Position numbers and translations under genes: made by a program. Positions 1 to 64,000 of a stretch of 64,000 nucleotides of DNA are shown one piece after another. This stretch comes from Chloroflexota bacterium (lineage in GTDB: Bacteria > Chloroflexota > Anaerolineae > Aggregatilineales > Phototrophicaceae). Under the pieces are notes generated by a model that searched no databases, had not been told where the DNA came from, and saw nothing but the letters and a program-made list of their open reading frames with translations. The stretch lies in contig JAPPEU010000069.1 in the NCBI GenBank assembly GCA_028875245.1, positions 1 to 64,000 on the forward strand, in the 5' to 3' direction. Position 1 is the stretch's first letter. Each line of letters starts with the position of its first letter.

Positions 1-154
1 AGGCGCTATGAAGGGGGTCCGGCAAGCTTTTCGCGATCAAATAGAGCGCGAAGGCGGCCGGAATTACGGGAGCCAGCGACAACCAGACGTTGCTGCTTCT
101 CAGTTCTTCGATATCCGCTTGCAGTCCGTCGACCGCAGTCCTTGTATTTGCCAT
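1..154 (-). CDS. N-terminus of an unidentified membrane protein (cut by window edge)
   Basis: Only the first 51 codons are visible; the frame is open to the left edge. The ATG at 154 is chosen because AAGGGAG lies 8 bases upstream (163-169, reverse strand). The start reads MANTRTAVDGLQADIEELRS, a short polar, possibly helical stretch, followed at about residues 26-46 by a hydrophobic segment (VWLSLAPVIPAAFALYLIA) and then KSLPDPLHSA. It lies downstream of the ABC ATPase on the same strand, so it could be a permease, but 375 bases and a repeat separate them and I see no permease signature. Function unknown. Confidence 0.5.
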   Translation of the reverse strand, partial: MANTRTAVDGLQADIEELRSSNVWLSLAPVIPAAFALYLIAKSLPDPLHSA

Positions 155-529
155 TGCCCATGCTCCCTTTCGGCCGAGCGGAGTCACGCAGCGCGCGTCG
201 CCGAGATCTGGCTCGATGATAACAAAGAGTGGGATAGCGAGTCGACCAGACCGGGTTGGCTGGCAAATCCAGGAGAAGAAGCGCCGTCACGCCAGAACCG
301 ACATGGAGCGAAATGCCCATGTCCTGCGGTCTTGAGAATCGACACCGGAGGCCCTCGCTAACTGTTTAGTCTCGCTGAGACGCCCGTTCTTCTAGTCACA
401 AATTGCCGGCGATTCGCCGAAAGGCCTTTGCAACGCGCATGATTCGCGAGAATCCCATCGCATTGCTGATTGTCCTCTGAACGCTCGGTATACTCGATGC
501 TAAGTTTTCAAAGTCCTGCTTGGATTCAC
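155..529. other. Intergenic stretch, no gene seen
   Basis: The 375 bases between the partial membrane gene and the ABC ATPase hold only a degenerate hairpin-repeat copy (GTCTCGCTGAGACGCCC, 369-385). Short open frames here have no recognisable composition, start signal or family resemblance. Confidence 0.5.
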
Positions 530-2026
530 TTAGAACTCGCCGCCGATGAGATGACCGAGTTCGTCGATGCTGGTCTGCGCCACATCCGGCACTTCATGCA
601 CCCGGCCGGCGTAGAACACGAAGATGCGGTCGCTGAAGGTGACCAGCTCTTCCAGATCTGAGGAGTTGAAGATGATGGCGGCGCCCCGGCGGCAGCGCTC
701 GAGCAATTGCGTCCAGATCCAACGCGCCGAATCCACATCAAGGCCGCGCGTCGGCTGTTCCAGGATGAGCAGTTTGGGGTCATCCGGCAGCAGACCGATG
801 AGCACGCGCTGCTGGTTGCCGCCGGAAAGCTGTTCGATATTATCGGCGGCGCGGCCTTTGATGCGGTAGTGTTCGATACGCGATACGGTGCGCTCCCCGA
901 CCGATTTCCAGTCGATTTGCAGCTTGTCGTCGCTTACCAGGGCGCTGTGTTCCGTCAGGGTCAAGCCGGCGATCAAGCCTTCCTCCAAGCGCCCGGCAGC
1001 GCCAAAGACACAGCCGCGCCGGAACAACTGACGATAGCTCGCGCCGGTGACATTGTCCCCGTCGAAGCGCAGCGCCCCGCTGTTAACGCGCCCCAGGCGA
1101 GCGCAAGCGCGCATGAAAATCTCTTGACCGCTGCCGCCCAGGCCGGCCAGGCCGATCACTTCGCCCGCATGCGCTGTCAGCGAGATCGGCTGCATATCGA
1201 GGCGCGGATCATGCACGACGATCTCCTCGGCGGCGAAGACCGGCGCGCCGATTTCATAATGAGGCCGGCTTTGCGTTTCCAGCTCTTCGCCGAACATCAT
1301 GGTGACCAGGCCTTGTTTCGTCTCGGCGACGACGACGCTGGTCAGGCTGTTGCCGCTGGCCGGCATCTCCATCTCGCCGACCATTAAGCCGGCGCGCAAG
1401 ACGACGACTTCATCGCAGAGGTCGATCACATCTTCGAGCTTATGCGAGACCAGCAGGATGATCATGCCTTCGTCCTGCGCCAGCTCGCGCAGCGCGTTGA
1501 AGAGAATGTCCTTTTGCTCGGCGGAGATGCCGGTGGTCGGTTCGTCCAGGATCAGCGTTTCGACGCCCAAAGCCAACAATCGAATGATCTCCAGTTGCTG
1601 CCGCTGGGCAATCAACAGATTGTCGATGGGCTGGTGGGGGTCCAGTTCAAAACCGAAACGCGCGCTCAGCTCGCTCAAGCGCGCTTCAGCTTGCGACCGT
1701 TGCAACGTGAGGCCGTCGGCGCCGCCATAGATGAAGTTCTCCAGGACTGTGAAAGCGCCGACATCCAGCGGGTCCTGCTGCAGCATGCCGATGCCATTGG
1801 CGATGGCCGCCGTCGGGCCGGTATAGTCGATCACCCGATCATCGATCAGGATCTCGCCAGCGTCCGCCGGTTGGAAGCCGGAAAGAATCTTCATCAGGGT
1901 CGATTTGCCAGCGCCATTTTCGCCGAGAATGCCGACGATCCGGCCATGGCTGAACTGGACGTTGATGTCGTTATTCGCGTGGATGGCGCCAAAACGCTTG
2001 TGGATGTTCCGCAGTTCGATATCCAT
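530..2026 (-). CDS. Nucleoside/simple-sugar-type ABC transporter ATP-binding protein (two ATPase domains)
   Basis: This 498-residue protein has two fused ABC ATPase domains, the arrangement of importers of the RbsA/YufO (BmpA-linked nucleoside) class; it powers uptake from the cytoplasmic face. Domain 1 has a clean Walker A (GENGAGKST, about 35-43), a weak signature (LLIAQRQQLEI) and Walker B LILDEPTTG. Domain 2 has a degenerate Walker A (GLGGSGQE), a proper signature LSGGNQQR and a Walker B with Gln for Glu (LEQPTRGLD), typical of the nucleoside subgroup in which only one site is fully catalytic. No permease or BmpA-like binding protein is in view. A good promoter lies just upstream; the ribosome site is weak. 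Substrate is inferred from family only. Confidence 0.88.
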   Translation of the reverse strand: MDIELRNIHKRFGAIHANNDINVQFSHGRIVGILGENGAGKSTLMKILSGFQPADAGEILIDDRVIDYTGPTAAIANGIGMLQQDPLDVGAFTVLENFIYGGADGLTLQRSQAEARLSELSARFGFELDPHQPIDNLLIAQRQQLEIIRLLALGVETLILDEPTTGISAEQKDILFNALRELAQDEGMIILLVSHKLEDVIDLCDEVVVLRAGLMVGEMEMPASGNSLTSVVVAETKQGLVTMMFGEELETQSRPHYEIGAPVFAAEEIVVHDPRLDMQPISLTAHAGEVIGLAGLGGSGQEIFMRACARLGRVNSGALRFDGDNVTGASYRQLFRRGCVFGAAGRLEEGLIAGLTLTEHSALVSDDKLQIDWKSVGERTVSRIEHYRIKGRAADNIEQLSGGNQQRVLIGLLPDDPKLLILEQPTRGLDVDSARWIWTQLLERCRRGAAIIFNSSDLEELVTFSDRIFVFYAGRVHEVPDVAQTSIDELGHLIGGEF

Positions 2027-2063
2027 CGCCGCAGCCGAACTGTCTTCTAGCAGGCAATGCCTT

Positions 2064-2092
2064 ATTGTAGCGCAGCCTCGCTATTTGACCAA
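2064..2092 (-). promoter_or_regulatory. Sigma70-like promoter of the ABC ATPase gene
   Basis: On the reverse strand TTGGTC (2087-2092) and TACAAT (2064-2069) are separated by exactly 17 bases and lie about 40 bases ahead of the ATPase start at 2026. Pattern match only. Confidence 0.5.
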
Positions 2093-2129
2093 TTTGCCCG
2101 AGGCATGGAAGTGTATCCCTTTCGGTGGA

Positions 2130-2220
2130 AACAAAAAAACTTTACCACCGAGGACACCGAGAAACGTAGACTATATGCAATTTCTTTGTGTCCTTCTTTC
2201 CTTTGTGGTGAAAATGAATT
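2130..2220. repeat. Repeat B, CACCGAGG/CACAGAGG type, imperfect inverted repeat
   Basis: ACCACCGAGGACACCGAGAAA is answered about 20 bases later by TTTCTTTGTGTCCTTCTTT and CCTTTGTGGTG, giving an imperfect inverted repeat. The same CACAGAG-rich family recurs near 6624, 7033, 18170, 19110 and 62849, always between genes. Confidence 0.5.
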
Positions 2221-2257
2221 TCCACCGACTTCGATACACTACCCGAGGCATGGCGCC

Positions 2258-2695
2258 TTAGCCGGCCGGGATAACTTCCAGCGCGATGATATGCGGGTGG
2301 CTGGCGGCGCCATCGGCGTTGTAAGCGAAAACCGCGAACTTGTGCCAGCCCGGTTCCCTGGCGTACCAATTCATGGTGACGCGGTAGTCCCGCGCCCGGC
2401 CGCTTTCGCTTTCGCTGGTTTGCTGCAGCTGCTCGTCAACATAGAGCTCGACCCGCTGAATGCCGGCCCGCGCGTCCGAGGCGAGGATGTCGATGTCAAA
2501 GATGACGCCCTCGATCGCCTGCTGGTTGTGCGCGGGGGAAAGGATTTGCGCGCGGGGCAGCGCCGGCGTGGCTGTGGATGTTGTGATTGGCGCTGAGGTC
2601 GCAAGATTGCAGGCGGCGAGGCAAGCGACGATGGGCGCAAATAGCAATCGGACGCGGGTATGAAGTCCCAGCTTGGGCATGCTCGTGACCACCAT
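2258..2695 (-). CDS. Small lipoprotein with Ig-like beta domain
   Basis: Predicted exported lipoprotein of about 145 residues. I take the ATG at 2695, which has GGAAAG upstream; an ATG at 2680 is a possible alternative. The N-terminus has basic residues, a hydrophobic stretch and the lipobox LAAC, followed by a Thr/Ala/Pro linker. The remainder (AQILSPAHNQQAIEG...VFDIDILASDARAGI..VELYVDE) has the look of an Ig-like fold: a strand ending in a Pro motif, a line about a person-like agent turning (VELYVDEQ), and a final strand IIALEVIPAG. Such domains normally mediate adhesion or surface assembly. No enzymatic residues are visible. Stands alone between a repeat and a nucleotidyltransferase gene on the same strand. 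Confidence 0.65.
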   Translation of the reverse strand: MVVTSMPKLGLHTRVRLLFAPIVACLAACNLATSAPITTSTATPALPRAQILSPAHNQQAIEGVIFDIDILASDARAGIQRVELYVDEQLQQTSESESGRARDYRVTMNWYAREPGWHKFAVFAYNADGAASHPHIIALEVIPAG

Positions 2696-2815
2696 CGTCT
2701 GCAACTTTCCAGCGAAAGCGCACCGTTCAATTCTGATTATGCGGTTTCGGATTCGCCAGCGCAAGCGCCTCAAATGCTTTTCGCCGAAAAGCCCGCGCAT
2801 GTGAAAGCGCGCGCT

Positions 2816-2845
2816 TTCGGGCGAGCCACCGTCTCGCCCCTACAA
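2816..2845. repeat. Hairpin repeat A (GGGCGAGCCACCGTCTCGCCCCTACA form)
   Basis: TTCGGGCGAG/CTCGCCCCTACA inverted arms around CCACCG. A nearly identical copy sits at 62778-62805. It ends in the TGTAGGGGCG box (reverse strand) shared by the whole family. Confidence 0.65.
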
Positions 2846-2893
2846 CGTTTCATTTGCCCGCAAGGTCTAGCTCCCCTTCCCTAATTCATTGGG

Positions 2894-2935
2894 ATGCTCG
2901 CCATAGAGATGGCGAGAGGGCCGGGGGATAGGGTT
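2894..2935. repeat. Repeat C (GCCATAGAGATGGC hairpin plus GGCCGGGG tail)
   Basis: CTCGCCATAGAGATGGCGAG is a hairpin with GAGGGCCGGGGGATAGGG after it. A second copy lies at 24755-24795, next to another reverse-strand gene end, so it may be a mobile or transcription-ending repeat. Confidence 0.55.
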
Positions 2936-2948
2936 TGCTGCCAGCATC

Positions 2949-3728
2949 TCATTGTGAAAGTCTTGCAAGCGCATCCAGGACAAAAGCCTCCGCCCGCGGG
3001 CGGATCTGCTCGGCTGTCAGCTTGTCCGCCGTCGGGTCCAGGCGCCAGGCCAAGGCGCGGTCAATGAGCGCAGCCCAGTGCGGGAGGCGCCCTTTGGCCC
3101 AGGCGGCCGCCTTGATCTTGGAGGCCGGCTCGCCGTGGCTGAGGGTGTAGAGACCGCGGGAGACCGTCAAGATAATGTATGAAAGCGCGGACTTGTTATG
3201 CGGCTTCTTGACCGAATCGCGATAACGGCAAATGTGCTCGCTGACGGCGGACAAGTATTCATCAGTCGAGATCTCGTCGATGAGGGATTCTATCGGCGGC
3301 CCGAGGAGCGCCTGCCCGTCTTCGCGCAGCGCGTGCCAACTGATCAGCCAATCGCTGCCCGCTTCCAGCAAATGGAAAGGTTCGCCCGGGCTGATGATGC
3401 CGATTGTGCTGGTCTGGTGGCGGAAACTGCGCAGCGCCGCCTCTGAGATGTAGGCCAGCTCCAGACGATCATGCCATTCCGGGTATCGCTCGACGACGCT
3501 TTGGTGCAGCTTGTGCAGCGCCTTGAACTTGACCGAATCAAGCGCCGCGGTCATGACGACAACGAGATCGACATCGCTGACGCCGGGGGCGAAATCGCCG
3601 GTGATCAGCGAGCCGTAGAGATAGATGCCGACCAGTTGCCCGCCCAGGATGGAGCGCAGTCCGTCCGTCAATTGCGCGAGAACGGGACTGACTGTGGCGT
3701 CTGTGGTGAAGGATGGCTGTTGGGTCAC
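2949..3728 (-). CDS. AadA-like nucleotidyltransferase (DUF4111-type C-terminus)
   Basis: This 259-residue protein has the nucleotidyltransferase signature GS at 39-40 followed by DVD (D52, D54), the metal-binding pair that transfers a nucleotidyl group to a hydroxyl. The helical C-terminal half (RYRDSVKKPHNKSALSYI...LYTLSHG) resembles the AadA family of streptomycin/spectinomycin adenylyltransferases. Length matches the family (about 260). Whether it modifies an aminoglycoside or another small molecule cannot be told from sequence. No resistance cassette, integron site or transposon flanks it, and base composition is like its neighbours, so it is probably a resident chromosomal gene. Confidence 0.8.
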   Translation of the reverse strand: MTQQPSFTTDATVSPVLAQLTDGLRSILGGQLVGIYLYGSLITGDFAPGVSDVDLVVVMTAALDSVKFKALHKLHQSVVERYPEWHDRLELAYISEAALRSFRHQTSTIGIISPGEPFHLLEAGSDWLISWHALREDGQALLGPPIESLIDEISTDEYLSAVSEHICRYRDSVKKPHNKSALSYIILTVSRGLYTLSHGEPASKIKAAAWAKGRLPHWAALIDRALAWRLDPTADKLTAEQIRPRAEAFVLDALARLSQ

Positions 3729-3824
3729 GATTTGCTTCGCTGCCTCCCAATAATCGCGATTGGCGCGAATTCGGTAGAATCCGCTAGACTATAACGAATT
3801 GAATCGCCTGGAAAAAGCGCGCTT

Positions 3825-4958
3825 ATGAAGATTGAACGCATCGAAACGCATGTGGTTGAGCAGGCGCTTGACACGCCCTTTTATTTCTCCCAGTTTGAAT
3901 TTCGCTCGCGGCAAGTCTGTATGGTCAAGGTCATTGCCGCCGATGGGACTTACGGCTGGGGCGAGGGCTATGGTCCCGCGAACGTCGTCAAGGCCGGCGT
4001 CGAGTTTCTGGCGCTCTTGGCGCTGGGCGAGGATCCGCTGCAGGTCGAAGCGATTTGGAACAAGATGCACCTGCGCGCGCTGGATTATGCCCGGCGCGGC
4101 GTGCTGGTGGCGGCGATAAGCGCCATCGATATCGCCCTGTGGGATTTGCGCGGCAAGCTGCTCGGGCAGCCGGTTTCCGTGCTGCTTGGCGGGCGGCGGC
4201 GGGAGCGGATCATGGTCTACGCGACCGGCATGTACTTCACAGAGACCGAGGACCTGGCCGGCAAGCTGGCGGACGAGGCGCAACGCTATGCCGCCCAGGG
4301 CTTCCGCGCGCTGAAGATGAAAGTGGGGCTGGGCGTTGAGACCGATGTCAAACATGTGCGGGCGGTGCGGGCGGCGCTCGGGGATGAATTGCAGCTGATG
4401 GTGGACGCCAATCATGCTTATTCGCTCAGCGAGGCCCTGCGTTTCGCGCGGCAGGTTGAGGCGCTGGATATCGGCTTTTTCGAGGAGCCGGTTTCGCCCG
4501 AGGATTACGACGGCTACCGCGAGCTGCGTCAGCGAACTTCGATCCCGATCGCCGGCGGAGAATGCGAATACCTGCTGGCGGGCTTCCGTCAATTGCTGAG
4601 CCAGCGCTGCGTCGATATCGCCCAGCCCGATATCTGTGGCGCCGGCGGCTTGACCGAGGCGAAGCGAATCGCGGCGCTCGCCTATGCTTTTCAGACGAAT
4701 GTCATTCCGCATAGCTGGGGTACTGGCATCGCTTTCGCCGCTGGCTTGCACCTGGTCAGCACACTGGATATCGTGCCGGGTCGGCTGCGCATGCCCGAGG
4801 CGATGCTGGAAATGGACCGCTCGGAAAACGCCCTGCGCGAGAATCTCACCTATCCGAAGTTCCGCCTTGAAGACGGGCGGGTGACGGCGCCGACCGCGCC
4901 CGGGCTCGGCGTCGATGTCGATCCGGACGCCCTGGCGCATTATGCGCGAGTTGATTGA
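3825..4958 (+). CDS. Mandelate racemase/muconate lactonizing enzyme family protein
   Basis: Enolase-superfamily enzyme of 377 residues, which abstracts the proton alpha to a carboxylate. Visible catalytic positions: KMK (K164, K166), metal ligands D194, E220 (FFEEP) and E246 (GGE), and H296 (IPHSWGT). The Lys pair plus a His after the third ligand fits the mandelate-racemase subgroup, which includes sugar-acid dehydratases. The next gene starts on the base after its stop, so the two form an operon; a PLP dehydratase next door suggests breakdown of a hydroxy acid or hydroxy amino acid. Exact substrate unknown. Start ATG at 3825. Confidence 0.88.
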   Translation: MKIERIETHVVEQALDTPFYFSQFEFRSRQVCMVKVIAADGTYGWGEGYGPANVVKAGVEFLALLALGEDPLQVEAIWNKMHLRALDYARRGVLVAAISAIDIALWDLRGKLLGQPVSVLLGGRRRERIMVYATGMYFTETEDLAGKLADEAQRYAAQGFRALKMKVGLGVETDVKHVRAVRAALGDELQLMVDANHAYSLSEALRFARQVEALDIGFFEEPVSPEDYDGYRELRQRTSIPIAGGECEYLLAGFRQLLSQRCVDIAQPDICGAGGLTEAKRIAALAYAFQTNVIPHSWGTGIAFAAGLHLVSTLDIVPGRLRMPEAMLEMDRSENALRENLTYPKFRLEDGRVTAPTAPGLGVDVDPDALAHYARVD

Positions 4959-5906
4959 GTGATTCCCCTCGAAGCGATACAGCAGGCCGCTGAACGGTTG
5001 CGCGCGCGCGAACTGGCGCTGCGCACTCCGCTGCTGCGCCTGCATGTCGAGGACGGGCCGGCCGAAATCTATCTAAAGCTGGAAAACATCCAGCCGATCG
5101 GCTCCTTCAAGCTGCGGGGCGCGGGCAACGCGATGGCGCGGGCGGGCGCCGAGGCGTTGGCGAAAGGCGTCTACACGGCGAGCGCGGGCAACATGGCGCA
5201 GGGCGTCGCCTGGAATGCGCGCCGGCTTGGCCTGCCCTGCAGCGTGATCGTGCCGGATCATGCGCCGGAGACGAAGCTGACGGCGATTCGGCGGCTGGGC
5301 GGCGAGGTCATCAAGGTTCCCTTCGCGCGCTGGTGGGAGGTGATCGTCAGCGGCGAGTTCGATGGCTTGGACGGACGCTTCATCCATCCGGTGCGCGACG
5401 GCGATGTGATGGCGGGCAATGGCACAATCGGGCTGGAGATCCTCGAGGATTTGCCGGCTGTCGACGCGGTGCTCATCCCCTATGGCGGGGGCGGCTTGAG
5501 CGTCGGCATCGCGTCGGCCATCCGGGCGCTGAAGCCGGATACGCGGCTCTACGCCGTCGAAGTCGAAACGGCGGCGCCACTGGCGGCTTCGCTGCGGGCG
5601 GGGCGGCCGGTCGAGGTCGAGTATATGCCGAGCTTCGTCGATGGCATCGGCGGCAAGAGTGTGCTGCCGGAGATCTGGCCGCTGGCGTGGGACCTGCTGG
5701 ATGGCTCGCTGGTTGCCTCGCTGGAGGCGGTGCGGGCGGCGATACGGCTGCTGGCGGCGCGGGGACGCTTGATCGCCGAGGGCGCGGGGGCGGCTCCGCT
5801 AGCGGCGGCGCTGGCTGGCATGGCGGGCGGCGGGAAGGTCGCCTGTGTGGTATCGGGCGGGAATATCGATGCGACGGTGCTGGCGGGGATTTTGGCCGGC
5901 GAATAG
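4959..5906 (+). CDS. Threonine/serine dehydratase-like PLP enzyme
   Basis: Fold-type II PLP enzyme of 315 residues. K51 in the block IGSFKLRGAGN is the Schiff-base lysine, and the Gly-rich phosphate-binding loop PYGGGGLSVGI is at about 172-182; a C-terminal SGGNID matches the family. It probably eliminates ammonia from threonine, serine or a related hydroxy amino acid; serine racemase cannot be excluded. There is no C-terminal ACT regulatory domain, so it is the short catabolic form. The GTG start at 4959 directly follows the TGA of the enolase-superfamily gene, which implies coupled translation and a shared pathway. Confidence 0.85.
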   Translation: MIPLEAIQQAAERLRARELALRTPLLRLHVEDGPAEIYLKLENIQPIGSFKLRGAGNAMARAGAEALAKGVYTASAGNMAQGVAWNARRLGLPCSVIVPDHAPETKLTAIRRLGGEVIKVPFARWWEVIVSGEFDGLDGRFIHPVRDGDVMAGNGTIGLEILEDLPAVDAVLIPYGGGGLSVGIASAIRALKPDTRLYAVEVETAAPLAASLRAGRPVEVEYMPSFVDGIGGKSVLPEIWPLAWDLLDGSLVASLEAVRAAIRLLAARGRLIAEGAGAAPLAAALAGMAGGGKVACVVSGGNIDATVLAGILAGE

Positions 5907-5916
5907 TGCGAACGGC

Positions 5917-5942
5917 GGGCGGCATGATATGTCGCCCCTACA
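5917..5942. repeat. Hairpin repeat A (GGGCG..CATGATATG..CGCCCCTACA form)
   Basis: GGGCGGCATGATATGTCGCC followed by CCTACA. The same variant with the CATGATATG centre recurs at 19568-19593. It sits between the converging ends of the dehydratase and the Wzz-like gene. Confidence 0.65.
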
Positions 5943-5958
5943 GAGACCATTCCACCCA

Positions 5959-6612
5959 TTAGTCGCTGGGCGGGACGGAGGCGAGCACGGGCAGGCCGGC
6001 GCCGGCTTCCAGGTCTTCGCGGCGGCGCACGATGGCGCTTTCCAGATACTCCAGCACGAAGGTGATGACGCCGCCGATGAATACCCCGGCGATCAAGCCG
6101 ACCAGCGTATTGATGCGCGTGTTGGGGCGGGCGAGCACGGTGACAGGGCGGTCTTGCAGGCTGGCTTCGATGCGGTCTTCGCGGCGCGCCTTCTGATTCT
6201 GATCGTTCCGATAGAGCACGAGCAACTGCGCCCATTCGGCGGCGATGCGTTCGGCTTGGGCCGGGCTGTTGTGTTCGGCGTCAAGCTGGATGACCAGGCT
6301 GTCGAGGTCGGGCGCGATGCGGACATCAGCGCGCAGCTGCTCGGGCGTCATGTCCATTTGCAGGCGGTCGATGACCTCGGCGGCGCGCAGGGAGCTATCG
6401 AGCCAGGCGACATGGCTGTTGAGGGTTTGCTTGGCGGCCTGGGTCAAGCCGAAGTCGCTGCGGCTGGGCACGATGAGCACCTTCTGGGTGGCGCGGTAGA
6501 CGGGGTCCATGGTTCGGCTGAAGGCGTAGGCGGCGCCGGCGGCGATGATGGCGAGCAGGAGCATGATCCAGCCGCGGCGGATGAGGATGTTGGCGTAGTC
6601 GATGAGGTTCAT
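5959..6612 (-). CDS. Wzz/chain-length-determinant-like membrane protein
   Basis: A 217-residue protein with the polysaccharide co-polymerase layout: short cytoplasmic N-terminus, TM1 at about 14-32 (WIMLLLAIIAAGAAYAFS), an external part beginning PVYRATQKVLIVP, and TM2 at about 170-190 (INTLVGLIAGVFIGGVITFV) ending in a short cytoplasmic tail. The external coiled-coil part is short compared with classical Wzz, and there is no fused tyrosine kinase. It probably helps control export or length of a surface polysaccharide; the flippase and glycosyltransferases are elsewhere in the window, so this is inference. Confidence 0.75.
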   Translation of the reverse strand: MNLIDYANILIRRGWIMLLLAIIAAGAAYAFSRTMDPVYRATQKVLIVPSRSDFGLTQAAKQTLNSHVAWLDSSLRAAEVIDRLQMDMTPEQLRADVRIAPDLDSLVIQLDAEHNSPAQAERIAAEWAQLLVLYRNDQNQKARREDRIEASLQDRPVTVLARPNTRINTLVGLIAGVFIGGVITFVLEYLESAIVRRREDLEAGAGLPVLASVPPSD

Positions 6613-6623
6613 GGGGTGATTTT

Positions 6624-6692
6624 ACCACCGAGTACACCGAGTTCACAGAGAGATTTCACCACAGAGGCACAGAGAACACAGAGGTTTTTTCG
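6624..6692. repeat. Repeat B, CACAGAGG type
   Basis: Iterated CACCGAG, CACAGAG and CACAGAGG units (accaccgagtacaccgag, then caccacagaggcacagag) fill the gap between the Wzz-like gene and the promoter of the next gene. Confidence 0.55.
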
Positions 6693-6702
6693 CCGTTTGC
6701 TT

Positions 6703-6731
6703 TTGACGGGATTGGGCGGCGCGATTATACT
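6703..6731 (+). promoter_or_regulatory. Sigma70-like promoter of the 88-residue coiled-coil gene
   Basis: TTGACG (6703-6708), 17-base spacer, TATACT (6726-6731); the start codon follows at 6754. The best promoter match in the window. Confidence 0.6.
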
Positions 6732-6753
6732 GGATGCGAACGAAAGGGGGCGC

Positions 6754-7020
6754 ATGCAAGGGAAATACCAGGTATTGCAAGACGCGCAGGATGAGGTGTT
6801 TGACAAGGTGGACAGTCTTGAGGCGGCGCTGCTGGGTTTGACGGAAGCGGTCAGCCACAACAGCGAGCAAATCCAAGCGCTTGCGGAAGCGGTCGTTCAA
6901 AACGGCGAGCGGATAACAGCGCTGGAGCGGCGCATAGACGTGATTGACGATAAGTTGGACGCCATCATGAAGTACCTGGAAGTGCCGTACAAGCCGCCCA
7001 CGGGTTTCGTGAAGGATTGA
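6754..7020 (+). CDS. Small coiled-coil protein of unknown function
   Basis: An 88-residue soluble protein. The ATG at 6754 has AAAGGGGG just upstream and a good promoter further up; the frame stays open far upstream, but that part is antisense to the Wzz-like gene and is not coding. Residues 1-75 are heptad-like (VDSLEAALLGLTEAVSHNSE, IQALAEAVVQNGERI, LERRIDVIDDKLDAI), so it should form an extended coiled coil or trimer, with a short basic tail. Such proteins are often annotated as hypothetical near mobile or repeat regions. No partner is evident. Confidence 0.65.
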   Translation: MQGKYQVLQDAQDEVFDKVDSLEAALLGLTEAVSHNSEQIQALAEAVVQNGERITALERRIDVIDDKLDAIMKYLEVPYKPPTGFVKD

Positions 7021-7032
7021 TGGGCGGGATTG

Positions 7033-7067
7033 AACTACAGAGAACGCAGAGGGCGCGGAGGGCGCGG
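7033..7067. repeat. Repeat B, ACAGAGAACGCAGAGG type
   Basis: AACTACAGAGAACGCAGAGG followed by two GGCGCGG units, in the 247-base gap that leads into the AT-rich accessory genes. Confidence 0.45.
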
Positions 7068-7181
7068 GCGGTCATGTGATGAGGGTCGCATGGTTGTGCG
7101 GGGAAGGGGTGAGTGGATGGTCGCGCGGATTTGGATTTGGCACAAGGGCGCGTACGTAGCGGTCCGAAGATTGTTGCTTTC

Positions 7182-7209
7182 TTGCTATTTGTAAATATTA
7201 GGTTACACT
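7182..7209 (+). promoter_or_regulatory. Candidate promoter of the DUF4365 operon
   Basis: TTGCTA (7182-7187), 16-base spacer, TACACT (7204-7209), in an AT-rich stretch about 60 bases ahead of the DUF4365 start. Confidence 0.4.
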
Positions 7210-7267
7210 TCCGTCAAGTGTTGCCAGTTCGTGCAGTTGCTATGTACATCTTTTCAGGATTTCATAA

Positions 7268-7780
7268 ATGCCCAGACCTTCTTCACACATAATTCCGGAC
7301 TTACAGTTGGCTTATGTAGACGCGGTCGTAGCTAGGGCGGGCTACACCTGCGATCATGTCCGAGATTCCAATGATTATGGAACGGATGTGATGATAAGTG
7401 ATACAATGGAGGAAGACGGAAAGTATTCAGATACAGGCGCTCCTGTCAGATGCCAGTTGAAGGCGTCAATTAACTTTGAAGTAAAACCTGAACACGTTGC
7501 ATGTGACTTGGAAGTTGACGCATATAACAAGCTTGTTAATCCGCGCCGAGGGTTCATAATCTTGATTGTCTTCAAGCTCCCAAAAGACGAGAAAGAATGG
7601 CTCAAGATTAACGACGACTGCATGTCTTTAAGGAATTGTTGTTATTGGGACCGCATTATAGGCGAGAAATCGGAGAAGAAGGATAAGAAACGCGTAAAGA
7701 TTCCTAGAATTCAGAGATTTGATCCCCCGGCTGTCGCTCAAATTCTCAGACTTTCGAGGCAGTACTATAATGTTAATTGA
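7268..7780 (+). CDS. DUF4365-like protein, PD-(D/E)XK nuclease fold predicted
   Basis: A 170-residue protein with the layout of DUF4365: an early DYGTDV (38-43 region) and, after a variable loop, VRCQLKAS followed by a helix and YNKLVNPRRGFIILIVF. The D...QLK pattern is the family's nuclease-like core, with Gln in place of the usual Glu. DUF4365 domains occur alone or as effectors in several anti-phage systems, so DNA cleavage or processing is likely but unproven here. AGGA lies 8 bases before the ATG. The next gene overlaps by 11 bases, so the two are co-translated. The pair is AT-rich compared with the flanks and sits beside a type IIG R-M gene, both signs of transfer. Confidence 0.7.
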   Translation: MPRPSSHIIPDLQLAYVDAVVARAGYTCDHVRDSNDYGTDVMISDTMEEDGKYSDTGAPVRCQLKASINFEVKPEHVACDLEVDAYNKLVNPRRGFIILIVFKLPKDEKEWLKINDDCMSLRNCCYWDRIIGEKSEKKDKKRVKIPRIQRFDPPAVAQILRLSRQYYNVN

Positions 7781-8900
7781 GATATCTGCCCCTGTTTACG
7801 ACCTACCAGTAGAACACATAGCCTCATATTTGCAGTTTCAGGGTTGGGAACTAGCACATCAGAATAGGCGCTGGCTTGTATTTCATGGACGGAAGAGCAC
7901 TAGTGGCGATCCTTTTGAGATAGTGTTGCCCAGAGACATTGATGAATCTGACTATCGATTCTACGTTGGTCAGGCCATCAAAATCTTGTCATCTCTAAAC
8001 AGGCAGACGCCCGCGACAACTGCCAATGATATCTTGCGTTATGATCTCAACAAATACGACCGTGACATATTCAATATCCGCATTCTCGACAATGCCGATA
8101 TGAGTTCAATTCCATTGCGCTTGGCGCACAAGGCAATCGCTGGGTTACAAGAACTCTTTGCTAGTGCTACCATCTCGGAAGAGAAGAAACCCCGACCATA
8201 TTTTCCTAGGGTGAGGTCTAACCCCAGTAAGATTCTGGATATGATTCGCTTCGGTCACACATTTTCAGGGAGTTTCGGCTATAGTGTGGAATCTCCAGTC
8301 AAAATTCAGAATCCAGGGCAACAGGATATGTTTCCGCTCCAGCGACGTGTGCTGGAGAGAATCGTAAGGGGTCTCGTGAATGCAGACAAAGCGGCTAAGG
8401 ATCAGAAAGTGGAGCCGCTTTTGGACGGATTTGAATTTGGATTCAGCGCAAATATGTGCGATGCAATTCTTGGTATATCCGATGACCACAACAAAGTCGC
8501 GATTGAATACAGCATTGAGTGGTCAAATGAGATTGTCGTTGCCGAGGATCTGAGGACATTTAAGGGGGTATACATACAGCAAGATCATTTAGAATTCTTG
8601 GCACAAGCCAGTGAGATTATGCGACAAGTTCAGCCGGAATTGGTGACAATTGAAGGTCATATTGTCAACCTTCGATCCCCGGACGACCCTCAGAGCGAAG
8701 CAGATGTTGACCGGAAAGTGACCGTAGAATGGAACAAGGATGATGGCACGACGCGCAAGGTCGTCGTGAAGCTGGACAAAGAGCAATACAACGAAGCCCT
8801 TACAGCGCACAAGTACAATAGGTTACTGTCTGTTACGGGCTTGATTGAGGACACCGAGCGAGAGCTATGCATGCCGCGCGATTTCAAAATCATTGGCTGA
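7770..8900 (+). CDS. Unknown protein paired with DUF4365
   Basis: I do not recognise this 376-residue protein. The ATG at 7770 overlaps the end of the DUF4365 gene by 11 bases and has GAGG 10 bases upstream. It is soluble, mixed alpha/beta. The start (ISAPVYDLPVEHIASYLQFQ, then W..VFHG) suggests a small beta-rich N-terminal unit; the middle (FEFGFSANMCDAIL and AIEYSIEWS) is strand-rich; the last 80 residues (LVTIEGHIVNLRSPDD, RKVTVEWNKDDG, LLSVTGLIEDTE) look like an OB- or SH3-type barrel. Codon use is AT-rich like its partner. The fixed overlap suggests it is the partner or regulator of the nuclease-like protein, perhaps a sensor; this is inference. Confidence 0.7.
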   Translation: MLIEISAPVYDLPVEHIASYLQFQGWELAHQNRRWLVFHGRKSTSGDPFEIVLPRDIDESDYRFYVGQAIKILSSLNRQTPATTANDILRYDLNKYDRDIFNIRILDNADMSSIPLRLAHKAIAGLQELFASATISEEKKPRPYFPRVRSNPSKILDMIRFGHTFSGSFGYSVESPVKIQNPGQQDMFPLQRRVLERIVRGLVNADKAAKDQKVEPLLDGFEFGFSANMCDAILGISDDHNKVAIEYSIEWSNEIVVAEDLRTFKGVYIQQDHLEFLAQASEIMRQVQPELVTIEGHIVNLRSPDDPQSEADVDRKVTVEWNKDDGTTRKVVVKLDKEQYNEALTAHKYNRLLSVTGLIEDTERELCMPRDFKIIG

Positions 8901-8916
8901 CAAGACATCAGTAATC

Positions 8917-11763
8917 TCACCCACCCTCCACAATCGCCACTTCATCCTCGCTCAGCCCGTACAGCTCATAAACAAGCGCGTCGATTTCGCTATCGACTGT
9001 GCCAATGAGCGCCTCCGTAATCCGGCGGCCTTCGCCGGTCAAGGCGGGGAGTTGCTTGTGCAGCTTAAGCATCTCATCGACGAGTTCGACCATCTTGTCG
9101 TGCATTGCGACATCGGCTGGATTGTCGAAGTCGATTTCGCTGATTGGGAGTTGGGCGATATGCCCACGTTTGACTTGAGCTAAAGCCTCGCCAACTTCAT
9201 GATTAATGACTCTCTGATAGAACCAGCATAAGAATCTGGAGTTGAGTAATCCGAGCAAGTATTTCAGCGACAGTGTGACGTTTTCTCGTTGGACAATGGT
9301 ATATAGATTGTCACGTACGATGAATTGTTCTTCATCCAATGTAGCTACTAAACTGTCGCCGGTTTGCCTGATTACTATTTTGCTCGGGGCATCATAGTTT
9401 GCTGAATAACGCGGCTCGGCTAGCCAATCACCGAAGCTGATATAGTAGTTTTCTTCCCATTTGTTCTGATATCGCTGGATAAGGCTGCCGCGTAGAAGTG
9501 GGCGAAAACTCGAATCTTTTGCCACCGTAGCAACAAAAGGCTTGTCATTCACAATCTGACGTGTCTGTTTCGGTTTCCCTTTTCCAGTCTGAAAGGGCTT
9601 TGTGCCTTGAGTAGTTTTGAAAATGGTGTCCAAATTCCGGAATTGGCCAGCTTTTTCAACTATCGGCAAATACTCTGCGCGTAGGAAAATGTTGATTGGT
9701 TGCCCTTGACGATTCTTCCAGAAGGTCTGAGGCACTTTATGCTCAATGTAATTCCCCGACTTGGTGATTATTGAGATTTCGACCTCGTGATTATCTGCGG
9801 GTTTCCGATTCATAAAGATATTGACTTGTGTATCTACAGTTGCATCCCTAAAGACAGGCGTCATGTAGTGCACAATATTTTTGATTGAAATGTTGTCTAT
9901 AAGAAATCGTCGAATGTCTGGTGTCATCAAATTCAACAACCAAGTATTAGGAACGATTACTCCGATAAGTCCGGCGTTGGCCGCTAATGTTTGGGACTTT
10001 TCCAAAAAAAGAAGATAACTATCTAATTGGTAGTTTTGAAGCTGATAGTTTTCTAAGAGATAATCGTTTTCGATGGTAGAAAGTGCGGCTCCATAAGGCG
10101 GATTCCCAATCACAGCATCAAAGCCGCCCGCCGCCATGATCGCGCCGAAGCCAGCCTCGCTCTCCCAATCGAAGGCTTTGACCTTGAGCATGGCTTCTTC
10201 ATCATCAAAAAGACCCGCCTGCGTCCCGCGGAAGTAGTCGCTGCCGATGAGGGAGTTGCCCCATTTGATGTTGTCGCTGAGGTCGGGCAGGATGCGCTCG
10301 CCAGCCGAGAACATGACCGTCTGCAAACCGGTGGCGTCCGAGCCGTCTTCGTTCTCCAGCATCTTGAGCAGCAGGGAGAGCTTGCTGACTTCGACGGCGT
10401 TCTGGTCGAGGTCGACGCCGTAGATGTTGTCTTGCAGGATGCGGCGTTTTTCGGCGGTCGTGAGTATCATGCCGTCGGCGGTTTCGCGGCGGCGATTGCG
10501 GAACTGATTGGGATGCTCTTGATAGTATTTCAAGTGCCAGTCCAGCAGGCATTGATAAGCGCCGACGAGGAAGGAGCCGCTGCCGCAGGCCGGGTCAAGG
10601 ATGCGCAGTTTCGCGGCCTCGTCGGGCGTTTTCTCTTTGAGCAGCTCGCCGACGGTGTTTTCCACGATGTAGTCGACGATGTACGCCGGCGTGTAATAGA
10701 CGCCGCCGGCTTTGCGCACTTCGGGCTTTTCTTCGACGCTGACCGCGCCGCCAGGGCTTAATTCGATGACTTTGCCGAGGAATTGCTCGTATACCTGGCC
10801 CAGAATTTCGGGCGGCATGACGGAGAATTCAAAGGGGCTGGAGGGAAAATACAGATTGTTGATGATGTGGCGCAGCGGCTCGTCGGGGATGTGGATCTTC
10901 AGCGAATCGCGGTCGGGCTGGCTGGCGCGTTCATCTGCCCCAAAGTTAAACAAGCCCGAATTGTACTTGTCGTCGGCCTCGATGAAGAGGATTTTCAACG
11001 CTTCGTAGACTTGCCTGCCCTCTCCGGCGGCGCTGCGCAGGCGTCTATACGCTTCAATGTCGCGGTCTTCGGCGATGCGCAGGAAGACGATGCGGTCAAT
11101 CGTGCGCTGCACCAGCAAATTGAGTTGGCGCTGGCTGAGGCCGGGATTGTGCAGGGCGATGTCTGCCGCCAGCAGTTCGCGCCACTCTTCCATCTTGCGC
11201 AGGAAAGATTGGTCGACGCTTAGGATGCCGCGGACGCGCTCGCCCTCGACCCACTCGCGCAGCGCGCCTTGGGCCACGGCTTCGCGGCTGAAGCGCGATT
11301 CAAGCTCGTCCCATTTGTCGATGTAGTCGGTGTATCGACTATAGAGCAGGCGGGCCGTTGCCGCGGGGTCTTTTTGATGTGGTTCGATTCGGCAGTCGTA
11401 GACACAGAATTCTTCAAAGTCGGTCAAGACGCTGACGGGTGTTTTGCCCGAATAACCATAGCGCCGCAACTGAAAAGCCGGCGTGGAGTTGCCCGCCAGG
11501 TTCACATGCGGCATTTTGGTCTCGACGAAGAAATGCCTGGTGTTGCCGATATGGAAGCTGTAATCGGGCCGCTTGGATCGTTCGAGGCCCGCTTCCCGCA
11601 CTTTGATGCTCGGTTCCTTCCGCACCTGCTGTTTTGCGCGTAGATCCCAGCCCAGCGCCGCGAAAAGCGGATCGACATACCAGTCTCGCAACTCGGTTTC
11701 GCTGTCGGGCTTGTCGCGGTCGAACTTCTCGACCAGTTGGCAGATGCCGTCGGGCGCGCTCAT
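8917..11763 (-). CDS. Type IIG (Eco57I-like) restriction-modification enzyme
   Basis: A 948-residue single-chain endonuclease/adenine methyltransferase with its own specificity domain. N-terminus: PD-(D/E)XK nuclease, D67 (RPDYSF) and E81-T-K83. A helical linker leads to methyltransferase motif I (DPACGSGSF, near 390) and motif IV NPPY near 553. The rest is a TaqI-like target-recognition region. Length and order match the family. It starts 8 bases after the stop of the alcohol-dehydrogenase gene on the same strand, with GGAGGG overlapping that stop. Bases 9190-10085, exactly after NPPY, are markedly AT-rich while the rest is GC-rich, pointing to replacement of the recognition domain. Expected to modify and cut one asymmetric site; the site cannot be predicted. 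Confidence 0.9.
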   Translation of the reverse strand: MSAPDGICQLVEKFDRDKPDSETELRDWYVDPLFAALGWDLRAKQQVRKEPSIKVREAGLERSKRPDYSFHIGNTRHFFVETKMPHVNLAGNSTPAFQLRRYGYSGKTPVSVLTDFEEFCVYDCRIEPHQKDPAATARLLYSRYTDYIDKWDELESRFSREAVAQGALREWVEGERVRGILSVDQSFLRKMEEWRELLAADIALHNPGLSQRQLNLLVQRTIDRIVFLRIAEDRDIEAYRRLRSAAGEGRQVYEALKILFIEADDKYNSGLFNFGADERASQPDRDSLKIHIPDEPLRHIINNLYFPSSPFEFSVMPPEILGQVYEQFLGKVIELSPGGAVSVEEKPEVRKAGGVYYTPAYIVDYIVENTVGELLKEKTPDEAAKLRILDPACGSGSFLVGAYQCLLDWHLKYYQEHPNQFRNRRRETADGMILTTAEKRRILQDNIYGVDLDQNAVEVSKLSLLLKMLENEDGSDATGLQTVMFSAGERILPDLSDNIKWGNSLIGSDYFRGTQAGLFDDEEAMLKVKAFDWESEAGFGAIMAAGGFDAVIGNPPYGAALSTIENDYLLENYQLQNYQLDSYLLFLEKSQTLAANAGLIGVIVPNTWLLNLMTPDIRRFLIDNISIKNIVHYMTPVFRDATVDTQVNIFMNRKPADNHEVEISIITKSGNYIEHKVPQTFWKNRQGQPINIFLRAEYLPIVEKAGQFRNLDTIFKTTQGTKPFQTGKGKPKQTRQIVNDKPFVATVAKDSSFRPLLRGSLIQRYQNKWEENYYISFGDWLAEPRYSANYDAPSKIVIRQTGDSLVATLDEEQFIVRDNLYTIVQRENVTLSLKYLLGLLNSRFLCWFYQRVINHEVGEALAQVKRGHIAQLPISEIDFDNPADVAMHDKMVELVDEMLKLHKQLPALTGEGRRITEALIGTVDSEIDALVYELYGLSEDEVAIVEGG

Positions 11764-11771
11764 TTTCTTGG

Positions 11772-12746
11772 TTAGCCCTCCATGTCAATCACGATCTTGA
11801 CCGCGCCTTCGTCCTGGATGCGGTGCAGCTCATAAGCCTCGAAGACATCTTCAAACTTGAAGGTATGCGTGATCATGGGCGCGACCGGGACCGTCCCATC
11901 GCTGATCCATTGCAGCGCCTGGCGCGTGCTGACGTGGTTCGGTTCTTGAATCGTGCCGACATTGGAGCGGGCGGTGAGCGACTTCCAAAAGTACTCAAAG
12001 ATGGGGAAGTCCATAGTCTCAAAGCGGGGCACGCCGAAGTAGAGGACGAAACCGTTTTCGCGCGCGATATCGATGGCGAGGCGGATCGATTCTTCTTCGC
12101 CGGCCGCTTCAATGACGACATCGGGCAGTTGGCCGCCGTTGATTTCGCGCAGCGCGTCGGCGGTTGAGCCATCGGCGTTGTGCAGGGTGTGGGTGGCGCC
12201 ATAGGTTTTGCTGTAGGCGAGGCGATAGGCTTTGAGGTCGAGGGCGATGATCTTGGCGGCGTTGCGGCGCTGCAGGGCGAGATTGAACCAGAGGCCGGCG
12301 GAACCCTGGCCGATGACGGCGGCGGTCTTGCCGCGCAGGTCGGGCAGGAACTTGGCGGCGAAGAGCACGGTGCCGAATTGCTGGGCCTGGACGGCATGCT
12401 CGAGCGGGGTGCCGGGGGCGATGGGTAGCAGGCGGTCGATCGGGGCGCGGTAGTATTCCTGCATGGCGCGGTGATCGGGGGCGAGGCAAAGCACGGCGTC
12501 GCCCGGTTTGACGCTGCCGCCATCAAATGTGGAGTCGATGGCTTCGACGATGCCGACCATCTCGTGGCCGGTTTCGCCGATTGCTGAGGGATAACGGTGG
12601 TCGGGCAAGTAATGGATATGACGGACATCGCTGCCGCAGAGGGCAAGGCGCAGGGTTTTGACGATGGCGCTGCCCGGCTGCAGGCTCGGTTTGGGCGCGT
12701 CGACAAAGGCGCACTGGCCGCGGGCGATAATCTGGACGGCTTTCAT
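11772..12746 (-). CDS. Zinc-type alcohol/polyol dehydrogenase (MDR family)
   Basis: A 324-residue medium-chain dehydrogenase. The ATG at 12746 has GGAGAA about 9 bases upstream; the longer open frame upstream is not coding. Catalytic-zinc residues are visible: CGSD and GHE. The nucleotide-binding motif is IGQGSAG, followed by a strand ending IIALDLKAYR, which fits NAD. The four-cysteine structural-zinc lobe of most family members is absent, making the protein about 20-30 residues short; this occurs in some sorbitol/threonine-dehydrogenase relatives. It probably oxidises a secondary alcohol or polyol. The R-M gene follows after 8 bases, so they may share a transcript. Confidence 0.85.
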   Translation of the reverse strand: MKAVQIIARGQCAFVDAPKPSLQPGSAIVKTLRLALCGSDVRHIHYLPDHRYPSAIGETGHEMVGIVEAIDSTFDGGSVKPGDAVLCLAPDHRAMQEYYRAPIDRLLPIAPGTPLEHAVQAQQFGTVLFAAKFLPDLRGKTAAVIGQGSAGLWFNLALQRRNAAKIIALDLKAYRLAYSKTYGATHTLHNADGSTADALREINGGQLPDVVIEAAGEEESIRLAIDIARENGFVLYFGVPRFETMDFPIFEYFWKSLTARSNVGTIQEPNHVSTRQALQWISDGTVPVAPMITHTFKFEDVFEAYELHRIQDEGAVKIVIDMEG

Positions 12747-12943
12747 CGGGTCGGTTCTCCGGCTGTTTTTCGGCAGACTGGCGTGGAGTATAGCAGTTTC
12801 GCCTGGCTTGGACATGCTGCCCTTCTTGGCGGACACCGGTAAATCGAGCGAAACATGAATGGCTGTCAATGGCATCGACGGGCGCGCCGCCGGCTCGTCC
12901 CTGCACTCATTCCGTTTCTGAGCGTCTGGGATAGAATGGGCGC

Positions 12944-13387
12944 ATGAGATCCTTCGTATTTTGTCTGTTGGCGGTGGTTCTGTTGGCGGGCTGCGCGCGG
13001 GGAGGGGATGCGCCGACGGCGACCACCCTGCTGCGCTTGACGCCGGAAGCGACCGCGACATCGACGCGGCCGGCGACAGTCGCAGTCTATCCCACCTTGA
13101 CGCCGCATGTCTTTTGCGAGGGGACGCTGGAGTCTTTTCTGATTGTGGGCGAGCGCGGGCGGGTCACGCTGACGGAGGATGGCAAGTGGCTGAACCTGCG
13201 GGCGGGCCCGGGCACGGACTTCGATGTGATCGGTCGGATGGCGCCGCTGGAGGAATTCCTGGTGCTGGATGGCGCGCGCTGCGCCGGGCCATATACCTGG
13301 TTTCAAGTGGATTACGATGGCGCGCTGGGTTGGATCGCCGAGGGGGCGGATGGGCAGTATTTCGCTGAGCCCTGGCTGCCGGGGTAG
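12944..13387 (+). CDS. SH3-domain lipoprotein
   Basis: A 147-residue exported lipoprotein: signal MRSFVFCLLAVVLLAGC with lipobox LAGC, a Thr/Pro-rich linker of about 45 residues, and a bacterial SH3-type domain from about 75 (KWLNLRAGPGTDFDVIGRM, then WFQVDYDGALGWI). The NLRAGPG and W-V-Y motifs are the hallmark of SH3_3 domains, which bind cell-wall or peptide ligands. A -10-like TAGAAT lies directly before it (12932-12937), divergent from the dehydrogenase gene. Such SH3 lipoproteins are common in Anaerolineae. Ligand unknown. Confidence 0.8.
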   Translation: MRSFVFCLLAVVLLAGCARGGDAPTATTLLRLTPEATATSTRPATVAVYPTLTPHVFCEGTLESFLIVGERGRVTLTEDGKWLNLRAGPGTDFDVIGRMAPLEEFLVLDGARCAGPYTWFQVDYDGALGWIAEGADGQYFAEPWLPG

Positions 13388-13477
13388 GGGGCAGGTCTGT
13401 ATTGTAGAAGTGTTTTGCTAAACCGAATCTTACTGTAAGCTACCTAGAGTAAATGTTGTGAAAGGTCTTGCTACGTA

Positions 13478-14287
13478 ATGTCTGATCGAGACAGCAAATA
13501 CCTCAAAATCATTTTTGACCGTCTTGAAGTGTGCAAGATGTACAAACCTAAATTTGGACGTGGTCGAGAGGGAATCGACTATCAGACATTTCGCCAGATT
13601 TATAGTGAAGACGTATTCTATGTTTGGTTTGGGCTGGACAATCCCTTAATTTATTCTGCACACAAGGCGGCGGGTGGCATAACTTCTGTATATCGCCAAA
13701 TAGGTTTAGGAAGCGAAGAACTCATACGGAGGATACTGCAAGATGAATTTGATTTAACAGAAGACCAAGCAACCTGGTCTTATCAGCTTGAGGCAGATGC
13801 CGGACGGAAACGAACTCTCAAACTTGATGGCCGAGTCTCGCCTCAACATATATCCGACCAGGTGAAACGCCGGAAGGTAACGGATTGGATGACGGCAACA
13901 AGTGAATATCTTTCGGTTAATCCACGAGTAGCAAGCGCGATGCAAGGAATCGTTCTCGAAGTAAGGCAAGGATACAAGAGTAAGGACTCCAAGCGTCAAA
14001 ATGCTGATATGGCGAACGCTGCCGAAGCATATACGCAAGGATATCTTCCTGTGCTTGCTGTTCTGTCAAGTCAAATTGACAGCGATATCATGGAACGATA
14101 TGAAAGAGGGAAGTGGCTTGTATTGCGCGGAATCTTGAGTAATGACCCATTAACATCAACGTTTGCGTTTATGACACATGTTGTCGGCTACGATCTGGCG
14201 TCGTTTTTTGAACGCAACGCCGACGTGATTCGCGAATTTACTCGTGACGTGTTAGATAGTTTGCTCAAGGCCAATGACAATGATTAA
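13478..14287 (+). CDS. Putative restriction endonuclease partner of the adjacent methyltransferase
   Basis: A 269-residue soluble protein in an AT-rich block, overlapping the following DNA methyltransferase gene by a few bases. A conserved-looking core lies at 161-186: E161 in LEVRQGY, then KSKDSKRQNAD and ANAAEAYTQGYLP. An acidic residue on a strand, then K/D/K and a Gln on a helix, is compatible with a PD-(D/E)XK or related nuclease. The remainder ends in GYDLASFFERNADVIREFTR. Gene order (endonuclease then methyltransferase, overlapping) is the classic type II layout. I recognise the block as one that accompanies such methyltransferases, but the nuclease role is inferred. Confidence 0.6.
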   Translation: MSDRDSKYLKIIFDRLEVCKMYKPKFGRGREGIDYQTFRQIYSEDVFYVWFGLDNPLIYSAHKAAGGITSVYRQIGLGSEELIRRILQDEFDLTEDQATWSYQLEADAGRKRTLKLDGRVSPQHISDQVKRRKVTDWMTATSEYLSVNPRVASAMQGIVLEVRQGYKSKDSKRQNADMANAAEAYTQGYLPVLAVLSSQIDSDIMERYERGKWLVLRGILSNDPLTSTFAFMTHVVGYDLASFFERNADVIREFTRDVLDSLLKANDND

Positions 14288-15476
14288 GCAGCGCGCGGAC
14301 TTAACCTTTAAGGAAAACATCAAGAAGGGTCGGCATGGATGGGTTCGCCTTACACCCGCGTATTCTGTCAAACTGGTTTTTGATATTTTAGAGAGTAACG
14401 GCGATGCCAGACATGTCCTCGATCCATTTTCTGGGACAGGCACTACGGGCCTGGCCTGTGCTGAGCTTGGCATAAACGCGACTTTGGTCGATATCAACCC
14501 ATTTTTGATTTGGCTGGCAGGAGTCAAGACAGCGCGATACAGTTACGCCGATTTAATTCATGCGACGCGGTATGCGAACATAATCGTGGATACTGTGAAG
14601 ACAGGAAAACGAAATAGCGCGACCTGGACGCCCCCGATTCACAAGATCCATCGCTGGTGGTCAAGTGGAAGGTTGCTAGTTCTTGCTGAAACCTATAAGA
14701 AAATATGCGAAATCGAGATAACTGATCCTGTCCGTAATTTGTTGCTGATTGCGTTTTGCAGATTATTGATTGAATGGTCCAACGCCGCCTTTAATCATCA
14801 ATCAATGTCATTCAAGGAATCCGAGCAGGCTTTGTTTGATGAAACTGCAATGATGACTTCAGCTTACCTAGAAAATGTTTCTAGAGTTGTTAGAGCGGCT
14901 TCTAAGAAAATCGCCGGGGAAGTTAGAATCATAGAAACGGATTCGCGTTCGCTTGCTGTGCCGACCAGAACACCATACGATTGCGTTATTACTTCTCCGC
15001 CTTACTCAAATCGTATGAGCTACATTCGTGAGCTTCGTCCGTATATGTATTGGCTTGGATATCTGCGTGAAGCGCGCGAAGCAGGTGAATTGGATTGGAA
15101 GGCAATTGGAGGAACCTGGGGTATTGCCACAAGCCGATTAGCCACATGGATATCGAAGAACGATTTCAAGTCGGATTCGTTGGATAGACTTGTCAGCGCC
15201 GTCGCGACCGAAAGCCAAGTTCTTGCCAATTATATTCACAAATACATGGATGATATGTTCATGCACTTTTGCAGCTTGAAAACTCACTTGGCTGAAGATG
15301 CGACGCTCCATTATATTGTTGGAAACTCCAAGTTTTATGAGACTGTAATTCCTGTTGAGCAGTTGTACGCTGAAATGATGTCCAGTGTTGGGTTCACCGA
15401 CGTCCGAATCGAACGCATTCGCAAACGTAACTCTAAGAAGGAGCTTTACGAATTTCTCGTTTCAGCAAGAAACTGA
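14280..15476 (+). CDS. DNA methyltransferase (N4/N6 class)
   Basis: Site-specific DNA amino-methyltransferase of about 398 residues. Two in-frame ATGs exist, 14274 and 14280; the second has AAGG 9 bases upstream and is preferred. Motif I (DPFSGTGTTGL, near 48) comes first and the catalytic SPPY (S239 from this start) comes about 190 residues later. SPPY is usual for N4-cytosine enzymes but also seen with N6-adenine; the order I-then-IV with a long insert is not that of the common beta class, so the middle may hold the recognition domain. It overlaps the putative endonuclease gene, and together they form a compact R-M unit. AT-rich, probably acquired. Confidence 0.85.
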   Translation: MIKQRADLTFKENIKKGRHGWVRLTPAYSVKLVFDILESNGDARHVLDPFSGTGTTGLACAELGINATLVDINPFLIWLAGVKTARYSYADLIHATRYANIIVDTVKTGKRNSATWTPPIHKIHRWWSSGRLLVLAETYKKICEIEITDPVRNLLLIAFCRLLIEWSNAAFNHQSMSFKESEQALFDETAMMTSAYLENVSRVVRAASKKIAGEVRIIETDSRSLAVPTRTPYDCVITSPPYSNRMSYIRELRPYMYWLGYLREAREAGELDWKAIGGTWGIATSRLATWISKNDFKSDSLDRLVSAVATESQVLANYIHKYMDDMFMHFCSLKTHLAEDATLHYIVGNSKFYETVIPVEQLYAEMMSSVGFTDVRIERIRKRNSKKELYEFLVSARN

Positions 15477-15549
15477 ACTCCCCGCATGTACTTAACTTCA
15501 CAAGACTGTGATAAAACAGGGGCGATATGGTCAATGGCAAGGAAGGACG

Positions 15550-17544
15550 ATGAGCGAACAACATAGTTTTCAAGCGGAGACGCAGCAGCTTCTCAATATT
15601 CTCATTCATTCGCTGTACACGGAGAAAGAGATCTTCCTGCGCGAGTTGATTTCGAACGCCTCGGACGCATTGAATCGGCTGCAGTTCGAGATGCTGACGA
15701 ATGACGATGTGCAGGATCCGCAAGCCGACTTGGAGATTCATATCGAATTCGATGAGGAGGCGAAGACGCTGACGGTCAGCGACACCGGCATCGGCATGAA
15801 CCGCGCTGAGATCATGGCCGGGCTGGGCACGATCGCGAAGTCAGGCGCCAAGGCCTTCATCGAGGCGATGCGGGAGCGGCCGGAGAGCGCCGCCGCCATC
15901 ATCGGGCAGTTCGGCGTCGGCTTTTACTCCGCCTTTATGGTGGCCAAGCAGGTGGATGTGATTTCGCGTTCTTTTCGGCCCGAAGACGAGGCGGTCAAGT
16001 GGTCGGCGACCGGTGGCACGAATTATACGCTGGAGACGGCAGAAAAGGATCTGCGCGGCACCGAGGTGGTGGTTCACCTCAAAGACGATGAAGAGGAATT
16101 CACGCGCGGCTTCCGTATCAAGGACATCATCCGGCGGCATTCGGATTATGTCGCCTTCCCCATTTTCGTGGGCGATGATGAAGAGCCGGCCAACAAGCAG
16201 CAGGCGATCTGGCGGCGGGCGCCGTCTGAGGTGGAGGACGAGGAATACGACAGCTTCTACCGAATGCTGACGATGGATTTCGCCGGCGCGAGCCATCACA
16301 TTCACATGCGCGCCGATGTGCCGATGCAGTTCTACGCGCTGCTTTTCATCCCCGGCAGCGGCCAGCAGAATATGTTCAGCCCGCGCAGCGAGCCCGGCTT
16401 GAAGCTTTATGCGCGCAAGGTCTTGATCGAGGAATACAATCGCGATTTGCTGCCGGAGTATCTGAGCTTCGTGCAAGGCGTGGTCGATAGCGAAGACCTG
16501 CCGCTGAGCGTCACGCGGGAGAGCATCCAGGCGACGCGGGTGATGGCCAGCTTGAAGCGGACGATCACGCGGCGGGTTCTGTCCGAGTTGAAGCGGATGG
16601 CGAAGAATGACCGCGACAAGTACCTGACGCTCTTCCAGGAATTTGGCGCCTATTTGAAACAGGGCCTGGTGATTGACACCGAGGACCGGAGCGACCTCGA
16701 GCCCTTGATGTTCTTCCAGACGACGCATGATGATGACCCGAGCGCCTTTCATACGCTGGATGACTATGTCGAGCGCATGTCGGAGAACCAGGACGACATC
16801 TATTATGTAGTGGCGGATGATTATGCCAGCGGCTCTCGCAGCCCGCATTTGGACGCTTTTCGCCAGCGCGGCATCGAGGTGCTATATTTCACCCATCCGG
16901 TCGATGCCATGCTGCCGATGGGCTTGGCCGATTTTAAGGGGCGCAAGCTGGTCAGCGTCGATTCGGCCGAGCTGGATCTGGAAGACGTCGGCGCGGCGCC
17001 CGAACAGGAAGAGTCAGCCCAGGCTGGCCTGGGATTGGACTCGCTGGCTGCTTTGACGGAGCGGGTCAAGGCGATTTTGGGGGCGCGCGTGAGCGATGTG
17101 CGCGATAGCAAGACCCTGGTGGGCAGTCCGGCGCGGCTGGTCAGCGAGGACGACAGCAGCAACCGCTATATGTACCGCATCAACCGCTTGCTGGACAAAG
17201 ATTACGAGCTGCCGGTCAAGGCGCTGGAGTTGAATCCGCGGCATCCGCTGATGCACAATCTGAGCGGCATGATCGCGGGTGGCGGCGATGCCGGGCTGAT
17301 TGACACAGTGGTGGAGCAGGTCTTTGAGACGGCGCTGCTGCAGGATGGCATCCATCCGGACCCGTCGAGCATGGCCGAGCGGCTGACGCTGCTGATGCAG
17401 GCGGCGACCGGGTCGGCGAGCGCGGATTTGGATTTCGCCGATGTGAAGACAGTGATCAGCGAGCCAGCGCCGGCGGAGACGCCGCAGATTGACTTGGGTG
17501 ATCTGGATGTGGAGGATGGTGAGGAACGGCCAACCCCACCCTAA
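15550..17544 (+). CDS. htpG: Molecular chaperone HtpG (Hsp90)
   Basis: Cytosolic ATP-dependent chaperone of 664 residues. The ATG at 15550 is preceded by GGAAGGA and begins MSEQHSFQAETQQLL, the usual start. GHKL ATPase motifs are intact: FLRELISNASDAL, DTGIGM and GQFGVGFYSAFM; the middle-domain Arg finger region (SVTRESIQATRVM) is also present. The C-terminal dimerisation part is followed by an acidic, proline-rich tail (about 640-664) that is longer than in Escherichia coli (624 residues). It stands alone; no CIRCE-type operator was seen upstream. High confidence. Confidence 0.97.
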   Translation: MSEQHSFQAETQQLLNILIHSLYTEKEIFLRELISNASDALNRLQFEMLTNDDVQDPQADLEIHIEFDEEAKTLTVSDTGIGMNRAEIMAGLGTIAKSGAKAFIEAMRERPESAAAIIGQFGVGFYSAFMVAKQVDVISRSFRPEDEAVKWSATGGTNYTLETAEKDLRGTEVVVHLKDDEEEFTRGFRIKDIIRRHSDYVAFPIFVGDDEEPANKQQAIWRRAPSEVEDEEYDSFYRMLTMDFAGASHHIHMRADVPMQFYALLFIPGSGQQNMFSPRSEPGLKLYARKVLIEEYNRDLLPEYLSFVQGVVDSEDLPLSVTRESIQATRVMASLKRTITRRVLSELKRMAKNDRDKYLTLFQEFGAYLKQGLVIDTEDRSDLEPLMFFQTTHDDDPSAFHTLDDYVERMSENQDDIYYVVADDYASGSRSPHLDAFRQRGIEVLYFTHPVDAMLPMGLADFKGRKLVSVDSAELDLEDVGAAPEQEESAQAGLGLDSLAALTERVKAILGARVSDVRDSKTLVGSPARLVSEDDSSNRYMYRINRLLDKDYELPVKALELNPRHPLMHNLSGMIAGGGDAGLIDTVVEQVFETALLQDGIHPDPSSMAERLTLLMQAATGSASADLDFADVKTVISEPAPAETPQIDLGDLDVEDGEERPTPP

Positions 17545-17547
17545 ATC

Positions 17548-17592
17548 CCTCCCGGAGGTCAGTGTCTACGCGACCCGAGGCTTCCGGGAGGG
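17548..17592. repeat. Hairpin with embedded 20-base core shared with 42189-42208
   Basis: CCCTCCCGGA ... TTCCGGGAGGG arms flank GGTCAGTGTCTACGCGACCC (17557-17576). The identical 20-base core is embedded in a different pair of arms at 42189-42208. Confidence 0.6.
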
Positions 17593-17623
17593 ACTTCGAT
17601 CGCAGTCGCGCCAAGTGTTTTTT

Positions 17624-17650
17624 GGGCGACCAGATTGGTCGCCCCTACAA
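17624..17650. repeat. Hairpin repeat A (GGGCGACCAGATTGGTCGCCC form)
   Basis: GGGCGACC AGATT GGTCGCCC is a perfect 8-base-arm hairpin followed by CTACAA, ahead of the DUF1801 gene. Confidence 0.65.
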
Positions 17651-17705
17651 ATGGCATAGGCTGATCAGCGTTCTTTTTGGCCAGCGGCGGAAGGAAGGAC
17701 GAGAC

Positions 17706-18134
17706 ATGGCGGAGAACAAGACGCAGCGCAATGACGGCGATGTGATGGCTTATCTCGAATCAGTCGAGAACAAGCGCCGGCGGGAAGATTCGCTGGTTGT
17801 GCTGAAGATGATGGAAGAGGCGACGGGCGAGCCGGCTGAAATGTGGGGGACGAGCATCGTCGGCTTCGGCAGTTATCATTACCGCTACGCCAGCGGGCGG
17901 GAAGGCGATTTTATGCTGACCGGCTTCGCGCCCCGCAAGCAGGCTCTGACGCTCTACATCATGGGCGGGCACGAGCGCTACGAAGCCCTGATGGCAAAGC
18001 TGGGCAAGCATCGAACGGGCAGCTCCTGCCTGTACATCAACAAGCTGGCGGATGTGGATCTCGATGTGCTGCGCGAGCTGATTGCGGCGTCGGTGGATTA
18101 TATGCGGAGCGCCGATCATATCGCGGGTAAATGA
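17706..18134 (+). CDS. DUF1801-domain protein
   Basis: A 142-residue soluble protein whose ATG at 17706 follows GGAAGGA. It matches DUF1801 (YdhG-like): an opening NDGDVMAYLESVENKRRRED, a WG..IVGFG.Y.Y..G core, a strand-rich centre (ALTLYIMGG) and a closing KHRTGSSCLYINKLADVDLDV. The family has a beta-sheet fold with a large hydrophobic pocket and no assigned catalytic function; members are often single genes in soil and water bacteria. Nothing in the context suggests a role here. Confidence 0.82.
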   Translation: MAENKTQRNDGDVMAYLESVENKRRREDSLVVLKMMEEATGEPAEMWGTSIVGFGSYHYRYASGREGDFMLTGFAPRKQALTLYIMGGHERYEALMAKLGKHRTGSSCLYINKLADVDLDVLRELIAASVDYMRSADHIAGK

Positions 18135-18169
18135 AAGCGGCTGGCAAGTCGCGAGCCAGGAGCATTTTT

Positions 18170-18222
18170 CACTACAGAGGAAAAGAGGAACGCACAGAGG
18201 TCACAGAGCCTTCTGTGTGCGT
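18170..18222. repeat. Repeat B, CACAGAGG type
   Basis: CACTACAGAGG, CGCACAGAGG and TCACAGAG units end with a partly complementary TTCTGTGTGCG, so the tract can fold on itself. Confidence 0.45.
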
Positions 18223-18336
18223 AACGAAATTTTCTTATAGTGAAACGCTCTGCTTTCAAGGTTGCGGAACGGCAACGGACTCGTGAGAGGCTGCGTATAG
18301 GAAAGTAGGCGCGTCAATGAGCCGGTCTTCTTTGTG

Positions 18337-18342
18337 TATAAT
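18337..18342 (+). promoter_or_regulatory. -10 element TATAAT ahead of the 18358 gene
   Basis: A perfect TATAAT, but no convincing -35 at the usual distance. It lies so close to the ATG at 18358 that the transcript would have a very short leader. Confidence 0.35.
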
Positions 18343-18357
18343 ACGGGAACGAACGAA

Positions 18358-18915
18358 ATGGAAGCCGCCGGTACTGATGCGATGGATGGATTGAAGTTAC
18401 TCGGTCAAATGGTCAAGGGCGCTGCCAAGACTGTCGAATTGCTTGGCAAAGGCATCGGTTTGACCGGACAAGCGATCAATGAAGGCTCAGTTGCAGTGAG
18501 GACAGCTATGCCGGTGACAGAATTGACTTCAGTGTTTAACACCACCGACGAGACGATTAAGTTCATCAACCAGGAATCGCCGCGGGACAGCAAGGAGATC
18601 CTCCCGCAGAGCGCGGTTTCGATGAAGACGCCCAAGACGGACGGCGCCTGGGTGCCCTGGTTTCATCCGCCGCGCTTCGCCCCCTTCAACCGCAAGCGCA
18701 TGGAAATCGTGGTTGATGATGTGCCGGTGATTTATCTCTGGCAGCGCGATGATCACATTTACTGGTGCAACCGGCTGGACAGCCAGGGCAATCCGGCCAA
18801 AGCCTACGAGGTGCCGGGCATCTCGCATGTAGGTGGGAAGCGCATGCTGGTGGTGCGGAATGATCCGGAAAATGGCTACAGCGCGTTCTTGAGCGAGAGC
18901 GTGGAGAATAAGTAG
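18358..18915 (+). CDS. Hypothetical protein with amphipathic N-terminus
   Basis: I do not recognise this 185-residue protein. The ATG at 18358 is chosen; a GTG at 18334 in frame is possible but overlaps the -10 element. Residues 10-55 (LKLLGQMVKGAAKTVELLGKG, IGLTGQAINEGSVAV) form an amphipathic Gly/Ala/Lys-rich helix. The second half is strand-rich, with many Trp/Pro/His (GAWVPWFHPPRF, VIYLWQRDDHIYWCNRLD) and a final MLVVRNDPENGYSAFLSE. No signal peptide or catalytic pattern. It may be a structural or membrane-associated protein; the gene is isolated between two repeat tracts. Confidence 0.6.
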   Translation: MEAAGTDAMDGLKLLGQMVKGAAKTVELLGKGIGLTGQAINEGSVAVRTAMPVTELTSVFNTTDETIKFINQESPRDSKEILPQSAVSMKTPKTDGAWVPWFHPPRFAPFNRKRMEIVVDDVPVIYLWQRDDHIYWCNRLDSQGNPAKAYEVPGISHVGGKRMLVVRNDPENGYSAFLSESVENK

Positions 18916-18964
18916 GGCGGCCGCGCCACCCAATTCAATTCTCCATAGCCGCTCGCAGGTCAGG

Positions 18965-19040
18965 GCTTGGCTCACCCAAAATAACGATCCCACGAAAACA
19001 AGAATCTGTAGGGGCGGGGCGGTGGCTCGCCTGTCGAATT
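18965..19040 (+). repeat. Extended repeat A element, copy 1 of 4
   Basis: CTTGGCTCAC at 18966, about 31 variable bases, then AGAATCTGTAGGGGCG (19001-19016) running into the usual hairpin. The same arrangement with 39-41 bases between the two boxes occurs at 25805, at 42309 on the reverse strand, and at 62692. Confidence 0.65.
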
Positions 19041-19135
19041 CTAAATCATTTGGACGCGGGCGACTCGCCTGCAGACGACTTCCCGGATAGGGGGTCAGCA
19101 AAGAAAGCGTTGCAGAGGCGCAGAGAGAAAACATC

Positions 19136-19522
19136 ATGATCACCACAATTGCGACAGTGACTGTCTTCGTGGAAGACCAGGAGCGGGCGAAGGCTTTCTA
19201 TACCGAGAAGCTCGGCTTTGAGTTGATCAACGACACGGAGATGTTCCCCGGCGCGGATATCCGCTGGCTGACTGTGGCGCCCAAGGGCTGCCCGACCGAG
19301 TTGACACTCTTCCCGATGGGCGGGCAGTGGGAGCATTATCGCGCGGCCATGGGCAAGCCGCAGTGCTTCACGCTGCATTGCGATGACATCATGGAAACTT
19401 ATCGCGAGCTGTCGGCGAAGGGCGTGCAGTTTCTGGGCGAGCCGCAGGTGCAGGATTGGGGCAGCTTCGCCATGCTGGTCGATTCGGAAGGCAATCAGAT
19501 TGTCCTGGGGCAGCGGGCTTAG
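19136..19522 (+). CDS. VOC (glyoxalase/dioxygenase superfamily) protein, copy 1
   Basis: A 128-residue single-module vicinal-oxygen-chelate protein: TVTVFVEDQERAKAFYTEKLGFE, then a beta-sheet core and the closing EGNQIVLGQ. The usual metal-site pattern of one His/Gln early and a Glu at the end is only partly kept (no clear first His; E in DSEGNQ near the end), so activity is uncertain. The family includes glyoxalase I, fosfomycin resistance enzymes and binding proteins. It is about 50 percent similar by eye to the next gene and clearly a tandem duplicate. Confidence 0.85.
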   Translation: MITTIATVTVFVEDQERAKAFYTEKLGFELINDTEMFPGADIRWLTVAPKGCPTELTLFPMGGQWEHYRAAMGKPQCFTLHCDDIMETYRELSAKGVQFLGEPQVQDWGSFAMLVDSEGNQIVLGQRA

Positions 19523-19567
19523 GGCTAGGCAGCGAGCCGACCGACCCAACATTAGAATTTGGGAAAC

Positions 19568-19593
19568 GGGCGACATGATATGTCGCCCCTACA
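19568..19593. repeat. Hairpin repeat A (CATGATATG centre)
   Basis: GGGCGACATGATATGTCGCC then CCTACA; near-identical to 5917-5942. It lies between the two VOC genes. Confidence 0.65.
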
Positions 19594-19619
19594 ATAATAC
19601 ACTATAGGAGAGATGGACG

Positions 19620-20003
19620 ATGATCAGCCGCGTGGGCACGGTATCGATATTTGTCGAAGATCAGGATCGGGCGAAGGCCTTTTATACCGAGAAGCTGGGC
19701 ATGGAATGCACGGCCGACAACGAACTATGGCCGGGCGCCGATTCTCGCTGGCTGTCGGTGAAGCCGGCGGGGGCGGAGACGGAGATCGTGCTCTATAAGT
19801 TTGACGACAATTGGGAGCATTACCGCTCGACTTTCCAGCAATCGCAATCATTGACGCTGCAGTGCGAGAACGTTGACGAAACCTATCGCTTGTATAAGGA
19901 AAGAGGCGTCGAGTTCCTGGGCGAGCCGGAGACGCAATTTTGGGGCCGCTTCGTGATGATGAAGGATTGCGAGGGCAATACGCTGATCCTGGTACAGGTC
20001 TAG
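19620..20003 (+). CDS. VOC superfamily protein, copy 2
   Basis: A 127-residue paralogue of the preceding VOC protein: TVSIFVEDQDRAKAFYTEKLG aligns almost residue for residue, as do LGEPE.Q.WG and the closing EGNTLILVQ. TAGGAGAG lies 8 bases before the ATG at 19620. The pncC gene starts inside its stop codon (TAGTG), which implies translational coupling of a VOC protein with an NMN amidase; the functional reason is unclear. Metal ligands are not obvious, as in copy 1. Confidence 0.85.
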   Translation: MISRVGTVSIFVEDQDRAKAFYTEKLGMECTADNELWPGADSRWLSVKPAGAETEIVLYKFDDNWEHYRSTFQQSQSLTLQCENVDETYRLYKERGVEFLGEPETQFWGRFVMMKDCEGNTLILVQV

Positions 20004-20491
20004 TGGCGCCTGACCTGGCGGACCTGTCGCGGCGCGCCGGCGCGGCTTTGATTGAGCGGGGCGGCACCGTCTGCGCGGCGGAGTCCTGCACGGGCGGGCT
20101 GGTCCTTAGCACGCTGACGGATTGCGCGGGCTCCTCGGCGTATGTCGAAGGCGGCCTGGTCACTTATTCCAATGATGCCAAAATGAAGATGCTGGGCGTG
20201 CGTGAGGAGACGCTCATAGCGTATGGCGCGGTCAGTGAAGAGACGGCGGCGGAGATGGCGCTTGGCGCGCAGACGGTCTTCAGTACGGATTTCGCCTTGA
20301 GCGTGACCGGTATCGCCGGGCCCGGCGGCGGGACGGCCGAGAAGCCGGTCGGCTTGACCTATATTGGCTTGGCGGGTCCTGCTGGGCTGCTGCGGGTGGA
20401 GCGGCGTGTTTGGGCGAGTGATCGGATGGGCAACAAGGCGGCCAGCGTTGAGGCGGCTTTGCGCTTGCTCTTGGAGGCGCTCAAGGGCTAA
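20003..20491 (+). CDS. pncC: Nicotinamide-nucleotide amidase (CinA C-terminal domain)
   Basis: A 162-residue stand-alone CinA C-terminal domain, which deamidates nicotinamide mononucleotide in pyridine-nucleotide salvage. The diagnostic CAAESCTGGL, YVEGGLVTYSN.AK, GAVSEETAAEMA and SVTGIAGPGGGT..KPVG blocks are all present. Start is the GTG at 20003, which overlaps the TAG of the upstream VOC gene by one base. The N-terminal MoaB-like domain of full CinA is absent, as in PncC. Its 3 prime end overlaps the convergent Uma2 gene by 4 bases. Confidence 0.92.
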   Translation: MAPDLADLSRRAGAALIERGGTVCAAESCTGGLVLSTLTDCAGSSAYVEGGLVTYSNDAKMKMLGVREETLIAYGAVSEETAAEMALGAQTVFSTDFALSVTGIAGPGGGTAEKPVGLTYIGLAGPAGLLRVERRVWASDRMGNKAASVEAALRLLLEALKG

Positions 20492-21075
20492 TCAACCTGA
20501 GGCTCAAACCTGATGCCGCGGTAAACCTGCGCCAGTGGCAGATTGCAATCCAAGACTTCAATCGGAACGACATCGTCCAACTTTTCGAATGATGTCGCCT
20601 GCCAGCCGGATTCGGAACGGATATTCAGTTCGGCGCAGACGCGGTGCTGGTCGATGATGAGGTAGGTTTGGATTGAGGGGACATCGAAATATAGATCCCG
20701 CTTCTCACCGTGATCATGCACCAGCGAAGATGGCGAAGAAACTTCAATTGCCAGGACAGGATTTAGCAACACGATTTCGCTAGCGCTCTCGAAACGTTCT
20801 TCGCCGCACACAGCGCACAAGTCGGGATACAAATAATGTGTTTCCTTTAACCCGGCCGACTTTACCTTCATCTCCGCAATGAACGCAGAGCATCTGGATT
20901 CATCGATTTCCAGTGCGATAAGTGTGGCCAGATTCCAGACTATCCGGTTGTGTCTGCGGTTTGCTCCTGCCATGCAGCGTACCTCGCCGTCGATGTATTC
21001 ATGTTTTTCGAAGTTCTTTTCTTCCCAGGCGAGGTATTCCTCGACGGTGAGACGCACCGGGGTTTCAACTGCCAT
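20488..21075 (-). CDS. Uma2-family (DUF820) putative endonuclease
   Basis: A 195-residue protein of the Uma2 family, with the PD-(D/E)XK-like core: opening RLTVEEYLAWEE, HEYIDGEVRCMAG, YPDLCAVCG, and LAIEVSSPSS. The acidic residues of YPD and of the IEV strand are the expected catalytic positions. Uma2 genes are massively multiplied in cyanobacteria and Chloroflexota, and their role is unknown. GAGGA lies before two consecutive ATGs; I use the second (21075), and a GTG at 21087 is also in frame. The stop overlaps the convergent pncC stop. Confidence 0.85.
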   Translation of the reverse strand: MAVETPVRLTVEEYLAWEEKNFEKHEYIDGEVRCMAGANRRHNRIVWNLATLIALEIDESRCSAFIAEMKVKSAGLKETHYLYPDLCAVCGEERFESASEIVLLNPVLAIEVSSPSSLVHDHGEKRDLYFDVPSIQTYLIIDQHRVCAELNIRSESGWQATSFEKLDDVVPIEVLDCNLPLAQVYRGIRFEPQVD

Positions 21076-21168
21076 CATGTTCCTCACATCAACTCAGAGC
21101 AGCTTAAGTATATCGCATAAACAGAAGCCTTACAGACGTCGTAGATCTCGAGCTCAATCGGCCTTCAA

Positions 21169-21642
21169 TCACCACAGATCCAGCGTGCCGCGCAGGCAGC
21201 CGAACTCGCCGATGTGATAAGAATTGTGGGCGGCGACCACGAGGATTTCGCGCATGATGCTGTGGCCGGGCTCGCCGTGGGGAATCTGCGCGCAGACATC
21301 GCGAGCCGGGTCCTGCACGATAGCGACCAGGGCAGCCTGATCGGCGCGGAAGGCGTCGATGGTTCGCCCCCAGATGGCGCTGTCCGCTTGGGCCTCCGGC
21401 GCGGGCCAATAATCAGCGGGGAAATCCAGGTACTGGTATTGCGGATTTTCGATGTAGTCGAGGATGTCGGCCTGGGCGATGCGCATGTGTTCGAGCAGAT
21501 GCCAGAAAGAATAGGGCAGGTTGGCCGGCATGGTGTTGAAATGCGCCGGCGGGAAGCCTTCAATTGCGGCTTCAAAGCTTTGATGCGCTTGCCGTTTGCT
21601 CAAGGCCTTGACGAGCTGCTGCCGAATATGCCGGTCGTTCAA
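21169..21642 (-). CDS. DinB-family (YfiT-like) protein
   Basis: A 157-residue four-helix DinB-like protein. Metal-ligand histidines are in place: H in SFWHLLEHM and the pair in AAHNSYHIGEF. The family includes metal-dependent thiol-transfer enzymes and damage-inducible proteins. The start appears to be TTG at 21642, with TAGGAG about 10 bases upstream. A two-domain DinB protein occurs later in the window (59583-60581), but the two are not close copies. Confidence 0.83.
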   Translation of the reverse strand: MNDRHIRQQLVKALSKRQAHQSFEAAIEGFPPAHFNTMPANLPYSFWHLLEHMRIAQADILDYIENPQYQYLDFPADYWPAPEAQADSAIWGRTIDAFRADQAALVAIVQDPARDVCAQIPHGEPGHSIMREILVVAAHNSYHIGEFGCLRGTLDLW

Positions 21643-21944
21643 GGGTCGTCGCTCCTAGAGATAATGCTGTTCAAATGATGGGGACATTGTAACACGATGC
21701 CTTGGTATATGAGGTTTGCCGGCGGTCGAAATGTATTTGAAAGTGTCGGCCGCAGCGTTGGGCGAGATTGACAGGCAGCGGTCTGCTGAATATGCAGTCA
21801 GGAATGACCGCCGGGCATTTCCATGCTGATCTTGGGCAAATTGGGGGCGGCGCGCGGTTATCGTCAGGCAAACGTCGATTAAGTATTGGCAGAATGACGG
21901 CAACTTGCGTTACACTGTATCTAAGTGAGTCGACAGGTCGGCGT
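21643..21944. other. Divergent intergenic region with candidate promoter
   Basis: A 302-base gap between the DinB gene and the first TPR membrane protein. TTGGCA (21886-21891), 19 bases, TACACT (21911-21916) precedes the TPR gene; the paralogous gene at 22947 also has a promoter-like pair with a 19-base spacer. Nothing else was seen. Confidence 0.35.
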
Positions 21945-22835
21945 ATGTACGATAATTATCCCAAATACGATGTGCCGCAGCAGAATCTCATCCAGCGATT
22001 TTTCTCGCAGCGCTGGAGCGCGATCATCATTGAGATCGTCATGACAATTGTGATTACAGTGGCGGCCGGCGCCGCCTTTGACTTCTTCGATCCTTTGGAT
22101 GGCGAGCGGGCGACATCCGCCGATGTGACGCCGGGCGAACGGGTCAAAGAAGATGAGGTCGAATCGGAGACGCGCGACCCGCTAGCCTTCGCGAGATCGC
22201 TGGGCATTGATTATATTGCTGCCGGGCGCATGACAGCGGCGAAAGCGATATTCGACTGGTTGATTAAGGCAGCGCCTGATGCCGGCAGCAGCTACGCCTG
22301 GCGCGGCTACGTGAATATGCAGACCCGCCAATACATCGAAGCGCAGGCGGATTATCGCAGGCTGCTTGAGCGGCGGCCGGCGGATTTCGACGGACACAAT
22401 GCCTTGTGTTGGGCTTATGGCGAATCAAAGGATTTTGCGCGCGCGAAGGCGCATTGTCAGCGCGCGCTGGAAAGCGCGGTCAGCCGGGGCGAGTTTGCGA
22501 GCGCTTTGGAGAATCGCTGCTGGCTGCAGGTTGAGATGGGCGATTATGCGGCGGCGGCGACGGATTGCCGCTTGTCGCTGTCATACGCGCCGGAATATGG
22601 GGAAGTGAATGCCTTGGCGCATTACAACCTGGGCCGCGTCCATGTCGCGCGGGGGAAGACGAGCGAGGCGCTGCCGCATTTTCGAGAGGCGCTGCGGATC
22701 GGTTCTTCGTATGCGAAGATGTATTTGGATATTGGCGAAGTATACGCTACACTAGGGCATCAGGCGGCGGCGCAGGCGAGCTTTGAGCAATATCGCCGGC
22801 TGACCGGCGGCGCTGTGTTGGCGGCGCATGGATAA
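21945..22835 (+). CDS. Membrane-anchored TPR protein
   Basis: A 296-residue protein, start ATG 21945 (AGGTCGG upstream). It opens YDNYPKYDVPQQNLIQRFFS and then has one TM segment at about 28-47 (AIIIEIVMTIVITVAAGAAF), so the rest is outside the membrane. From about 75 there are four to five TPR-like repeats (SLGIDYIAAGRMTAAKAIFDW, SYAWRGYVNMQTRQYIEA, NALCWAYGESKDFARA, ALAHYNLGRVHVARGKTSEA), a scaffold for binding proteins. The N-terminal 40 residues closely match those of the next gene, so the two are paralogues with a shared anchor. Partner unknown. Confidence 0.75.
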   Translation: MYDNYPKYDVPQQNLIQRFFSQRWSAIIIEIVMTIVITVAAGAAFDFFDPLDGERATSADVTPGERVKEDEVESETRDPLAFARSLGIDYIAAGRMTAAKAIFDWLIKAAPDAGSSYAWRGYVNMQTRQYIEAQADYRRLLERRPADFDGHNALCWAYGESKDFARAKAHCQRALESAVSRGEFASALENRCWLQVEMGDYAAAATDCRLSLSYAPEYGEVNALAHYNLGRVHVARGKTSEALPHFREALRIGSSYAKMYLDIGEVYATLGHQAAAQASFEQYRRLTGGAVLAAHG

Positions 22836-22861
22836 CGTGGGTAGCAAACTGACGAAGCAGC

Positions 22862-22892
22862 TTGACGGTTGCGCAGTCAGATGTGTTATACT
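22862..22892 (+). promoter_or_regulatory. Candidate promoter of the TPR-PPC gene
   Basis: TTGACG (22862-22867) and TATACT (22887-22892) separated by 19 bases. The spacer is longer than the usual 17 but matches that of the upstream paralogue. Confidence 0.4.
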
Positions 22893-22946
22893 AAGCGGCA
22901 AGTAGATTCGTTCAGTGGTCGGTAGCCGAAAGAACGGGGGTCAATT

Positions 22947-24674
22947 ATGAAGAAGTTGTATCCGGAATATGATATTCCCAAACGTTCACTCAAAGACCGC
23001 GTCTTCGGCCAGCGCCCAAGCGCTCTTATCATCGAGGGTTTGTTGGTGCTGGTTGCTGTCGTGGTCACCATCGGGTTCCTGGCGCCGGCAACACCAGTAG
23101 AAGACAACAGCGACGCTGTGGTTGCCGAGCTGGAAGCCATAATCGCCATTCAGGAGGCCGCCTTGCGGGAAGCGGCGGAAGCCATTGCGCAGGCAGCGGA
23201 AGGGTCTTCCTTGCCGACGGGCATTCTGAGCGCCAGCGCGGCCAAGAATATGGCTTGGTCCAGCCTTTCCAACGAAGAGTATCGTTCAGCGATCGCGCTG
23301 TACGATGTTTTGATCGCGGAAGGCGAGGCGGACTTGGACACGGTCTTCGCGCGCGGCTACGCCTACAGCATGGTTGACGAGCATGCCTTGGCGGCGCAGG
23401 ATTACACGGCCGTCTTGCAGCATAATGCCGACGATCTGGCTTCCTTGAACAACCGCTGCTGGGCATACAGCGAGATCGGCGAATATGAGCGCGCGCTCGC
23501 CGATTGCAACAAGCTGATGTCGCTTGCGCCGGACGCTGATTATCCTTATCTGAATCGCGGCATTGTCTTTGAGAAGATGGGCGATTTGGACTCGGCGATG
23601 AAGGATTATGTCGAGTGGATCAAGCGCATCAAGACCAATGTCATCCGCAATGACAACCTGGCCTGGGAGGGCAGCCTTGAAGTGCCGATGTCGGAAGGCG
23701 TCGTCTATGTCTTCCCCTTCACCGCCAGCGCCGGTCAAGAGATTGTGCTCAGCGCCATCAGCAGTCAGCGTGACCTGGATGCCGACCCCCTGGTCCTGAT
23801 ACTGGATCCGGATGGCCGCCCCTTGACCGCCAATGACGACACCGGCGAATGGTGGGACAGCTACGTGCAGTTCCGCGCGCCTGTGACCGGCGAATACGCC
23901 GTGATCCTGAGCCATGCCGGCGGCAGCGCCGAGGGCCGCGTTGAGTTGTCCTTCGATATCTCCGGCATGTTCACCCAGGGAAATGACGGCGCCCGTTACA
24001 AGGCGGATGCCTACCGCGCTTTGATGTCGGGCGATTATGCGGTTGCGCTGGAGAATTTCGAGCGCGCCCTGAACGTCAATCGTCATGATGCGGAAGCGAT
24101 GAACTGGCTGGGCGTTACCTATCGCTATCTTGGCGAGCATGAAACCGCGCTCAGCCACATCAGCCTGGCGATGGAATTGGACGACAGCTATTCCCTGCCT
24201 TATCTTTCGCGCGGGATCACCTACGAAGAGATGGGACAGCCGGAAGCGAGCGCGGCCGATTACTACCGCTACGCGATGCTGAACCGCAATCGCACCTTGT
24301 TCCATGCCGAGTTGGAGGGCGACAGCGACTTCGAGCTGCCGATGCGCGAAGGCTGGGTTTACAGCGTTCCATTTATCGCCAAGCGCGGTCAGACAATTGA
24401 TATCGCGGTGGACACGGTTGAGCCGGGCTTTGTCGACCCGCTGATCATCTTGATCGGGCCGAACGGAAAAGCGCTGATCGGCGATGACGATATATCGCGC
24501 AGCGAATACGACTCGGTCATCAGCGACTACAAGATCAAAGCCAGCGGGCAGTATACGCTGGTGGTGAGCCATGCCGAAGGCGGCAGCAACGGCACGCTCA
24601 ATATCGATATCGATGTGACGGAAGCGGCGCCGATGTCGGTAGCCGGCTTCGATGGCTACGGCTGCGGCCACTAA
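22947..24674 (+). CDS. Membrane-anchored TPR-PPC-TPR-PPC protein
   Basis: A 575-residue paralogue of the preceding TPR protein. It opens KKLYPEYDIPKRSLKDRVFG, a TM segment follows at about 28-50, then a Glu/Ala-rich coiled coil (60-90). Outside the membrane there are two matching blocks, each a run of TPR repeats followed by a PPC-like beta domain (about 244-338 and 464-561; each has MxEGxVYxxPFxAxxGQ, DPLxxIL.P.G..L..DD and YT/AVxxSHAxGxS). PPC domains usually mediate adhesion or assembly outside the cell. GGGGG precedes the ATG and a strong terminator follows. Internal duplication is clear; ligand is unknown. Confidence 0.82.
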   Translation: MKKLYPEYDIPKRSLKDRVFGQRPSALIIEGLLVLVAVVVTIGFLAPATPVEDNSDAVVAELEAIIAIQEAALREAAEAIAQAAEGSSLPTGILSASAAKNMAWSSLSNEEYRSAIALYDVLIAEGEADLDTVFARGYAYSMVDEHALAAQDYTAVLQHNADDLASLNNRCWAYSEIGEYERALADCNKLMSLAPDADYPYLNRGIVFEKMGDLDSAMKDYVEWIKRIKTNVIRNDNLAWEGSLEVPMSEGVVYVFPFTASAGQEIVLSAISSQRDLDADPLVLILDPDGRPLTANDDTGEWWDSYVQFRAPVTGEYAVILSHAGGSAEGRVELSFDISGMFTQGNDGARYKADAYRALMSGDYAVALENFERALNVNRHDAEAMNWLGVTYRYLGEHETALSHISLAMELDDSYSLPYLSRGITYEEMGQPEASAADYYRYAMLNRNRTLFHAELEGDSDFELPMREGWVYSVPFIAKRGQTIDIAVDTVEPGFVDPLIILIGPNGKALIGDDDISRSEYDSVISDYKIKASGQYTLVVSHAEGGSNGTLNIDIDVTEAAPMSVAGFDGYGCGH

Positions 24675-24700
24675 TCCAAAAGCAAGTCAAGTCTATACAA

Positions 24701-24730
24701 GGGGCAAGTCGAAAGGCTTGCCTCTTTTTG
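24701..24730 (+). terminator. Rho-independent terminator after the TPR-PPC gene
   Basis: GGCAAGTC GAAA GGCTTGCC forms a GC-rich stem with a GNRA-like loop, followed by TCTTTTTG. The clearest terminator in the window. Confidence 0.75.
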
Positions 24731-24754
24731 TTTTGCTCCCTCACCCCAAACCCG

Positions 24755-24795
24755 CCCGCCATAGAGATGGCAAGAAGGGGCCGGGGATGGGGGGG
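24755..24795. repeat. Repeat C (GCCATAGAGATGGC hairpin plus GGCCGGGG tail), copy 2
   Basis: CCGCCATAGAGATGGCAAG then AAGGGGCCGGGGATGGGG, matching 2894-2935. Like that copy, it sits just past the 3 prime end of a reverse-strand gene. Confidence 0.55.
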
Positions 24796-24803
24796 CGTGA
24801 TAA

Positions 24804-25742
24804 TCAGCCGCCGGTGACGGAGCGGGCCTGGCGGAAGATCTGCCGGAGGCGGGCGCTGATTTCAGGTGGCAGGGGCGGGCGCTCGAATGATGCCAGGTTG
24901 GCGTCCAGATGCTGCGGATTGCCCGTGCCGGACAAAATGACGTGTGTGCCCGGCTCGTCGCGGCAGAAGCGGTAGGCGGCATCGGGAATGCCCGCGGCGG
25001 CGCCTTGTTCCACAACAAAGCCAAGCGGATTTTCAAGATTGATGTCGCGCTTGTCGATTTCACCGGCGGCGATGAGCTGTTCGAGGCTTGACCGCAGCAC
25101 CTCCGGCTGGCTGAGGGCGCGGCGCACGGCGAACATGATCAGGACGCCGATATCATTCTTGATGGCGGGCTGCAGAACGGTTTCGCGCGCGGTCTGATTG
25201 AGCAAGTTGAATCCGACCATGACAACATCCCACCAGCCGTCGAGAAGCGCGCGTCGCAGCATTTGATGCTCGAGATCGCCGCTCCAGTTTTCGGTGACGC
25301 CGATGAAGCGGATTTTGCCTTCGTTTCGCAGCTCCTGCATGACGGGCAGAATCTGCTCCGCATAGTAGCTGTATTGCTGGGGCCGCAGGCCATGCAGATG
25401 ATAGATGTCGACATAGTCGCTTCGCAGGCGGCGCAGGCTGTCATGCAAGCCGGCGCGCAGTTCAGCGGCGCTGATATTCTCGCCGCGCAGGCGCTTCTTG
25501 GTCGAGATGATGATGTCCCCGCGATTGCGCTGGGCGACGGCGGCGCCCACGATCGCTTCGGTCTCATAGGCTTCGGCCGTATCGATGAAGTTGATGCCGG
25601 CGTCAAGCCCGCGCAGCACGAGCGCGACCGATTCGGCTTCCGTTTGCATGTCATTGCGTTGGCCCAGGCGGCTGGGTCCGCCGGCGCCGATGCCCATGAC
25701 GGAGACGCGCAGGCCGGTGCGTCCGAGCGTTCGATATTGCAT
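24804..25742 (-). CDS. Aldo/keto reductase
   Basis: A 312-residue NADPH-dependent oxidoreductase of the AKR superfamily. The ATG at 25742 is preceded by AAAGGAG at 6 bases. The catalytic tetrad is visible: D and Y in DTAEAYE, K in IISTKK and H in YHLHGL. The opening MQYRTLGRTGLRVS is the typical start of the AKR13/AKR11-type branch. The protein ends slightly early after the C-terminal RQIFRQARS region, normal for the branch. It reduces aldehydes or ketones in the cytosol; the substrate cannot be stated. It stands alone between repeats. Confidence 0.9.
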   Translation of the reverse strand: MQYRTLGRTGLRVSVMGIGAGGPSRLGQRNDMQTEAESVALVLRGLDAGINFIDTAEAYETEAIVGAAVAQRNRGDIIISTKKRLRGENISAAELRAGLHDSLRRLRSDYVDIYHLHGLRPQQYSYYAEQILPVMQELRNEGKIRFIGVTENWSGDLEHQMLRRALLDGWWDVVMVGFNLLNQTARETVLQPAIKNDIGVLIMFAVRRALSQPEVLRSSLEQLIAAGEIDKRDINLENPLGFVVEQGAAAGIPDAAYRFCRDEPGTHVILSGTGNPQHLDANLASFERPPLPPEISARLRQIFRQARSVTGG

Positions 25743-26090
25743 GGGGGCTCCTTTGCCGTTTGTAGTGCAGGAACAGTTTAGCCACCGCCCCTTGCCAGTC
25801 AGAATTCGGCTCACGCAGAACAGCGAGCTCGCGACACAAGGCGTCTGTAGGGGCGTTTTGCTGAAACGCCCGCTGACGAATGGGGTGGCAGAAGGGCAAG
25901 ACAAGCCTCGCCCCTACCATTTTCGCTATGATTGCAGATGAATTATAGCAAGTTCATTGAAGGTGAGAAACAGAGGGCGCCAAGCGAATTATAGGAGTTG
26001 GTCCGTTCCGCTGCCGGATGGCGGCGGCGACTCTTTCCGTCTATGCCGCGCGGCTGTTATAATCTTGCGCCTGGGGAGGGGGTCAGGAAT
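25743..26090. repeat. Intergenic stretch with extended repeat A, copy 2, and tandem hairpin boxes
   Basis: TTCGGCTCAC at 25805, then GTCTGTAGGGGCGTTTTGCTGAAACGCCC (boxes at 25846-25874), followed by a second, inverted end AAGCCTCGCCCCTACC near 25905-25919. A -10-like TATAAT at 26058-26063 may serve the DUF1028 gene. Nothing else was seen in these 348 bases. Confidence 0.55.
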
Positions 26091-26966
26091 ATGATGCAGA
26101 TCCACACTTTTTCAATTGTCGCCCATTGCGCGGACGAAGATGCTTGGGGCGTGGCAGTGGCGAGCAAGTTTCCGGCGGTCGGCGCGGTTGTGCCCTGGGC
26201 GCGGGCGGGCGCTGGCGCGGTGGCGACGCAATCTTATGCCAAGATCGGTTTTGGACCGGATGGCCTGGCGCTGATGGGCGAGGGGCTTTCGGCGGCGGAG
26301 GCGCTGAGCCGGCTGTTGGAAGCGGACGAGGGGCGTGAGACGCGTCAGGTGGCCCTGGTGGACGCGCGTGGCGGGGTTGCCGCGCACACCGGGGGCGAAT
26401 GCCACGATTGGGCGGGACATCTGATGGGCGATGGCTTCTCGGCTCAAGGCAACCTGCTGGCGGGCGTGGCCGTGGTCGATGCGATGGCGGCCGGCTTCAG
26501 GCGGGCGGAAGGCGAATTGGCCGACCGGCTCGTGAAAGCATTGCACGCTGGCGAGCGGGCCGGCGGCGACAAGCGCGGCAAGCAATCAGCGGCGGTGCTG
26601 GTGGCGCGCCCCAACGGCGGATATGGCGGCGACAACGATCGTTACCTGGATTTGCGCGTGGATGATGCCGAGGAGCCGGTGGCCGATCTCATCGCCTTGG
26701 TGAAGCTGCATCATCTTCATTTTCAGCCGCCGCGCCCGGAAGACAGACTGCGGATCGATGAAGACATCGCGCGTGAATTGCAGGCGATGATGATCGAACA
26801 GGGCTACATGACCGGCGAGGTCAATGGCCGTTGGGACGAGGTCTGTCAGCAAGTCTTTCACATGCTGATCGGCAATGAGAATCTGGAAATGCGCTGGAAG
26901 CCCGAGGCGAATCGCCATTCGATAGATCGCGTCGCCCTGGAGTATCTGCGGCAGCGCTTTGGCTGA
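26091..26966 (+). CDS. DUF1028 protein with putative peptidoglycan-binding-like C-terminus
   Basis: A 291-residue protein. The ATG pair at 26091/26094 follows CAGGA. Residues 1-200 are DUF1028: opening THFSI-type HTFSIVA, the block WGVAVASKFPAVGAVVPWA, GAVATQSYA, and the closing GYGGDNDRYLDLRVDDA. The fold is that of Ntn hydrolases, but catalysis has not been shown. The remainder (DEDIARELQAMMIEQGYMTG.VNG..D) resembles a peptidoglycan-binding-like helical domain. A GT39-like gene overlaps its end by 8 bases. Function unknown. Confidence 0.85.
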   Translation: MMQIHTFSIVAHCADEDAWGVAVASKFPAVGAVVPWARAGAGAVATQSYAKIGFGPDGLALMGEGLSAAEALSRLLEADEGRETRQVALVDARGGVAAHTGGECHDWAGHLMGDGFSAQGNLLAGVAVVDAMAAGFRRAEGELADRLVKALHAGERAGGDKRGKQSAAVLVARPNGGYGGDNDRYLDLRVDDAEEPVADLIALVKLHHLHFQPPRPEDRLRIDEDIARELQAMMIEQGYMTGEVNGRWDEVCQQVFHMLIGNENLEMRWKPEANRHSIDRVALEYLRQRFG

Positions 26967-28428
26967 GGGGCTGTTTCGGCAGAAGGGGCACAGCGCCGCG
27001 GCCTTGCTCATCCTGCTGCTGGCGAGTTTTTTCCAGTTTCATCAAGCGGCGCGTGACTATCGCTTTCTCCCCGATGAAGCATTTTTCATGACCTTCGCGC
27101 GCGAGGCGGCGGTCAAAGGCGCCTGGCTTTTGCCCGGTCCGCTGGACAAGCCGCCGCTCTCGATTTATGTCAGCGCCTTGAGCATGGTCTTCGTCGCGGT
27201 CTCGGCTGATGCCGATGGCGTGCTGCAGCTTGACGCCCATGTCGGCGAATTCGCCGGGGTGCTGCCGAACGCGCTGCTGGCGATCCTGCTGACGGCGCTG
27301 ATGATGCGGCTGGCCGGGCGCGTTTATGGCGGCGCCTGGGCGGCGGTCTTCGCGGGCTTGCTCACAGTTGCCTCTCCGCATTGGCTCGCTTATGGCGCGA
27401 GCGCCTTCACCGATATGAGTCTACTGTTCTGCTCGGCGCTGGCGCTGGTTTTCGCCTTGACCGGCCGCTGGTCCGGGGCGGGCCTGGCATTGAGTTTGGC
27501 GTTTTGGAGCAAGCAGCAGGCGGTCTTCTTTTCCGTGTTGGTCATGATGCTTTTGCTGGCGGGCGGCGGGCGGCGGCGTGATTGGCTTCGCTTCGGGCTG
27601 CCGCTCGTCATCGGCGGCGCGGCCCTGCTGATTTGGGATATGGCGCGGCCGGAGACGAGCATCTTCTTGCAGGCGGCGGTCAATAATGCGCCGGACAGCT
27701 GGCTGGCTGCTCCGCCGCTCTGGGCCGGGCGGCTTGCCAGCTGGCTCGGGCTGGTCTTGTGGCTGCTGGGACCTCCGCTGGTGACGGGCGTCCTGCTTTT
27801 GGGCGCGGCATTCGTCTCGCTGCGCCGGGCTGGAACGCATCGGCGGATGGCGTCCGTTGAGCGCGCGCTGCTGATATACTGCGCGGGCGCCATCGCTGTA
27901 TTCGCGATTTTACAGTTCAACTTCTACGGTCGTTATCTCCTGTTGATTCTGCCGCCGCTGATTGTTCTCGCCGCCGGGCAACTGGCGCGCTTGCCGGAGG
28001 CAGCTGCGCGCGGGAAAAGTCTGCGCTTCGGTTTCGCCATTCTCTTGATTGCGAGCGGAATGTGGAGCTTGAATCGGGGCGGTAGCCTGGGCGCCGCTCG
28101 CCGCGCGAATGACGGGCTGGACCCCTTGGCCGCTCATCTCAACGCGAAACCGGTCGCCACGGTGATTTACGATCCCTGGCTAGGTTGGGAGCTGGGATAT
28201 TATTTGGGACCCTGGCATGACAAGCGGCGCGTGCATTATCCGACGCCTGCGGCGCTGGTCGCTGGCGCGCTGGCATTGGATGAGGACGGCGACCGCTATT
28301 TCATCGCGCCGATCGATCAAACGCATGAGGATTGGCTGGCGGCGCTGCGCCGTGCTGGGTTCGGCGTCAGCGTCGATTATGAGCGTGACCGCTTCATCGT
28401 CTATCGCATGCGCCCGCCTGACGATTAG
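26959..28428 (+). CDS. GT39-like membrane glycosyltransferase
   Basis: A 489-residue integral membrane protein with about 11-12 TM segments, similar to the dolichyl-phosphate-mannose protein mannosyltransferase / ArnT superfamily. The early external loop has the expected acidic motif (FLPDEAFF, D in RFLPDE) and the pattern GPLDKPPLSIY, where K-PP is typical of ArnT/PMT_2 enzymes. It would transfer a sugar from a polyprenyl-phosphate donor on the outer face; the polyprenol-phosphate mannose synthase-like gene at 47770 could make such a donor. The start is a TTG at 26959 overlapping the DUF1028 stop; a poor ribosome site makes this uncertain. Confidence 0.8.
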   Translation: MAEGLFRQKGHSAAALLILLLASFFQFHQAARDYRFLPDEAFFMTFAREAAVKGAWLLPGPLDKPPLSIYVSALSMVFVAVSADADGVLQLDAHVGEFAGVLPNALLAILLTALMMRLAGRVYGGAWAAVFAGLLTVASPHWLAYGASAFTDMSLLFCSALALVFALTGRWSGAGLALSLAFWSKQQAVFFSVLVMMLLLAGGGRRRDWLRFGLPLVIGGAALLIWDMARPETSIFLQAAVNNAPDSWLAAPPLWAGRLASWLGLVLWLLGPPLVTGVLLLGAAFVSLRRAGTHRRMASVERALLIYCAGAIAVFAILQFNFYGRYLLLILPPLIVLAAGQLARLPEAAARGKSLRFGFAILLIASGMWSLNRGGSLGAARRANDGLDPLAAHLNAKPVATVIYDPWLGWELGYYLGPWHDKRRVHYPTPAALVAGALALDEDGDRYFIAPIDQTHEDWLAALRRAGFGVSVDYERDRFIVYRMRPPDD

Positions 28429-28503
28429 CCCCCCAGAAATTGGGGCTGAGCGGGCGAATTTATGCCGTATACTGATAAGTGAAGCGGCGAATGGATATCT
28501 TTG

Positions 28504-28677
28504 ATGGGTTGCTTGGCTCTGCTGATACTCGCGTTCATCTTTCGTGGCGCGATCTTTGGCCTGCTGGCCGGGCTGATCGGAGCGGTCTTTGCGGTACTTG
28601 GATTCTTGCTCAGTTTGGGAATCTGGGGCATCATCGTGATCCTTGTGTTATGCGCCGTTGCGACCGTGCTTGAGTAA
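28504..28677 (+). CDS. 57-residue hydrophobic membrane protein
   Basis: A short open frame (57 residues) that is almost wholly hydrophobic: two TM helices with Gly-rich packing faces (LALLILAFIFRGAIFGLLAG, then VFAVLGFLLSLGIWGIIVIL). It lies 10 bases before NfeD, on the same strand, in the NfeD/SPFH group. It is preceded by a TATACT (28468-28473) but no strong ribosome site. Small two-helix proteins are often subunits or regulators of membrane complexes. Composition and position support coding; the role is unknown. Confidence 0.55.
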   Translation: MGCLALLILAFIFRGAIFGLLAGLIGAVFAVLGFLLSLGIWGIIVILVLCAVATVLE

Positions 28678-28687
28678 GGGCGGGATT

Positions 28688-29290
28688 ATGGAATTTCTGA
28701 CTGATCCCAATGTGATTTATTTGCTGCTGATGGCGGGTCTGTGGATCAGCGCGACCGGCACTTATATTCCCGGCACTGGTGTGGCGGAGATCGCTGGCGC
28801 CGCCTTAATCCTGGGCACTTTGTTCTTGCTGGCGCAAGTGGCGACCAACTGGATCGCGGTCATCGCGCTGGTGATCGGGGCGTCGCTCTTCTTTTTGCTG
28901 CCGCTGCTCAAGTCGGAGTGGGAGCGTTTCGCTATTGGCGGCTTGGCGCTGCAGGCGGTCGCCAGTTTTTTCCTGTTCAACGAGGGCGCGGTTTCGGCGC
29001 TCTGGATAGCCGTCGGCGTGCTGGTGGCCTGGGCTTATCACCGGACGATTCTCCGCCGCGTGGTCGAGCAGCAGCGTACGCTGTCGTCGACGCAGAAGGA
29101 CGCGTTTCTTGTTGGGGAGCGCGGCCGCGTGGTGGCGGAGATTGAAGATCGGGGCACGGTGCAGGTGCATGGCGAATTGTGGACCGCGCGCAGTCGCTCG
29201 CGGCTGGAGAGCGGCGACGAGATCGTGGTGACGGGGCAGGATGGCCTGGAGCTGCAAGTTGAAAAGGCGAAGCGCCTGGCAGACGGGTAG
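28688..29290 (+). CDS. NfeD-like membrane protein
   Basis: A 200-residue protein with four TM segments (about 8-29, 33-52, 54-72, 85-110) followed by a C-terminal soluble barrel of about 60 residues (FLVGERGRVVAEIEDRGTVQV, ELWTARS, GDEIVVTGQDGLELQVE), which is the OB-like NfeD domain. The ATG at 28688 has AAGGGCGGG upstream. NfeD proteins work with SPFH/stomatin proteins at membrane microdomains, and an SPFH gene follows 92 bases downstream, the standard pairing. The serine-protease domain of the long NfeD form is absent. Confidence 0.88.
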   Translation: MEFLTDPNVIYLLLMAGLWISATGTYIPGTGVAEIAGAALILGTLFLLAQVATNWIAVIALVIGASLFFLLPLLKSEWERFAIGGLALQAVASFFLFNEGAVSALWIAVGVLVAWAYHRTILRRVVEQQRTLSSTQKDAFLVGERGRVVAEIEDRGTVQVHGELWTARSRSRLESGDEIVVTGQDGLELQVEKAKRLADG

Positions 29291-29310
29291 TTTCGCCTCA
29301 GACCATTCCT

Positions 29311-29337
29311 TGTAGGGCGTTCGCTGAGACGCCCGCC
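29311..29337. repeat. Hairpin repeat A
   Basis: TGTAGGGCGTTCGCTGAGACGCCC, between NfeD and SPFH genes. It is likely to affect the transcript joining the two genes. Confidence 0.6.
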
Positions 29338-29382
29338 ATATTGTTCGGGATTTGCAAGCGGTAAGAAAGTGAGGAGTGAGAC

Positions 29383-30369
29383 ATGAATGGAGAACTGACA
29401 CAGGCCTTGGGCGCGGGCGCAAGCGGTTTGCTGCTTGTCATCGTCGTCCTGGCTGTTTTCATGCTGCTGCGGAGTTCGATCCGCGCGGTCAAGGAATATG
29501 ATCGGCTGGTCATATTCTTCATCGGGCGCTTCAGCACGGTGCGCGGTCCGGGTTTGACCTTCGTCATCCCCTTTGTGGAGTCGGCAGTCAAGGTGGATAT
29601 GCGCGAGAAGATCATCGATATCCCGTCGCAGACCGCCATCACCAAGGACAACGCCTCTATTGGCATTGATTTTCTGGTTTATTATCGCATCACCGATCCG
29701 GAGACGTCGGTGACCAAGGTCGGCGATGTAGTTGACGCGACCGGCAAAATCGCGACCACGACCTTGCGCGCGGTCATCGGCGATATCGTGCTGGACGATG
29801 TGCTGTCGCGCCGCGATCAGATCAATGATGTGCTGCGCGTCAAGCTGGACGAAACGACCGAGCGCTGGGGCATGAAGATTACGACCGTCGAAATCCGCGA
29901 GATCGAGCCGCCGCGGGCCATCCAGGATGCGATGAACCGGCAGATGAGCGCCGAGCGCGACCGCCGTGCTGAGGTGACGTTGGCGGAAGGCGAGAAGCAG
30001 GCGGCCATCGCCCGGGCCGAGGGCAGCAAGCAATCGGCCATCCTGGAAGCGGAAGGGCAGAAGCAGTCGCAGATCTTGAAAGCCGAGGGCGAACGAGAGG
30101 CGCAATTGCTGACGGCCGAAGGTTTCGCGAAGGCGCTGACGGCGATCCATGAACATGCCCGCGATGTCGATGGCAAGACGATGGCGCTGCAGTATATGGA
30201 GATGCTGGAGAAGGTGGGCAGCAGCCCGTCGACTAAATTCGTGCTGCCGATGGAGTTGACGAGCATCGCCCAGAGCTTTGTCAGCACGATGGGCGTTGGC
30301 GCCGGCGCGGCGTTAGCGACCAGCGGCAATGGCGTCGATGCGCCCGAGCCGGAAACGGTGGCGGAGTAG
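29383..30369 (+). CDS. SPFH/band 7 (stomatin-like) protein
   Basis: A 328-residue membrane scaffold. GAGGAGTG precedes the ATG. One N-terminal TM (about 13-31), then the SPFH domain (RLVIFFIGRFSTVRGPGLTF, VDMREKIIDIPSQTAITKD, VDFLVYYRITDP), and a helical flotillin-like part with Ala-Glu-Gly repeats (RAEGSKQSAIL, EAEGQKQSQIL, KAEGEREAQLL, TAEG) at about 210-250. Such proteins form ring assemblies at the membrane with NfeD partners; the NfeD gene is next door. The C-terminus is Ala/Ser/Gly-rich. Confidence 0.92.
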   Translation: MNGELTQALGAGASGLLLVIVVLAVFMLLRSSIRAVKEYDRLVIFFIGRFSTVRGPGLTFVIPFVESAVKVDMREKIIDIPSQTAITKDNASIGIDFLVYYRITDPETSVTKVGDVVDATGKIATTTLRAVIGDIVLDDVLSRRDQINDVLRVKLDETTERWGMKITTVEIREIEPPRAIQDAMNRQMSAERDRRAEVTLAEGEKQAAIARAEGSKQSAILEAEGQKQSQILKAEGEREAQLLTAEGFAKALTAIHEHARDVDGKTMALQYMEMLEKVGSSPSTKFVLPMELTSIAQSFVSTMGVGAGAALATSGNGVDAPEPETVAE

Positions 30370-30390
30370 AAACAGAGGAATATGTAAATT

Positions 30391-30418
30391 GGGCGGCTAA
30401 GTCGGTCGCCCTTCTTTA
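30391..30418 (+). terminator. Weak terminator or degenerate hairpin repeat
   Basis: GGGCG GCTAAGTCGGT CGCCC followed by TTCTTT. It resembles the GGGCGAC..GTCGCCC repeat form but has T-rich sequence after it, so it could end SPFH transcripts. Confidence 0.4.
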
Positions 30419-30464
30419 CTGGACAAACGCACTGATTGATAATTTGTCTAAATCGACAACTTCC

Positions 30465-33044
30465 TCATTGAAAGATACTGTCGACGGATTGTTGATTAGC
30501 TACGGAAGCAAGTCGCTCTGTTTCACGTGCTCGAAGAACGTTTCGCGCACTTTGGACAATTTGAGAACGAACTTCGCTAGTTGCTGGCCAAGGGATCAAC
30601 ATTTCGTCGCGAAATATGTGGTCGCGTACTTCCGGTTGGCTTGCTGTAATTGCAAGGTAATACACTTGAGTTCTCCACATTTCTGAACGAAAAACAGACC
30701 ACAGCAACAAAGAATCTTCCTCGTTGTCTGGCCGAACACTTATAAATCCGCTAGTTGCTAACTGCCCATCCAACCACTCTGGCACAGATAAGGCAGTTCC
30801 TCTCGAGCTGTTGTTCTTCGCAAAAAGTACGTCGCCGGTTTGAAGGCGTATCTGAGCACGTGACGGTAATTCTTCGTAGGGGGCCTCTTGATAGTCAGTT
30901 ATTATGCCATCACGAGTAATACTGGTTATTTCAATGTAACGAAGAATCTCGCCGTGCAGCGCCTCTTTCTCCTTAGCAGTGAGGCGGCTAACAATGTGAA
31001 AGTCTTTGCCGGTTTTCAAAACATAATCGTTTTCAGTTGCCTTTTCATTAAGCTTGCCTCTCAGTTCTCTGAGTTCTGGTGCGTAATAGAAGGCGTCCAG
31101 CCTATCTTGGAGCTCATGTCCACGCACCACAAAAACTTGTAACGCGCATCCAAGTGGTTCGCTCGCCTCATTGGCACGAAAGAGATGCGGTTCTTTTCCG
31201 CTTTCATCCCACTCTGCGAACAAATGTGAGACTTCTGGGAGATTATCGCGATGCGGAGTATCCGCTTTGTGATCGTTGTGGCCAACATTATTTGTAATTG
31301 CCATGAAGACGTCACCTTGCGTTTCTCCTTGACGTCTTTTGCGAAGATGAAGAATTGAAGTCTTGATATTTGCCTGTGCACGAAAGAATGTGTTGAAGGG
31401 GAGCGAAACAATTTGCCTGACTATGAAACGTTCTCGGAGGAAATCACGGTAGGGTTTGGCGTTAACTCCATTTAGAACAGTATCGTCAATTACAGTTAGT
31501 AGTTCGCCGCCTTCTTCCAGTAGATTATGATAGCGCTCCAAAAAGAGAACGTTGGAATTGGTCGATTGTCCTCGTGCTATCTCATATTGATTAAGTAGCC
31601 GCTTCTCATCATCCTCGTTTCGAGAATATGACATGCTGAATGGCGGATTGGTCAAGATATAGTCAAACCCGACGCGCTTGTCGACTAGCAATTCTCTGAG
31701 TTGGTCGAACTGTTCCTGGCGGTCCGCCGCGATCTCGCTCTCACTCACCATGTCCTTGTCAAGAGAATCGGCAATATAAATCCGACTACCACCATCTCCG
31801 TGCAGATACATGTTAAGTCTAGCAATGCGTCCAATCTCGTCGTTGGCTTCGATACCAAAGAGAGAGTCGGAATGCAGTTTGGAAAGCAGCCCGTCTCTCT
31901 CTGTATCTGTCAAGTGTGTACTTTGCCTTATTGCATAGCTCAATTCTGCAAGAGCTTCAATCAGGAATCCACCGCTACCGCAGCAGGCATCCAAAACTCG
32001 TGGTAGTTGCCTATCTACAATACGGAGCCGTGCTGACCTTGTCATATACTTTACTACCGAACGAGGTGTAAAGAACTGTCCAAGTTCCTTTCCGCGCACT
32101 GTTGCGTTGAGAAAGGTCTCAAACATTCTACCATTGAGGTCTTCATCTATACCATGGAGGTCATAACTCTCGATTAAGCGAACTACGTCCAGTACTGTTG
32201 ACGGCCAAAGGTCCAAAATCTCGTTATCGTTAAATATCCGCTTTTTTCTCCCTCTGCGGATTTCAGTTTCCAACCTGGACTGAATGTCTCGAAATAACGG
32301 GTCATTTACAGGATTAACCGTTGGTTGACTTTCAATCCATTCGACCGTGAAGTAGAAGTGATGGGATTGAGGCGTATTGCCGTCTCTTATGATGTCATGA
32401 ATCTCTTGATCCTGACGCAACTTGACAAATAACAGTTTAGTTAGCTCATAGAATGCTTTGGTTGGTCCGTATTTTTGCTTTTTTCTAATAATGTTATGTG
32501 CTTTCTCAAAGGCGCTTACAATTTCTGCTATCGTGGGACGGCGATATTGGGGGCGGACAGAACGCACCGCCAGTTCCTGATTGAATACCTGATAAGATAC
32601 GGTTGCGCGAAGATTTGCAAACTGTGAGTCACCGGAGTCAAAGTTACTGAATCGCAGAACAAGCTGCGGTTCCCCTATGTCCCACTTAAGCAGTTCAGTC
32701 TTCAGAGCATTGGTTACTATGCAGTAACGGATTGGGTTGTCATCGAATCTTTGATTTATCAGTAGGGCGTATCCGGATACTTGATAACGATATTTGCTGG
32801 GATCTTCATGGGGATGCTTTGCGTCAATTACAACGACAGGCTTTCCGATTGAATCAAGCAGTACATAATCGGGGCTGTAGTGCTCTACACTGCTGCCCTT
32901 TGGAATGCGAAGAGACTCAATTGCTGCTTTACGTCGAATCCTATTGTTAGGAAATCCAAGTTGCTTTATCAGAGGCTCGACAAACAGAGCTTCAACGTCG
33001 GCCTCATTGTGCAGATCAGCACTATTGCAGAATATATTATGCAT
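30465..33044 (-). CDS. Single-chain type I-like R-M protein (HsdR_N nuclease, HsdM, HsdS fused)
   Basis: An 859-residue fusion in an AT-rich block. N-terminus: nuclease-like domain with PD (58-59) and VVIDAKH (D74, K76), as in the HsdR N-terminal region. Middle: HsdM N6-adenine methyltransferase, with the helical bundle (GRMFETFLN, ELGQFFTPRSVVKYM), motif I LDACCGSGGF (near 355) and NPPF (near 464). C-terminus (about 640-859): one HsdS-type recognition domain, ending RARETERLASVA. There is no helicase motor. It therefore acts like type IIB/IIG enzymes rather than true type I. The gene stands alone, with a short AT-rich leader. Target unknown. Confidence 0.87.
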   Translation of the reverse strand: MHNIFCNSADLHNEADVEALFVEPLIKQLGFPNNRIRRKAAIESLRIPKGSSVEHYSPDYVLLDSIGKPVVVIDAKHPHEDPSKYRYQVSGYALLINQRFDDNPIRYCIVTNALKTELLKWDIGEPQLVLRFSNFDSGDSQFANLRATVSYQVFNQELAVRSVRPQYRRPTIAEIVSAFEKAHNIIRKKQKYGPTKAFYELTKLLFVKLRQDQEIHDIIRDGNTPQSHHFYFTVEWIESQPTVNPVNDPLFRDIQSRLETEIRRGRKKRIFNDNEILDLWPSTVLDVVRLIESYDLHGIDEDLNGRMFETFLNATVRGKELGQFFTPRSVVKYMTRSARLRIVDRQLPRVLDACCGSGGFLIEALAELSYAIRQSTHLTDTERDGLLSKLHSDSLFGIEANDEIGRIARLNMYLHGDGGSRIYIADSLDKDMVSESEIAADRQEQFDQLRELLVDKRVGFDYILTNPPFSMSYSRNEDDEKRLLNQYEIARGQSTNSNVLFLERYHNLLEEGGELLTVIDDTVLNGVNAKPYRDFLRERFIVRQIVSLPFNTFFRAQANIKTSILHLRKRRQGETQGDVFMAITNNVGHNDHKADTPHRDNLPEVSHLFAEWDESGKEPHLFRANEASEPLGCALQVFVVRGHELQDRLDAFYYAPELRELRGKLNEKATENDYVLKTGKDFHIVSRLTAKEKEALHGEILRYIEITSITRDGIITDYQEAPYEELPSRAQIRLQTGDVLFAKNNSSRGTALSVPEWLDGQLATSGFISVRPDNEEDSLLLWSVFRSEMWRTQVYYLAITASQPEVRDHIFRDEMLIPWPATSEVRSQIVQSARNVLRARETERLASVANQQSVDSIFQ

Positions 33045-33172
33045 GGCACAAGTCTACATCAGACCATTGGATTTCACAACTCTGCTGTTGGCAAGCCCAT
33101 CTGTATACATTTCTATAGGCTTCTGCCAATTTCGTAAATGTTGCCACGAATTTCCACATCATTGACATGTTT

Positions 33173-36100
33173 CTAGTCCAGCGTGATTTCCCAGGCGGAG
33201 ACGCCGATGACCACGCCGCCGTCCTTGACAAAGAGGGCCGGCTCCACTGACGCGCCGGCGGCCAGGAACCCGATTGGATCGCCGATTTGCGAATCGTTGA
33301 AGAATGCGCTGACGGCGCCGCTGGACGGATCGCGATCGAGGCGCAGGCGTGTGATCAGATTATTGACCGAGCGCTGGCTGATGATATCGGCTTCGCCATT
33401 GTGGACCAGCGCGAGACTGATGACATCGGGCCCGGCCTGCTGAATTTGAATGCCGGCGGCGCTTTCGCCGGCCGCGTCGCGCAAGAGGATGCCGAAATAA
33501 ACATCGGCCGCCGCCAGACCGGGGTCGGTGCTGTGCAAGGCGATTTCGGCTTCGACGCGGCGGATGCGGGCGGGCGCGGCATTGCCATAGCTGCGGTCCA
33601 GCAGATTGGCGGGCGCGGGCATGAAAATGGTCTCGCCGTCGGTTGCGCCGCTGAGCCCCAGGCGCCAGGAACCGTTCTGCAGCGCGAAAAGGCTTTCGTC
33701 CCAGAAGGGGGCTGAGGCGGCATTCGCGTACAGATCAAGCAGGTTATGCGCGCCCTTCAAGCCATCGGGCGGCAGAATCGCTGTGGGCGCGGCGGTGCTG
33801 GCGACGGTCGGGATCTCGCTGGGCATGGCGGTTGCCTGCGGGATGGCCGTTGGCGCCGCTGCGCTTTCATCCTGGCTGACGGCTTCTTCGGCGGCGGCTT
33901 GGAAATCGCTGGTTTGCGCTGCTGCCGCGTCCCGTTCATCGCTGTCCGGCGCGGCTTCCGCCTCATCGGGCCTGCTCGGGTCCTCTGGCGCGGCGGCCGC
34001 TTCTGTGGGAGCGGAGTCGGGCAAGATTGCGGCCAGGATATCATCGAGGCTGCCGCTGCCGGCGAGGGAGACGAGGCCGCCGATGACAAGCACGACGGCG
34101 ATGAGCAGAGCGGCATTAAAGATCCAGCGATTGAGCCCGGCCGGTTTCGCTTCCGGTTCCGGCAGGGGCGTCGCCTCGGGCAACTGCGCGTGCTCGGCGC
34201 TTTCGGGCGCGGTGGCGGGCGGCTCGTCGAGCTCGCGTTCTTCCGCTTTGGGCGGCTCCGCCGGCATGGCTTCCACGCGGCGATACCAATGACGAAAGAG
34301 AGGATAAGCCGGATTGCGGTCGATGAACATCGCCTTGAAAAATTCGTCCATCGCTTCAAGCTTTTGCTGTCGGCCTTTGTCGCCGGTGTAGATGGCGAGG
34401 AAGGCTTCGTAAGTATCGCGCCAGCCCAGCATCATCTGCGCATGTTTGTAACCGAGCAGGTCTTCGGTGACATCGGCTTGCAGGTGGATGGCGTCGCGAA
34501 TGCCCGGCTGTGGCTCGTCAAGCTGTCGATCAATCTCTTGCAGAAGGTTGCGCCGCTTGACGCTCAATTCGGCCAGCGCCGCCTGCAGCTCCTGCATCCA
34601 GGCGCGGTAAGCCTGCAAGTTGATATTGGCGTTGGATTCGGCTTCGGTGATGCTGCGCAGCACCTGTTCGATCTTGTTGCCGGCCGCGCGGAACTCGGCG
34701 TCAGCCCAATCCTGCAGCGCCGATTCCAGCGCTTTCAGGCTTTGGATGCCCGGTGTCAAGAGGCGGGACTGGGAATTGCTCTCCAACTGGCGAATGAGCT
34801 CGGCGAGGCTGTCGCTGACGTGCGGCCCAGTGAGCTCGGCGAAGATGTTCTGTGCGCTGATCAGGCTGGCGCGGCGTTCGATAAATTCATCCAGTTTGCG
34901 CAGGGCGATGTGGCGTTCAGCGGTTTCGGGCAGGGTCCGCAAGCAGGCGGCCTGCCAAAAGCGGGCGTCGTCGATGGCGCCGTCATGGGCGTCAAGCACG
35001 CCGGAGAGGATGTACTGGGCGAAGAGGATGCGCAGGGCGGCAGTGTTCGTGGAGGCGAAGCCCTGAACCAGGCCCTGGCTCATCGCTTTGAGGTAGGTTT
35101 CGGTGCTTGGCATCTGCGTCGCGAAGCCGTTGATAGCGCGGTTTTCCAGCTCGGTGAAGAGGTCTTCGACATCGAGCAGGGCCTGCTGTGTGCGGCTTTC
35201 GCTTTCGACGCCGTTGCGCTCGACCCAATCTCGCAGGGCGCGCGAGAGGCGCCAGAGCCGTTCGGCGATGAACTGCTCGCTGTCGCTGCGGGCGATTTCC
35301 ATCGCTTGCTGGCCAAGGCGCTGGGCATCGGCCAACTGTCCCGCGTCAAAGGCGGCCCAGCCATCGGCCAGCGTCCGGCCGAGGTGGCCGGGCACCGAAT
35401 GGCGCTCGACATAATTCGCTTTTTCCACCACGCCGCTCAACTGGCTGAACCAGCTTGACAGCGTTGGACTGATGGTGCTGACGGTTTCAGCGGCTCTGTT
35501 CAGGACGCCGGTCGCCTCGGCTTTGTCACCGGCGACGATCACTTCACGATAGCGGTTCCAGGCGACCTGCGCCGTTTCAATGCCGGCCAGCATGTCGGCC
35601 AGCATGTCGTCGAATAGCTGCCCGGTGAATGGATGCAGCTGGGACTTGGTCTCCGCCAGCCATTTTTCCAGGTCGGAGCCATCGGCCGCCGGCACATAAG
35701 TTTGGCAATCCTGCAAGATTTCATAGAGCAGGCCGAGGAAATCTTCAATCTTATCCCAGGCCGGGTTTGCCGGGTCAATGGCGCGGCTGCCGTCGAGGGC
35801 GGCCAGGGCATCGCGCGGGTTGTTGGCGGCGCCCTTGCCGACGACATGCATATTGTCAGCCAGGGCCATGGCCGCGTTCAGGGCGCGCGTCAAGGCATTG
35901 AGCGGGAGGCGCCTCTCTGAGAATTCATGCTGCAGGCTTAGTGTTTGCAGATTGGCGTTGAGCGTTGAGAGGCTATCGACCACGCCTCGGTAGATATCGC
36001 GCAATTGGCTGGCGCCGGGCTCAGCCATGAGCCGGTCCTGCTCGAGAGCGCGGCTGGTTTCCGTCAAAATGGCGCTGGCTTCCTCTATCGGGATGCCTTC

Positions 36101-37447
36101 CGCGCCCAGCTCCTGGATGGTGCTTTCGACCCGATCAAGGTTCGGGCTCAGCAGCAGGACATCGGGGAAATGGGAGGAGACGCGCTCCGCCAGGCGCGCT
36201 TGCAGATGCCGCAGCGCCGGGTCGTCCGCGCCGCCGAGCAGCAGGGTGTTGGCGGCTTTGTCGGCTCTGTATTCAAATAGCAGCGCCGAGGCGTCGGTGA
36301 TGGACGCGGGCAAGTTGGTCAGTTGACTGTCGGTCAGCATCAGGCACCAATCGAGCAGGAGATGCACCAGGCCGCTGGTTTTGCTGCCCGCGCGCCCGCG
36401 CAGCTCCGTCAGCAGGTCGGCGGCGCTCGTCCAATTCTGACTGCGCATATAAATCTGTACGGCGTCGAGATCAGCGGCGACTTCCAGGTCACGCAGTCGG
36501 TCGACGATCTCGGTGTGGGCCTTGCGCGCGGCCGGGTAGGCCGGGTTCTGGCGCAGCGCGATTTGCAGGTTGCCCTGCAGGGCGAGCAGGTCGTTTCGAT
36601 TTAGATCGGGCGTTCGCAGCTTGTCAAGCGCGCGGGAGACAATGGTGTTGCGGTCTTGTTCCAGCGGACTGCGATAACGCAGCAGGTCGGCGTTGAGCTC
36701 GCTCAATGAGGTATAGCGATAACGCAGGTTGGGGTGGACGGCGCGGGTGACGATGGCCTGCAGGCGTGGATCAATCGCCTCGGCGTCCTGGTGAAAATCA
36801 ACACGAAAATCGGCGTCGGCGTCGCGCGGCACTTCAATGCGATAACCGCCGGACAGAATAAAATAAATCAATTCGCCGATCTGATAAATGTCGGTCTGCC
36901 GGCTGATGCCGCCGACCGTGGCTTCGTCGCCTTCAAGGAAGACGGCGTTGCCCCAGTCGATCACCTTGAGTTCGTAGCGATCCCGGTTCCAAAACAAGTG
37001 CTTGGCATCAACATCGTTGTATACAATGTCCAACTCGTGGGCGGCGCGCAAGAGGTCGACCAGGCGGTCGAGAATTTCCAGCATCTCCAGCTCGGGAATG
37101 CGCTGATGCAGCCCGGCGAGGCGCGCGACTTCATCGGCGATGATGACGCCTTCGGCCCGTTCCATGACGATGTACTGCTGAGGGATGCCGCCGACGAAGA
37201 ATTGCCCGCTGCCCAGCAATTCGGTCAAAACAGTATGCCCGGCCAAGCGCTTGAGGGCTTCGCGCTCGTTGATGATGCTGACTTCCTGGCCGGCGCGGAT
37301 GGGCGGCGCGTCGTTGGGGTTGGGGCGTTTGATGACGACGGGGCGGTTGTCGGCGGCGGTATCGACAGCGCGCAGGGTCTCGCCCGAGCGGCCGCGCGGG
37401 TAGATGTAGTCGTATCGGTAGCGGTTGTCAAACAAGCTGTCCGCCAT
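33173..37447 (-). CDS. Large atypical Ser/Thr kinase-like membrane protein
   Basis: A 1424-residue protein with AAGGA 8 bases before the ATG. Residues 10-250 form a kinase-like domain: K40 in VVIK is the ATP lysine, and the DFG motif is DWG (D164). The catalytic loop reads YNDVDAKHLFWN rather than HRDLKPxN: D145 is kept but the Lys and Asn are replaced. About 850 mostly helical residues follow, then one TM at about 1104-1128 (FNAALLIAVVLVIGGLVSLA), a Pro/Ala/Glu-rich linker and an external LamG-like jelly-roll (about 1230-1424). It resembles Hanks-type kinases of Chloroflexota and may be a weak or pseudo-kinase. A related phosphatase-like gene lies at 44573. Confidence 0.82.
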   Translation of the reverse strand: MADSLFDNRYRYDYIYPRGRSGETLRAVDTAADNRPVVIKRPNPNDAPPIRAGQEVSIINEREALKRLAGHTVLTELLGSGQFFVGGIPQQYIVMERAEGVIIADEVARLAGLHQRIPELEMLEILDRLVDLLRAAHELDIVYNDVDAKHLFWNRDRYELKVIDWGNAVFLEGDEATVGGISRQTDIYQIGELIYFILSGGYRIEVPRDADADFRVDFHQDAEAIDPRLQAIVTRAVHPNLRYRYTSLSELNADLLRYRSPLEQDRNTIVSRALDKLRTPDLNRNDLLALQGNLQIALRQNPAYPAARKAHTEIVDRLRDLEVAADLDAVQIYMRSQNWTSAADLLTELRGRAGSKTSGLVHLLLDWCLMLTDSQLTNLPASITDASALLFEYRADKAANTLLLGGADDPALRHLQARLAERVSSHFPDVLLLSPNLDRVESTIQELGAEGIPIEEASAILTETSRALEQDRLMAEPGASQLRDIYRGVVDSLSTLNANLQTLSLQHEFSERRLPLNALTRALNAAMALADNMHVVGKGAANNPRDALAALDGSRAIDPANPAWDKIEDFLGLLYEILQDCQTYVPAADGSDLEKWLAETKSQLHPFTGQLFDDMLADMLAGIETAQVAWNRYREVIVAGDKAEATGVLNRAAETVSTISPTLSSWFSQLSGVVEKANYVERHSVPGHLGRTLADGWAAFDAGQLADAQRLGQQAMEIARSDSEQFIAERLWRLSRALRDWVERNGVESESRTQQALLDVEDLFTELENRAINGFATQMPSTETYLKAMSQGLVQGFASTNTAALRILFAQYILSGVLDAHDGAIDDARFWQAACLRTLPETAERHIALRKLDEFIERRASLISAQNIFAELTGPHVSDSLAELIRQLESNSQSRLLTPGIQSLKALESALQDWADAEFRAAGNKIEQVLRSITEAESNANINLQAYRAWMQELQAALAELSVKRRNLLQEIDRQLDEPQPGIRDAIHLQADVTEDLLGYKHAQMMLGWRDTYEAFLAIYTGDKGRQQKLEAMDEFFKAMFIDRNPAYPLFRHWYRRVEAMPAEPPKAEERELDEPPATAPESAEHAQLPEATPLPEPEAKPAGLNRWIFNAALLIAVVLVIGGLVSLAGSGSLDDILAAILPDSAPTEAAAAPEDPSRPDEAEAAPDSDERDAAAAQTSDFQAAAEEAVSQDESAAAPTAIPQATAMPSEIPTVASTAAPTAILPPDGLKGAHNLLDLYANAASAPFWDESLFALQNGSWRLGLSGATDGETIFMPAPANLLDRSYGNAAPARIRRVEAEIALHSTDPGLAAADVYFGILLRDAAGESAAGIQIQQAGPDVISLALVHNGEADIISQRSVNNLITRLRLDRDPSSGAVSAFFNDSQIGDPIGFLAAGASVEPALFVKDGGVVIGVSAWEITLD

Positions 37448-37978
37448 GGGAAAATCCTTCAGGGGTTTCTGTCTGAGTTCGGCCTGATCTGTAGAAATGA
37501 GCCCCTCCCGCGTTCAGATTTATCTTGCATAAAGGTCCGATTCCGCAAGTGTCCGCGTCCTGAGAAGTTAGCGCCTGCGCGGGCGCCCAATGCCCTTGAC
37601 GCAACCCTGTGTTGCCAAGGCTTTTAGCGCCGCAGGCTACTTTTACATATACAAGTCTAGGCGGATTCGACGGCGGCGCAAGGGATATATCGCAGAATTC
37701 TTGGGATAAAGCGGCGCAATTTTGGGATAAATTCCAGATGCCGACTCGACTAGGCAGATTTCTATCACCTGTGTATAACAGAGGGAACAAAAAAGGGTTC
37801 CAAGTTGGTCCTGCAAAAATCTGATTGGAATTCCATGGCGAGAACGGGTGAGTCACCGGCTCGCCCCAACAAGGACTTCTATTATTTTGGCAGCTTTTTT
37901 CTGTCGTTCATTTTCAATACTTACCTGGCTTAACTAACAGGAATGCCGCCGCTCTCTTGTGAGAATGGGTGAAACTTG
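37448..37978. other. 531-base intergenic region upstream of the YfhO-Wzx gene
   Basis: No gene is supported. It holds two identical TTGGGATAAA boxes at 37701-37710 and 37722-37731, exactly 21 bases apart (two helical turns), and a degenerate hairpin GGCGAGAACGGGTGAGTCACC/GGCTCGCC at 37838-37868. The boxes could bind a regulator of either divergent large gene. Confidence 0.4.
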
Positions 37979-40900
37979 ATGCTTACGCAGTTGCGCCGCC
38001 GGGTTGCGCCTGACCTCGTCTTAATATTGATCTTGCTGCTTGCGCCGCTGTTGATGTTTCATCGACAGACCGTTGGCGGCCGCACGCTGCTGCCGGCTGA
38101 GAATCTTTTCCAGGATCTGCCCTATTCCGCTTATCGCGAGGTGGCGCGGGCGCCGGAGATCCCGCACAACGTCTTGCTGTCGGATATGGTCTTGCAGAAT
38201 CTGCAATGGAAGAGCTTCATTCGGGCGCAGCTCGCGCAGGGGGAGATACCGTTGTGGAATCCTCACTTGTTCGCGGGCGTGCCATTTTTCGCCGCCGGGC
38301 AGCATTCAGCGTTATATCCGCTCAGCATCATCTATTATGTCCTGCCCCTGGGCGCCGCCTATGGCTGGTTCATCTTGCTGAATCTCTGGCTGGCGGGCTT
38401 GTTCATGGCCGGGTTCATGCGCGCTTTGGGCGTCAATCGCTCGGGCGCCGGCTTGGCGGGCATTGTGTATCAGCTTTCCGGCTTTTTGATCGCGAGCGTG
38501 GTCTTTCCGATGATCGTGGCGGCGGCGGTCTGGCTGCCGCTCATCTTGTGGATGATCGAGAATATCCTGCGTGGGCGCAGCCTGTGGATATTCCGCGGCA
38601 CGGCGCTGCTCTGGGTTGTCATTGGCGCGCTGGCGGTCGGCTGCAATATCCTGGCCGGGCATATTGAGTTGACGATTTATACACTGCTGGTGGCCGGCTA
38701 TTTCGCGGCATTTCGGCTGCTATGGGAGTTTGCGCGCCGCTGGAGGGAGGCGGGCCGGCCGTCGCTGCTGTGGACGCTGACGAAGGCGCTGTCACTTTTC
38801 GCGCTGGTGGCGCTTGGCATTGGCTTATCCGCGCTTCAGCTGATCCCGCTCTATGAATTCGTCGGAAGCAACTGGCGGGCGGAGCGCAGCAGCCTTGAGA
38901 CGGTGCTGAGCTATGCGCATCCCCACAACAATGCGCTGCTGTTTCTGCTGCCGAATTTTTATGGCAGCCCCGCCCACCACAGTTATGTCGATGTCTTCAG
39001 CGGCGAGTTGATCAGCGATTTGCGGGGGAGCGCGGGGCTCGCGCGCGATTACATCTATTGGGGCGTCAAGAATTATGTGGAAAGCGCGCTCTACATCGGC
39101 GTATTGCCGCTTTTCCTGGCGGCATACGGGCTGGTCAAGGGCCTGTGGCGGCGGGAGTTGACGCCTTATGTCCTGCTCTTTGGCCTGCTGGCGGTTATGG
39201 CGCTGTCGTTCATGTTTGGCGCGCCGACTTATTCGCTGATATTCAACCTGCCCGGGATGAATCAGCTGAATTCGCCATTTCGCTGGGTCTTCGCGCTGAC
39301 GCTGGCAATCGCGGCCATGGCCGGCATCGGTTTGCATTTGCTGCGCGCGCGTCAAGGGCGGGGCGGTTTCGGCCTGGCGGCGCTCGTTGGTCTCCTGCTG
39401 ATTGCCGCGGGATTGGCGATCTTTCTCGGCGTCGCGCTGGTCTACACCGGCTTCGATCAATATGAGCCCTTGTTCGACAAATATGTCCTTGAGCGGGAGG
39501 AAGCCTGGCGCGCTTTTGCCGACGGGCGGATGCTTTTCAGTTACATGTCCCCGCAGCTCCTGACCCTGGGCGCGCTGCTGCTGGTCAGCGGGATTGTATT
39601 CTGGCGGGCGGCGCGCAGCCGGTCGCCGCGCTGGGTCGTGCTGGCGCTGGGAATTGCCGCGGTCGATTTGCTGATCGCGTCTTACGATTTCAATCCGGCG
39701 AGCGATCCGCTGCTGCTGGATTTCAGGCCGCCGGCGATCGAGTACTTGCAGGGGCAGGCGGGCCGCTTCCGCGTGACGAGCCTGGAGCAGCCGGGTGAAG
39801 TTCACATGCTTGTGCCCAATGTGGGCATGCGCTACGGGCTGGACGAGATTGGCGGTTATGACAGCATCATCCCGGCCGGCTACGTGGAGACAATGCGCGC
39901 GCTGCAGCCGCAGTATATGCTGGATCACAATCAGATCGCGCCCCTGTACACCGATGCGATACGGAGCCCGGCCGGTTACCAGCGCGTTTTGCAGTCGGAT
40001 CTGCTGAGCCTGTTGAATGTTCGCTTCTTGCTGACCGAGCCGGATTTTGAAATGTATCTGCCGGGCTGGAAAGATGTCTACCGGCAGGAGGTGGCGATCT
40101 GGGAAAATGAGTCTGCCATGCCGCGGGCCTTCCTGGTGGACAAGGCCGATTGGGACCCGCGCTGGCTGGCGGAGATGGGCGGCGGCTTCCGCTTCGCCGA
40201 GCTCGAGATAATGGCCGGCGGCTTGCATATTCCGCGCTACGAGGCAGCCAGCATCAGCCGGGACAGCGGGCGCGAGAAATTCATTGATGTCAGCCTCGAC
40301 CGCGACAGTTGGCTGGTGATCAGCGAGAGTTATATGCCGGGCTGGCGCGCCTTCGCTCGCCCGTTTGGAGCCGGCGAGGAGGTGGAATTCGGGCTGGGCC
40401 TACGTCTTGTCCTGGCCAATTTGCAGGGCGTTGAACTGCCGGCCGGCGACTGGACCGTGCGTCTGATTTACAGCCCGGCCAGCGTGCAGCTGGGCATGTT
40501 CGCCTCGTCGATCAGTGTGGCGGTCATCTTGTTCATGCTGGGCGCCTGGTTCTGGCGGGCGACGATCGGTTTGAATACCGAGCAGTCTTCCGGCCTGGCC
40601 AAGGTGGCGCGCAACAGCGCCGCGCCGATCATCCTCAACCTGTTCAATCGCGGCATTGACCTGGCTTTCGCAATGGTGATGTATCGGCTGCTGCTGCCAC
40701 TGGAAGTCGGGATTTACAACTTCGCCATCGTGCTTTTTGTCGCTTTCGACATATTCACTAATTTCGGCTTGGACCTGTTCCTGATCCGCGAGGCATCGCA
40801 GCAGCGAGAGCGGGCCGGTTATTATCTGTACAATACTTCGTTCTTCCGCCTCGTTTTGAGCTTGGCCGGTGTGCCGCTGTTGGCCGGCGTCATGCTGCTG

Positions 40901-42079
40901 TGGCAGAGCTCGGGCGCTGAATCGATCAGCAGCGAAGGCTTGGTCGCCATCGGCCTGCTCTACATCGGCCTGTTCCCGGCCAGCCTGTCAAAGGGCATGA
41001 CCTCGCTGTTCTATGCCAATGAGCAGGCGGAAAAACCGGCTGCCATCGCGACAATCACCACGATGAACAAAGCCGTCTTCGGCGTGATTGTCTTGCTCTT
41101 GGGTCACGGCATTGTGGGTTTGGCGGCGATCAGCATCTTCAACAATATGCTGACGCTTCTGGTTTTGTTGTGGGCGGGGCGCAAGTTCATCGGGCGCGTC
41201 GGCCGGCGCCTCCCCGACGTCGGTCTCATCCGCCAAATGGCGAGCGAGAGCCTGCCGCTGATGCTCAATCATTTTTTAGCGACTGTGTTCTTTCAGGTTG
41301 ACATATTGATTCTGCAGGCGCTGAAGGGAGCGGAGATCGTGGCGCAGTACAGCACCGGCTACAAGTGGCTGCTGGCGATCAATATTGTGCCGTCTTTTTT
41401 CACGCAGGCTTTGTTTCCGGTCATGTCCCGCCAAGCGCGGGATAACCCGGCGGCGCTTAGCCGGACGTATCGCTTCGGCATCAAGCTGCTGTTCGCGGCG
41501 ACGTTGCCGCTGGCGGTCGGGTTTACAGTTCTGGCGGAGCCGCTGACGCTGATTCTGGGCGGGGCGCGTTATATCCCGGACGGGGCGATCGCGCTGCAAT
41601 TGATGATCTGGAGCATCCCCATCGGCTGGATGAACAGCCTGACGCAGTACGCCCTCGTCAGCCTTGGCTTGCAGCGTCTGGTCACGCGGGCTTTCGCTGC
41701 CGCTGTCGTTTTTAATATGGCGGCCAATCTCATCTTCATTCCCGCATACGGCTTTCAGGCGGCGGCGATCGCGACCATCGCTTCCGAGATTGCGCTTTTC
41801 CTCCCGTTCATCTATTTTGCGCAGGGCAAGCTCGAGTCCGTGCGCGTGGCGAGCCTGTTGTGGCGGCCGCTTGTCGCCCTGGCGGCCATGCTGCTGGCGC
41901 TGTTCCTGCTGGGTCAATCCCTGCCCGCCTTGATCCTGGGCGCTCTGGCATATACAGGGGTTCTGCTGCTGCTGCGGCCCCTGGATGCGGCGGAGAGCGA
42001 GGCGCTGGCGACTTTGTTGCCGAAAGGGCTGCGGGGCGCGTCGTTATTGCGCTGGATGACTGCGGCGGCGGCCGGGTAA
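37979..42079 (+). CDS. YfhO-like membrane protein fused to a Wzx-type flippase
   Basis: One uninterrupted 1366-residue frame. Residues 1 to about 860 are YfhO-like: many TM segments, the external motif PLWNPHLFAGVPFFAA..SALYP, and a C-terminal soluble portion. About residues 870-1366 form a complete oligosaccharide flippase (LAKVARNSAAPIILNLFNRG, FGLDLFLIREASQQ, 12-14 TMs) like Wzx/MATE. YfhO-like proteins act with polyprenyl-phosphate sugars, and flippases move polyprenyl-linked glycans, so the fusion would join addition and export. ATG at 37979; a TTG is directly ahead of it. The junction has no stop or frame break, so it is a real fusion rather than two genes run together. Confidence 0.85.
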   Translation: MLTQLRRRVAPDLVLILILLLAPLLMFHRQTVGGRTLLPAENLFQDLPYSAYREVARAPEIPHNVLLSDMVLQNLQWKSFIRAQLAQGEIPLWNPHLFAGVPFFAAGQHSALYPLSIIYYVLPLGAAYGWFILLNLWLAGLFMAGFMRALGVNRSGAGLAGIVYQLSGFLIASVVFPMIVAAAVWLPLILWMIENILRGRSLWIFRGTALLWVVIGALAVGCNILAGHIELTIYTLLVAGYFAAFRLLWEFARRWREAGRPSLLWTLTKALSLFALVALGIGLSALQLIPLYEFVGSNWRAERSSLETVLSYAHPHNNALLFLLPNFYGSPAHHSYVDVFSGELISDLRGSAGLARDYIYWGVKNYVESALYIGVLPLFLAAYGLVKGLWRRELTPYVLLFGLLAVMALSFMFGAPTYSLIFNLPGMNQLNSPFRWVFALTLAIAAMAGIGLHLLRARQGRGGFGLAALVGLLLIAAGLAIFLGVALVYTGFDQYEPLFDKYVLEREEAWRAFADGRMLFSYMSPQLLTLGALLLVSGIVFWRAARSRSPRWVVLALGIAAVDLLIASYDFNPASDPLLLDFRPPAIEYLQGQAGRFRVTSLEQPGEVHMLVPNVGMRYGLDEIGGYDSIIPAGYVETMRALQPQYMLDHNQIAPLYTDAIRSPAGYQRVLQSDLLSLLNVRFLLTEPDFEMYLPGWKDVYRQEVAIWENESAMPRAFLVDKADWDPRWLAEMGGGFRFAELEIMAGGLHIPRYEAASISRDSGREKFIDVSLDRDSWLVISESYMPGWRAFARPFGAGEEVEFGLGLRLVLANLQGVELPAGDWTVRLIYSPASVQLGMFASSISVAVILFMLGAWFWRATIGLNTEQSSGLAKVARNSAAPIILNLFNRGIDLAFAMVMYRLLLPLEVGIYNFAIVLFVAFDIFTNFGLDLFLIREASQQRERAGYYLYNTSFFRLVLSLAGVPLLAGVMLLWQSSGAESISSEGLVAIGLLYIGLFPASLSKGMTSLFYANEQAEKPAAIATITTMNKAVFGVIVLLLGHGIVGLAAISIFNNMLTLLVLLWAGRKFIGRVGRRLPDVGLIRQMASESLPLMLNHFLATVFFQVDILILQALKGAEIVAQYSTGYKWLLAINIVPSFFTQALFPVMSRQARDNPAALSRTYRFGIKLLFAATLPLAVGFTVLAEPLTLILGGARYIPDGAIALQLMIWSIPIGWMNSLTQYALVSLGLQRLVTRAFAAAVVFNMAANLIFIPAYGFQAAAIATIASEIALFLPFIYFAQGKLESVRVASLLWRPLVALAAMLLALFLLGQSLPALILGALAYTGVLLLLRPLDAAESEALATLLPKGLRGASLLRWMTAAAAG

Positions 42080-42401
42080 AGCGAGGCGGAATGTCTAAGC
42101 CCATCTCTCGGTCTACCCAGCATCTCTTTTTTGATGAACCTGCCAAATTCCATCCGCAATCATAGCTAGATTTGTAGGGGCGAGAGACGGTCAGTGTCTA
42201 CGCGACCCTTGTCTCGCCCTACGAGCTCGCGCTATCGCATGGTCGGCTGTTTCGGTGAAATGCCCCTACCGATTCCTTCTTTCTGGTTCATTAGTTTGTG
42301 TGAGCCAAGTTGTGACTCGCGAGCGGCTGTGGTATATGGTTTACATTGTCCGCTAAATGGAAAGCCTGAGAGGTTATCAGTGGTCTCTCGCAGCGTCGCG
42401 C
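42080..42401. repeat. Repeat-filled intergenic region (repeat A copies, extended copy 3 on reverse strand)
   Basis: TGTAGGGGCGAGAGACGGTCAGTGTCTACGCGACCC... at 42174-42222 contains the 20-base core of 17557-17576 at 42189-42208. On the reverse strand CTTGGCTCAC (42309) and GGTAGGGGCA (42270) form the third extended element. No gene is seen in these 322 bases. Confidence 0.6.
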
Positions 42402-43292
42402 CTACGGTTTTCGCGCAGCGGAATCCTCGTTCATCGGCATATCGCCATGAGCCATTCCGCCGGCTTTGGCGGGCCGCGCCCAGCGATTGCTGAAGACGAG
42501 ATCGCCATACTCGACTGCGTCATCCAGTTCATCCATCAGCATGTTTGCGATGCTGATGTCGAGTTCGTATACCTCGCCCGCGTCACATTTTAGCTGGAGC
42601 GAGAAGCTGCCATCCGGCCGCAGATCCTCGGCCAGTCCGCTGAGCATGATATGGGCGCCGCCCGGTTGCAGCAGGAGCGTCTCGCCGGCGGGAATCACCA
42701 GGGCGTCGAGCGCTTCCATGCGGGCGATGTCGGCTTCGACGATGGTCCGATGGAATTCGATGCGCTCGGCGGCGGCGCTGGCGGCGGAGACAATGACGCG
42801 GTCGCTGGCGCCGCGATTGCTGATGCGCATGTAAACGGCGCTGGCTTCGCCCTCAGCCTGGTCCATGCCGCCGTGGTCCATATTCGAGTGTTCGTCCTCG
42901 TCCGCTTCCCTGAGGATCTCAAAGTTGAAAGTCTGGCTGGCGACTTCGCCATTGGGCAGGGTCAGGCTGGCTTCGACGATCCAGCTCCCGCCCATCATCC
43001 ACTCGAATGGCAGGCTGAACAGGCCCTCGGTCGCTTGATCGGATTCAGCGAAAACCGGGATCATGCCGGCATGATTCATGTCGCCGCGAACGCTGAGCTT
43101 GCCGGGCTGCGCGATGGCCTTGCCGTCTTTGTCTGTGACGGATACAAGCAAAGTCGTTTCGCCGACGCGCCTGTCGCTCGCGGTCAGCTCGAGTTGAATA
43201 TCGGCCGGCGTCACTTGCCCCTGGCGGCAGGCGGCGCAGGTTAGTAGAACGATGAAGAGCAGCTTGGCGGATCGGCGCAGGGATGCGGTCAT
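42402..43292 (-). CDS. Lipoprotein with FixH/YtkA-like and PCu(A)C copper-chaperone domains
   Basis: A 296-residue exported lipoprotein: signal RRSAKLLFIVLLTCAAC with lipobox TCAAC. The first half (Ig-like, 30-130) looks like YtkA/FixH-type domains of copper and cytochrome oxidase loci. The second half is PCu(A)C: EFHRTIVEADIARMEALDAL and LLLQPGGAHIMLSGL give the H...M...HxM copper set. A His/Met-rich stretch DEHSNMDHGGMDQAE (138-152) joins the two and may bind copper too. GAAGGAGCG precedes the start. Co-transcribed 18 bases after a His-rich membrane protein gene. Likely delivers copper to an oxidase outside the cell. Confidence 0.83.
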   Translation of the reverse strand: MTASLRRSAKLLFIVLLTCAACRQGQVTPADIQLELTASDRRVGETTLLVSVTDKDGKAIAQPGKLSVRGDMNHAGMIPVFAESDQATEGLFSLPFEWMMGGSWIVEASLTLPNGEVASQTFNFEILREADEDEHSNMDHGGMDQAEGEASAVYMRISNRGASDRVIVSAASAAAERIEFHRTIVEADIARMEALDALVIPAGETLLLQPGGAHIMLSGLAEDLRPDGSFSLQLKCDAGEVYELDISIANMLMDELDDAVEYGDLVFSNRWARPAKAGGMAHGDMPMNEDSAARKP

Positions 43293-43310
43293 GGCGCTCC
43301 TTCTGGTTTG

Positions 43311-44399
43311 TCAGGCCGCAGCGCGCTCGGGGATTGCCGGTGGCCGGATGAGCAGGCTCAGCCCATAACCGAAGGCGCCCGAAAGCACCGGTACGCCGAG
43401 CCACATGTGAATTTCCCACCAGAGCCCGCCGCTCTCCCAGGCGGTCTCCCCCAGTATTTGGATCACGAGCATGGCGCCGAGACTGTAGGCGAAGGGAATC
43501 AAAAAAGCGCCGAGCCGCAGGCGCCGGGTGTCGGCGGGCTTCGATCCGCTGAGGAGGAAATCCGCAAGCAGACCGGCTGCGGCCGCGCTGATGGCGAAGA
43601 GAAACTCTTCGGTGTTTTCGATGCGCATCCAGACCATCAACAGCGAATTGACGACGAACATCAAAGTCATGACGCCGAAGGGCAGCCGCCAGCGGCGCGT
43701 CATAAACAGAATGGCGCCGACAAGAATGCTGCTGTGCATTACGAAGGCTACAATGCCGGCGATGTCGTGCAATGCGTGCCAATCCGGCCGGGGCCCGACG
43801 AGGAGGACGGTTTCGGGCGTGACAGCGGCGAAGGATATGAAAAAAGTAAATATGGAGACCAGGCAAGTCGAAGTGAGGATGATAGGCAGCAGTTGACCCC
43901 AGCTGTCATTGGCGGGGCGCCCCCACATGGCGCGGATGGGCCCGCTAATGATCAGGATGCCAGTGAGCGCGAGGAAGAGGTGCGAGGGGCTGACCAGCGC
44001 TTCGATGCCCTCTTCGAAACCAAATGTTTCATGCCAGAGCATATCAACGCCGCCGCCGGCGCCAAAGGCGAAGAAACCGATCAGCGAGAGAGCATACCCC
44101 GCCGGCAAGGCCTTGTTCCAGCGGTGGCCATTGATGACGTTGCGAAAATGACTCATGACCAACACGAGACCGGAGAGGCCGACAGCGCCGTAGAGCAGGG
44201 CATGCCAGGGCGTGAAGAAGCTGTCGTCGACCTTGTCGTGGTTATGCGCCCAGCCGTCGATGTACAAGCCGAAGACGATGGCGCAGGACACAAGCGCCAT
44301 AATCCAATCCAGGCGGATGTTATCGGCGGGCAACCCGGCGATGGCGCGGCCGGCGCTTGCCGAAGGCATTACTGCGTTTGTGGATCGAGTGGCGGTCAT
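43311..44399 (-). CDS. His-rich multi-pass membrane protein
   Basis: A 362-residue protein with about nine TM helices and AAAGGA ahead of the start. I do not recognise a named family. Conserved-looking His/Trp motifs lie at helix ends: GWAHNH (about 50-55), TPWHALLY, DMLWHETFG, SPSHLFLALTG, and WHALHD; several face the same side and could bind heme or copper. It lies 18 bases upstream of the PCu(A)C lipoprotein on one transcript, so a role in copper handling or respiratory-enzyme assembly is inferred, for example a membrane permease or electron carrier. Confidence 0.65.
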   Translation of the reverse strand: MTATRSTNAVMPSASAGRAIAGLPADNIRLDWIMALVSCAIVFGLYIDGWAHNHDKVDDSFFTPWHALLYGAVGLSGLVLVMSHFRNVINGHRWNKALPAGYALSLIGFFAFGAGGGVDMLWHETFGFEEGIEALVSPSHLFLALTGILIISGPIRAMWGRPANDSWGQLLPIILTSTCLVSIFTFFISFAAVTPETVLLVGPRPDWHALHDIAGIVAFVMHSSILVGAILFMTRRWRLPFGVMTLMFVVNSLLMVWMRIENTEEFLFAISAAAAGLLADFLLSGSKPADTRRLRLGAFLIPFAYSLGAMLVIQILGETAWESGGLWWEIHMWLGVPVLSGAFGYGLSLLIRPPAIPERAAA

Positions 44400-44572
44400 G
44401 GCTCGGTCCTTTCCCTCTGCGTCTGCTTTTATTCTATTCGAGATTGTCTCAGAGGCAATGTTTGGCTTCGGGCGGCGGCGGCAAAACGCAGGTCGGCGCA
44501 GACATCGCTAGCGCGCATTCAGCATTCAAGTAAAATCGAAATAGTTGTCGACTGAAGCTGTCGCGGTGGGGC

Positions 44573-46678
44573 ATGGCTTTTGAATTGGAAGCGCTTGTAG
44601 GGCATCTTTACATCGTTGGCGGTCGGGTGATCAACGTCAATCCGCCGGGTTCTTTGGTCGAAGTGGCGCCGCCGGACGCGGCGAAGGGACGCGAAGGCGA
44701 TACCTTCTTTTTGCTGATCGTGCCTTCCGGTTCGATCGCGCCGACCACGTTCTATCAGCAGTTGTCCACGCTGGCCGCCGAGCGTTATTTCAGCCTGGGC
44801 GGCAACGTCACCACCGCGCTGCGCGGCATGTTCCAGCTGCTCAATCGCAATCTTTATGAGCATAACCTGGCGCACAGCGAGAGCCAGGAACAGCAATTTG
44901 AGACGAGCATGATCGCGGCCGTCTTGCATGAAGACGATATGTATGTCGCGCGCGTGGGACCGGTCGTCTCGGTTTTGCAGACGGCCGGCTTGACCTTGAG
45001 CTTTCCCGAAGACCTGACCGATGACGAACCATTGTTCAGCGTTCCGCTGGGCCTGCTGCCGGAGCCGGAGATATCGATGGTGCGATACGGCGTCAATGCC
45101 GGCAGCCGCCTGCTGCTTTCGGACGGGAATCTGGCGGATATACCGGTCGACCGATTGACGAGCGTCCTGCTGGAAAATGACATTGAAAAAGTGCTGCACA
45201 GCCTGCGGCGCACGATCAAGATTCAGAGCCAGTTGATGCTTGTCGAATTGGTGCCGCCGGAATATGAGAGCGCTGTCCTGGCGGCGCCGGGCGAGTCGTC
45301 GCGTGAAATAAGCATGAAGCTGGGCGCGGCGCGGCAAGAATTGGATCTTGACGGCGAGCAGTGGAAACTGCCGCGGCGAGGCGATTTCGGTTCGCTGCTC
45401 GGCTGGGGCTTGGCGCGTGTTGCCAGGCGCGTCGCCGGCGGCTTGCTGTTCTTCAGCGACTTGTTTCAGCGCTTTTTCCCCTTGCCCGAAGTGACGCCGA
45501 CGCGACGCCTGTCTTCCGGCACGCTGATCCTGACCGTCTTGCTCATACCATTGGTCATCGTGAGCATGGTGGTCTTGTCCTGGGTGTCCAACCTGGGCGA
45601 GACAGAATTCGAGCAATGCCTGGGCAAGCTGCAGGACACAGCGAGCCTGGCGCGCTCGATCGACACGAGCAATCGGCGCAGCGTGACTTCGGCCTGGAAC
45701 GCCACGCTGCAAATGACGGACGCTTGCGAAGTGATGCGGCAAGATGACCCGGCGGTGGCGGCGATGCGCGAGGAAGCGCAGACCTTGATTGACGCGATCA
45801 ACAATGTGAAGCGGCGGGAAGCGTATCCATTGACCAATTTTGAGGACGCGGTCATCACCCGTTTGCGTTTGCAGGACGCCAATCTTTACGCCCTGGATGA
45901 CAAGAATGATCTGGTATACAGCATCAAACTTTCCGATGATGGCACCGAGCCGCTGCAGCAGGAGCCGATTCCGATGATGCGCATCGGCGCGACGCACGAA
46001 GGCGGTTACACCATCGGGCAGATAGTCGATATCGCCTTTGATGACCACTCCGGCGATCTGGCGATGCTGGACCGCAACGGAACGCTGGTCCGCTGCGCGC
46101 CGCAATTCATATTAAATTGTGATGCGCAACAGGTGTTGAACGCCAACAATTGGGAGCGGCCGATCGCGCTGACGATCTGGGCGCGGAAACTCTATATTCT
46201 CGACAGCGAAGACGGGCAGATCTGGCGCTATGATCCATCCGGCAGCAGCTATGCCAGCGCCCCGCGCGAGTACTTTTCCGGTTCGGCGCGGCCGAATCTG
46301 CGCAACGTGGTCGATTTCACCATCAGCCGCAGAGGCACGGTTTATGTGCTCTATGGCGATGGCGTCATGAAAAGTTATATCGGCGGCAACGAAGCGCCCT
46401 ATGTCTTCAGCGGCTTTAATGAAGGCAGCGAGCCGCATGTGGTGCGCACGGATGGCTTTTACCTCAATGACAGTCCCTTCGCGCCCGGTTTCTTCCTCAT
46501 CAGCCGCCGGACGCGAACGATATTTGAAACGACTGTCGCGGGCACTTTCATGGACAGCTACCAGGCTTTTGATCAGGAGAAGCTGGGCTTGGTTTCGGCG
46601 GTGGTGGCATATCCGGAGCAGAACCTGGTCTATGTCGCTTCGGGCAACACAATCTTCCGCATCATGATGAATTTGTAG
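44573..46678 (+). CDS. Degenerate PP2C-like phosphatase domain with TM and external beta-propeller-like domain
   Basis: A 701-residue single-pass protein. Residues 1-250 follow the PP2C layout (VGGR..NVN, TTALRGMFQLLNRNLYE, TSMIAAVLHEDDMYVARVG, LLLSDGN), but metal-binding positions are lost: the DG of the first motif is replaced by PSG, GDSR by GPVV, and the final DN by SQ. So it is probably a pseudophosphatase. A TM lies at about 314-340, and the external part (about 440-701) has recurring YALDDKNDLVYSIKL, LAMLDRNGTLVRC, LYILDSEDGQIWRYD blades of a beta-propeller. The stop codon comes from a repeat element. It parallels the atypical kinase at 33173. Confidence 0.7.
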   Translation: MAFELEALVGHLYIVGGRVINVNPPGSLVEVAPPDAAKGREGDTFFLLIVPSGSIAPTTFYQQLSTLAAERYFSLGGNVTTALRGMFQLLNRNLYEHNLAHSESQEQQFETSMIAAVLHEDDMYVARVGPVVSVLQTAGLTLSFPEDLTDDEPLFSVPLGLLPEPEISMVRYGVNAGSRLLLSDGNLADIPVDRLTSVLLENDIEKVLHSLRRTIKIQSQLMLVELVPPEYESAVLAAPGESSREISMKLGAARQELDLDGEQWKLPRRGDFGSLLGWGLARVARRVAGGLLFFSDLFQRFFPLPEVTPTRRLSSGTLILTVLLIPLVIVSMVVLSWVSNLGETEFEQCLGKLQDTASLARSIDTSNRRSVTSAWNATLQMTDACEVMRQDDPAVAAMREEAQTLIDAINNVKRREAYPLTNFEDAVITRLRLQDANLYALDDKNDLVYSIKLSDDGTEPLQQEPIPMMRIGATHEGGYTIGQIVDIAFDDHSGDLAMLDRNGTLVRCAPQFILNCDAQQVLNANNWERPIALTIWARKLYILDSEDGQIWRYDPSGSSYASAPREYFSGSARPNLRNVVDFTISRRGTVYVLYGDGVMKSYIGGNEAPYVFSGFNEGSEPHVVRTDGFYLNDSPFAPGFFLISRRTRTIFETTVAGTFMDSYQAFDQEKLGLVSAVVAYPEQNLVYVASGNTIFRIMMNL

Positions 46679-46700
46679 GGGCGTTTCGCCGAAACGTCCG
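46674..46700. repeat. Hairpin repeat A overlapping the stop of the PP2C-like gene
   Basis: TGTAGGGGCGTTTCGCCGAAACGTCC; the TAG of its first box is the stop codon (46676-46678). Confidence 0.65.
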
Positions 46701-46856
46701 TGCTTGTGATATTGCGCGCTTCAGGGCGCGACAAGTCTTGCTCCTGCATTTCCGCGTTGGCGGGCTCCAGGGCTTTGGTCCCGCGACTGTTCTCAAGCCG
46801 AGTTTGTGGGTATATTTGCATCATACGACAGCGCTATCAGTAAAGGCGGGATGGGG

Positions 46857-47513
46857 ATGAGCAAGAAGGTTTTGATGGTTTACGGCGGCTGGCCCGGGCA
46901 TGACCCGAAAGAGACCACGCATTTATTCGCCGGTCTGCTGGAAGAGGCGGGCATAGAGGTCACCTTGTCGGAGACGCTGGACAGCTTTCTCGATGAGGAA
47001 TTGATGGCGTCGGTGGATATGGTGACGCCGATCAACACGATGAGCAGCATCAGCAATGAACAAGAGGCGGGACTTTTGAACGCGGTGCGCGAGCGCGGCG
47101 TCAATGTCGGCGGCTGGCATGGCGGGATGGCCGACGCCTTCCGCAACAATACCGAATATCAGTTCATGGTCGGCGGGCAGTGGGTGGCGCACCCGGGCAA
47201 CATCATTGATTATCACGTGAATGTGACCGACCAGGAACACCCGATCACCGCGGGCATCCCTGACTTTGCCATGCACTCGGAACAGTATTACATGCATACC
47301 GACCCGTCAAACAAGGTCTTGGCCACCACAACATTCACTGGCGACCACGCGCCCTGGATCGACGGCACGGTGATGCCGGTGGTATGGACGCGCCATTATG
47401 GGGCGGGCAAGATTTTCTATAGCTCGCTGGGTCATGTCGTAGGCGATTTTGATGTGCCCGAAGCGCGGGAGATCGTGCGGCGCGGCTTGTTATGGGCGGC
47501 CGATAGCCTTTAA
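46857..47513 (+). CDS. ThuA-like (glutamine-amidotransferase-fold) protein
   Basis: A 218-residue soluble protein of the ThuA-like family, start ATG 46857 with AAAGG 10 bases upstream; ATG 46851 is an alternative. Markers: [14 protein letters not shown] at the start, [15 protein letters not shown], a stretch [13 protein letters not shown], then HSEQYYMH and [22 protein letters not shown]. Trp-His residues at 100-105 and the His-rich strand replace the usual class I amidotransferase triad. The family is linked to sugar breakdown (trehalose utilisation in Sinorhizobium), but no catalytic activity is agreed. No sugar genes adjoin it. Confidence 0.85.
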
Positions 47514-47769
47514 GGCGTTCCAAAATCGTCTTGCAAATGAAATCTGTAGACACAAGCGCTGCACACCGGCGGCCCACGCAGAAGGATTCGCCCTATTCCG
47601 CATTCCTTATTTCAACGAAAGTTGTAGGGGCGTTTCGCTGAAACGCCCACAGAATATTTTGGTCCCCTGTCACGAGGGCGTCTCAGCGAGACGCCCCTAC
47701 AGGAGACTCCATATTGGCGAATAAAACAGGGGCGTGGACACGGCAGGTCAGACGTCCATACAATTTCAG
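47514..47769. repeat. Intergenic pair of opposed repeat A hairpins
   Basis: TGTAGGGGCGTTTCGCTGAAACGCCC (47623-47648) is followed by GGGCGTCTCAGCGAGACGCCCCTACA (47676-47701), an opposite-facing copy 27 bases away. The whole looks like a mini-element with inverted ends. Confidence 0.65.
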
Positions 47770-48546
47770 TTATTCGGCATAGTCGGTGGCGCGGCGGTCG
47801 GATGGTTTTAGCGCGCGGTGGCGCAGTTTGATCTGCCACAGGCGCAGGGCCGCTTCGAGGGCGATGACGCCGGACATCTTCGAGTCGCCGTGCTGCCGGT
47901 CGGGGAAGTGGATGGGTATCTCGCCGATGCGGTAGCCGAGCCGGTGCGCCACAAAAGCCAGTTCCACCATGAACACATAACCATTGGCTTTGACTTTGTT
48001 CAAGTCCATGCCGATGAGGCAGTCGCGCTGATAAAGGCGGAATCCACCGGTCGCGTCGCGGATGGGGATGTTCAGGATTGCCGGTGTATAAACGCGGTTC
48101 GCCCACCAGCTTAGCAGCTTGCGCAAAGGTCCCCAGCCTTCGTCGACGCTGCCGCCGGCGGCGTAACGCGAGCCGATGACCATGTCATAGCGCCCCGCCG
48201 TCTCCAATAACTTCGGAATATATTTGGGCTGGTGAGAGAGATCGGCGTCCATCTGGATGATCAGATCGGCGTCCAGCGCCAGGGCCTGTTTGAAGCCCTC
48301 GATATAGGCGGGCCCCAGCCCCTGTTTTTCCGCGCGATGCAACACATTGATTTTGCCCCGGTATGCCGCCTGGGCGCCGAGCTCGTCGGCGACTTGCCCC
48401 GTGCCATCGGGCGAGTTGTCGTCAACGATGAGCAGATGAAAATTGGTAATTTGCAGCGCGAACAGGGCTGGCACGATGCGCGAGATATTTTCGCGCTCGT
48501 TGTATGTGGGCAAGACGACGAGCACCTTGGGCGGCGACCCCGACAT
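47770..48546 (-). CDS. Polyprenol monophosphomannose synthase-like GT2
   Basis: A 258-residue soluble GT-A glycosyltransferase of family 2, DPM1 type. Motifs: VLVVLPTYNERENI at the start, VDDNSPDGTG, QMDADLSHQPKYIP (DxD-type metal site), and GSRY.AGG. There is no C-terminal TM, typical of the short dolichol-phosphate mannose synthases. It would transfer mannose (or another sugar) from GDP to a polyprenyl phosphate, giving the donor for GT39-like enzymes such as the one at 26959. It follows transketolase after 17 bases on the same strand, so the two share a transcript. Confidence 0.85.
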   Translation of the reverse strand: MSGSPPKVLVVLPTYNERENISRIVPALFALQITNFHLLIVDDNSPDGTGQVADELGAQAAYRGKINVLHRAEKQGLGPAYIEGFKQALALDADLIIQMDADLSHQPKYIPKLLETAGRYDMVIGSRYAAGGSVDEGWGPLRKLLSWWANRVYTPAILNIPIRDATGGFRLYQRDCLIGMDLNKVKANGYVFMVELAFVAHRLGYRIGEIPIHFPDRQHGDSKMSGVIALEAALRLWQIKLRHRALKPSDRRATDYAE

Positions 48547-48563
48547 GGCAGCCTCAATTCCCG

Positions 48564-50564
48564 TTAATCGCCGAGCAGCGAGTTCACCGCTTCGGCAACA
48601 TGCCCGGGACTGAGGCCGTAAGCTTCGTAAATCCTGGTGTAGGGCGCGCTGGCGCCGAAGCGATCGACGCCGATGGCGATGCCCCGCGCGCCGGTATATT
48701 TGGACCAGCCGAGCGTCGCGCCCGCTTCGATGCTGACGCGGCAGGTGACCGCGGCCGGCAGGACAGCCTCCTTGTAGTCACTGTTTTGCGCCTCGAACAG
48801 TTCCCAGCAGGGCATGGAGACGACGCGCGCGCGGATATCCGCCTCTTCCAGCAGTCCGGCGGCGGCCAGCGCAATCGAGACTTCGCTGCCGCTAGCCAAA
48901 ATGATGGCGTCTACTTCGCCGGATTCGTGCTCCGAGAGGACATAAGCGCCGCGGGAAACGCCTTCGTGGATCCCTTCGTCGTTGCCGGCGAGCACGGGCA
49001 GATTCTGCCGGCTGAGCACGATGGCGGCGGGATGATCCAACTCGGCGATCGCGGCCCAGGCGCCCGCAGTTTCGGTGGCGTCGGCCGGCCGGAAGACATG
49101 CAAATTGGGCATGGCGCGCAGGGACATCAGCTGTTCGACTGGCTGATGCGTGGGGCCGTCTTCGCCCAGGCCGATGCTGTCGTGGGTGAAGACGTACACG
49201 CTCGGAATGTCCATCAGCGCGCCGAGACGTAGCGCCGGCCGCATATAATCGCTGAAGGTGAAGAATGTGGCGCTGTAGGGTTTGACGATGCCGCCATGCA
49301 AGGCCAGCCCATTGACGATAGCGCCCATGCCGTGTTCGCGCACGCCGAAACGCAGATTTCGCTCGCTCGCTCGATTGGGTCCGGTATTGCCCGCGCCCGC
49401 TATCAACGTGCGAGTGCTGCCGGCCAGGTCCGCATCGCCGCCGATCATGGTCGGCGCGAAACGTGCCAGGACATTGAGCGCTTCGCCGCCTGCGCTGCGG
49501 GTCGCGATTGAGGCGCCGGCCTCGTAACTTGGCAGCTTTTCGCGCCAGCCGGGCGCAAATTCACCGGCCATCGCCCGGTCCCACTCCTCCGCCAGCTCGG
49601 GGAAGGCCGCGCGCCAGGCTTCGAGACGCGCTTGCCAGTCCGCTTCGGCGGCGGCGCCGGCTTCGACCGCCCCGCGAAAATGCTCCAGGGCGTCGCCGGG
49701 GACAAAGAAGCTGTCGGTCGTGCTCCAGCCGAGGGCTTGCTTGGCCAGAGCGACTTCATCGTCGCCCAATGGGCTGCCATGGGCGCTGCTGGTGCCCTGT
49801 TTGTTGGGGCTGCCGTAGCCGATGATGGTGCGGATGGCGAGGAGGCTGGGGCGCGCCGTCATCATCTTGGCTTCCGAGAGCGCCGCGTCGATGGCGGCGA
49901 CATCGTTGCCATCGGCGACTTGGAGAACCTGCCATCCCATCGCGCGGAAGCGGCCAGCCACATCTTCCGAGAAGGTCATATCAGCGGCGCCGTCGAGCGT
50001 GATCTCGTTGTCGTCATAGAGGAAGATCAGCTTGCCCAAGCCCCAGTGGCCGGCGAGGGCGGCGGCTTCGAGGCAGACGCCTTCCATCAGATCGCCATCG
50101 CTGACCAAGGCATAGGTGTAGTGATCGACGATTTCATGGCCATCGCGATTGAAGCAGCGGGCGAGGAATGCCTCCGCCAGGGCCAGGCCGACTGCCGTGG
50201 CGGCGCCTTGCCCCAGCGGACCGGTTGTCGTCTCTACGCCGGGCGTATCGCCAAATTCGGGGTGGCCGGGCGTGTTGCTGCCCAATTGACGGAAGTTCTT
50301 GATATCGTCCAGCGTGACATCATAACCGGTGAGGTGAAGCAGCGAATACAAGAGCATGGAGCCATGCCCGGCGCTGAGAACAAAGCGATCGCGATTGGGC
50401 CAGTGAGGATTGCGCGGGTTGAAGCGCAGATGCTTCATCCACAGCGCGTAAGCCATCGGCGCCGCCCCCATTGGCAAACCGGGATGGCCGCTGTTGGCTT
50501 TTTGCACCGCGTCCATCGACAGCGTGCGAATTGTATTGATGGCGAGTTCGCTCAAATCAGACAC
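48564..50564 (-). CDS. tkt: Transketolase
   Basis: Thiamine-diphosphate enzyme of the pentose phosphate and Calvin pathways, 666 residues. The best start is GTG at 50564, with AGGAG 7 bases upstream; an ATG at 50594 has no ribosome site. N-terminal motifs: [19 protein letters not shown], ThDP-binding [14 protein letters not shown]-type SDGDLMEG, and later [27 protein letters not shown] with the acid-base His residues. The C-terminal EALGKYT-type binding end is present. Length is the family norm. It is followed by a GT2 gene. High confidence. Confidence 0.96.
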
Positions 50565-50819
50565 CGAGTCACTCCTGTAATCACTGTGATGCAATCAGCG
50601 CTGGCATTGTAACAGCGGCAGCCTAAAGGCGGAAAGGTCGGTTGCTTGTGCGAGGGAATCATCGGTTTGGCGCATCGCCGGACGCTGAGGCGATTGAGAC
50701 CAGGAGGCAGCGATAGCGCCTGAGCCGCCCAAGGGCTGACCGCCGGGTGAAGACGGCAATATCAGCCGACGCGCAGAACCCGCCCGGCGCGGGGAGAAGG
50801 GTTTATCGCTTAGGCTGAA
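50565..50819. other. GC-rich structured intergenic region between tkt and spoVS
   Basis: A 255-base gap with several possible hairpins (CCCGCCCGGCGCGGG at 50780-50795; GCGATAGCGC; repeated GCTGAC/GCCG units). A TACAAT (reverse strand, 50606-50611) may be the -10 of tkt. It does not fit RNase P, SRP, tmRNA, B12, TPP or c-di-AMP riboswitch patterns I know. It could be an unknown leader or RNA. Confidence 0.3.
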
Positions 50820-51161
50820 TTACTCGGGACGCGGTTCAACGCGGAAGCGCACTGCGGTTCTCTCTTGCCCGTCGATATCAACTTCAGTGAAGTAGGGCGT
50901 CGTGACGATATCAATCTCATCGCGTTCAAGGTAACCGCGGGCGATCGCCAAGGCCTTGACCGCTTGATTGACCGCGCCGGCTCCGATGGCCTGGACCTCG
51001 GCGCTGTGGTGCTGCCGCATCACCCCGGCAATCGCGCCGGCGACCGCGGTTGAACGCGAACGGGCTGACACCTTGATAATATCCGGTCCATCTTCCGCTA
51101 AGGCGTCGCTGTCATCCAGGAAAGAATCTGACAGGGACACGTGGCTATCGTATTCGGACAT
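50820..51161 (-). CDS. spoVS: Stage V sporulation protein S-like regulator
   Basis: A 113-residue protein; the ATG at 51161 has AAGGGGG upstream. After a variable acidic N-terminus of about 28 residues the SpoVS core is almost intact: IIKVSARSRSTAVAGAIAG, EVQAIGAGAVNQAVKALAIARGYL, then VRFRVEPR. SpoVS belongs to the Alba superfamily and is a nucleic-acid-binding developmental regulator; in non-sporulating Chloroflexota and Deinococcus it is common, with unknown targets. It has a strong promoter and a perfect inverted repeat over its -35. Confidence 0.92.
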   Translation of the reverse strand: MSEYDSHVSLSDSFLDDSDALAEDGPDIIKVSARSRSTAVAGAIAGVMRQHHSAEVQAIGAGAVNQAVKALAIARGYLERDEIDIVTTPYFTEVDIDGQERTAVRFRVEPRPE

Positions 51162-51198
51162 TACCGCCCCCTTCGCCGCAACACAGCCTCGAAACACA

Positions 51199-51227
51199 AT
51201 ATTATGCCAGGCGTAAGACTTTTGCAA
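51199..51227 (-). promoter_or_regulatory. Sigma70-like promoter of spoVS
   Basis: Reverse strand: TTGCAA (51222-51227), 17-base spacer, TAATAT (51199-51204), about 40 bases before the start codon. Confidence 0.55.
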
Positions 51228-51245
51228 GGAACTAAGGCAAAAGTC
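51217..51245. promoter_or_regulatory. Perfect 9-base inverted repeat over the spoVS -35
   Basis: GACTTTTGC (51217-51225) and GCAAAAGTC (51237-51245) are exact reverse complements, 11 bases apart. Overlap with the -35 suggests an operator, perhaps for spoVS itself. Confidence 0.45.
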
Positions 51246-51608
51246 GACAGATTGATCGGATTTGCCTGTGCATGAAACCGACGCGGTTACGAGAACGTAT
51301 ATCAATTTGTCTAAAGAGTCTCTTATCTTCGCTTGGACTGCTTAAACCATCCCCGCCAGGCTCCAGGCTGCCTGCGCGGCGCGGCACTCTCGCCATGCTA
51401 GGCGGCGCGCGTCGTCCGGACATGTTTGCTCCGCAAATCGTTATGGAGAGCGTTGAGAAGCGCGCTCGGCAGAATCGGCGAGCTTAAGATCTGTCGCTTG
51501 CCAGTCATCAGTGCCAGGTCATGCGCCCTATGCCGGCGCGGGTCATTTCGCTACAATCGGAGAAAGCGCCCTGTACGGGCACGCCAGCACAGCTGACCCG
51601 GGTCATCA

Positions 51609-54512
51609 ATGCAGCTCACCGCTCCACCTGTCGCGCTCCTGTTATTTCTATTTCTGCCAATCGTCTGGGCGGTCGGTTTTCCCCGACATGCGTTTCGGCG
51701 CCGGCGAGACCTCAGCAGTCTGATACTGCGGACGCTGATCATCGTCTTGCTGATCTTGGCTTTGGCGGGTCTGCAAAATGTGCAGGCGGTGGATCGGCTG
51801 GCGGTGGTTTTTCTGGTGGACGCCTCGGACAGCATGGGCGGCGGCGCGGAAGAGCTGCAGCTGGAATACATCCGCGAGGCGATCAGCGCGAAGCAGGCGG
51901 ATGATGAGTGGGCGGCTTTGCTCTTTGGCGACAACGCCGTACCGGAGACTGACTTCAGCATGGCGGCGGAAATCGAAGGATTCTCGTCGATTCCCGTCAC
52001 GACCGGCACGGACATCGCAAACGCTATACAGACCGGCTTGTCACTCTTCCCGCCTGACGCGTCGCGCCGGATGGTCATTTTGAGCGATGGCCAGGCGACG
52101 CAGGGCAATGCCGTCGCGCGGGCGCAGCGGGCGGCCGTTTCCGGCGTCGAGATTAGTTATGTGCCCTTTTTCCGCGAGGCGGCGCCCGATGTGCGGATCA
52201 CCGCGCTGGATGCGCCGGGGCGCGTCGCTGAGAAGCAAAGTTTCGATATTTCGGTCAGCATCCACGCTGAAAGCGCGACGCCGGCCACCCTGCTGATTTT
52301 CTCCGGCGGCGGCTTGATTCATGAAGAATCGCTCAACTTGCAGGCGGGCGACACGCGCTTCAGTTTGACGCAGACGAGCGAGAACAGCGGCTTCCTGGAT
52401 TTTTCGGCGCAGATCGTCGTGCCCGGCGAGAATGACAATTTCAGCCAGAACAATCAGCTGGGCGCCTTCAGTCAGGTGGTGGGGCCGGCGCGGGTGCTGT
52501 TGATCCGGGCCGACGAGTCGGAGACGGCCCACTTGCTGCCGGCCCTGGCCCAGGCGGGATTGGTCGTGGAGGTGGCGGCGCCGGGCGACCTGGCGGTGAA
52601 CATGGCTGGTTTAGCCCATTACAAATGCGTAATTTTGGCCAATGTGCCGGCGACCGACTTGAGCGGCGCGCAGATGAGCCTGCTCGATCAATACGTCAGC
52701 GATATCGGCGGCGGCCTGGTCATGATTGGCGGGCCGGAAAGTTACGCGCCGGGCGGTTATTATCAGACGCCGCTGGAGCGCACCCTGCCGGTGGAGATGC
52801 AGATCAAAGATCAGAGGCGCCTGCCGCAATTGACCATCGCTTATTTGATCGACCGCTCGGGCAGCATGGGGCAGATCGGGCGCAGCGGCGTGCCTAATCT
52901 GGAATTGGCGAAGCGCGCAATCGTGCTGTCCCTGGAGCTGCTGCAGCCGAGCGACCGCGTCGCCATCGGCACCTTTGATACCGGCGGCGCTTGGGTGGCG
53001 CCCTTTCAGCCGGTCAATGACGCGGGGGCGCTGATCGCGATGACGAATACGATTCGCTCGGGCGGCGGCACCGATATCCTGGCCGGCCTGCGCCTGGTCG
53101 AGCGCGACATCATCGAGGAGCCGTCGCAGATCAAGCATCTGATTTTGCTGACCGATGGCGGGGCCAGCCCGACCGGCCTGGTCGAGTTGACTGAAAGGCT
53201 TCACGATGTATTCAACGTCAGCCTGTCAGCCATCGCGATCGGGCGGAGCCCGGGCCCCATGTTGGAGCCGATGGCGGAGGCGGGGGGCGGCAACTTTTAT
53301 CGCGTCGAGGATGTCGAGCAGATTCCACTGATTTTCGCCCAGGAGACCGTGCTTGCCTCCCGTTCATATATCGTCGAGGAGACCTTCAGCCCGCGCGTGA
53401 CCGGCAGCAGCGCTATCATCGACGGCATTGGCGAGACGCCGCCCCTGCGCGGTTATGTGGCGACCACGCCGAAGATAGCCGCCCAGCGCATCCTCAGCGG
53501 ACCCGAGCCATATTCCGATCCAATCCTCGCATCCTGGCAGTATGGTTTGGGGCGCGTCGTGGCTTGGACCTCGGATGCGAGCGCGCGCTGGGCCAATGAG
53601 TGGGTGCCTTGGGAGGACTTCTCTCGTTTCTGGGGGCAGGTGGTGGCCTGGAGCGTGAACGCCGGCGCCAGCGAGCACCTTGAGACGCGCGTGCTGCTGG
53701 AGAATGACCGAGCGCGCATTGTGGTTGACGCGCGCGATGATGACGGGGAGTTTCTCGATGGCTTGCATTTGACCAGCGCTTTGCTGAATCCAGCGGGTGA
53801 CAGCGTTCGCATCCCCCTGCAGCAGACGGCGCCGGGCCGTTACGAAGCGACTTTTGAGCCGAAGAACGAAGGCGCCTATTTCCTCACGACCAGCGGGGAG
53901 GCGCAGTTGGGGGAAGGCGCGGCCAGCTTGACCGATCTCAATGGCTGGGTGATGTCCTACTCGCCGGAGTATATTCCGCGGCCAGATGACGACGGCGCTC
54001 TGGCGGAGATCGCCGATATTACCGGCGGGCGCAACTTGGCCGAGCGGCCGGCCGATGTCTTTGCGCATGACCTCGGCGAGCGCCAAGCGGCGACCGATAT
54101 ATGGGAGCGGCTGCTGCTCTTGGCGTTGATATTGCTGCCGCTTGATATTGCCATCCGCCGCTTGATCATCACGCGAAGCGACCTGTTGCGCTTGCGGGCT
54201 TATCTCTTTGGCGGCGGGCGGGATGAAACGCGCTCGCAGCAGATGCAAGCCCTTTTCAGCGCGCGCGGCCGTGGCCGGGCGGCGACGCAATACGGGGACC
54301 GTCCCACCTTCCGCCCCAGGCCGCCCCGTCCCGATCGACCGCCGCGAGCGGCTCCCTCAGGGCCGGCGCTTGAGAAATCGACCAGCGGCCGGGATGCGCT
54401 GGAGCCTGAATTCAAGTTGGAGGAGACGGTTGTCGTGAACCTGGGCGACCAGTTGCTGCGGCGGCGACGGCGGCGTGATGACGAGGAGGAGGACGATGAC
54501 GGAAAGGCTTGA
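51609..54512 (+). CDS. Double-VWA membrane protein (BatA-like N-terminus, glutamine-amidotransferase-like middle)
   Basis: A 967-residue protein. Two TM helices (about 7-22 and 38-56) come first, as in BatA proteins. VWA domain 1 has the MIDAS motif DASDSMG (D71); a class I amidotransferase-like region (LLIRADESETAHLLPAL, ...GLVMIGGPESYAPGGY) follows; VWA domain 2 has DRSGSMG (near 414). A third TM is at about 831-855 (LLLLALILLPLDIAIRRL), and the tail is strongly charged, ending in runs of Arg then Asp/Glu. The layout matches the large VWA proteins of Planctomycetes and Chloroflexota, involved in membrane stress or metal-dependent assembly. It faces the ABC operon head to tail, 6 bases apart. 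Confidence 0.83.
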   Translation: MQLTAPPVALLLFLFLPIVWAVGFPRHAFRRRRDLSSLILRTLIIVLLILALAGLQNVQAVDRLAVVFLVDASDSMGGGAEELQLEYIREAISAKQADDEWAALLFGDNAVPETDFSMAAEIEGFSSIPVTTGTDIANAIQTGLSLFPPDASRRMVILSDGQATQGNAVARAQRAAVSGVEISYVPFFREAAPDVRITALDAPGRVAEKQSFDISVSIHAESATPATLLIFSGGGLIHEESLNLQAGDTRFSLTQTSENSGFLDFSAQIVVPGENDNFSQNNQLGAFSQVVGPARVLLIRADESETAHLLPALAQAGLVVEVAAPGDLAVNMAGLAHYKCVILANVPATDLSGAQMSLLDQYVSDIGGGLVMIGGPESYAPGGYYQTPLERTLPVEMQIKDQRRLPQLTIAYLIDRSGSMGQIGRSGVPNLELAKRAIVLSLELLQPSDRVAIGTFDTGGAWVAPFQPVNDAGALIAMTNTIRSGGGTDILAGLRLVERDIIEEPSQIKHLILLTDGGASPTGLVELTERLHDVFNVSLSAIAIGRSPGPMLEPMAEAGGGNFYRVEDVEQIPLIFAQETVLASRSYIVEETFSPRVTGSSAIIDGIGETPPLRGYVATTPKIAAQRILSGPEPYSDPILASWQYGLGRVVAWTSDASARWANEWVPWEDFSRFWGQVVAWSVNAGASEHLETRVLLENDRARIVVDARDDDGEFLDGLHLTSALLNPAGDSVRIPLQQTAPGRYEATFEPKNEGAYFLTTSGEAQLGEGAASLTDLNGWVMSYSPEYIPRPDDDGALAEIADITGGRNLAERPADVFAHDLGERQAATDIWERLLLLALILLPLDIAIRRLIITRSDLLRLRAYLFGGGRDETRSQQMQALFSARGRGRAATQYGDRPTFRPRPPRPDRPPRAAPSGPALEKSTSGRDALEPEFKLEETVVVNLGDQLLRRRRRRDDEEEDDDGKA

Positions 54513-54518
54513 CGGCGC

Positions 54519-55496
54519 TTATGCGCAGCCGCTGCCGTCAAGCGCTTCGCTGCCATCTACGAAGACGGATTGCGCCTCGCTGCCTTGAATGCTGTTTTCG
54601 TGCAGAAACGCGGTCGAACCGAAAAGGATGCTTATGCCGTGCTGGGCGCTGCTCTGGATGGTATTGCCGGACAGGGTGGCCTCGGAGTGGTAGTCGACGA
54701 TGATGCCGTTGCCCTGGCGAATTTGCGGCGCCTCGCTTGAGCCGCGGGTATCGCTGACGATATTGTCGCAGATATGGGCGATGGACATGTCCAGAAGCTG
54801 AATCCCGGTCTCGGCGTTATCGACCACGATATTGTCAAATACATCGGCATGGGACATCTCGGTGACAGCGATACCGTGCTGGCCGTTGCCGGTCACGACA
54901 TTATCCATTATTTCGATCATGCCGGTCATATTGGTGTAGATGCCGCTGAGCGGTTGGCCGAAGACCAGGTTGCCGATCACCCGCGATGGCGGCCACTGCG
55001 TTGTATTGGTGACGTGGATGCCCATGCCATAAGGCGGTTGGGCGTGGAAGACGGTGTTGTCCAGGATGTCAGCCGCGCCGAGCCGCACCTTGATGCCGAC
55101 CAGGCGGCTGCCCGACACAGCGTTGTCTTTTATGGTGATGGCCTGGCTTCGGGTTACGAAGATGCCATACCGGCCGCCGACAATTGAAAGCCCCTCAATC
55201 GTAACGGACTCCGTATCCTCAATAGTGATGACGGGCTCGTCAAGCGGTGGCGCGAGCAGCACTTCCCCGCCCGCGGCTGGTCGCAAGCGAAGGGGCCGGT
55301 CTATGACGAGGGACTCGGCGTAGGCGCCGGGGGCAATTTCGATGATGGCGTGGTCCGGCGCGGCGGCGACAGCCTCGCGGATCGTTTCATAATCGCCCGG
55401 CGCCTGGATGACAAGCACCAGCGCGCTCGCGATCGACGTGAACATGAGCGCGCCGAGGGCAACGAGCAGACGAACGGCGGGCCAAAACGCTTGCAT
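54519..55496 (-). CDS. Secreted NosD-like beta-helix protein
   Basis: A 325-residue exported protein. The ATG at 55496 lies 7 bases past the permease stop. An N-terminal signal (FWPAVRLLVALGALMFTSIASA) precedes a right-handed parallel beta-helix: APGDYETIREAVAAAPDHAII (typical first turn of NosD/pectate-lyase-like proteins), then repeats of about 22 residues (ITIKDNAVSGSRLVGIKV, EIMDNVVTGNGQHGIAV, DVFDNIVVDNAETGIQL, LSGNTIQSSAQHGISI). No catalytic residues stand out. As the last gene of a sugar ABC operon it may bind or cut a polysaccharide whose products are imported. The family also includes NosD copper proteins, but no nos genes are here. Confidence 0.82.
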   Translation of the reverse strand: MQAFWPAVRLLVALGALMFTSIASALVLVIQAPGDYETIREAVAAAPDHAIIEIAPGAYAESLVIDRPLRLRPAAGGEVLLAPPLDEPVITIEDTESVTIEGLSIVGGRYGIFVTRSQAITIKDNAVSGSRLVGIKVRLGAADILDNTVFHAQPPYGMGIHVTNTTQWPPSRVIGNLVFGQPLSGIYTNMTGMIEIMDNVVTGNGQHGIAVTEMSHADVFDNIVVDNAETGIQLLDMSIAHICDNIVSDTRGSSEAPQIRQGNGIIVDYHSEATLSGNTIQSSAQHGISILFGSTAFLHENSIQGSEAQSVFVDGSEALDGSGCA

Positions 55497-55503
55497 CGGT
55501 GGC

Positions 55504-57102
55504 TTATCCCTTGACCGCGCCGGCGGTGACGCCGCGGACGAAGTAACGCTGCAGGCTGAAGAAGACGATGAGGGGCACGACCATGGTGATGAAGGCGCCC
55601 GACGCCAGGATATCCCATTCGTTGGCATATTTACCGACGAGCTGGCGGATGCCGACTGTGAGCGGGAAGAGCTGCTGGTCGACCAGGAAGATCAGGGCGT
55701 TCATCAGATCGTTCCAGATCCAGACGAATTGAAAGATGCCCAAAGAGGCGATGGCGGGCATGGACAGCGGAATCACAATACGGAAGAACATGCCAAATTC
55801 GGAAGCGCCGTCGACGCGCGCCGCTTCGAAGAGCTCGCCCGGCAGATCGCGGAAGAAATTGTAGAGCAGGAAAATGGCGAAAGGCGTGCCATAGGAGGCG
55901 TGGGCGATCCAGATGCCGGGGAAGGTGCCGATCAAGCCGGCTGCGTTCAACATGCGCAGCACCGGGATCCAGGTGGTTTGCATAGGCACGATCAGCATAG
56001 CGATGGCCAGCAGGTAAAAGATGTTGCGGAAGGGCAGGTCCAGCCAGCTGAAAGCGTAAGCGGCCGTCGCCGCGATGACGATCGTCAAGAGTGTGCTGGG
56101 TACGGTGATGATAAAACTGTTCTTGAAGAAGTTGATGAATCCGGGCTCGGCCAGTTGCTCGCGCGTGAATACCTCCACGTAGTTTTCCAGCGTCAGCAGC
56201 GGATTTTGAACGCCCAATTCCATCTCTATGACACCGGCGAAATCAGCGGCGGCAGCGAACTCGAAGCGCCCATCAGCGCTGACGTGAAGCGCCCCGGCCA
56301 GCGGCAGCTGAATTGTCGCGCCCGCGTCGAAGGTTTCCAGCGGACCGCCGGCGCGTTCCATGGCGTATTGAATTGTGAAGGGCGGGTTCGCGACCGCGCC
56401 TCGGTCGATGGTCGCCTCGAATGAGCCGACGAAGCTCGCCCGCGGCTCGAAGATGTACCCCCCGTCGGCATTCACTATGATTTTGCCGGCGCGTGGCACG
56501 CGTTCCGCTTCTCCGATCTCCTCGATTTCCAGTTCGCCCTGAATGGATTCAAAGCCTTGAAGCTGAAATTCCAGGCTGAAGGGCGTTTCAGCGCTGTCGA
56601 CTTCGGTAATGAATGCGCCGTCATAAGCGGCTGCCGGCGCGAAATCATGGGTCGCGTCCGCGTGGATAATGACCGCGCCGACGCCGTCCAACGCGATGGG
56701 CTGGCCGAATGCCTCGACCTTGATGACGCCGCTGATTTGCTCAATGCGCACCCGGCTGATTGCAGCGGCCGGTATGCCTTCAACGGCGTCGGTCAGCAAA
56801 TTGCCGCTTGCCGTTTCGCCCGCGAAGACGGTGTTTTCACCGCTTTCGCCCGCTTCAACGACGGTGAGCTCCCAAGGCTGGTCGGTCACTGTGCGTTCTC
56901 CCCCCGCGACGGTCCACCAGCCGGAGGCGGAGATATCGCCGCGCGTGCGAAACGATGTGACAGCCAAGCCGACCGACGGCACGAGCCAGATGACCCCGAT
57001 GATCAGCAGCATGGCGTGTATGGGTCCGCGCCTTGTCAGGGTGATGAGCGCTTCGGTCCAGCTTTTGCCGCGCCGGTCGAGCTTGAGGGCTTGGGCGTCC
57101 AT
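55504..57102 (-). CDS. MalG-type sugar ABC permease with a large external insert
   Basis: A 532-residue permease, nearly twice the usual 280. TM1 is at about 29-49. The loop begins canonically (FRTRGDISASGWWT, 51-64) and ends canonically (LTLENYVEVF, 303-312), but about 240 residues lie between. They are beta-rich, with three units that share G-x-I-x-V-x-ADG-x-Y-x-F-x-P-x-A-x-F-x-G: residues 141-165 (HADATHDFAPAAAYDGAF), 206-231 (NADGGYIFEPRASFVGSF) and 270-294 (SADGRFEFAAAADFAGVI), like cadherin/VCBS-type repeats. The C-terminal half is a normal MalG with EAA loop EAARVDGAS (near 422) for the ATPase. AGGAG overlaps the upstream permease stop. Confidence 0.9.
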   Translation of the reverse strand: MDAQALKLDRRGKSWTEALITLTRRGPIHAMLLIIGVIWLVPSVGLAVTSFRTRGDISASGWWTVAGGERTVTDQPWELTVVEAGESGENTVFAGETASGNLLTDAVEGIPAAAISRVRIEQISGVIKVEAFGQPIALDGVGAVIIHADATHDFAPAAAYDGAFITEVDSAETPFSLEFQLQGFESIQGELEIEEIGEAERVPRAGKIIVNADGGYIFEPRASFVGSFEATIDRGAVANPPFTIQYAMERAGGPLETFDAGATIQLPLAGALHVSADGRFEFAAAADFAGVIEMELGVQNPLLTLENYVEVFTREQLAEPGFINFFKNSFIITVPSTLLTIVIAATAAYAFSWLDLPFRNIFYLLAIAMLIVPMQTTWIPVLRMLNAAGLIGTFPGIWIAHASYGTPFAIFLLYNFFRDLPGELFEAARVDGASEFGMFFRIVIPLSMPAIASLGIFQFVWIWNDLMNALIFLVDQQLFPLTVGIRQLVGKYANEWDILASGAFITMVVPLIVFFSLQRYFVRGVTAGAVKG

Positions 57103-57109
57103 GGCTAAT

Positions 57110-58015
57110 TCATAACTCCTGGCGGACGCGCCGCACCTGATAGATGATGAATGGCATGACCAAAATCAGGAGGATGACGGCGACGGCGCTGCCATAACCG
57201 GAGCGGTTGTTGTTGAAGGTCTCCCAGAATACGGTGTAGCCGATGATGCGGGTGGCGCCGCGGGGCGCGCCCTTTGTCATCACCAGAACGAGGTCGATCA
57301 TTTTCAGCGCGTTGATGATCATGGTGACGGCGATGAAAGTGACCGGGCCGCTGAGCATGGGCAGGGAGACGCGCCAGAACAGCTGCCAGGCATTGGCGCC
57401 GTCGATGCGGCCGGCCTCGTGAATCTCGGCGGGAACGGCTTTGTAGGCGGCCGACAGCACGACGACAGACAGCCCGGTGGAGATCCAGACGCCGGCGAAA
57501 ATCACCGCCAGGTTGGCGAATTCGACGCTGCCCAGGAAAGCGATCGGCTGAAAATCGGGGAAGAGGGCCCTCAGAAAGGCGTTGAGCGAGCCGAGATTGG
57601 AATCTTGATTGTAAAGCAGGCGAAAGATGACGGCGGCGGCGGTGGCGGAGATGGCCATCGGCATGAACAGAATGGATTTGATGATGGCTTCGTATTTGAC
57701 TTTGTCGGCCAGGACGGCGACGAGCAGCCCAATCAGCACAACCGCGGTTGGAAAAACAATGAGCCAGACGAAGCTGTTGACCAGCGCGCCGCTCAGCACG
57801 CCGTCTTCCCAGTTGAGGAAGAAGCGGTCTTCGGTCAGCAGAATGCGATAATTGTCCAGGCCGACGTATTCCTTGGCCGGGGTGGTGATGGTGCCGCGGG
57901 TGAAGCTCAGGACAATGGTGACGATGGTGGGGTAGACGAAGAAGAGCGACAGCGCGATGAGGGCCGGCGCGGCGAATAGCCAGGGAATCAGTTTGCTGAA
58001 TCTGCCAGTATGCAT
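57110..58015 (-). CDS. MalF/UgpA-type sugar ABC permease
   Basis: A 301-residue inner-membrane permease with six TM segments and the EAA loop EAGRIDGA (near 197) that contacts the ATPase. The opening LFAAPALIALSLFFVYPTI is typical of the UgpA/LacF branch for di- and oligosaccharides or glycerol-phosphates. It lies between the binding-protein and MalG-type genes. No ATPase gene is in the operon, as is common where a shared MsiK/UgpC ATPase serves many importers. A hairpin terminator separates it from the binding-protein gene. Confidence 0.93.
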   Translation of the reverse strand: MHTGRFSKLIPWLFAAPALIALSLFFVYPTIVTIVLSFTRGTITTPAKEYVGLDNYRILLTEDRFFLNWEDGVLSGALVNSFVWLIVFPTAVVLIGLLVAVLADKVKYEAIIKSILFMPMAISATAAAVIFRLLYNQDSNLGSLNAFLRALFPDFQPIAFLGSVEFANLAVIFAGVWISTGLSVVVLSAAYKAVPAEIHEAGRIDGANAWQLFWRVSLPMLSGPVTFIAVTMIINALKMIDLVLVMTKGAPRGATRIIGYTVFWETFNNNRSGYGSAVAVILLILVMPFIIYQVRRVRQEL

Positions 58016-58067
58016 GGTGCGCGTACCAGTCAGGTTGTCGCAGACAAGGGCGCTGACAAGAGAATGG

Positions 58068-58102
58068 ACAAAAGAGGGCAGCCCGATCGAGCTGCCCTCT
58101 TA
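58068..58102 (-). terminator. Hairpin between binding-protein and permease genes
   Basis: Reverse strand: AAGAGGGCAGC TCGATCGG GCTGCCCTCTT then TTGTCC. An 11-base perfect stem after the binding-protein stop; probably a partial terminator or transcript-end stabiliser that keeps binding-protein mRNA in excess. Confidence 0.65.
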
Positions 58103-58120
58103 GCGAAACGTTCCGCCAGG

Positions 58121-59410
58121 CTATTCGCCGTAAGCGGTATCAGCCACATCCTCGATGAATTGGGCGACCTCTTGCACCGCGTCGGGGTTGGCGACCAGGT
58201 CTTGCAGGCCGGTGAACATGGCGTCGCCGCCGATGGCGCCCGGCGCCAGGTCGGAGCCGTCAAAGGCGACATGGTTGGCGTTGGCGACCATAGCCGCGGC
58301 GGTGCCGTCACAGGGCTCGGCGTAGACATCGGCGGAGACGTTGTAATTGGCTGAGAGCTGTGGTCCCGTTTCCTGGGTCGCGATCAATTCCTGCGCTTCG
58401 GCGCCGGCTATCCAATTCATCCATTCGCGCACTTCGGGCCGGTCGTTGAACATGATGAAGAAATTGCCGCCGAGAACGACCGAGTTGGCGTACATTTCGT
58501 TGATGGTCGGGAATTGGAAGAAGCCGAAATCATCGGGGCAGGTCTGACCCGGGAAGTTGGCTTCGGCGAAGTTGCGCACGAAACTGGCCAAGGGGTAAAT
58601 CCCGGCTTCGCCAGCCATGAACTTGTCGATGGCATCGATGAAACCGGTGGCCAGCGCGCCGTCCGAGCCGCCCCCCAGACGTGTATCGGTGGGCGATACC
58701 GCTTCGGCGAAGTGCTCCAGCGCGCTGATGACGGTGGGATCGGTCCACTCGACTTCATGCGTCACGAAGAGTTTGTGATACATCTCCGGACCGGCGATGT
58801 TGAGGTAGAGATTCTCGAAGAAGTCGGTCAGCGTCCAGCCATCCAAAGCGCCCAGCGACAGGGACGGTATGCCTTCTTCCGCCAGGATATCGAGATACTC
58901 GATGAACGCGTCCCAGGTTGCCGGCGCGTCTTCGCCGATATCCTCGAAGACATCGGTGCGGCGCCAAGCGGTGCTCTTGGAGCTGACGGCGCTGACGATA
59001 CCGTAGAGTTCACCGTCGACCGAGCCGAGGTCAATGAGCGCCTGCCCGTAATTTTCGGCGACGTATTCCATCGTCATGACCGGGTCGTCACCGCTGGTCA
59101 AGGGTATGATCAAGCCTTCGCGCGCCAATTCCGCCATCACGCCGGGGCGCGGCATGGCGGAAATATCGGGCGGGTTGCCGGCGCTTGCCATGATCTGCGG
59201 CAGCAGGTGGCAATCGCGGTCGACAATGTGCTCGACCTCGATGCCGGTCTGCTCGGTGAACACGGCGTTGGCGCCAGCGAAGCCAACGCCTTCAGCGCCG
59301 CCCCAACAAGCAACGATGGTGACTGTAGGGGCATCCTAGGCGATTAAGGTCGCCGGGATAAGCGACATTACGACAAGTACTAGAACCGTAAACAAAGCAA
59401 ACTTGCGCAT
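58121..59410 (-). CDS. Sugar ABC extracellular binding protein, interrupted by an in-frame TAG
   Basis: The real start is the ATG at 59410, preceded by AAAGGAG. It encodes a signal peptide MRKFALFTVLVLVVMSLIPA-TLIA, then a TAG (59336-59338) and, in the same frame, DAPTVTIVACWGGAEG and the rest of a family-1-type solute-binding protein (FTEQTGIEVEHIVD, NPPDISAMPRPG, WTLTDFFENLYLN). The stop lies exactly where cleavage (LIA-x-DAP) is expected, and one C-to-T change from CAG (Gln) would explain it. Without readthrough only internal starts (for example GTG 59263) give a leaderless product of 380 residues. Otherwise the gene is intact, about 429 codons in total. Confidence 0.85.
59336..59338 (-). 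other. In-frame amber codon in the binding-protein gene
   Basis: TAG at codon 25 from ATG 59410. Both sides remain in one frame, with no insertion or deletion. Other genes in the window end normally in TAG, so general TAG reassignment is ruled out. Confidence 0.85.
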
Positions 59411-59456
59411 GAGCTGGCTCCTTTCAAAAGCCTTGATGCGATAGGACTATTTTGGG

Positions 59457-59479
59457 CGGAGACATAATTGCAGTCTCCG
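59457..59479. promoter_or_regulatory. Perfect 7-base inverted repeat in the ABC operon leader
   Basis: CGGAGAC (59457-59463) and GTCTCCG (59473-59479), 9 bases apart, between promoter and start codon; possible operator for a sugar regulator. Confidence 0.4.
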
Positions 59480-59520
59480 AGTGAAGAACAACGGTCGGGA
59501 GATGCCATCTCTTTTATACA

Positions 59521-59549
59521 AGTTTAGCGAATCGTGCCTAATACTGCAA
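59521..59549 (-). promoter_or_regulatory. Candidate promoter of the sugar ABC operon
   Basis: Reverse strand: TTGCAG (59544-59549), 17-base spacer, TAAACT (59521-59526), about 110 bases upstream of the binding-protein ATG. Confidence 0.4.
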
Positions 59550-59582
59550 TTCAGGCGGAATAACTTGCCTGATTAAGATGTA

Positions 59583-60581
59583 TCAGTCTTCCAGCAAGAA
59601 GACGGTGAAGTCCAGGTTGCCGGGCGAGCGGCTGAAGCCGGTCAAGAGGGCGGCGCATTCGGAGCGGTGCTGCGTGCCGTGGTTGACGACGTGGGCGAGG
59701 CAGTGCCAGAGGACGCGGTGGCGCGTTTCATCGCCTTCATAGCTGATGACGCTGCTCAGGTTTTCGTCGCTTAGACCCGCAAAGTAGCGCCAGAATTCCG
59801 CTCGCTCGGTGTTCCAGCGCGCGCGGATGGCGGCGACATCGGGGAAGTTGTCCGGCTGCAGCCATTCGACGTGATTGCCGTCCTCCAAAAGATTGCGCCA
59901 TACGTATTCGGCGTCCATCAAGTGGACGAGCGCGCCGCGCAGGCTGCCCCAGCCGAAGTCGTTCGCCTTTCCCAGTTGCTCGGCTGAAACTCGTTCGGCC
60001 GAGTCAAGTATCTTGTCGTTTGCCCAGTCGTTGTAGCGAAGCAGCAGCTCGATGTCTTCATGTTTGGTCTTGCCGGACCCGCTTGAGCTGATATCGAGTT
60101 CGTTGTAAAACAGCGTCATGTCCATATCGCCGGGCGAATGACCGAAGCCGGTCAAAATGGCGGCGCATTCGGCGCGGTGCTGGGCGCCATGATTGACGAC
60201 GTGCGCGAGCGCCTGCCAGAGAATCCAGTGATGGGTTTTTCCGCCGCGTTCACTGGTATGAATGCGATTGAGGTCTTCATCGGCAAGGGAATCCAGGCAG
60301 CCGCGGGTGACTTCGTTTTGCCGCTCCCAGCGTTCTCTCAGCGCGGCGATATCCGCGAATGACGCGGGGTCGATGACGCCTTCATCTTCGCGGCCGAAGA
60401 GGAAGCTGAACCAGCCGTATTCGGCGTCGAGGATGTGCGCCAGCGCGCCGCGCAGATTGCCCCAGCCGATGTCGTTTGGCGCGACCAGCTGATCGGCCGT
60501 GGCTTGTTCCGCCGCGTTGAGGATGCGCTTGTTCGCCCATTCGTTGTATGCGTAGTAGAGCTTGATGTCTTCGACCTTCAT
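59583..60581 (-). CDS. Tandem double DinB-family protein
   Basis: A 332-residue protein made of two DinB domains of about 155 residues. The ATG at 60581 has GGGAG 8 bases upstream. The halves match clearly: LYYAYNEWANKRILNAAEQ with LLRYNDWANDKILDSAER, GWGNLRGALAHILDAEYGW with GWGSLRGALVHLMDAEYVW, and ALAHVVNHGAQHRAECAAIL with CLAHVVNHGTQHRSECAALL. Each half keeps the three metal-ligand His positions (H in AHILDAE/VHLMDAE, and HVVNHGxQH). DinB proteins usually dimerise, so the fusion may be a built-in dimer. Reaction unknown; thiol-linked transferase activity is known for the family. Confidence 0.87.
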   Translation of the reverse strand: MKVEDIKLYYAYNEWANKRILNAAEQATADQLVAPNDIGWGNLRGALAHILDAEYGWFSFLFGREDEGVIDPASFADIAALRERWERQNEVTRGCLDSLADEDLNRIHTSERGGKTHHWILWQALAHVVNHGAQHRAECAAILTGFGHSPGDMDMTLFYNELDISSSGSGKTKHEDIELLLRYNDWANDKILDSAERVSAEQLGKANDFGWGSLRGALVHLMDAEYVWRNLLEDGNHVEWLQPDNFPDVAAIRARWNTERAEFWRYFAGLSDENLSSVISYEGDETRHRVLWHCLAHVVNHGTQHRSECAALLTGFSRSPGNLDFTVFLLED

Positions 60582-60668
60582 TTGAATCTCCCGCGCCGCT
60601 ATGTTGGTGGAACTTCCCAAGGATATTCGCGTTATACTGGCAGGAGATTCAGCGTTTGGCTATGGTCT

Positions 60669-61472
60669 ATGCCTGTCAATTACGATGAAGCGGTTGACTA
60701 CTATGATGCGACGCGCGGCTTCCGCGACGGGGTGGTCGAGCGTTACCGCGCTGCGCTCCTTGACTGCACGGGCGCGGGCTCTTCCAGCCGCTTTCTCGAG
60801 TTGGGCATCGGCAGCGGGTTGATCGCGGCGCCCTTCCTGCGCGCTTCGGACGATTATGTCGGCATTGATTTGTCACGCGGCATGATGGGACTGATTGGCG
60901 GCAAGCTGGCGGGGGCGCCCGCCCCGCGTCTGGCGCAGGCGGATTGCCGTCATTTGCCTTTTGCCGCCGCGAGCTTTGATGTCATTCAAGCGGTGCGCGT
61001 TTTTCACCATTTGCCCGCTTGGCGCGATTGCATTGATGAGGCGCGGCGTCTGCTGCGGCCGGGCGGCGCCCTGGTCATCGTGGAGAATCTCCCGCCGGCT
61101 GAGGCTGAGCGGCCGCCTTGGGGCATTGTGCAGGACAAATGGGACGAGATTCTGCGCGGCTTGGGCCTGGCTGATGATGGCCATGGCGATGGCATCTGGC
61201 TGACTGATGACAGCATGCGGCGCTATCTGGAATCGACCGGCGCGAGCGTCGACTTCACTGACCTTTTGCGCTTCCTCGAGAAACCGATATCGCCCCGCGT
61301 CATGGTGGAGCGGCGGGCCGCGCGCATGTTCAGCAGCGATTGGCCCATTCCCGCCGCCTTGCACCGAAGGGCAACGCGGGCGCTGAAGGCCTGGCTTGAA
61401 GAAGAATGTGCGGCGCCGGACGAGATGGTCGAGCGAGAGACAATTTTTCGCGCTCTGGTCGCCCGCTGGTAA
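60669..61472 (+). CDS. Class I SAM-dependent methyltransferase
   Basis: A 267-residue soluble methyltransferase. Start ATG 60669 opens MPVNYDEAVDYYDATRGF, typical of UbiE/Methyltransf_11 proteins. SAM-binding motif I is FLELGIGSGLIAAPFL, followed by YVGIDLSRGMM, ADCRHLPFAAASFDVIQA and LLRPGGALVIVEN. The C-terminal 100 residues (RRYLESTGASVDFTDLLRF) are the substrate part. The gene diverges from the DinB gene with a TATACT (60633-60638) between them; the ribosome site is weak. Substrate is unknown; quinone, lipid and small-molecule targets are all possible. Confidence 0.86.
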   Translation: MPVNYDEAVDYYDATRGFRDGVVERYRAALLDCTGAGSSSRFLELGIGSGLIAAPFLRASDDYVGIDLSRGMMGLIGGKLAGAPAPRLAQADCRHLPFAAASFDVIQAVRVFHHLPAWRDCIDEARRLLRPGGALVIVENLPPAEAERPPWGIVQDKWDEILRGLGLADDGHGDGIWLTDDSMRRYLESTGASVDFTDLLRFLEKPISPRVMVERRAARMFSSDWPIPAALHRRATRALKAWLEEECAAPDEMVERETIFRALVARW

Positions 61473-61560
61473 TCGAGAGCGCGGCGCATTGAATTTCTCC
61501 GCGCCCCGAATTATCTACAAAGGGCGGCATGAACGGGCGCAGTAAACCGGAGAGCAGGCG

Positions 61561-62628
61561 ATGGCGGAAGCCCTCTTGAGTTTGGCGGCGATTCTCGTTT
61601 CGGTATTTGTGCTGGCGGTGGTGACAGACAAATTCTTCATCCCCAGCCTGGACGAAATCTCGCGGCGCCTGAAGCTCTCGGATGAAGTGGCCGGCGCGTC
61701 TCTAATGGCGATCGGTTCGTCGGCGCCGGAACTGGCGATCGCCTTGATGGCGCTCTTCACCGCTGGCGGGGCGCACAGCGATGTCGGCATCGGCACGATT
61801 GTCGGCTCGGCCGTCTTCAACATCCTGGTCATCACCGGCGTGTCGGCCGTGGTGGCCGGCGGCTTGCATATTCACATCTTCGCCGTCGGCCGCGATATCA
61901 TCTATTACTTGATCTCCATCCTGTATTTGGGCTTGGTCTTCTTTGACGGGCATGTCTCGCTGATTGAAGCGCTCCTGGGCCTGGTCGGCTATGTGGTCTA
62001 TATGGGCCTGCTCATCGTCTTGAAAGTTCCGAAGGCGGATGTGGACGACGACCTGGCCGCAAACGTTCAAGCGCAGCCGCCGGAAACACAGAAAGTCGCC
62101 GGCTGGCATCATCTGGAGTCCCTGGTCGAGGTGGTATTGCGGGGCGTCACCGGCGCGCCGGAACGGAACTTCGTCCGCGCATTCATCGTATCAATCGCCT
62201 TGATCGTCGCCTTGAGTTACATCCTGGTGGAAGCGACGATCGTCTTCTCGGCCGGCATCGGCATACCGCCGGTGATCGTGGCGCTGACGCTGCTGGCGGC
62301 CGGCACATCGGCGCCGGATCTGATCGCCTCGGTGGATGTGGCGCGCGAAGGGCGGGGCGGCATGGCGGTCGCCAACGCGGTGGGCTCCAACACCTTTGAC
62401 CTGCTGGTGGGCTTGGCGTTGCCCTGGACGATCGCGCTGTCCATCCTGGGTTTGAGCGGGGTCAATGTCGGGACGGAGGACCTGTGGATTTCGATCGGCA
62501 TCCTGGTGTTGACCACCTTGGTGCTCTTCGCCTTTTTGTGGACGGAGCGCGGATTAAGCCGGCGGGAAGGCATTGTGCTGCTGCTGCTTTACGCTGTCTT
62601 TGTCGTCTATACGCTGGCGAACGGCTAG
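61561..62628 (+). CDS. Calcium/sodium (CaCA, YrbG-like) antiporter
   Basis: A 355-residue cation exchanger with about ten TM helices in two inverted halves. The two alpha repeats are clear: MAIGSSAPELAIALMALF with GTIVGSAVFNILVI in the first half, and AAGTSAPDLIASVDVAR with NAVGSNTFDLLVG in the second; the central Glu and Asp residues bind Ca2+/Na+. The cytoplasmic loop (KVPKADVDDDLAANVQ, about 160-195) is short and acidic, with no regulatory Ca domain. GGAGAG lies 9 bases before the ATG. It probably exports Ca2+ against Na+ or H+. Confidence 0.93.
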   Translation: MAEALLSLAAILVSVFVLAVVTDKFFIPSLDEISRRLKLSDEVAGASLMAIGSSAPELAIALMALFTAGGAHSDVGIGTIVGSAVFNILVITGVSAVVAGGLHIHIFAVGRDIIYYLISILYLGLVFFDGHVSLIEALLGLVGYVVYMGLLIVLKVPKADVDDDLAANVQAQPPETQKVAGWHHLESLVEVVLRGVTGAPERNFVRAFIVSIALIVALSYILVEATIVFSAGIGIPPVIVALTLLAAGTSAPDLIASVDVAREGRGGMAVANAVGSNTFDLLVGLALPWTIALSILGLSGVNVGTEDLWISIGILVLTTLVLFAFLWTERGLSRREGIVLLLLYAVFVVYTLANG

Positions 62629-62976
62629 GGCGTTTGAGCGGGCGCGTGAGAAAGACAAATGGGGATAAACTACCGCGGGCGCAATTCACGACTTGGCTCA
62701 CACATGATAACCAACCCGCGAAATGAGAATCTGTAGGGGCGGGACTTGTCTCGCCCGTCGCAGCGCAGGGATGCGTTTTCGGGCGAGCCACCGTCTCGCC
62801 CCTGCGGCTTTCGATAGGATTGGTGATAGATTTAAGTAGGTTCACTAGAATAGAGGGCGCGGAGAGCGCTGTAGGGGTGTCTCGCCGAGACGCCCGCAGG
62901 GTCAAACGCTCCTACAGATCCCATTTGCAGGAACTACTTATGAGTCTGCACGGCGAACAAAGCGTGGGACGGCGAC
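62629..62976. repeat. Repeat-filled intergenic region (extended repeat A, copy 4, and further copies)
   Basis: CTTGGCTCAC (62692) and AGAATCTGTAGGGGCG (62726-62741) form extended copy 4; GGGCGAGCCACCGTCTCGCCCC (62781-62802) matches 2816-2845; TGTAGGGGTGTCTCGCCGAGACGCCC (62870-62895) is another hairpin. A CACAGAGG-like tract (62849-62870) joins them. No gene other than a possible short leader at 62940 is seen. Confidence 0.6.
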
Positions 62977-62990
62977 ATGAGCGAGGGTAG
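62940..62990 (+). CDS. Possible 16-residue leader peptide
   Basis: ATG at 62940 with AGGA 7 bases upstream, reading MSLHGEQSVGRRHERG and stopping at 62988-62990, 14 bases inside the next gene. It has a better ribosome site than the main gene, so it could couple or control its translation. Coding status uncertain. Confidence 0.25.
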   Translation: MSLHGEQSVGRRHERG

Positions 62991-64000
62991 CTGGACGCAG
63001 CGTCATCAGCCGACCGTCGGCATGGATCTGCTGCGGCTGCCGCTGTTGGGGGGGCTGCTGCGCGGTCGATACGGGCGCTTGAGTTTGCAGCTGCTGCTGA
63101 GCGCCGGCGCGTTGGCATTGGTGATTGACGGCTTCGTCGGTCCGGAATCGGCGGCGCGCAATCTGGCGACGGTCGCGCCCTGGGTGCATCTGCGCGGGTT
63201 CGCTGTGCTCGCGCTGCTGCTGGCGGGCAATCTCTTTTGCATGGGCTGCCCATTTACGCTGCCGCGTACACTGGCGAAACGGCTTTCGCGCCGGGGCGGG
63301 CGCTTTCCCCAGCGGCTGCGCAACAAATGGCTGGCGATTTTCAGTTTGTTCGCGCTTTTCTTCGCTTACGAGTATCTCGACTTGTGGGCCAGCCCCTGGC
63401 TGACCGCCTGGCTGATCCTCGGCTACTTCCTCGCGTCCTTCCTGCTGGAAGCGCTGTTCGCCGAGTCAGCCTTCTGCAAATATGTTTGTCCGCTGGGTTC
63501 CTTCAACATGGTCTATTCGACGCTCTCGCCGACGCGGATCGCGGTCAAATCGCCCGCCGTCTGCGCCAGCTGCGTCGGGCATGAATGCGTCAACGGGCGT
63601 TACGCGCCACAGCCGACGATTCGCCTGGATGCCATCGCCATCGACGGCGGCGAAGCGATGCGGCAGCTGCGGGTAGAGCATGGTCCAGCCGGCGCGCTCG
63701 GTTGCGGCACGGAATTATTCGCGCCGCAGATGCGCGGCAACATGGATTGTACGATGTGCCTCGATTGCGTGCGCGCTTGCCCGCATGACAACGTCAGCCT
63801 GTTCACGCGCGCCTCCGGGGCTGAATTGAGCCGGCCGGACAGTTGGCCGCGGCGCTGGGACTTGTCGCTGCTGGTCATCGCCCTGGCCTTCATGGGGCTG
63901 TCAAACGCTTTCGGCATGATACCGCCCTATTACGCGCTGCAGGAAAGACTGGCGCTGGATCTGGGCGTCAGCAGCGAATTTGTGGCGCTGCTGCTGATCT
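62977..64000 (+). CDS. Polyferredoxin-type membrane protein (NapH/CcoG-like), right end cut
   Basis: At least 341 residues are visible; the frame runs off the window. The ATG is at 62977. Five or six TM helices alternate with cysteine clusters: FCMGC (C88, C91), CKYVC (C167, C171), CASCVGHEC (C196, C199, C204) and CTMCLDCVRACP (C258, C261, C264, C268), the last a textbook 4Fe-4S motif. This is the layout of NapH/NosR/CcoG-type electron-transfer membrane proteins. Electrons probably pass from quinol to an external reductase or into cofactor assembly; the next gene is needed to tell. Length already equals typical NapH and continues, so a C-terminal domain follows. Confidence 0.8.
   Translation, partial: MSEGSWTQRHQPTVGMDLLRLPLLGGLLRGRYGRLSLQLLLSAGALALVIDGFVGPESAARNLATVAPWVHLRGFAVLALLLAGNLFCMGCPFTLPRTLAKRLSRRGGRFPQRLRNKWLAIFSLFALFFAYEYLDLWASPWLTAWLILGYFLASFLLEALFAESAFCKYVCPLGSFNMVYSTLSPTRIAVKSPAVCASCVGHECVNGRYAPQPTIRLDAIAIDGGEAMRQLRVEHGPAGALGCGTELFAPQMRGNMDCTMCLDCVRACPHDNVSLFTRASGAELSRPDSWPRRWDLSLLVIALAFMGLSNAFGMIPPYYALQERLALDLGVSSEFVALLLI

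Follow-up and report, generated by a model that had tools for sequence, protein, structure and literature searches.

Nonsense-codon pseudogenes whose orthologues are intact elsewhere are known from bacteria, and Sodalis glossinidius is a reported example (PMC3091646). The locus described here lies in a 64,000-nucleotide stretch of DNA (the window) from an uncultured Chloroflexota bacterium, and it resembles such cases in having a single disabling lesion and intact orthologues in relatives. It differs from the Sodalis-type cases in belonging to a genome of 4.2 Mb, with the comparison here made at one gene only. That genome is an 88-contig draft, 96% complete, and isolate names in its genus (RHO and COS, for example) suggest an association with sponges. 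A literature search on pseudogenes in sponge Chloroflexi found nothing specific. The other point of reference is the binding proteins of carbohydrate ABC importers (SBP_bac_1/SBP_bac_8). The window gene is like these in its family match, its signal peptide and its two adjoining permease genes, but its reading frame is cut at the first mature residue, and the ligand is not predictable at such a distance.

The gene lies on the minus strand. Its start codon, ATG 59410, is preceded by GAAAGGAGCCAGCTC, a Shine-Dalgarno context directly upstream, and after the in-frame TAG at 59338–59336 the same frame resumes as DAPTVTIVACWGG and continues for 404 codons up to a TAG at 58123–58121 (Table 1). An earlier note on this DNA had described this order, with a signal peptide, then TAG, then the mature frame, read from an ATG with a good ribosome site, and the order is confirmed. 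The same note had stated that the permeases remain, and both are indeed intact in the window. The downstream frame matches the solute-binding family SBP_bac_1 (E 1.2e-14, 55.4 bits against a cut-off of 26), and family membership is further indicated by the two adjoining BPD_transp_1 permeases. The nearest solved relatives are the chitin-oligosaccharide protein NagB2 (7eho) and AcbH (3oo6). The genome has one close copy of the gene; a second was looked for among its remaining binding proteins, the best of which are at most 36% identical to the protein under study. The additional residues of permease 2 follow its first membrane helix and precede the core, and they include a weak cadherin-like match at residues 203–230. 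Permease 2 is full-length in nearly all orthologues, and the extra region evolves faster than the core.

Table 1. Features of the interrupted binding-protein operon in the window.
Feature	Position	Strand	Basis or remark
Shine-Dalgarno GAAAGGAGC	59417..59425	-	ahead of ATG 59410; kept in orthologues
Signal-peptide ORF, 24 codons, MRKFALFTVLVLVVMSLIPATLIA, amber-terminated	59336..59410	-	aligned to orthologue signal peptides
In-frame TAG, codon 25, at +1 of the mature protein in place of conserved CAG/CAA (Gln)	59336..59338	-	orthologue alignment
Rest of CUT1-like sugar solute-binding protein gene, intact, 404 codons, natural stop TAG	58121..59335	-	open frame and Pfam match
ABC permease 1 (BPD_transp_1), intact	57110..58015	-	Pfam match, orthologue comparison
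ABC permease 2 (BPD_transp_1), intact, ~250 extra residues ahead of permease core	55504..57102	-	Pfam match

Which codon do relatives have at this site? A search of 34 genomes of the genus for close orthologues, defined by at least 85% identity, found one in 16, the window's own genome included. Orthologue N-termini read ...LLAQDAPKVTVVTCWGG..., and in the alignment (...LLA-QDAP...) the window stop occupies the conserved Gln just past the signal peptide. Glutamine is encoded here in 14 same-genus orthologues, by CAG in 13 and by CAA in one. The 13 complete orthologues account for 12 of the CAG codons and for the CAA (L021), and the frameshifted copy in G007 (L002/L020) also has CAG. Two distant orthologues likewise have CAA (Gln), and none of the aligned relatives has TAG, or a T at that base. 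With Gln in all aligned orthologues, the window codon is a private C-to-T change, from CAG to TAG, at the first mature residue. The earlier note had proposed just such a single change of CAG, and the comparison with close relatives that it had suggested, with CAG in 13 orthologues and CAA in one, upholds the proposal. That the amber codon falls at the cleavage site calls for no particular account, because 18 other codons of the window frame are also one transition from a stop, which makes 19 such places in total. A random nonsense transition would strike this one in about 1 of 19 cases, so its position is unremarkable.

How old is the lesion? Private changes were counted at bases where a single genome differs and at least 70% of the rest agree; by this measure the intact binding genes have 37 amino-acid-changing and 97 silent changes. 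The window copy has two amino-acid-changing and four silent ones, a ratio like that of the intact copies (p=0.54), and its dN/dS against the G026 orthologue is 0.084, like that of intact pairs. No relaxed selection or second lesion was seen in the window binding gene, either in the frame up to its natural stop or in the balance of private changes. Since that balance is like that of intact copies, the lesion is either very recent or a sequence error, and constraint on the copy lasted into the very recent past or, should the TAG be an error, continues today. These were two of the options listed in the earlier note, and the absence of relaxed selection speaks for both. The G007 copy has 18 amino-acid-changing and 11 silent private changes (p=0.0006 against intact copies) and looks like an older pseudogene. 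The window gene has the marks of a recent nonsense pseudogene, with a sense codon at the site in its orthologues and no accumulated further decay.

Taken together, these comparisons suggest that the TAG is probably a real and very recent nonsense mutation in the sole close copy of the gene, a pseudogene in the making that leaves the cell with no binding protein and a silent importer. The proposed sequence of events is as follows. First, a C-to-T change would have turned CAG into TAG in the binding-protein gene of a carbohydrate ABC importer, a gene without a second close copy in the genome. Second, translation from ATG 59410 would halt after the 24-residue signal peptide. Third, no binding protein would be made, and the importer would be silent though both permease genes persist. 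Fourth, the window lesion would be one of several independent breakages of a dispensable operon within the genus. The stop, the ancestral Gln, the other lesions and the intact permeases are observed directly; that the TAG is genuine and fixed, and that import has been lost, we infer. On the whole the case has the look of an ordinary, recent loss of a gene (or of a sequencing error) and not of a new way to read the code.

An error of sequencing or consensus, or a mixture of strains, is the less likely account, although it keeps an appreciable share of the probability; the population would then truly have CAG and the gene would work. Base-call or consensus errors in metagenome assemblies would likewise leave a lone C-to-T change and no further decay, and a copy without relaxed selection or a second lesion fits that account too, as does a draft genome of 88 contigs. 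In addition, the gene is mosaic, with 323 bases identical to those of G033 in an operon that is otherwise ~87% identical, and this could reflect mixed-strain assembly. However, no relative has a T at the base, so simple chimerism between known species does not yield the TAG. Moreover, the damaged binding-protein genes elsewhere in the genus carry different lesions, and the genes beside this one in the window operon show no damage.

The real nonsense mutation favored here would not be alone in the genus. The binding protein is independently broken in 2 of 15 close relatives. In G007 a +1 frameshift falls in a G run ~40 bases past the codon, with GGGGCGGC reading GGGGGGGGC, and the G033 gene has a 5' deletion that removes the ribosome site, the start and approximately the first 141 mature residues, so that it resumes at YLDILAEEGIP. 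Both of these lesions also come from MAGs, and MAG error is possible there. In G012 (L059), permease 2 is frameshifted near codon 221 and the binding protein is intact. At the cut-off used, the binding gene is unmatched in 13 of the 34 genomes and permease 1 in 14; permease 1 is intact in every genome with a match. This frequent loss or breakage of the operon fits an importer that may be dispensable. In G033, an inverted-repeat element (GTAGGGGCGGC...CGCCCCTAC, L060:2020-2110) separates the truncated binding gene from the gene upstream of it, and similar sequence is found upstream of the binding gene in L018, L026 and L030.

Trees of the binding protein and of the permeases conflict. The window permeases are nearest those of G006 (97% protein identity for permease 1), whereas the window binding protein is nearest those of G033, G026 and G007. 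Window positions 58224–58546, inside the binding gene, share 323 identical bases with G033 (L060), and permease 1 is ~87% identical. Among close orthologues, the window and G007 alone share an allele that carries three replacements near the N-terminus (TCWGG to ACWGG, GFNGVN to GFAGAN). These patterns suggest that the binding-protein gene has been recombining between species, with mixed-strain assembly as a rival source of the mosaic alleles. A broader reading, in which selection repeatedly inactivates the binding gene throughout the genus and its alleles recombine between species while the permeases are kept, is improbable. If it were true, the causes could include an exposed protein that serves as a phage receptor or a target of host immunity, or a different binding protein serving the permeases. 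Repeated loss of the binding protein with intact permeases and mosaic alleles could be traced in strain-resolved metagenomes.

Could the TAG be read through? A suppressor tRNA or recoding would place an amino acid at the stop, and the binding protein would be made and secreted; an intact downstream frame under purifying selection is consistent with this. However, RF1 is present above its curated cut-off, and the amber suppressor tRNA that the earlier note suggested looking for did not appear, since ARAGORN read a CUA anticodon in none of the 43 tRNA genes detected, although in a genome that is 96% complete one missed tRNA is possible. TAG terminates 8 of the 32 larger ORFs in the window, and it is the natural terminator of the binding gene both in the window and in 10 of the 14 orthologues whose end is seen. 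The in-frame TAG is conserved in no relative, and any recoding would need to act on a single codon of a single genome. Readthrough, which the earlier note had offered as an option, is contradicted by RF1, by the lack of a CUA tRNA and by the use of TAG as a normal stop; it was rejected as very improbable.

The earlier note had also raised a cytoplasmic product and a phase-variable switch, and both fare worse still. Restart at an internal GTG (59263) would give a binding protein without a signal peptide from a frame that is open for 380 codons. Yet no ribosome site precedes this GTG, nearly all orthologues have GTC, GTT, GTA, GCC or CTC at the codon, with GTG only in G031, and the product would miss the first 24 residues of the mature protein. 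Moreover, an importer cannot be served by a binding protein that stays in the cytoplasm. With no ribosome site and an unconserved codon, the internal start was rejected and is hardly credible. A phase-variable switch of the binding protein might be suspected from the G007 lesion in a nearby G run, but the window has no such run at the site (TTGGGGCGGC), and its lesion is a base substitution that leaves repeat number unchanged. No repeat tract or inversion was found at the window lesion, which lies in non-repetitive sequence; with no repeat basis, a switch is equally hard to credit. Readthrough, internal start and phase variation hold little probability even jointly. The case cautions that an in-frame amber codon in a striking position is no evidence of recoding; by itself, one recent nonsense lesion (or error) in a transporter gene of this uncultured bacterium matters little.

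In the ancestral context, GCCCAGGAT, the changed C is at the inner position of CCAGG. In E. coli lacI, 5-methylcytosines in that context are amber hotspots. A Dcm-type hotspot at this codon is speculation, and the idea was set aside because no link could be made between the genome's three C5-methylases and CCWGG, and because CCWGG shows no depletion in the window (ratio 1.20); a literature search on the idea found nothing. Two C5-cytosine methylase genes of the genome, at C31:125476-127305 and C50:18602-20010, each adjoin a Vsr-family gene, and the C31 methylase, the one compared with solved proteins in a PDB search, is nearest M.HhaI. GGCC is depleted in the window, with a ratio of 0.64.
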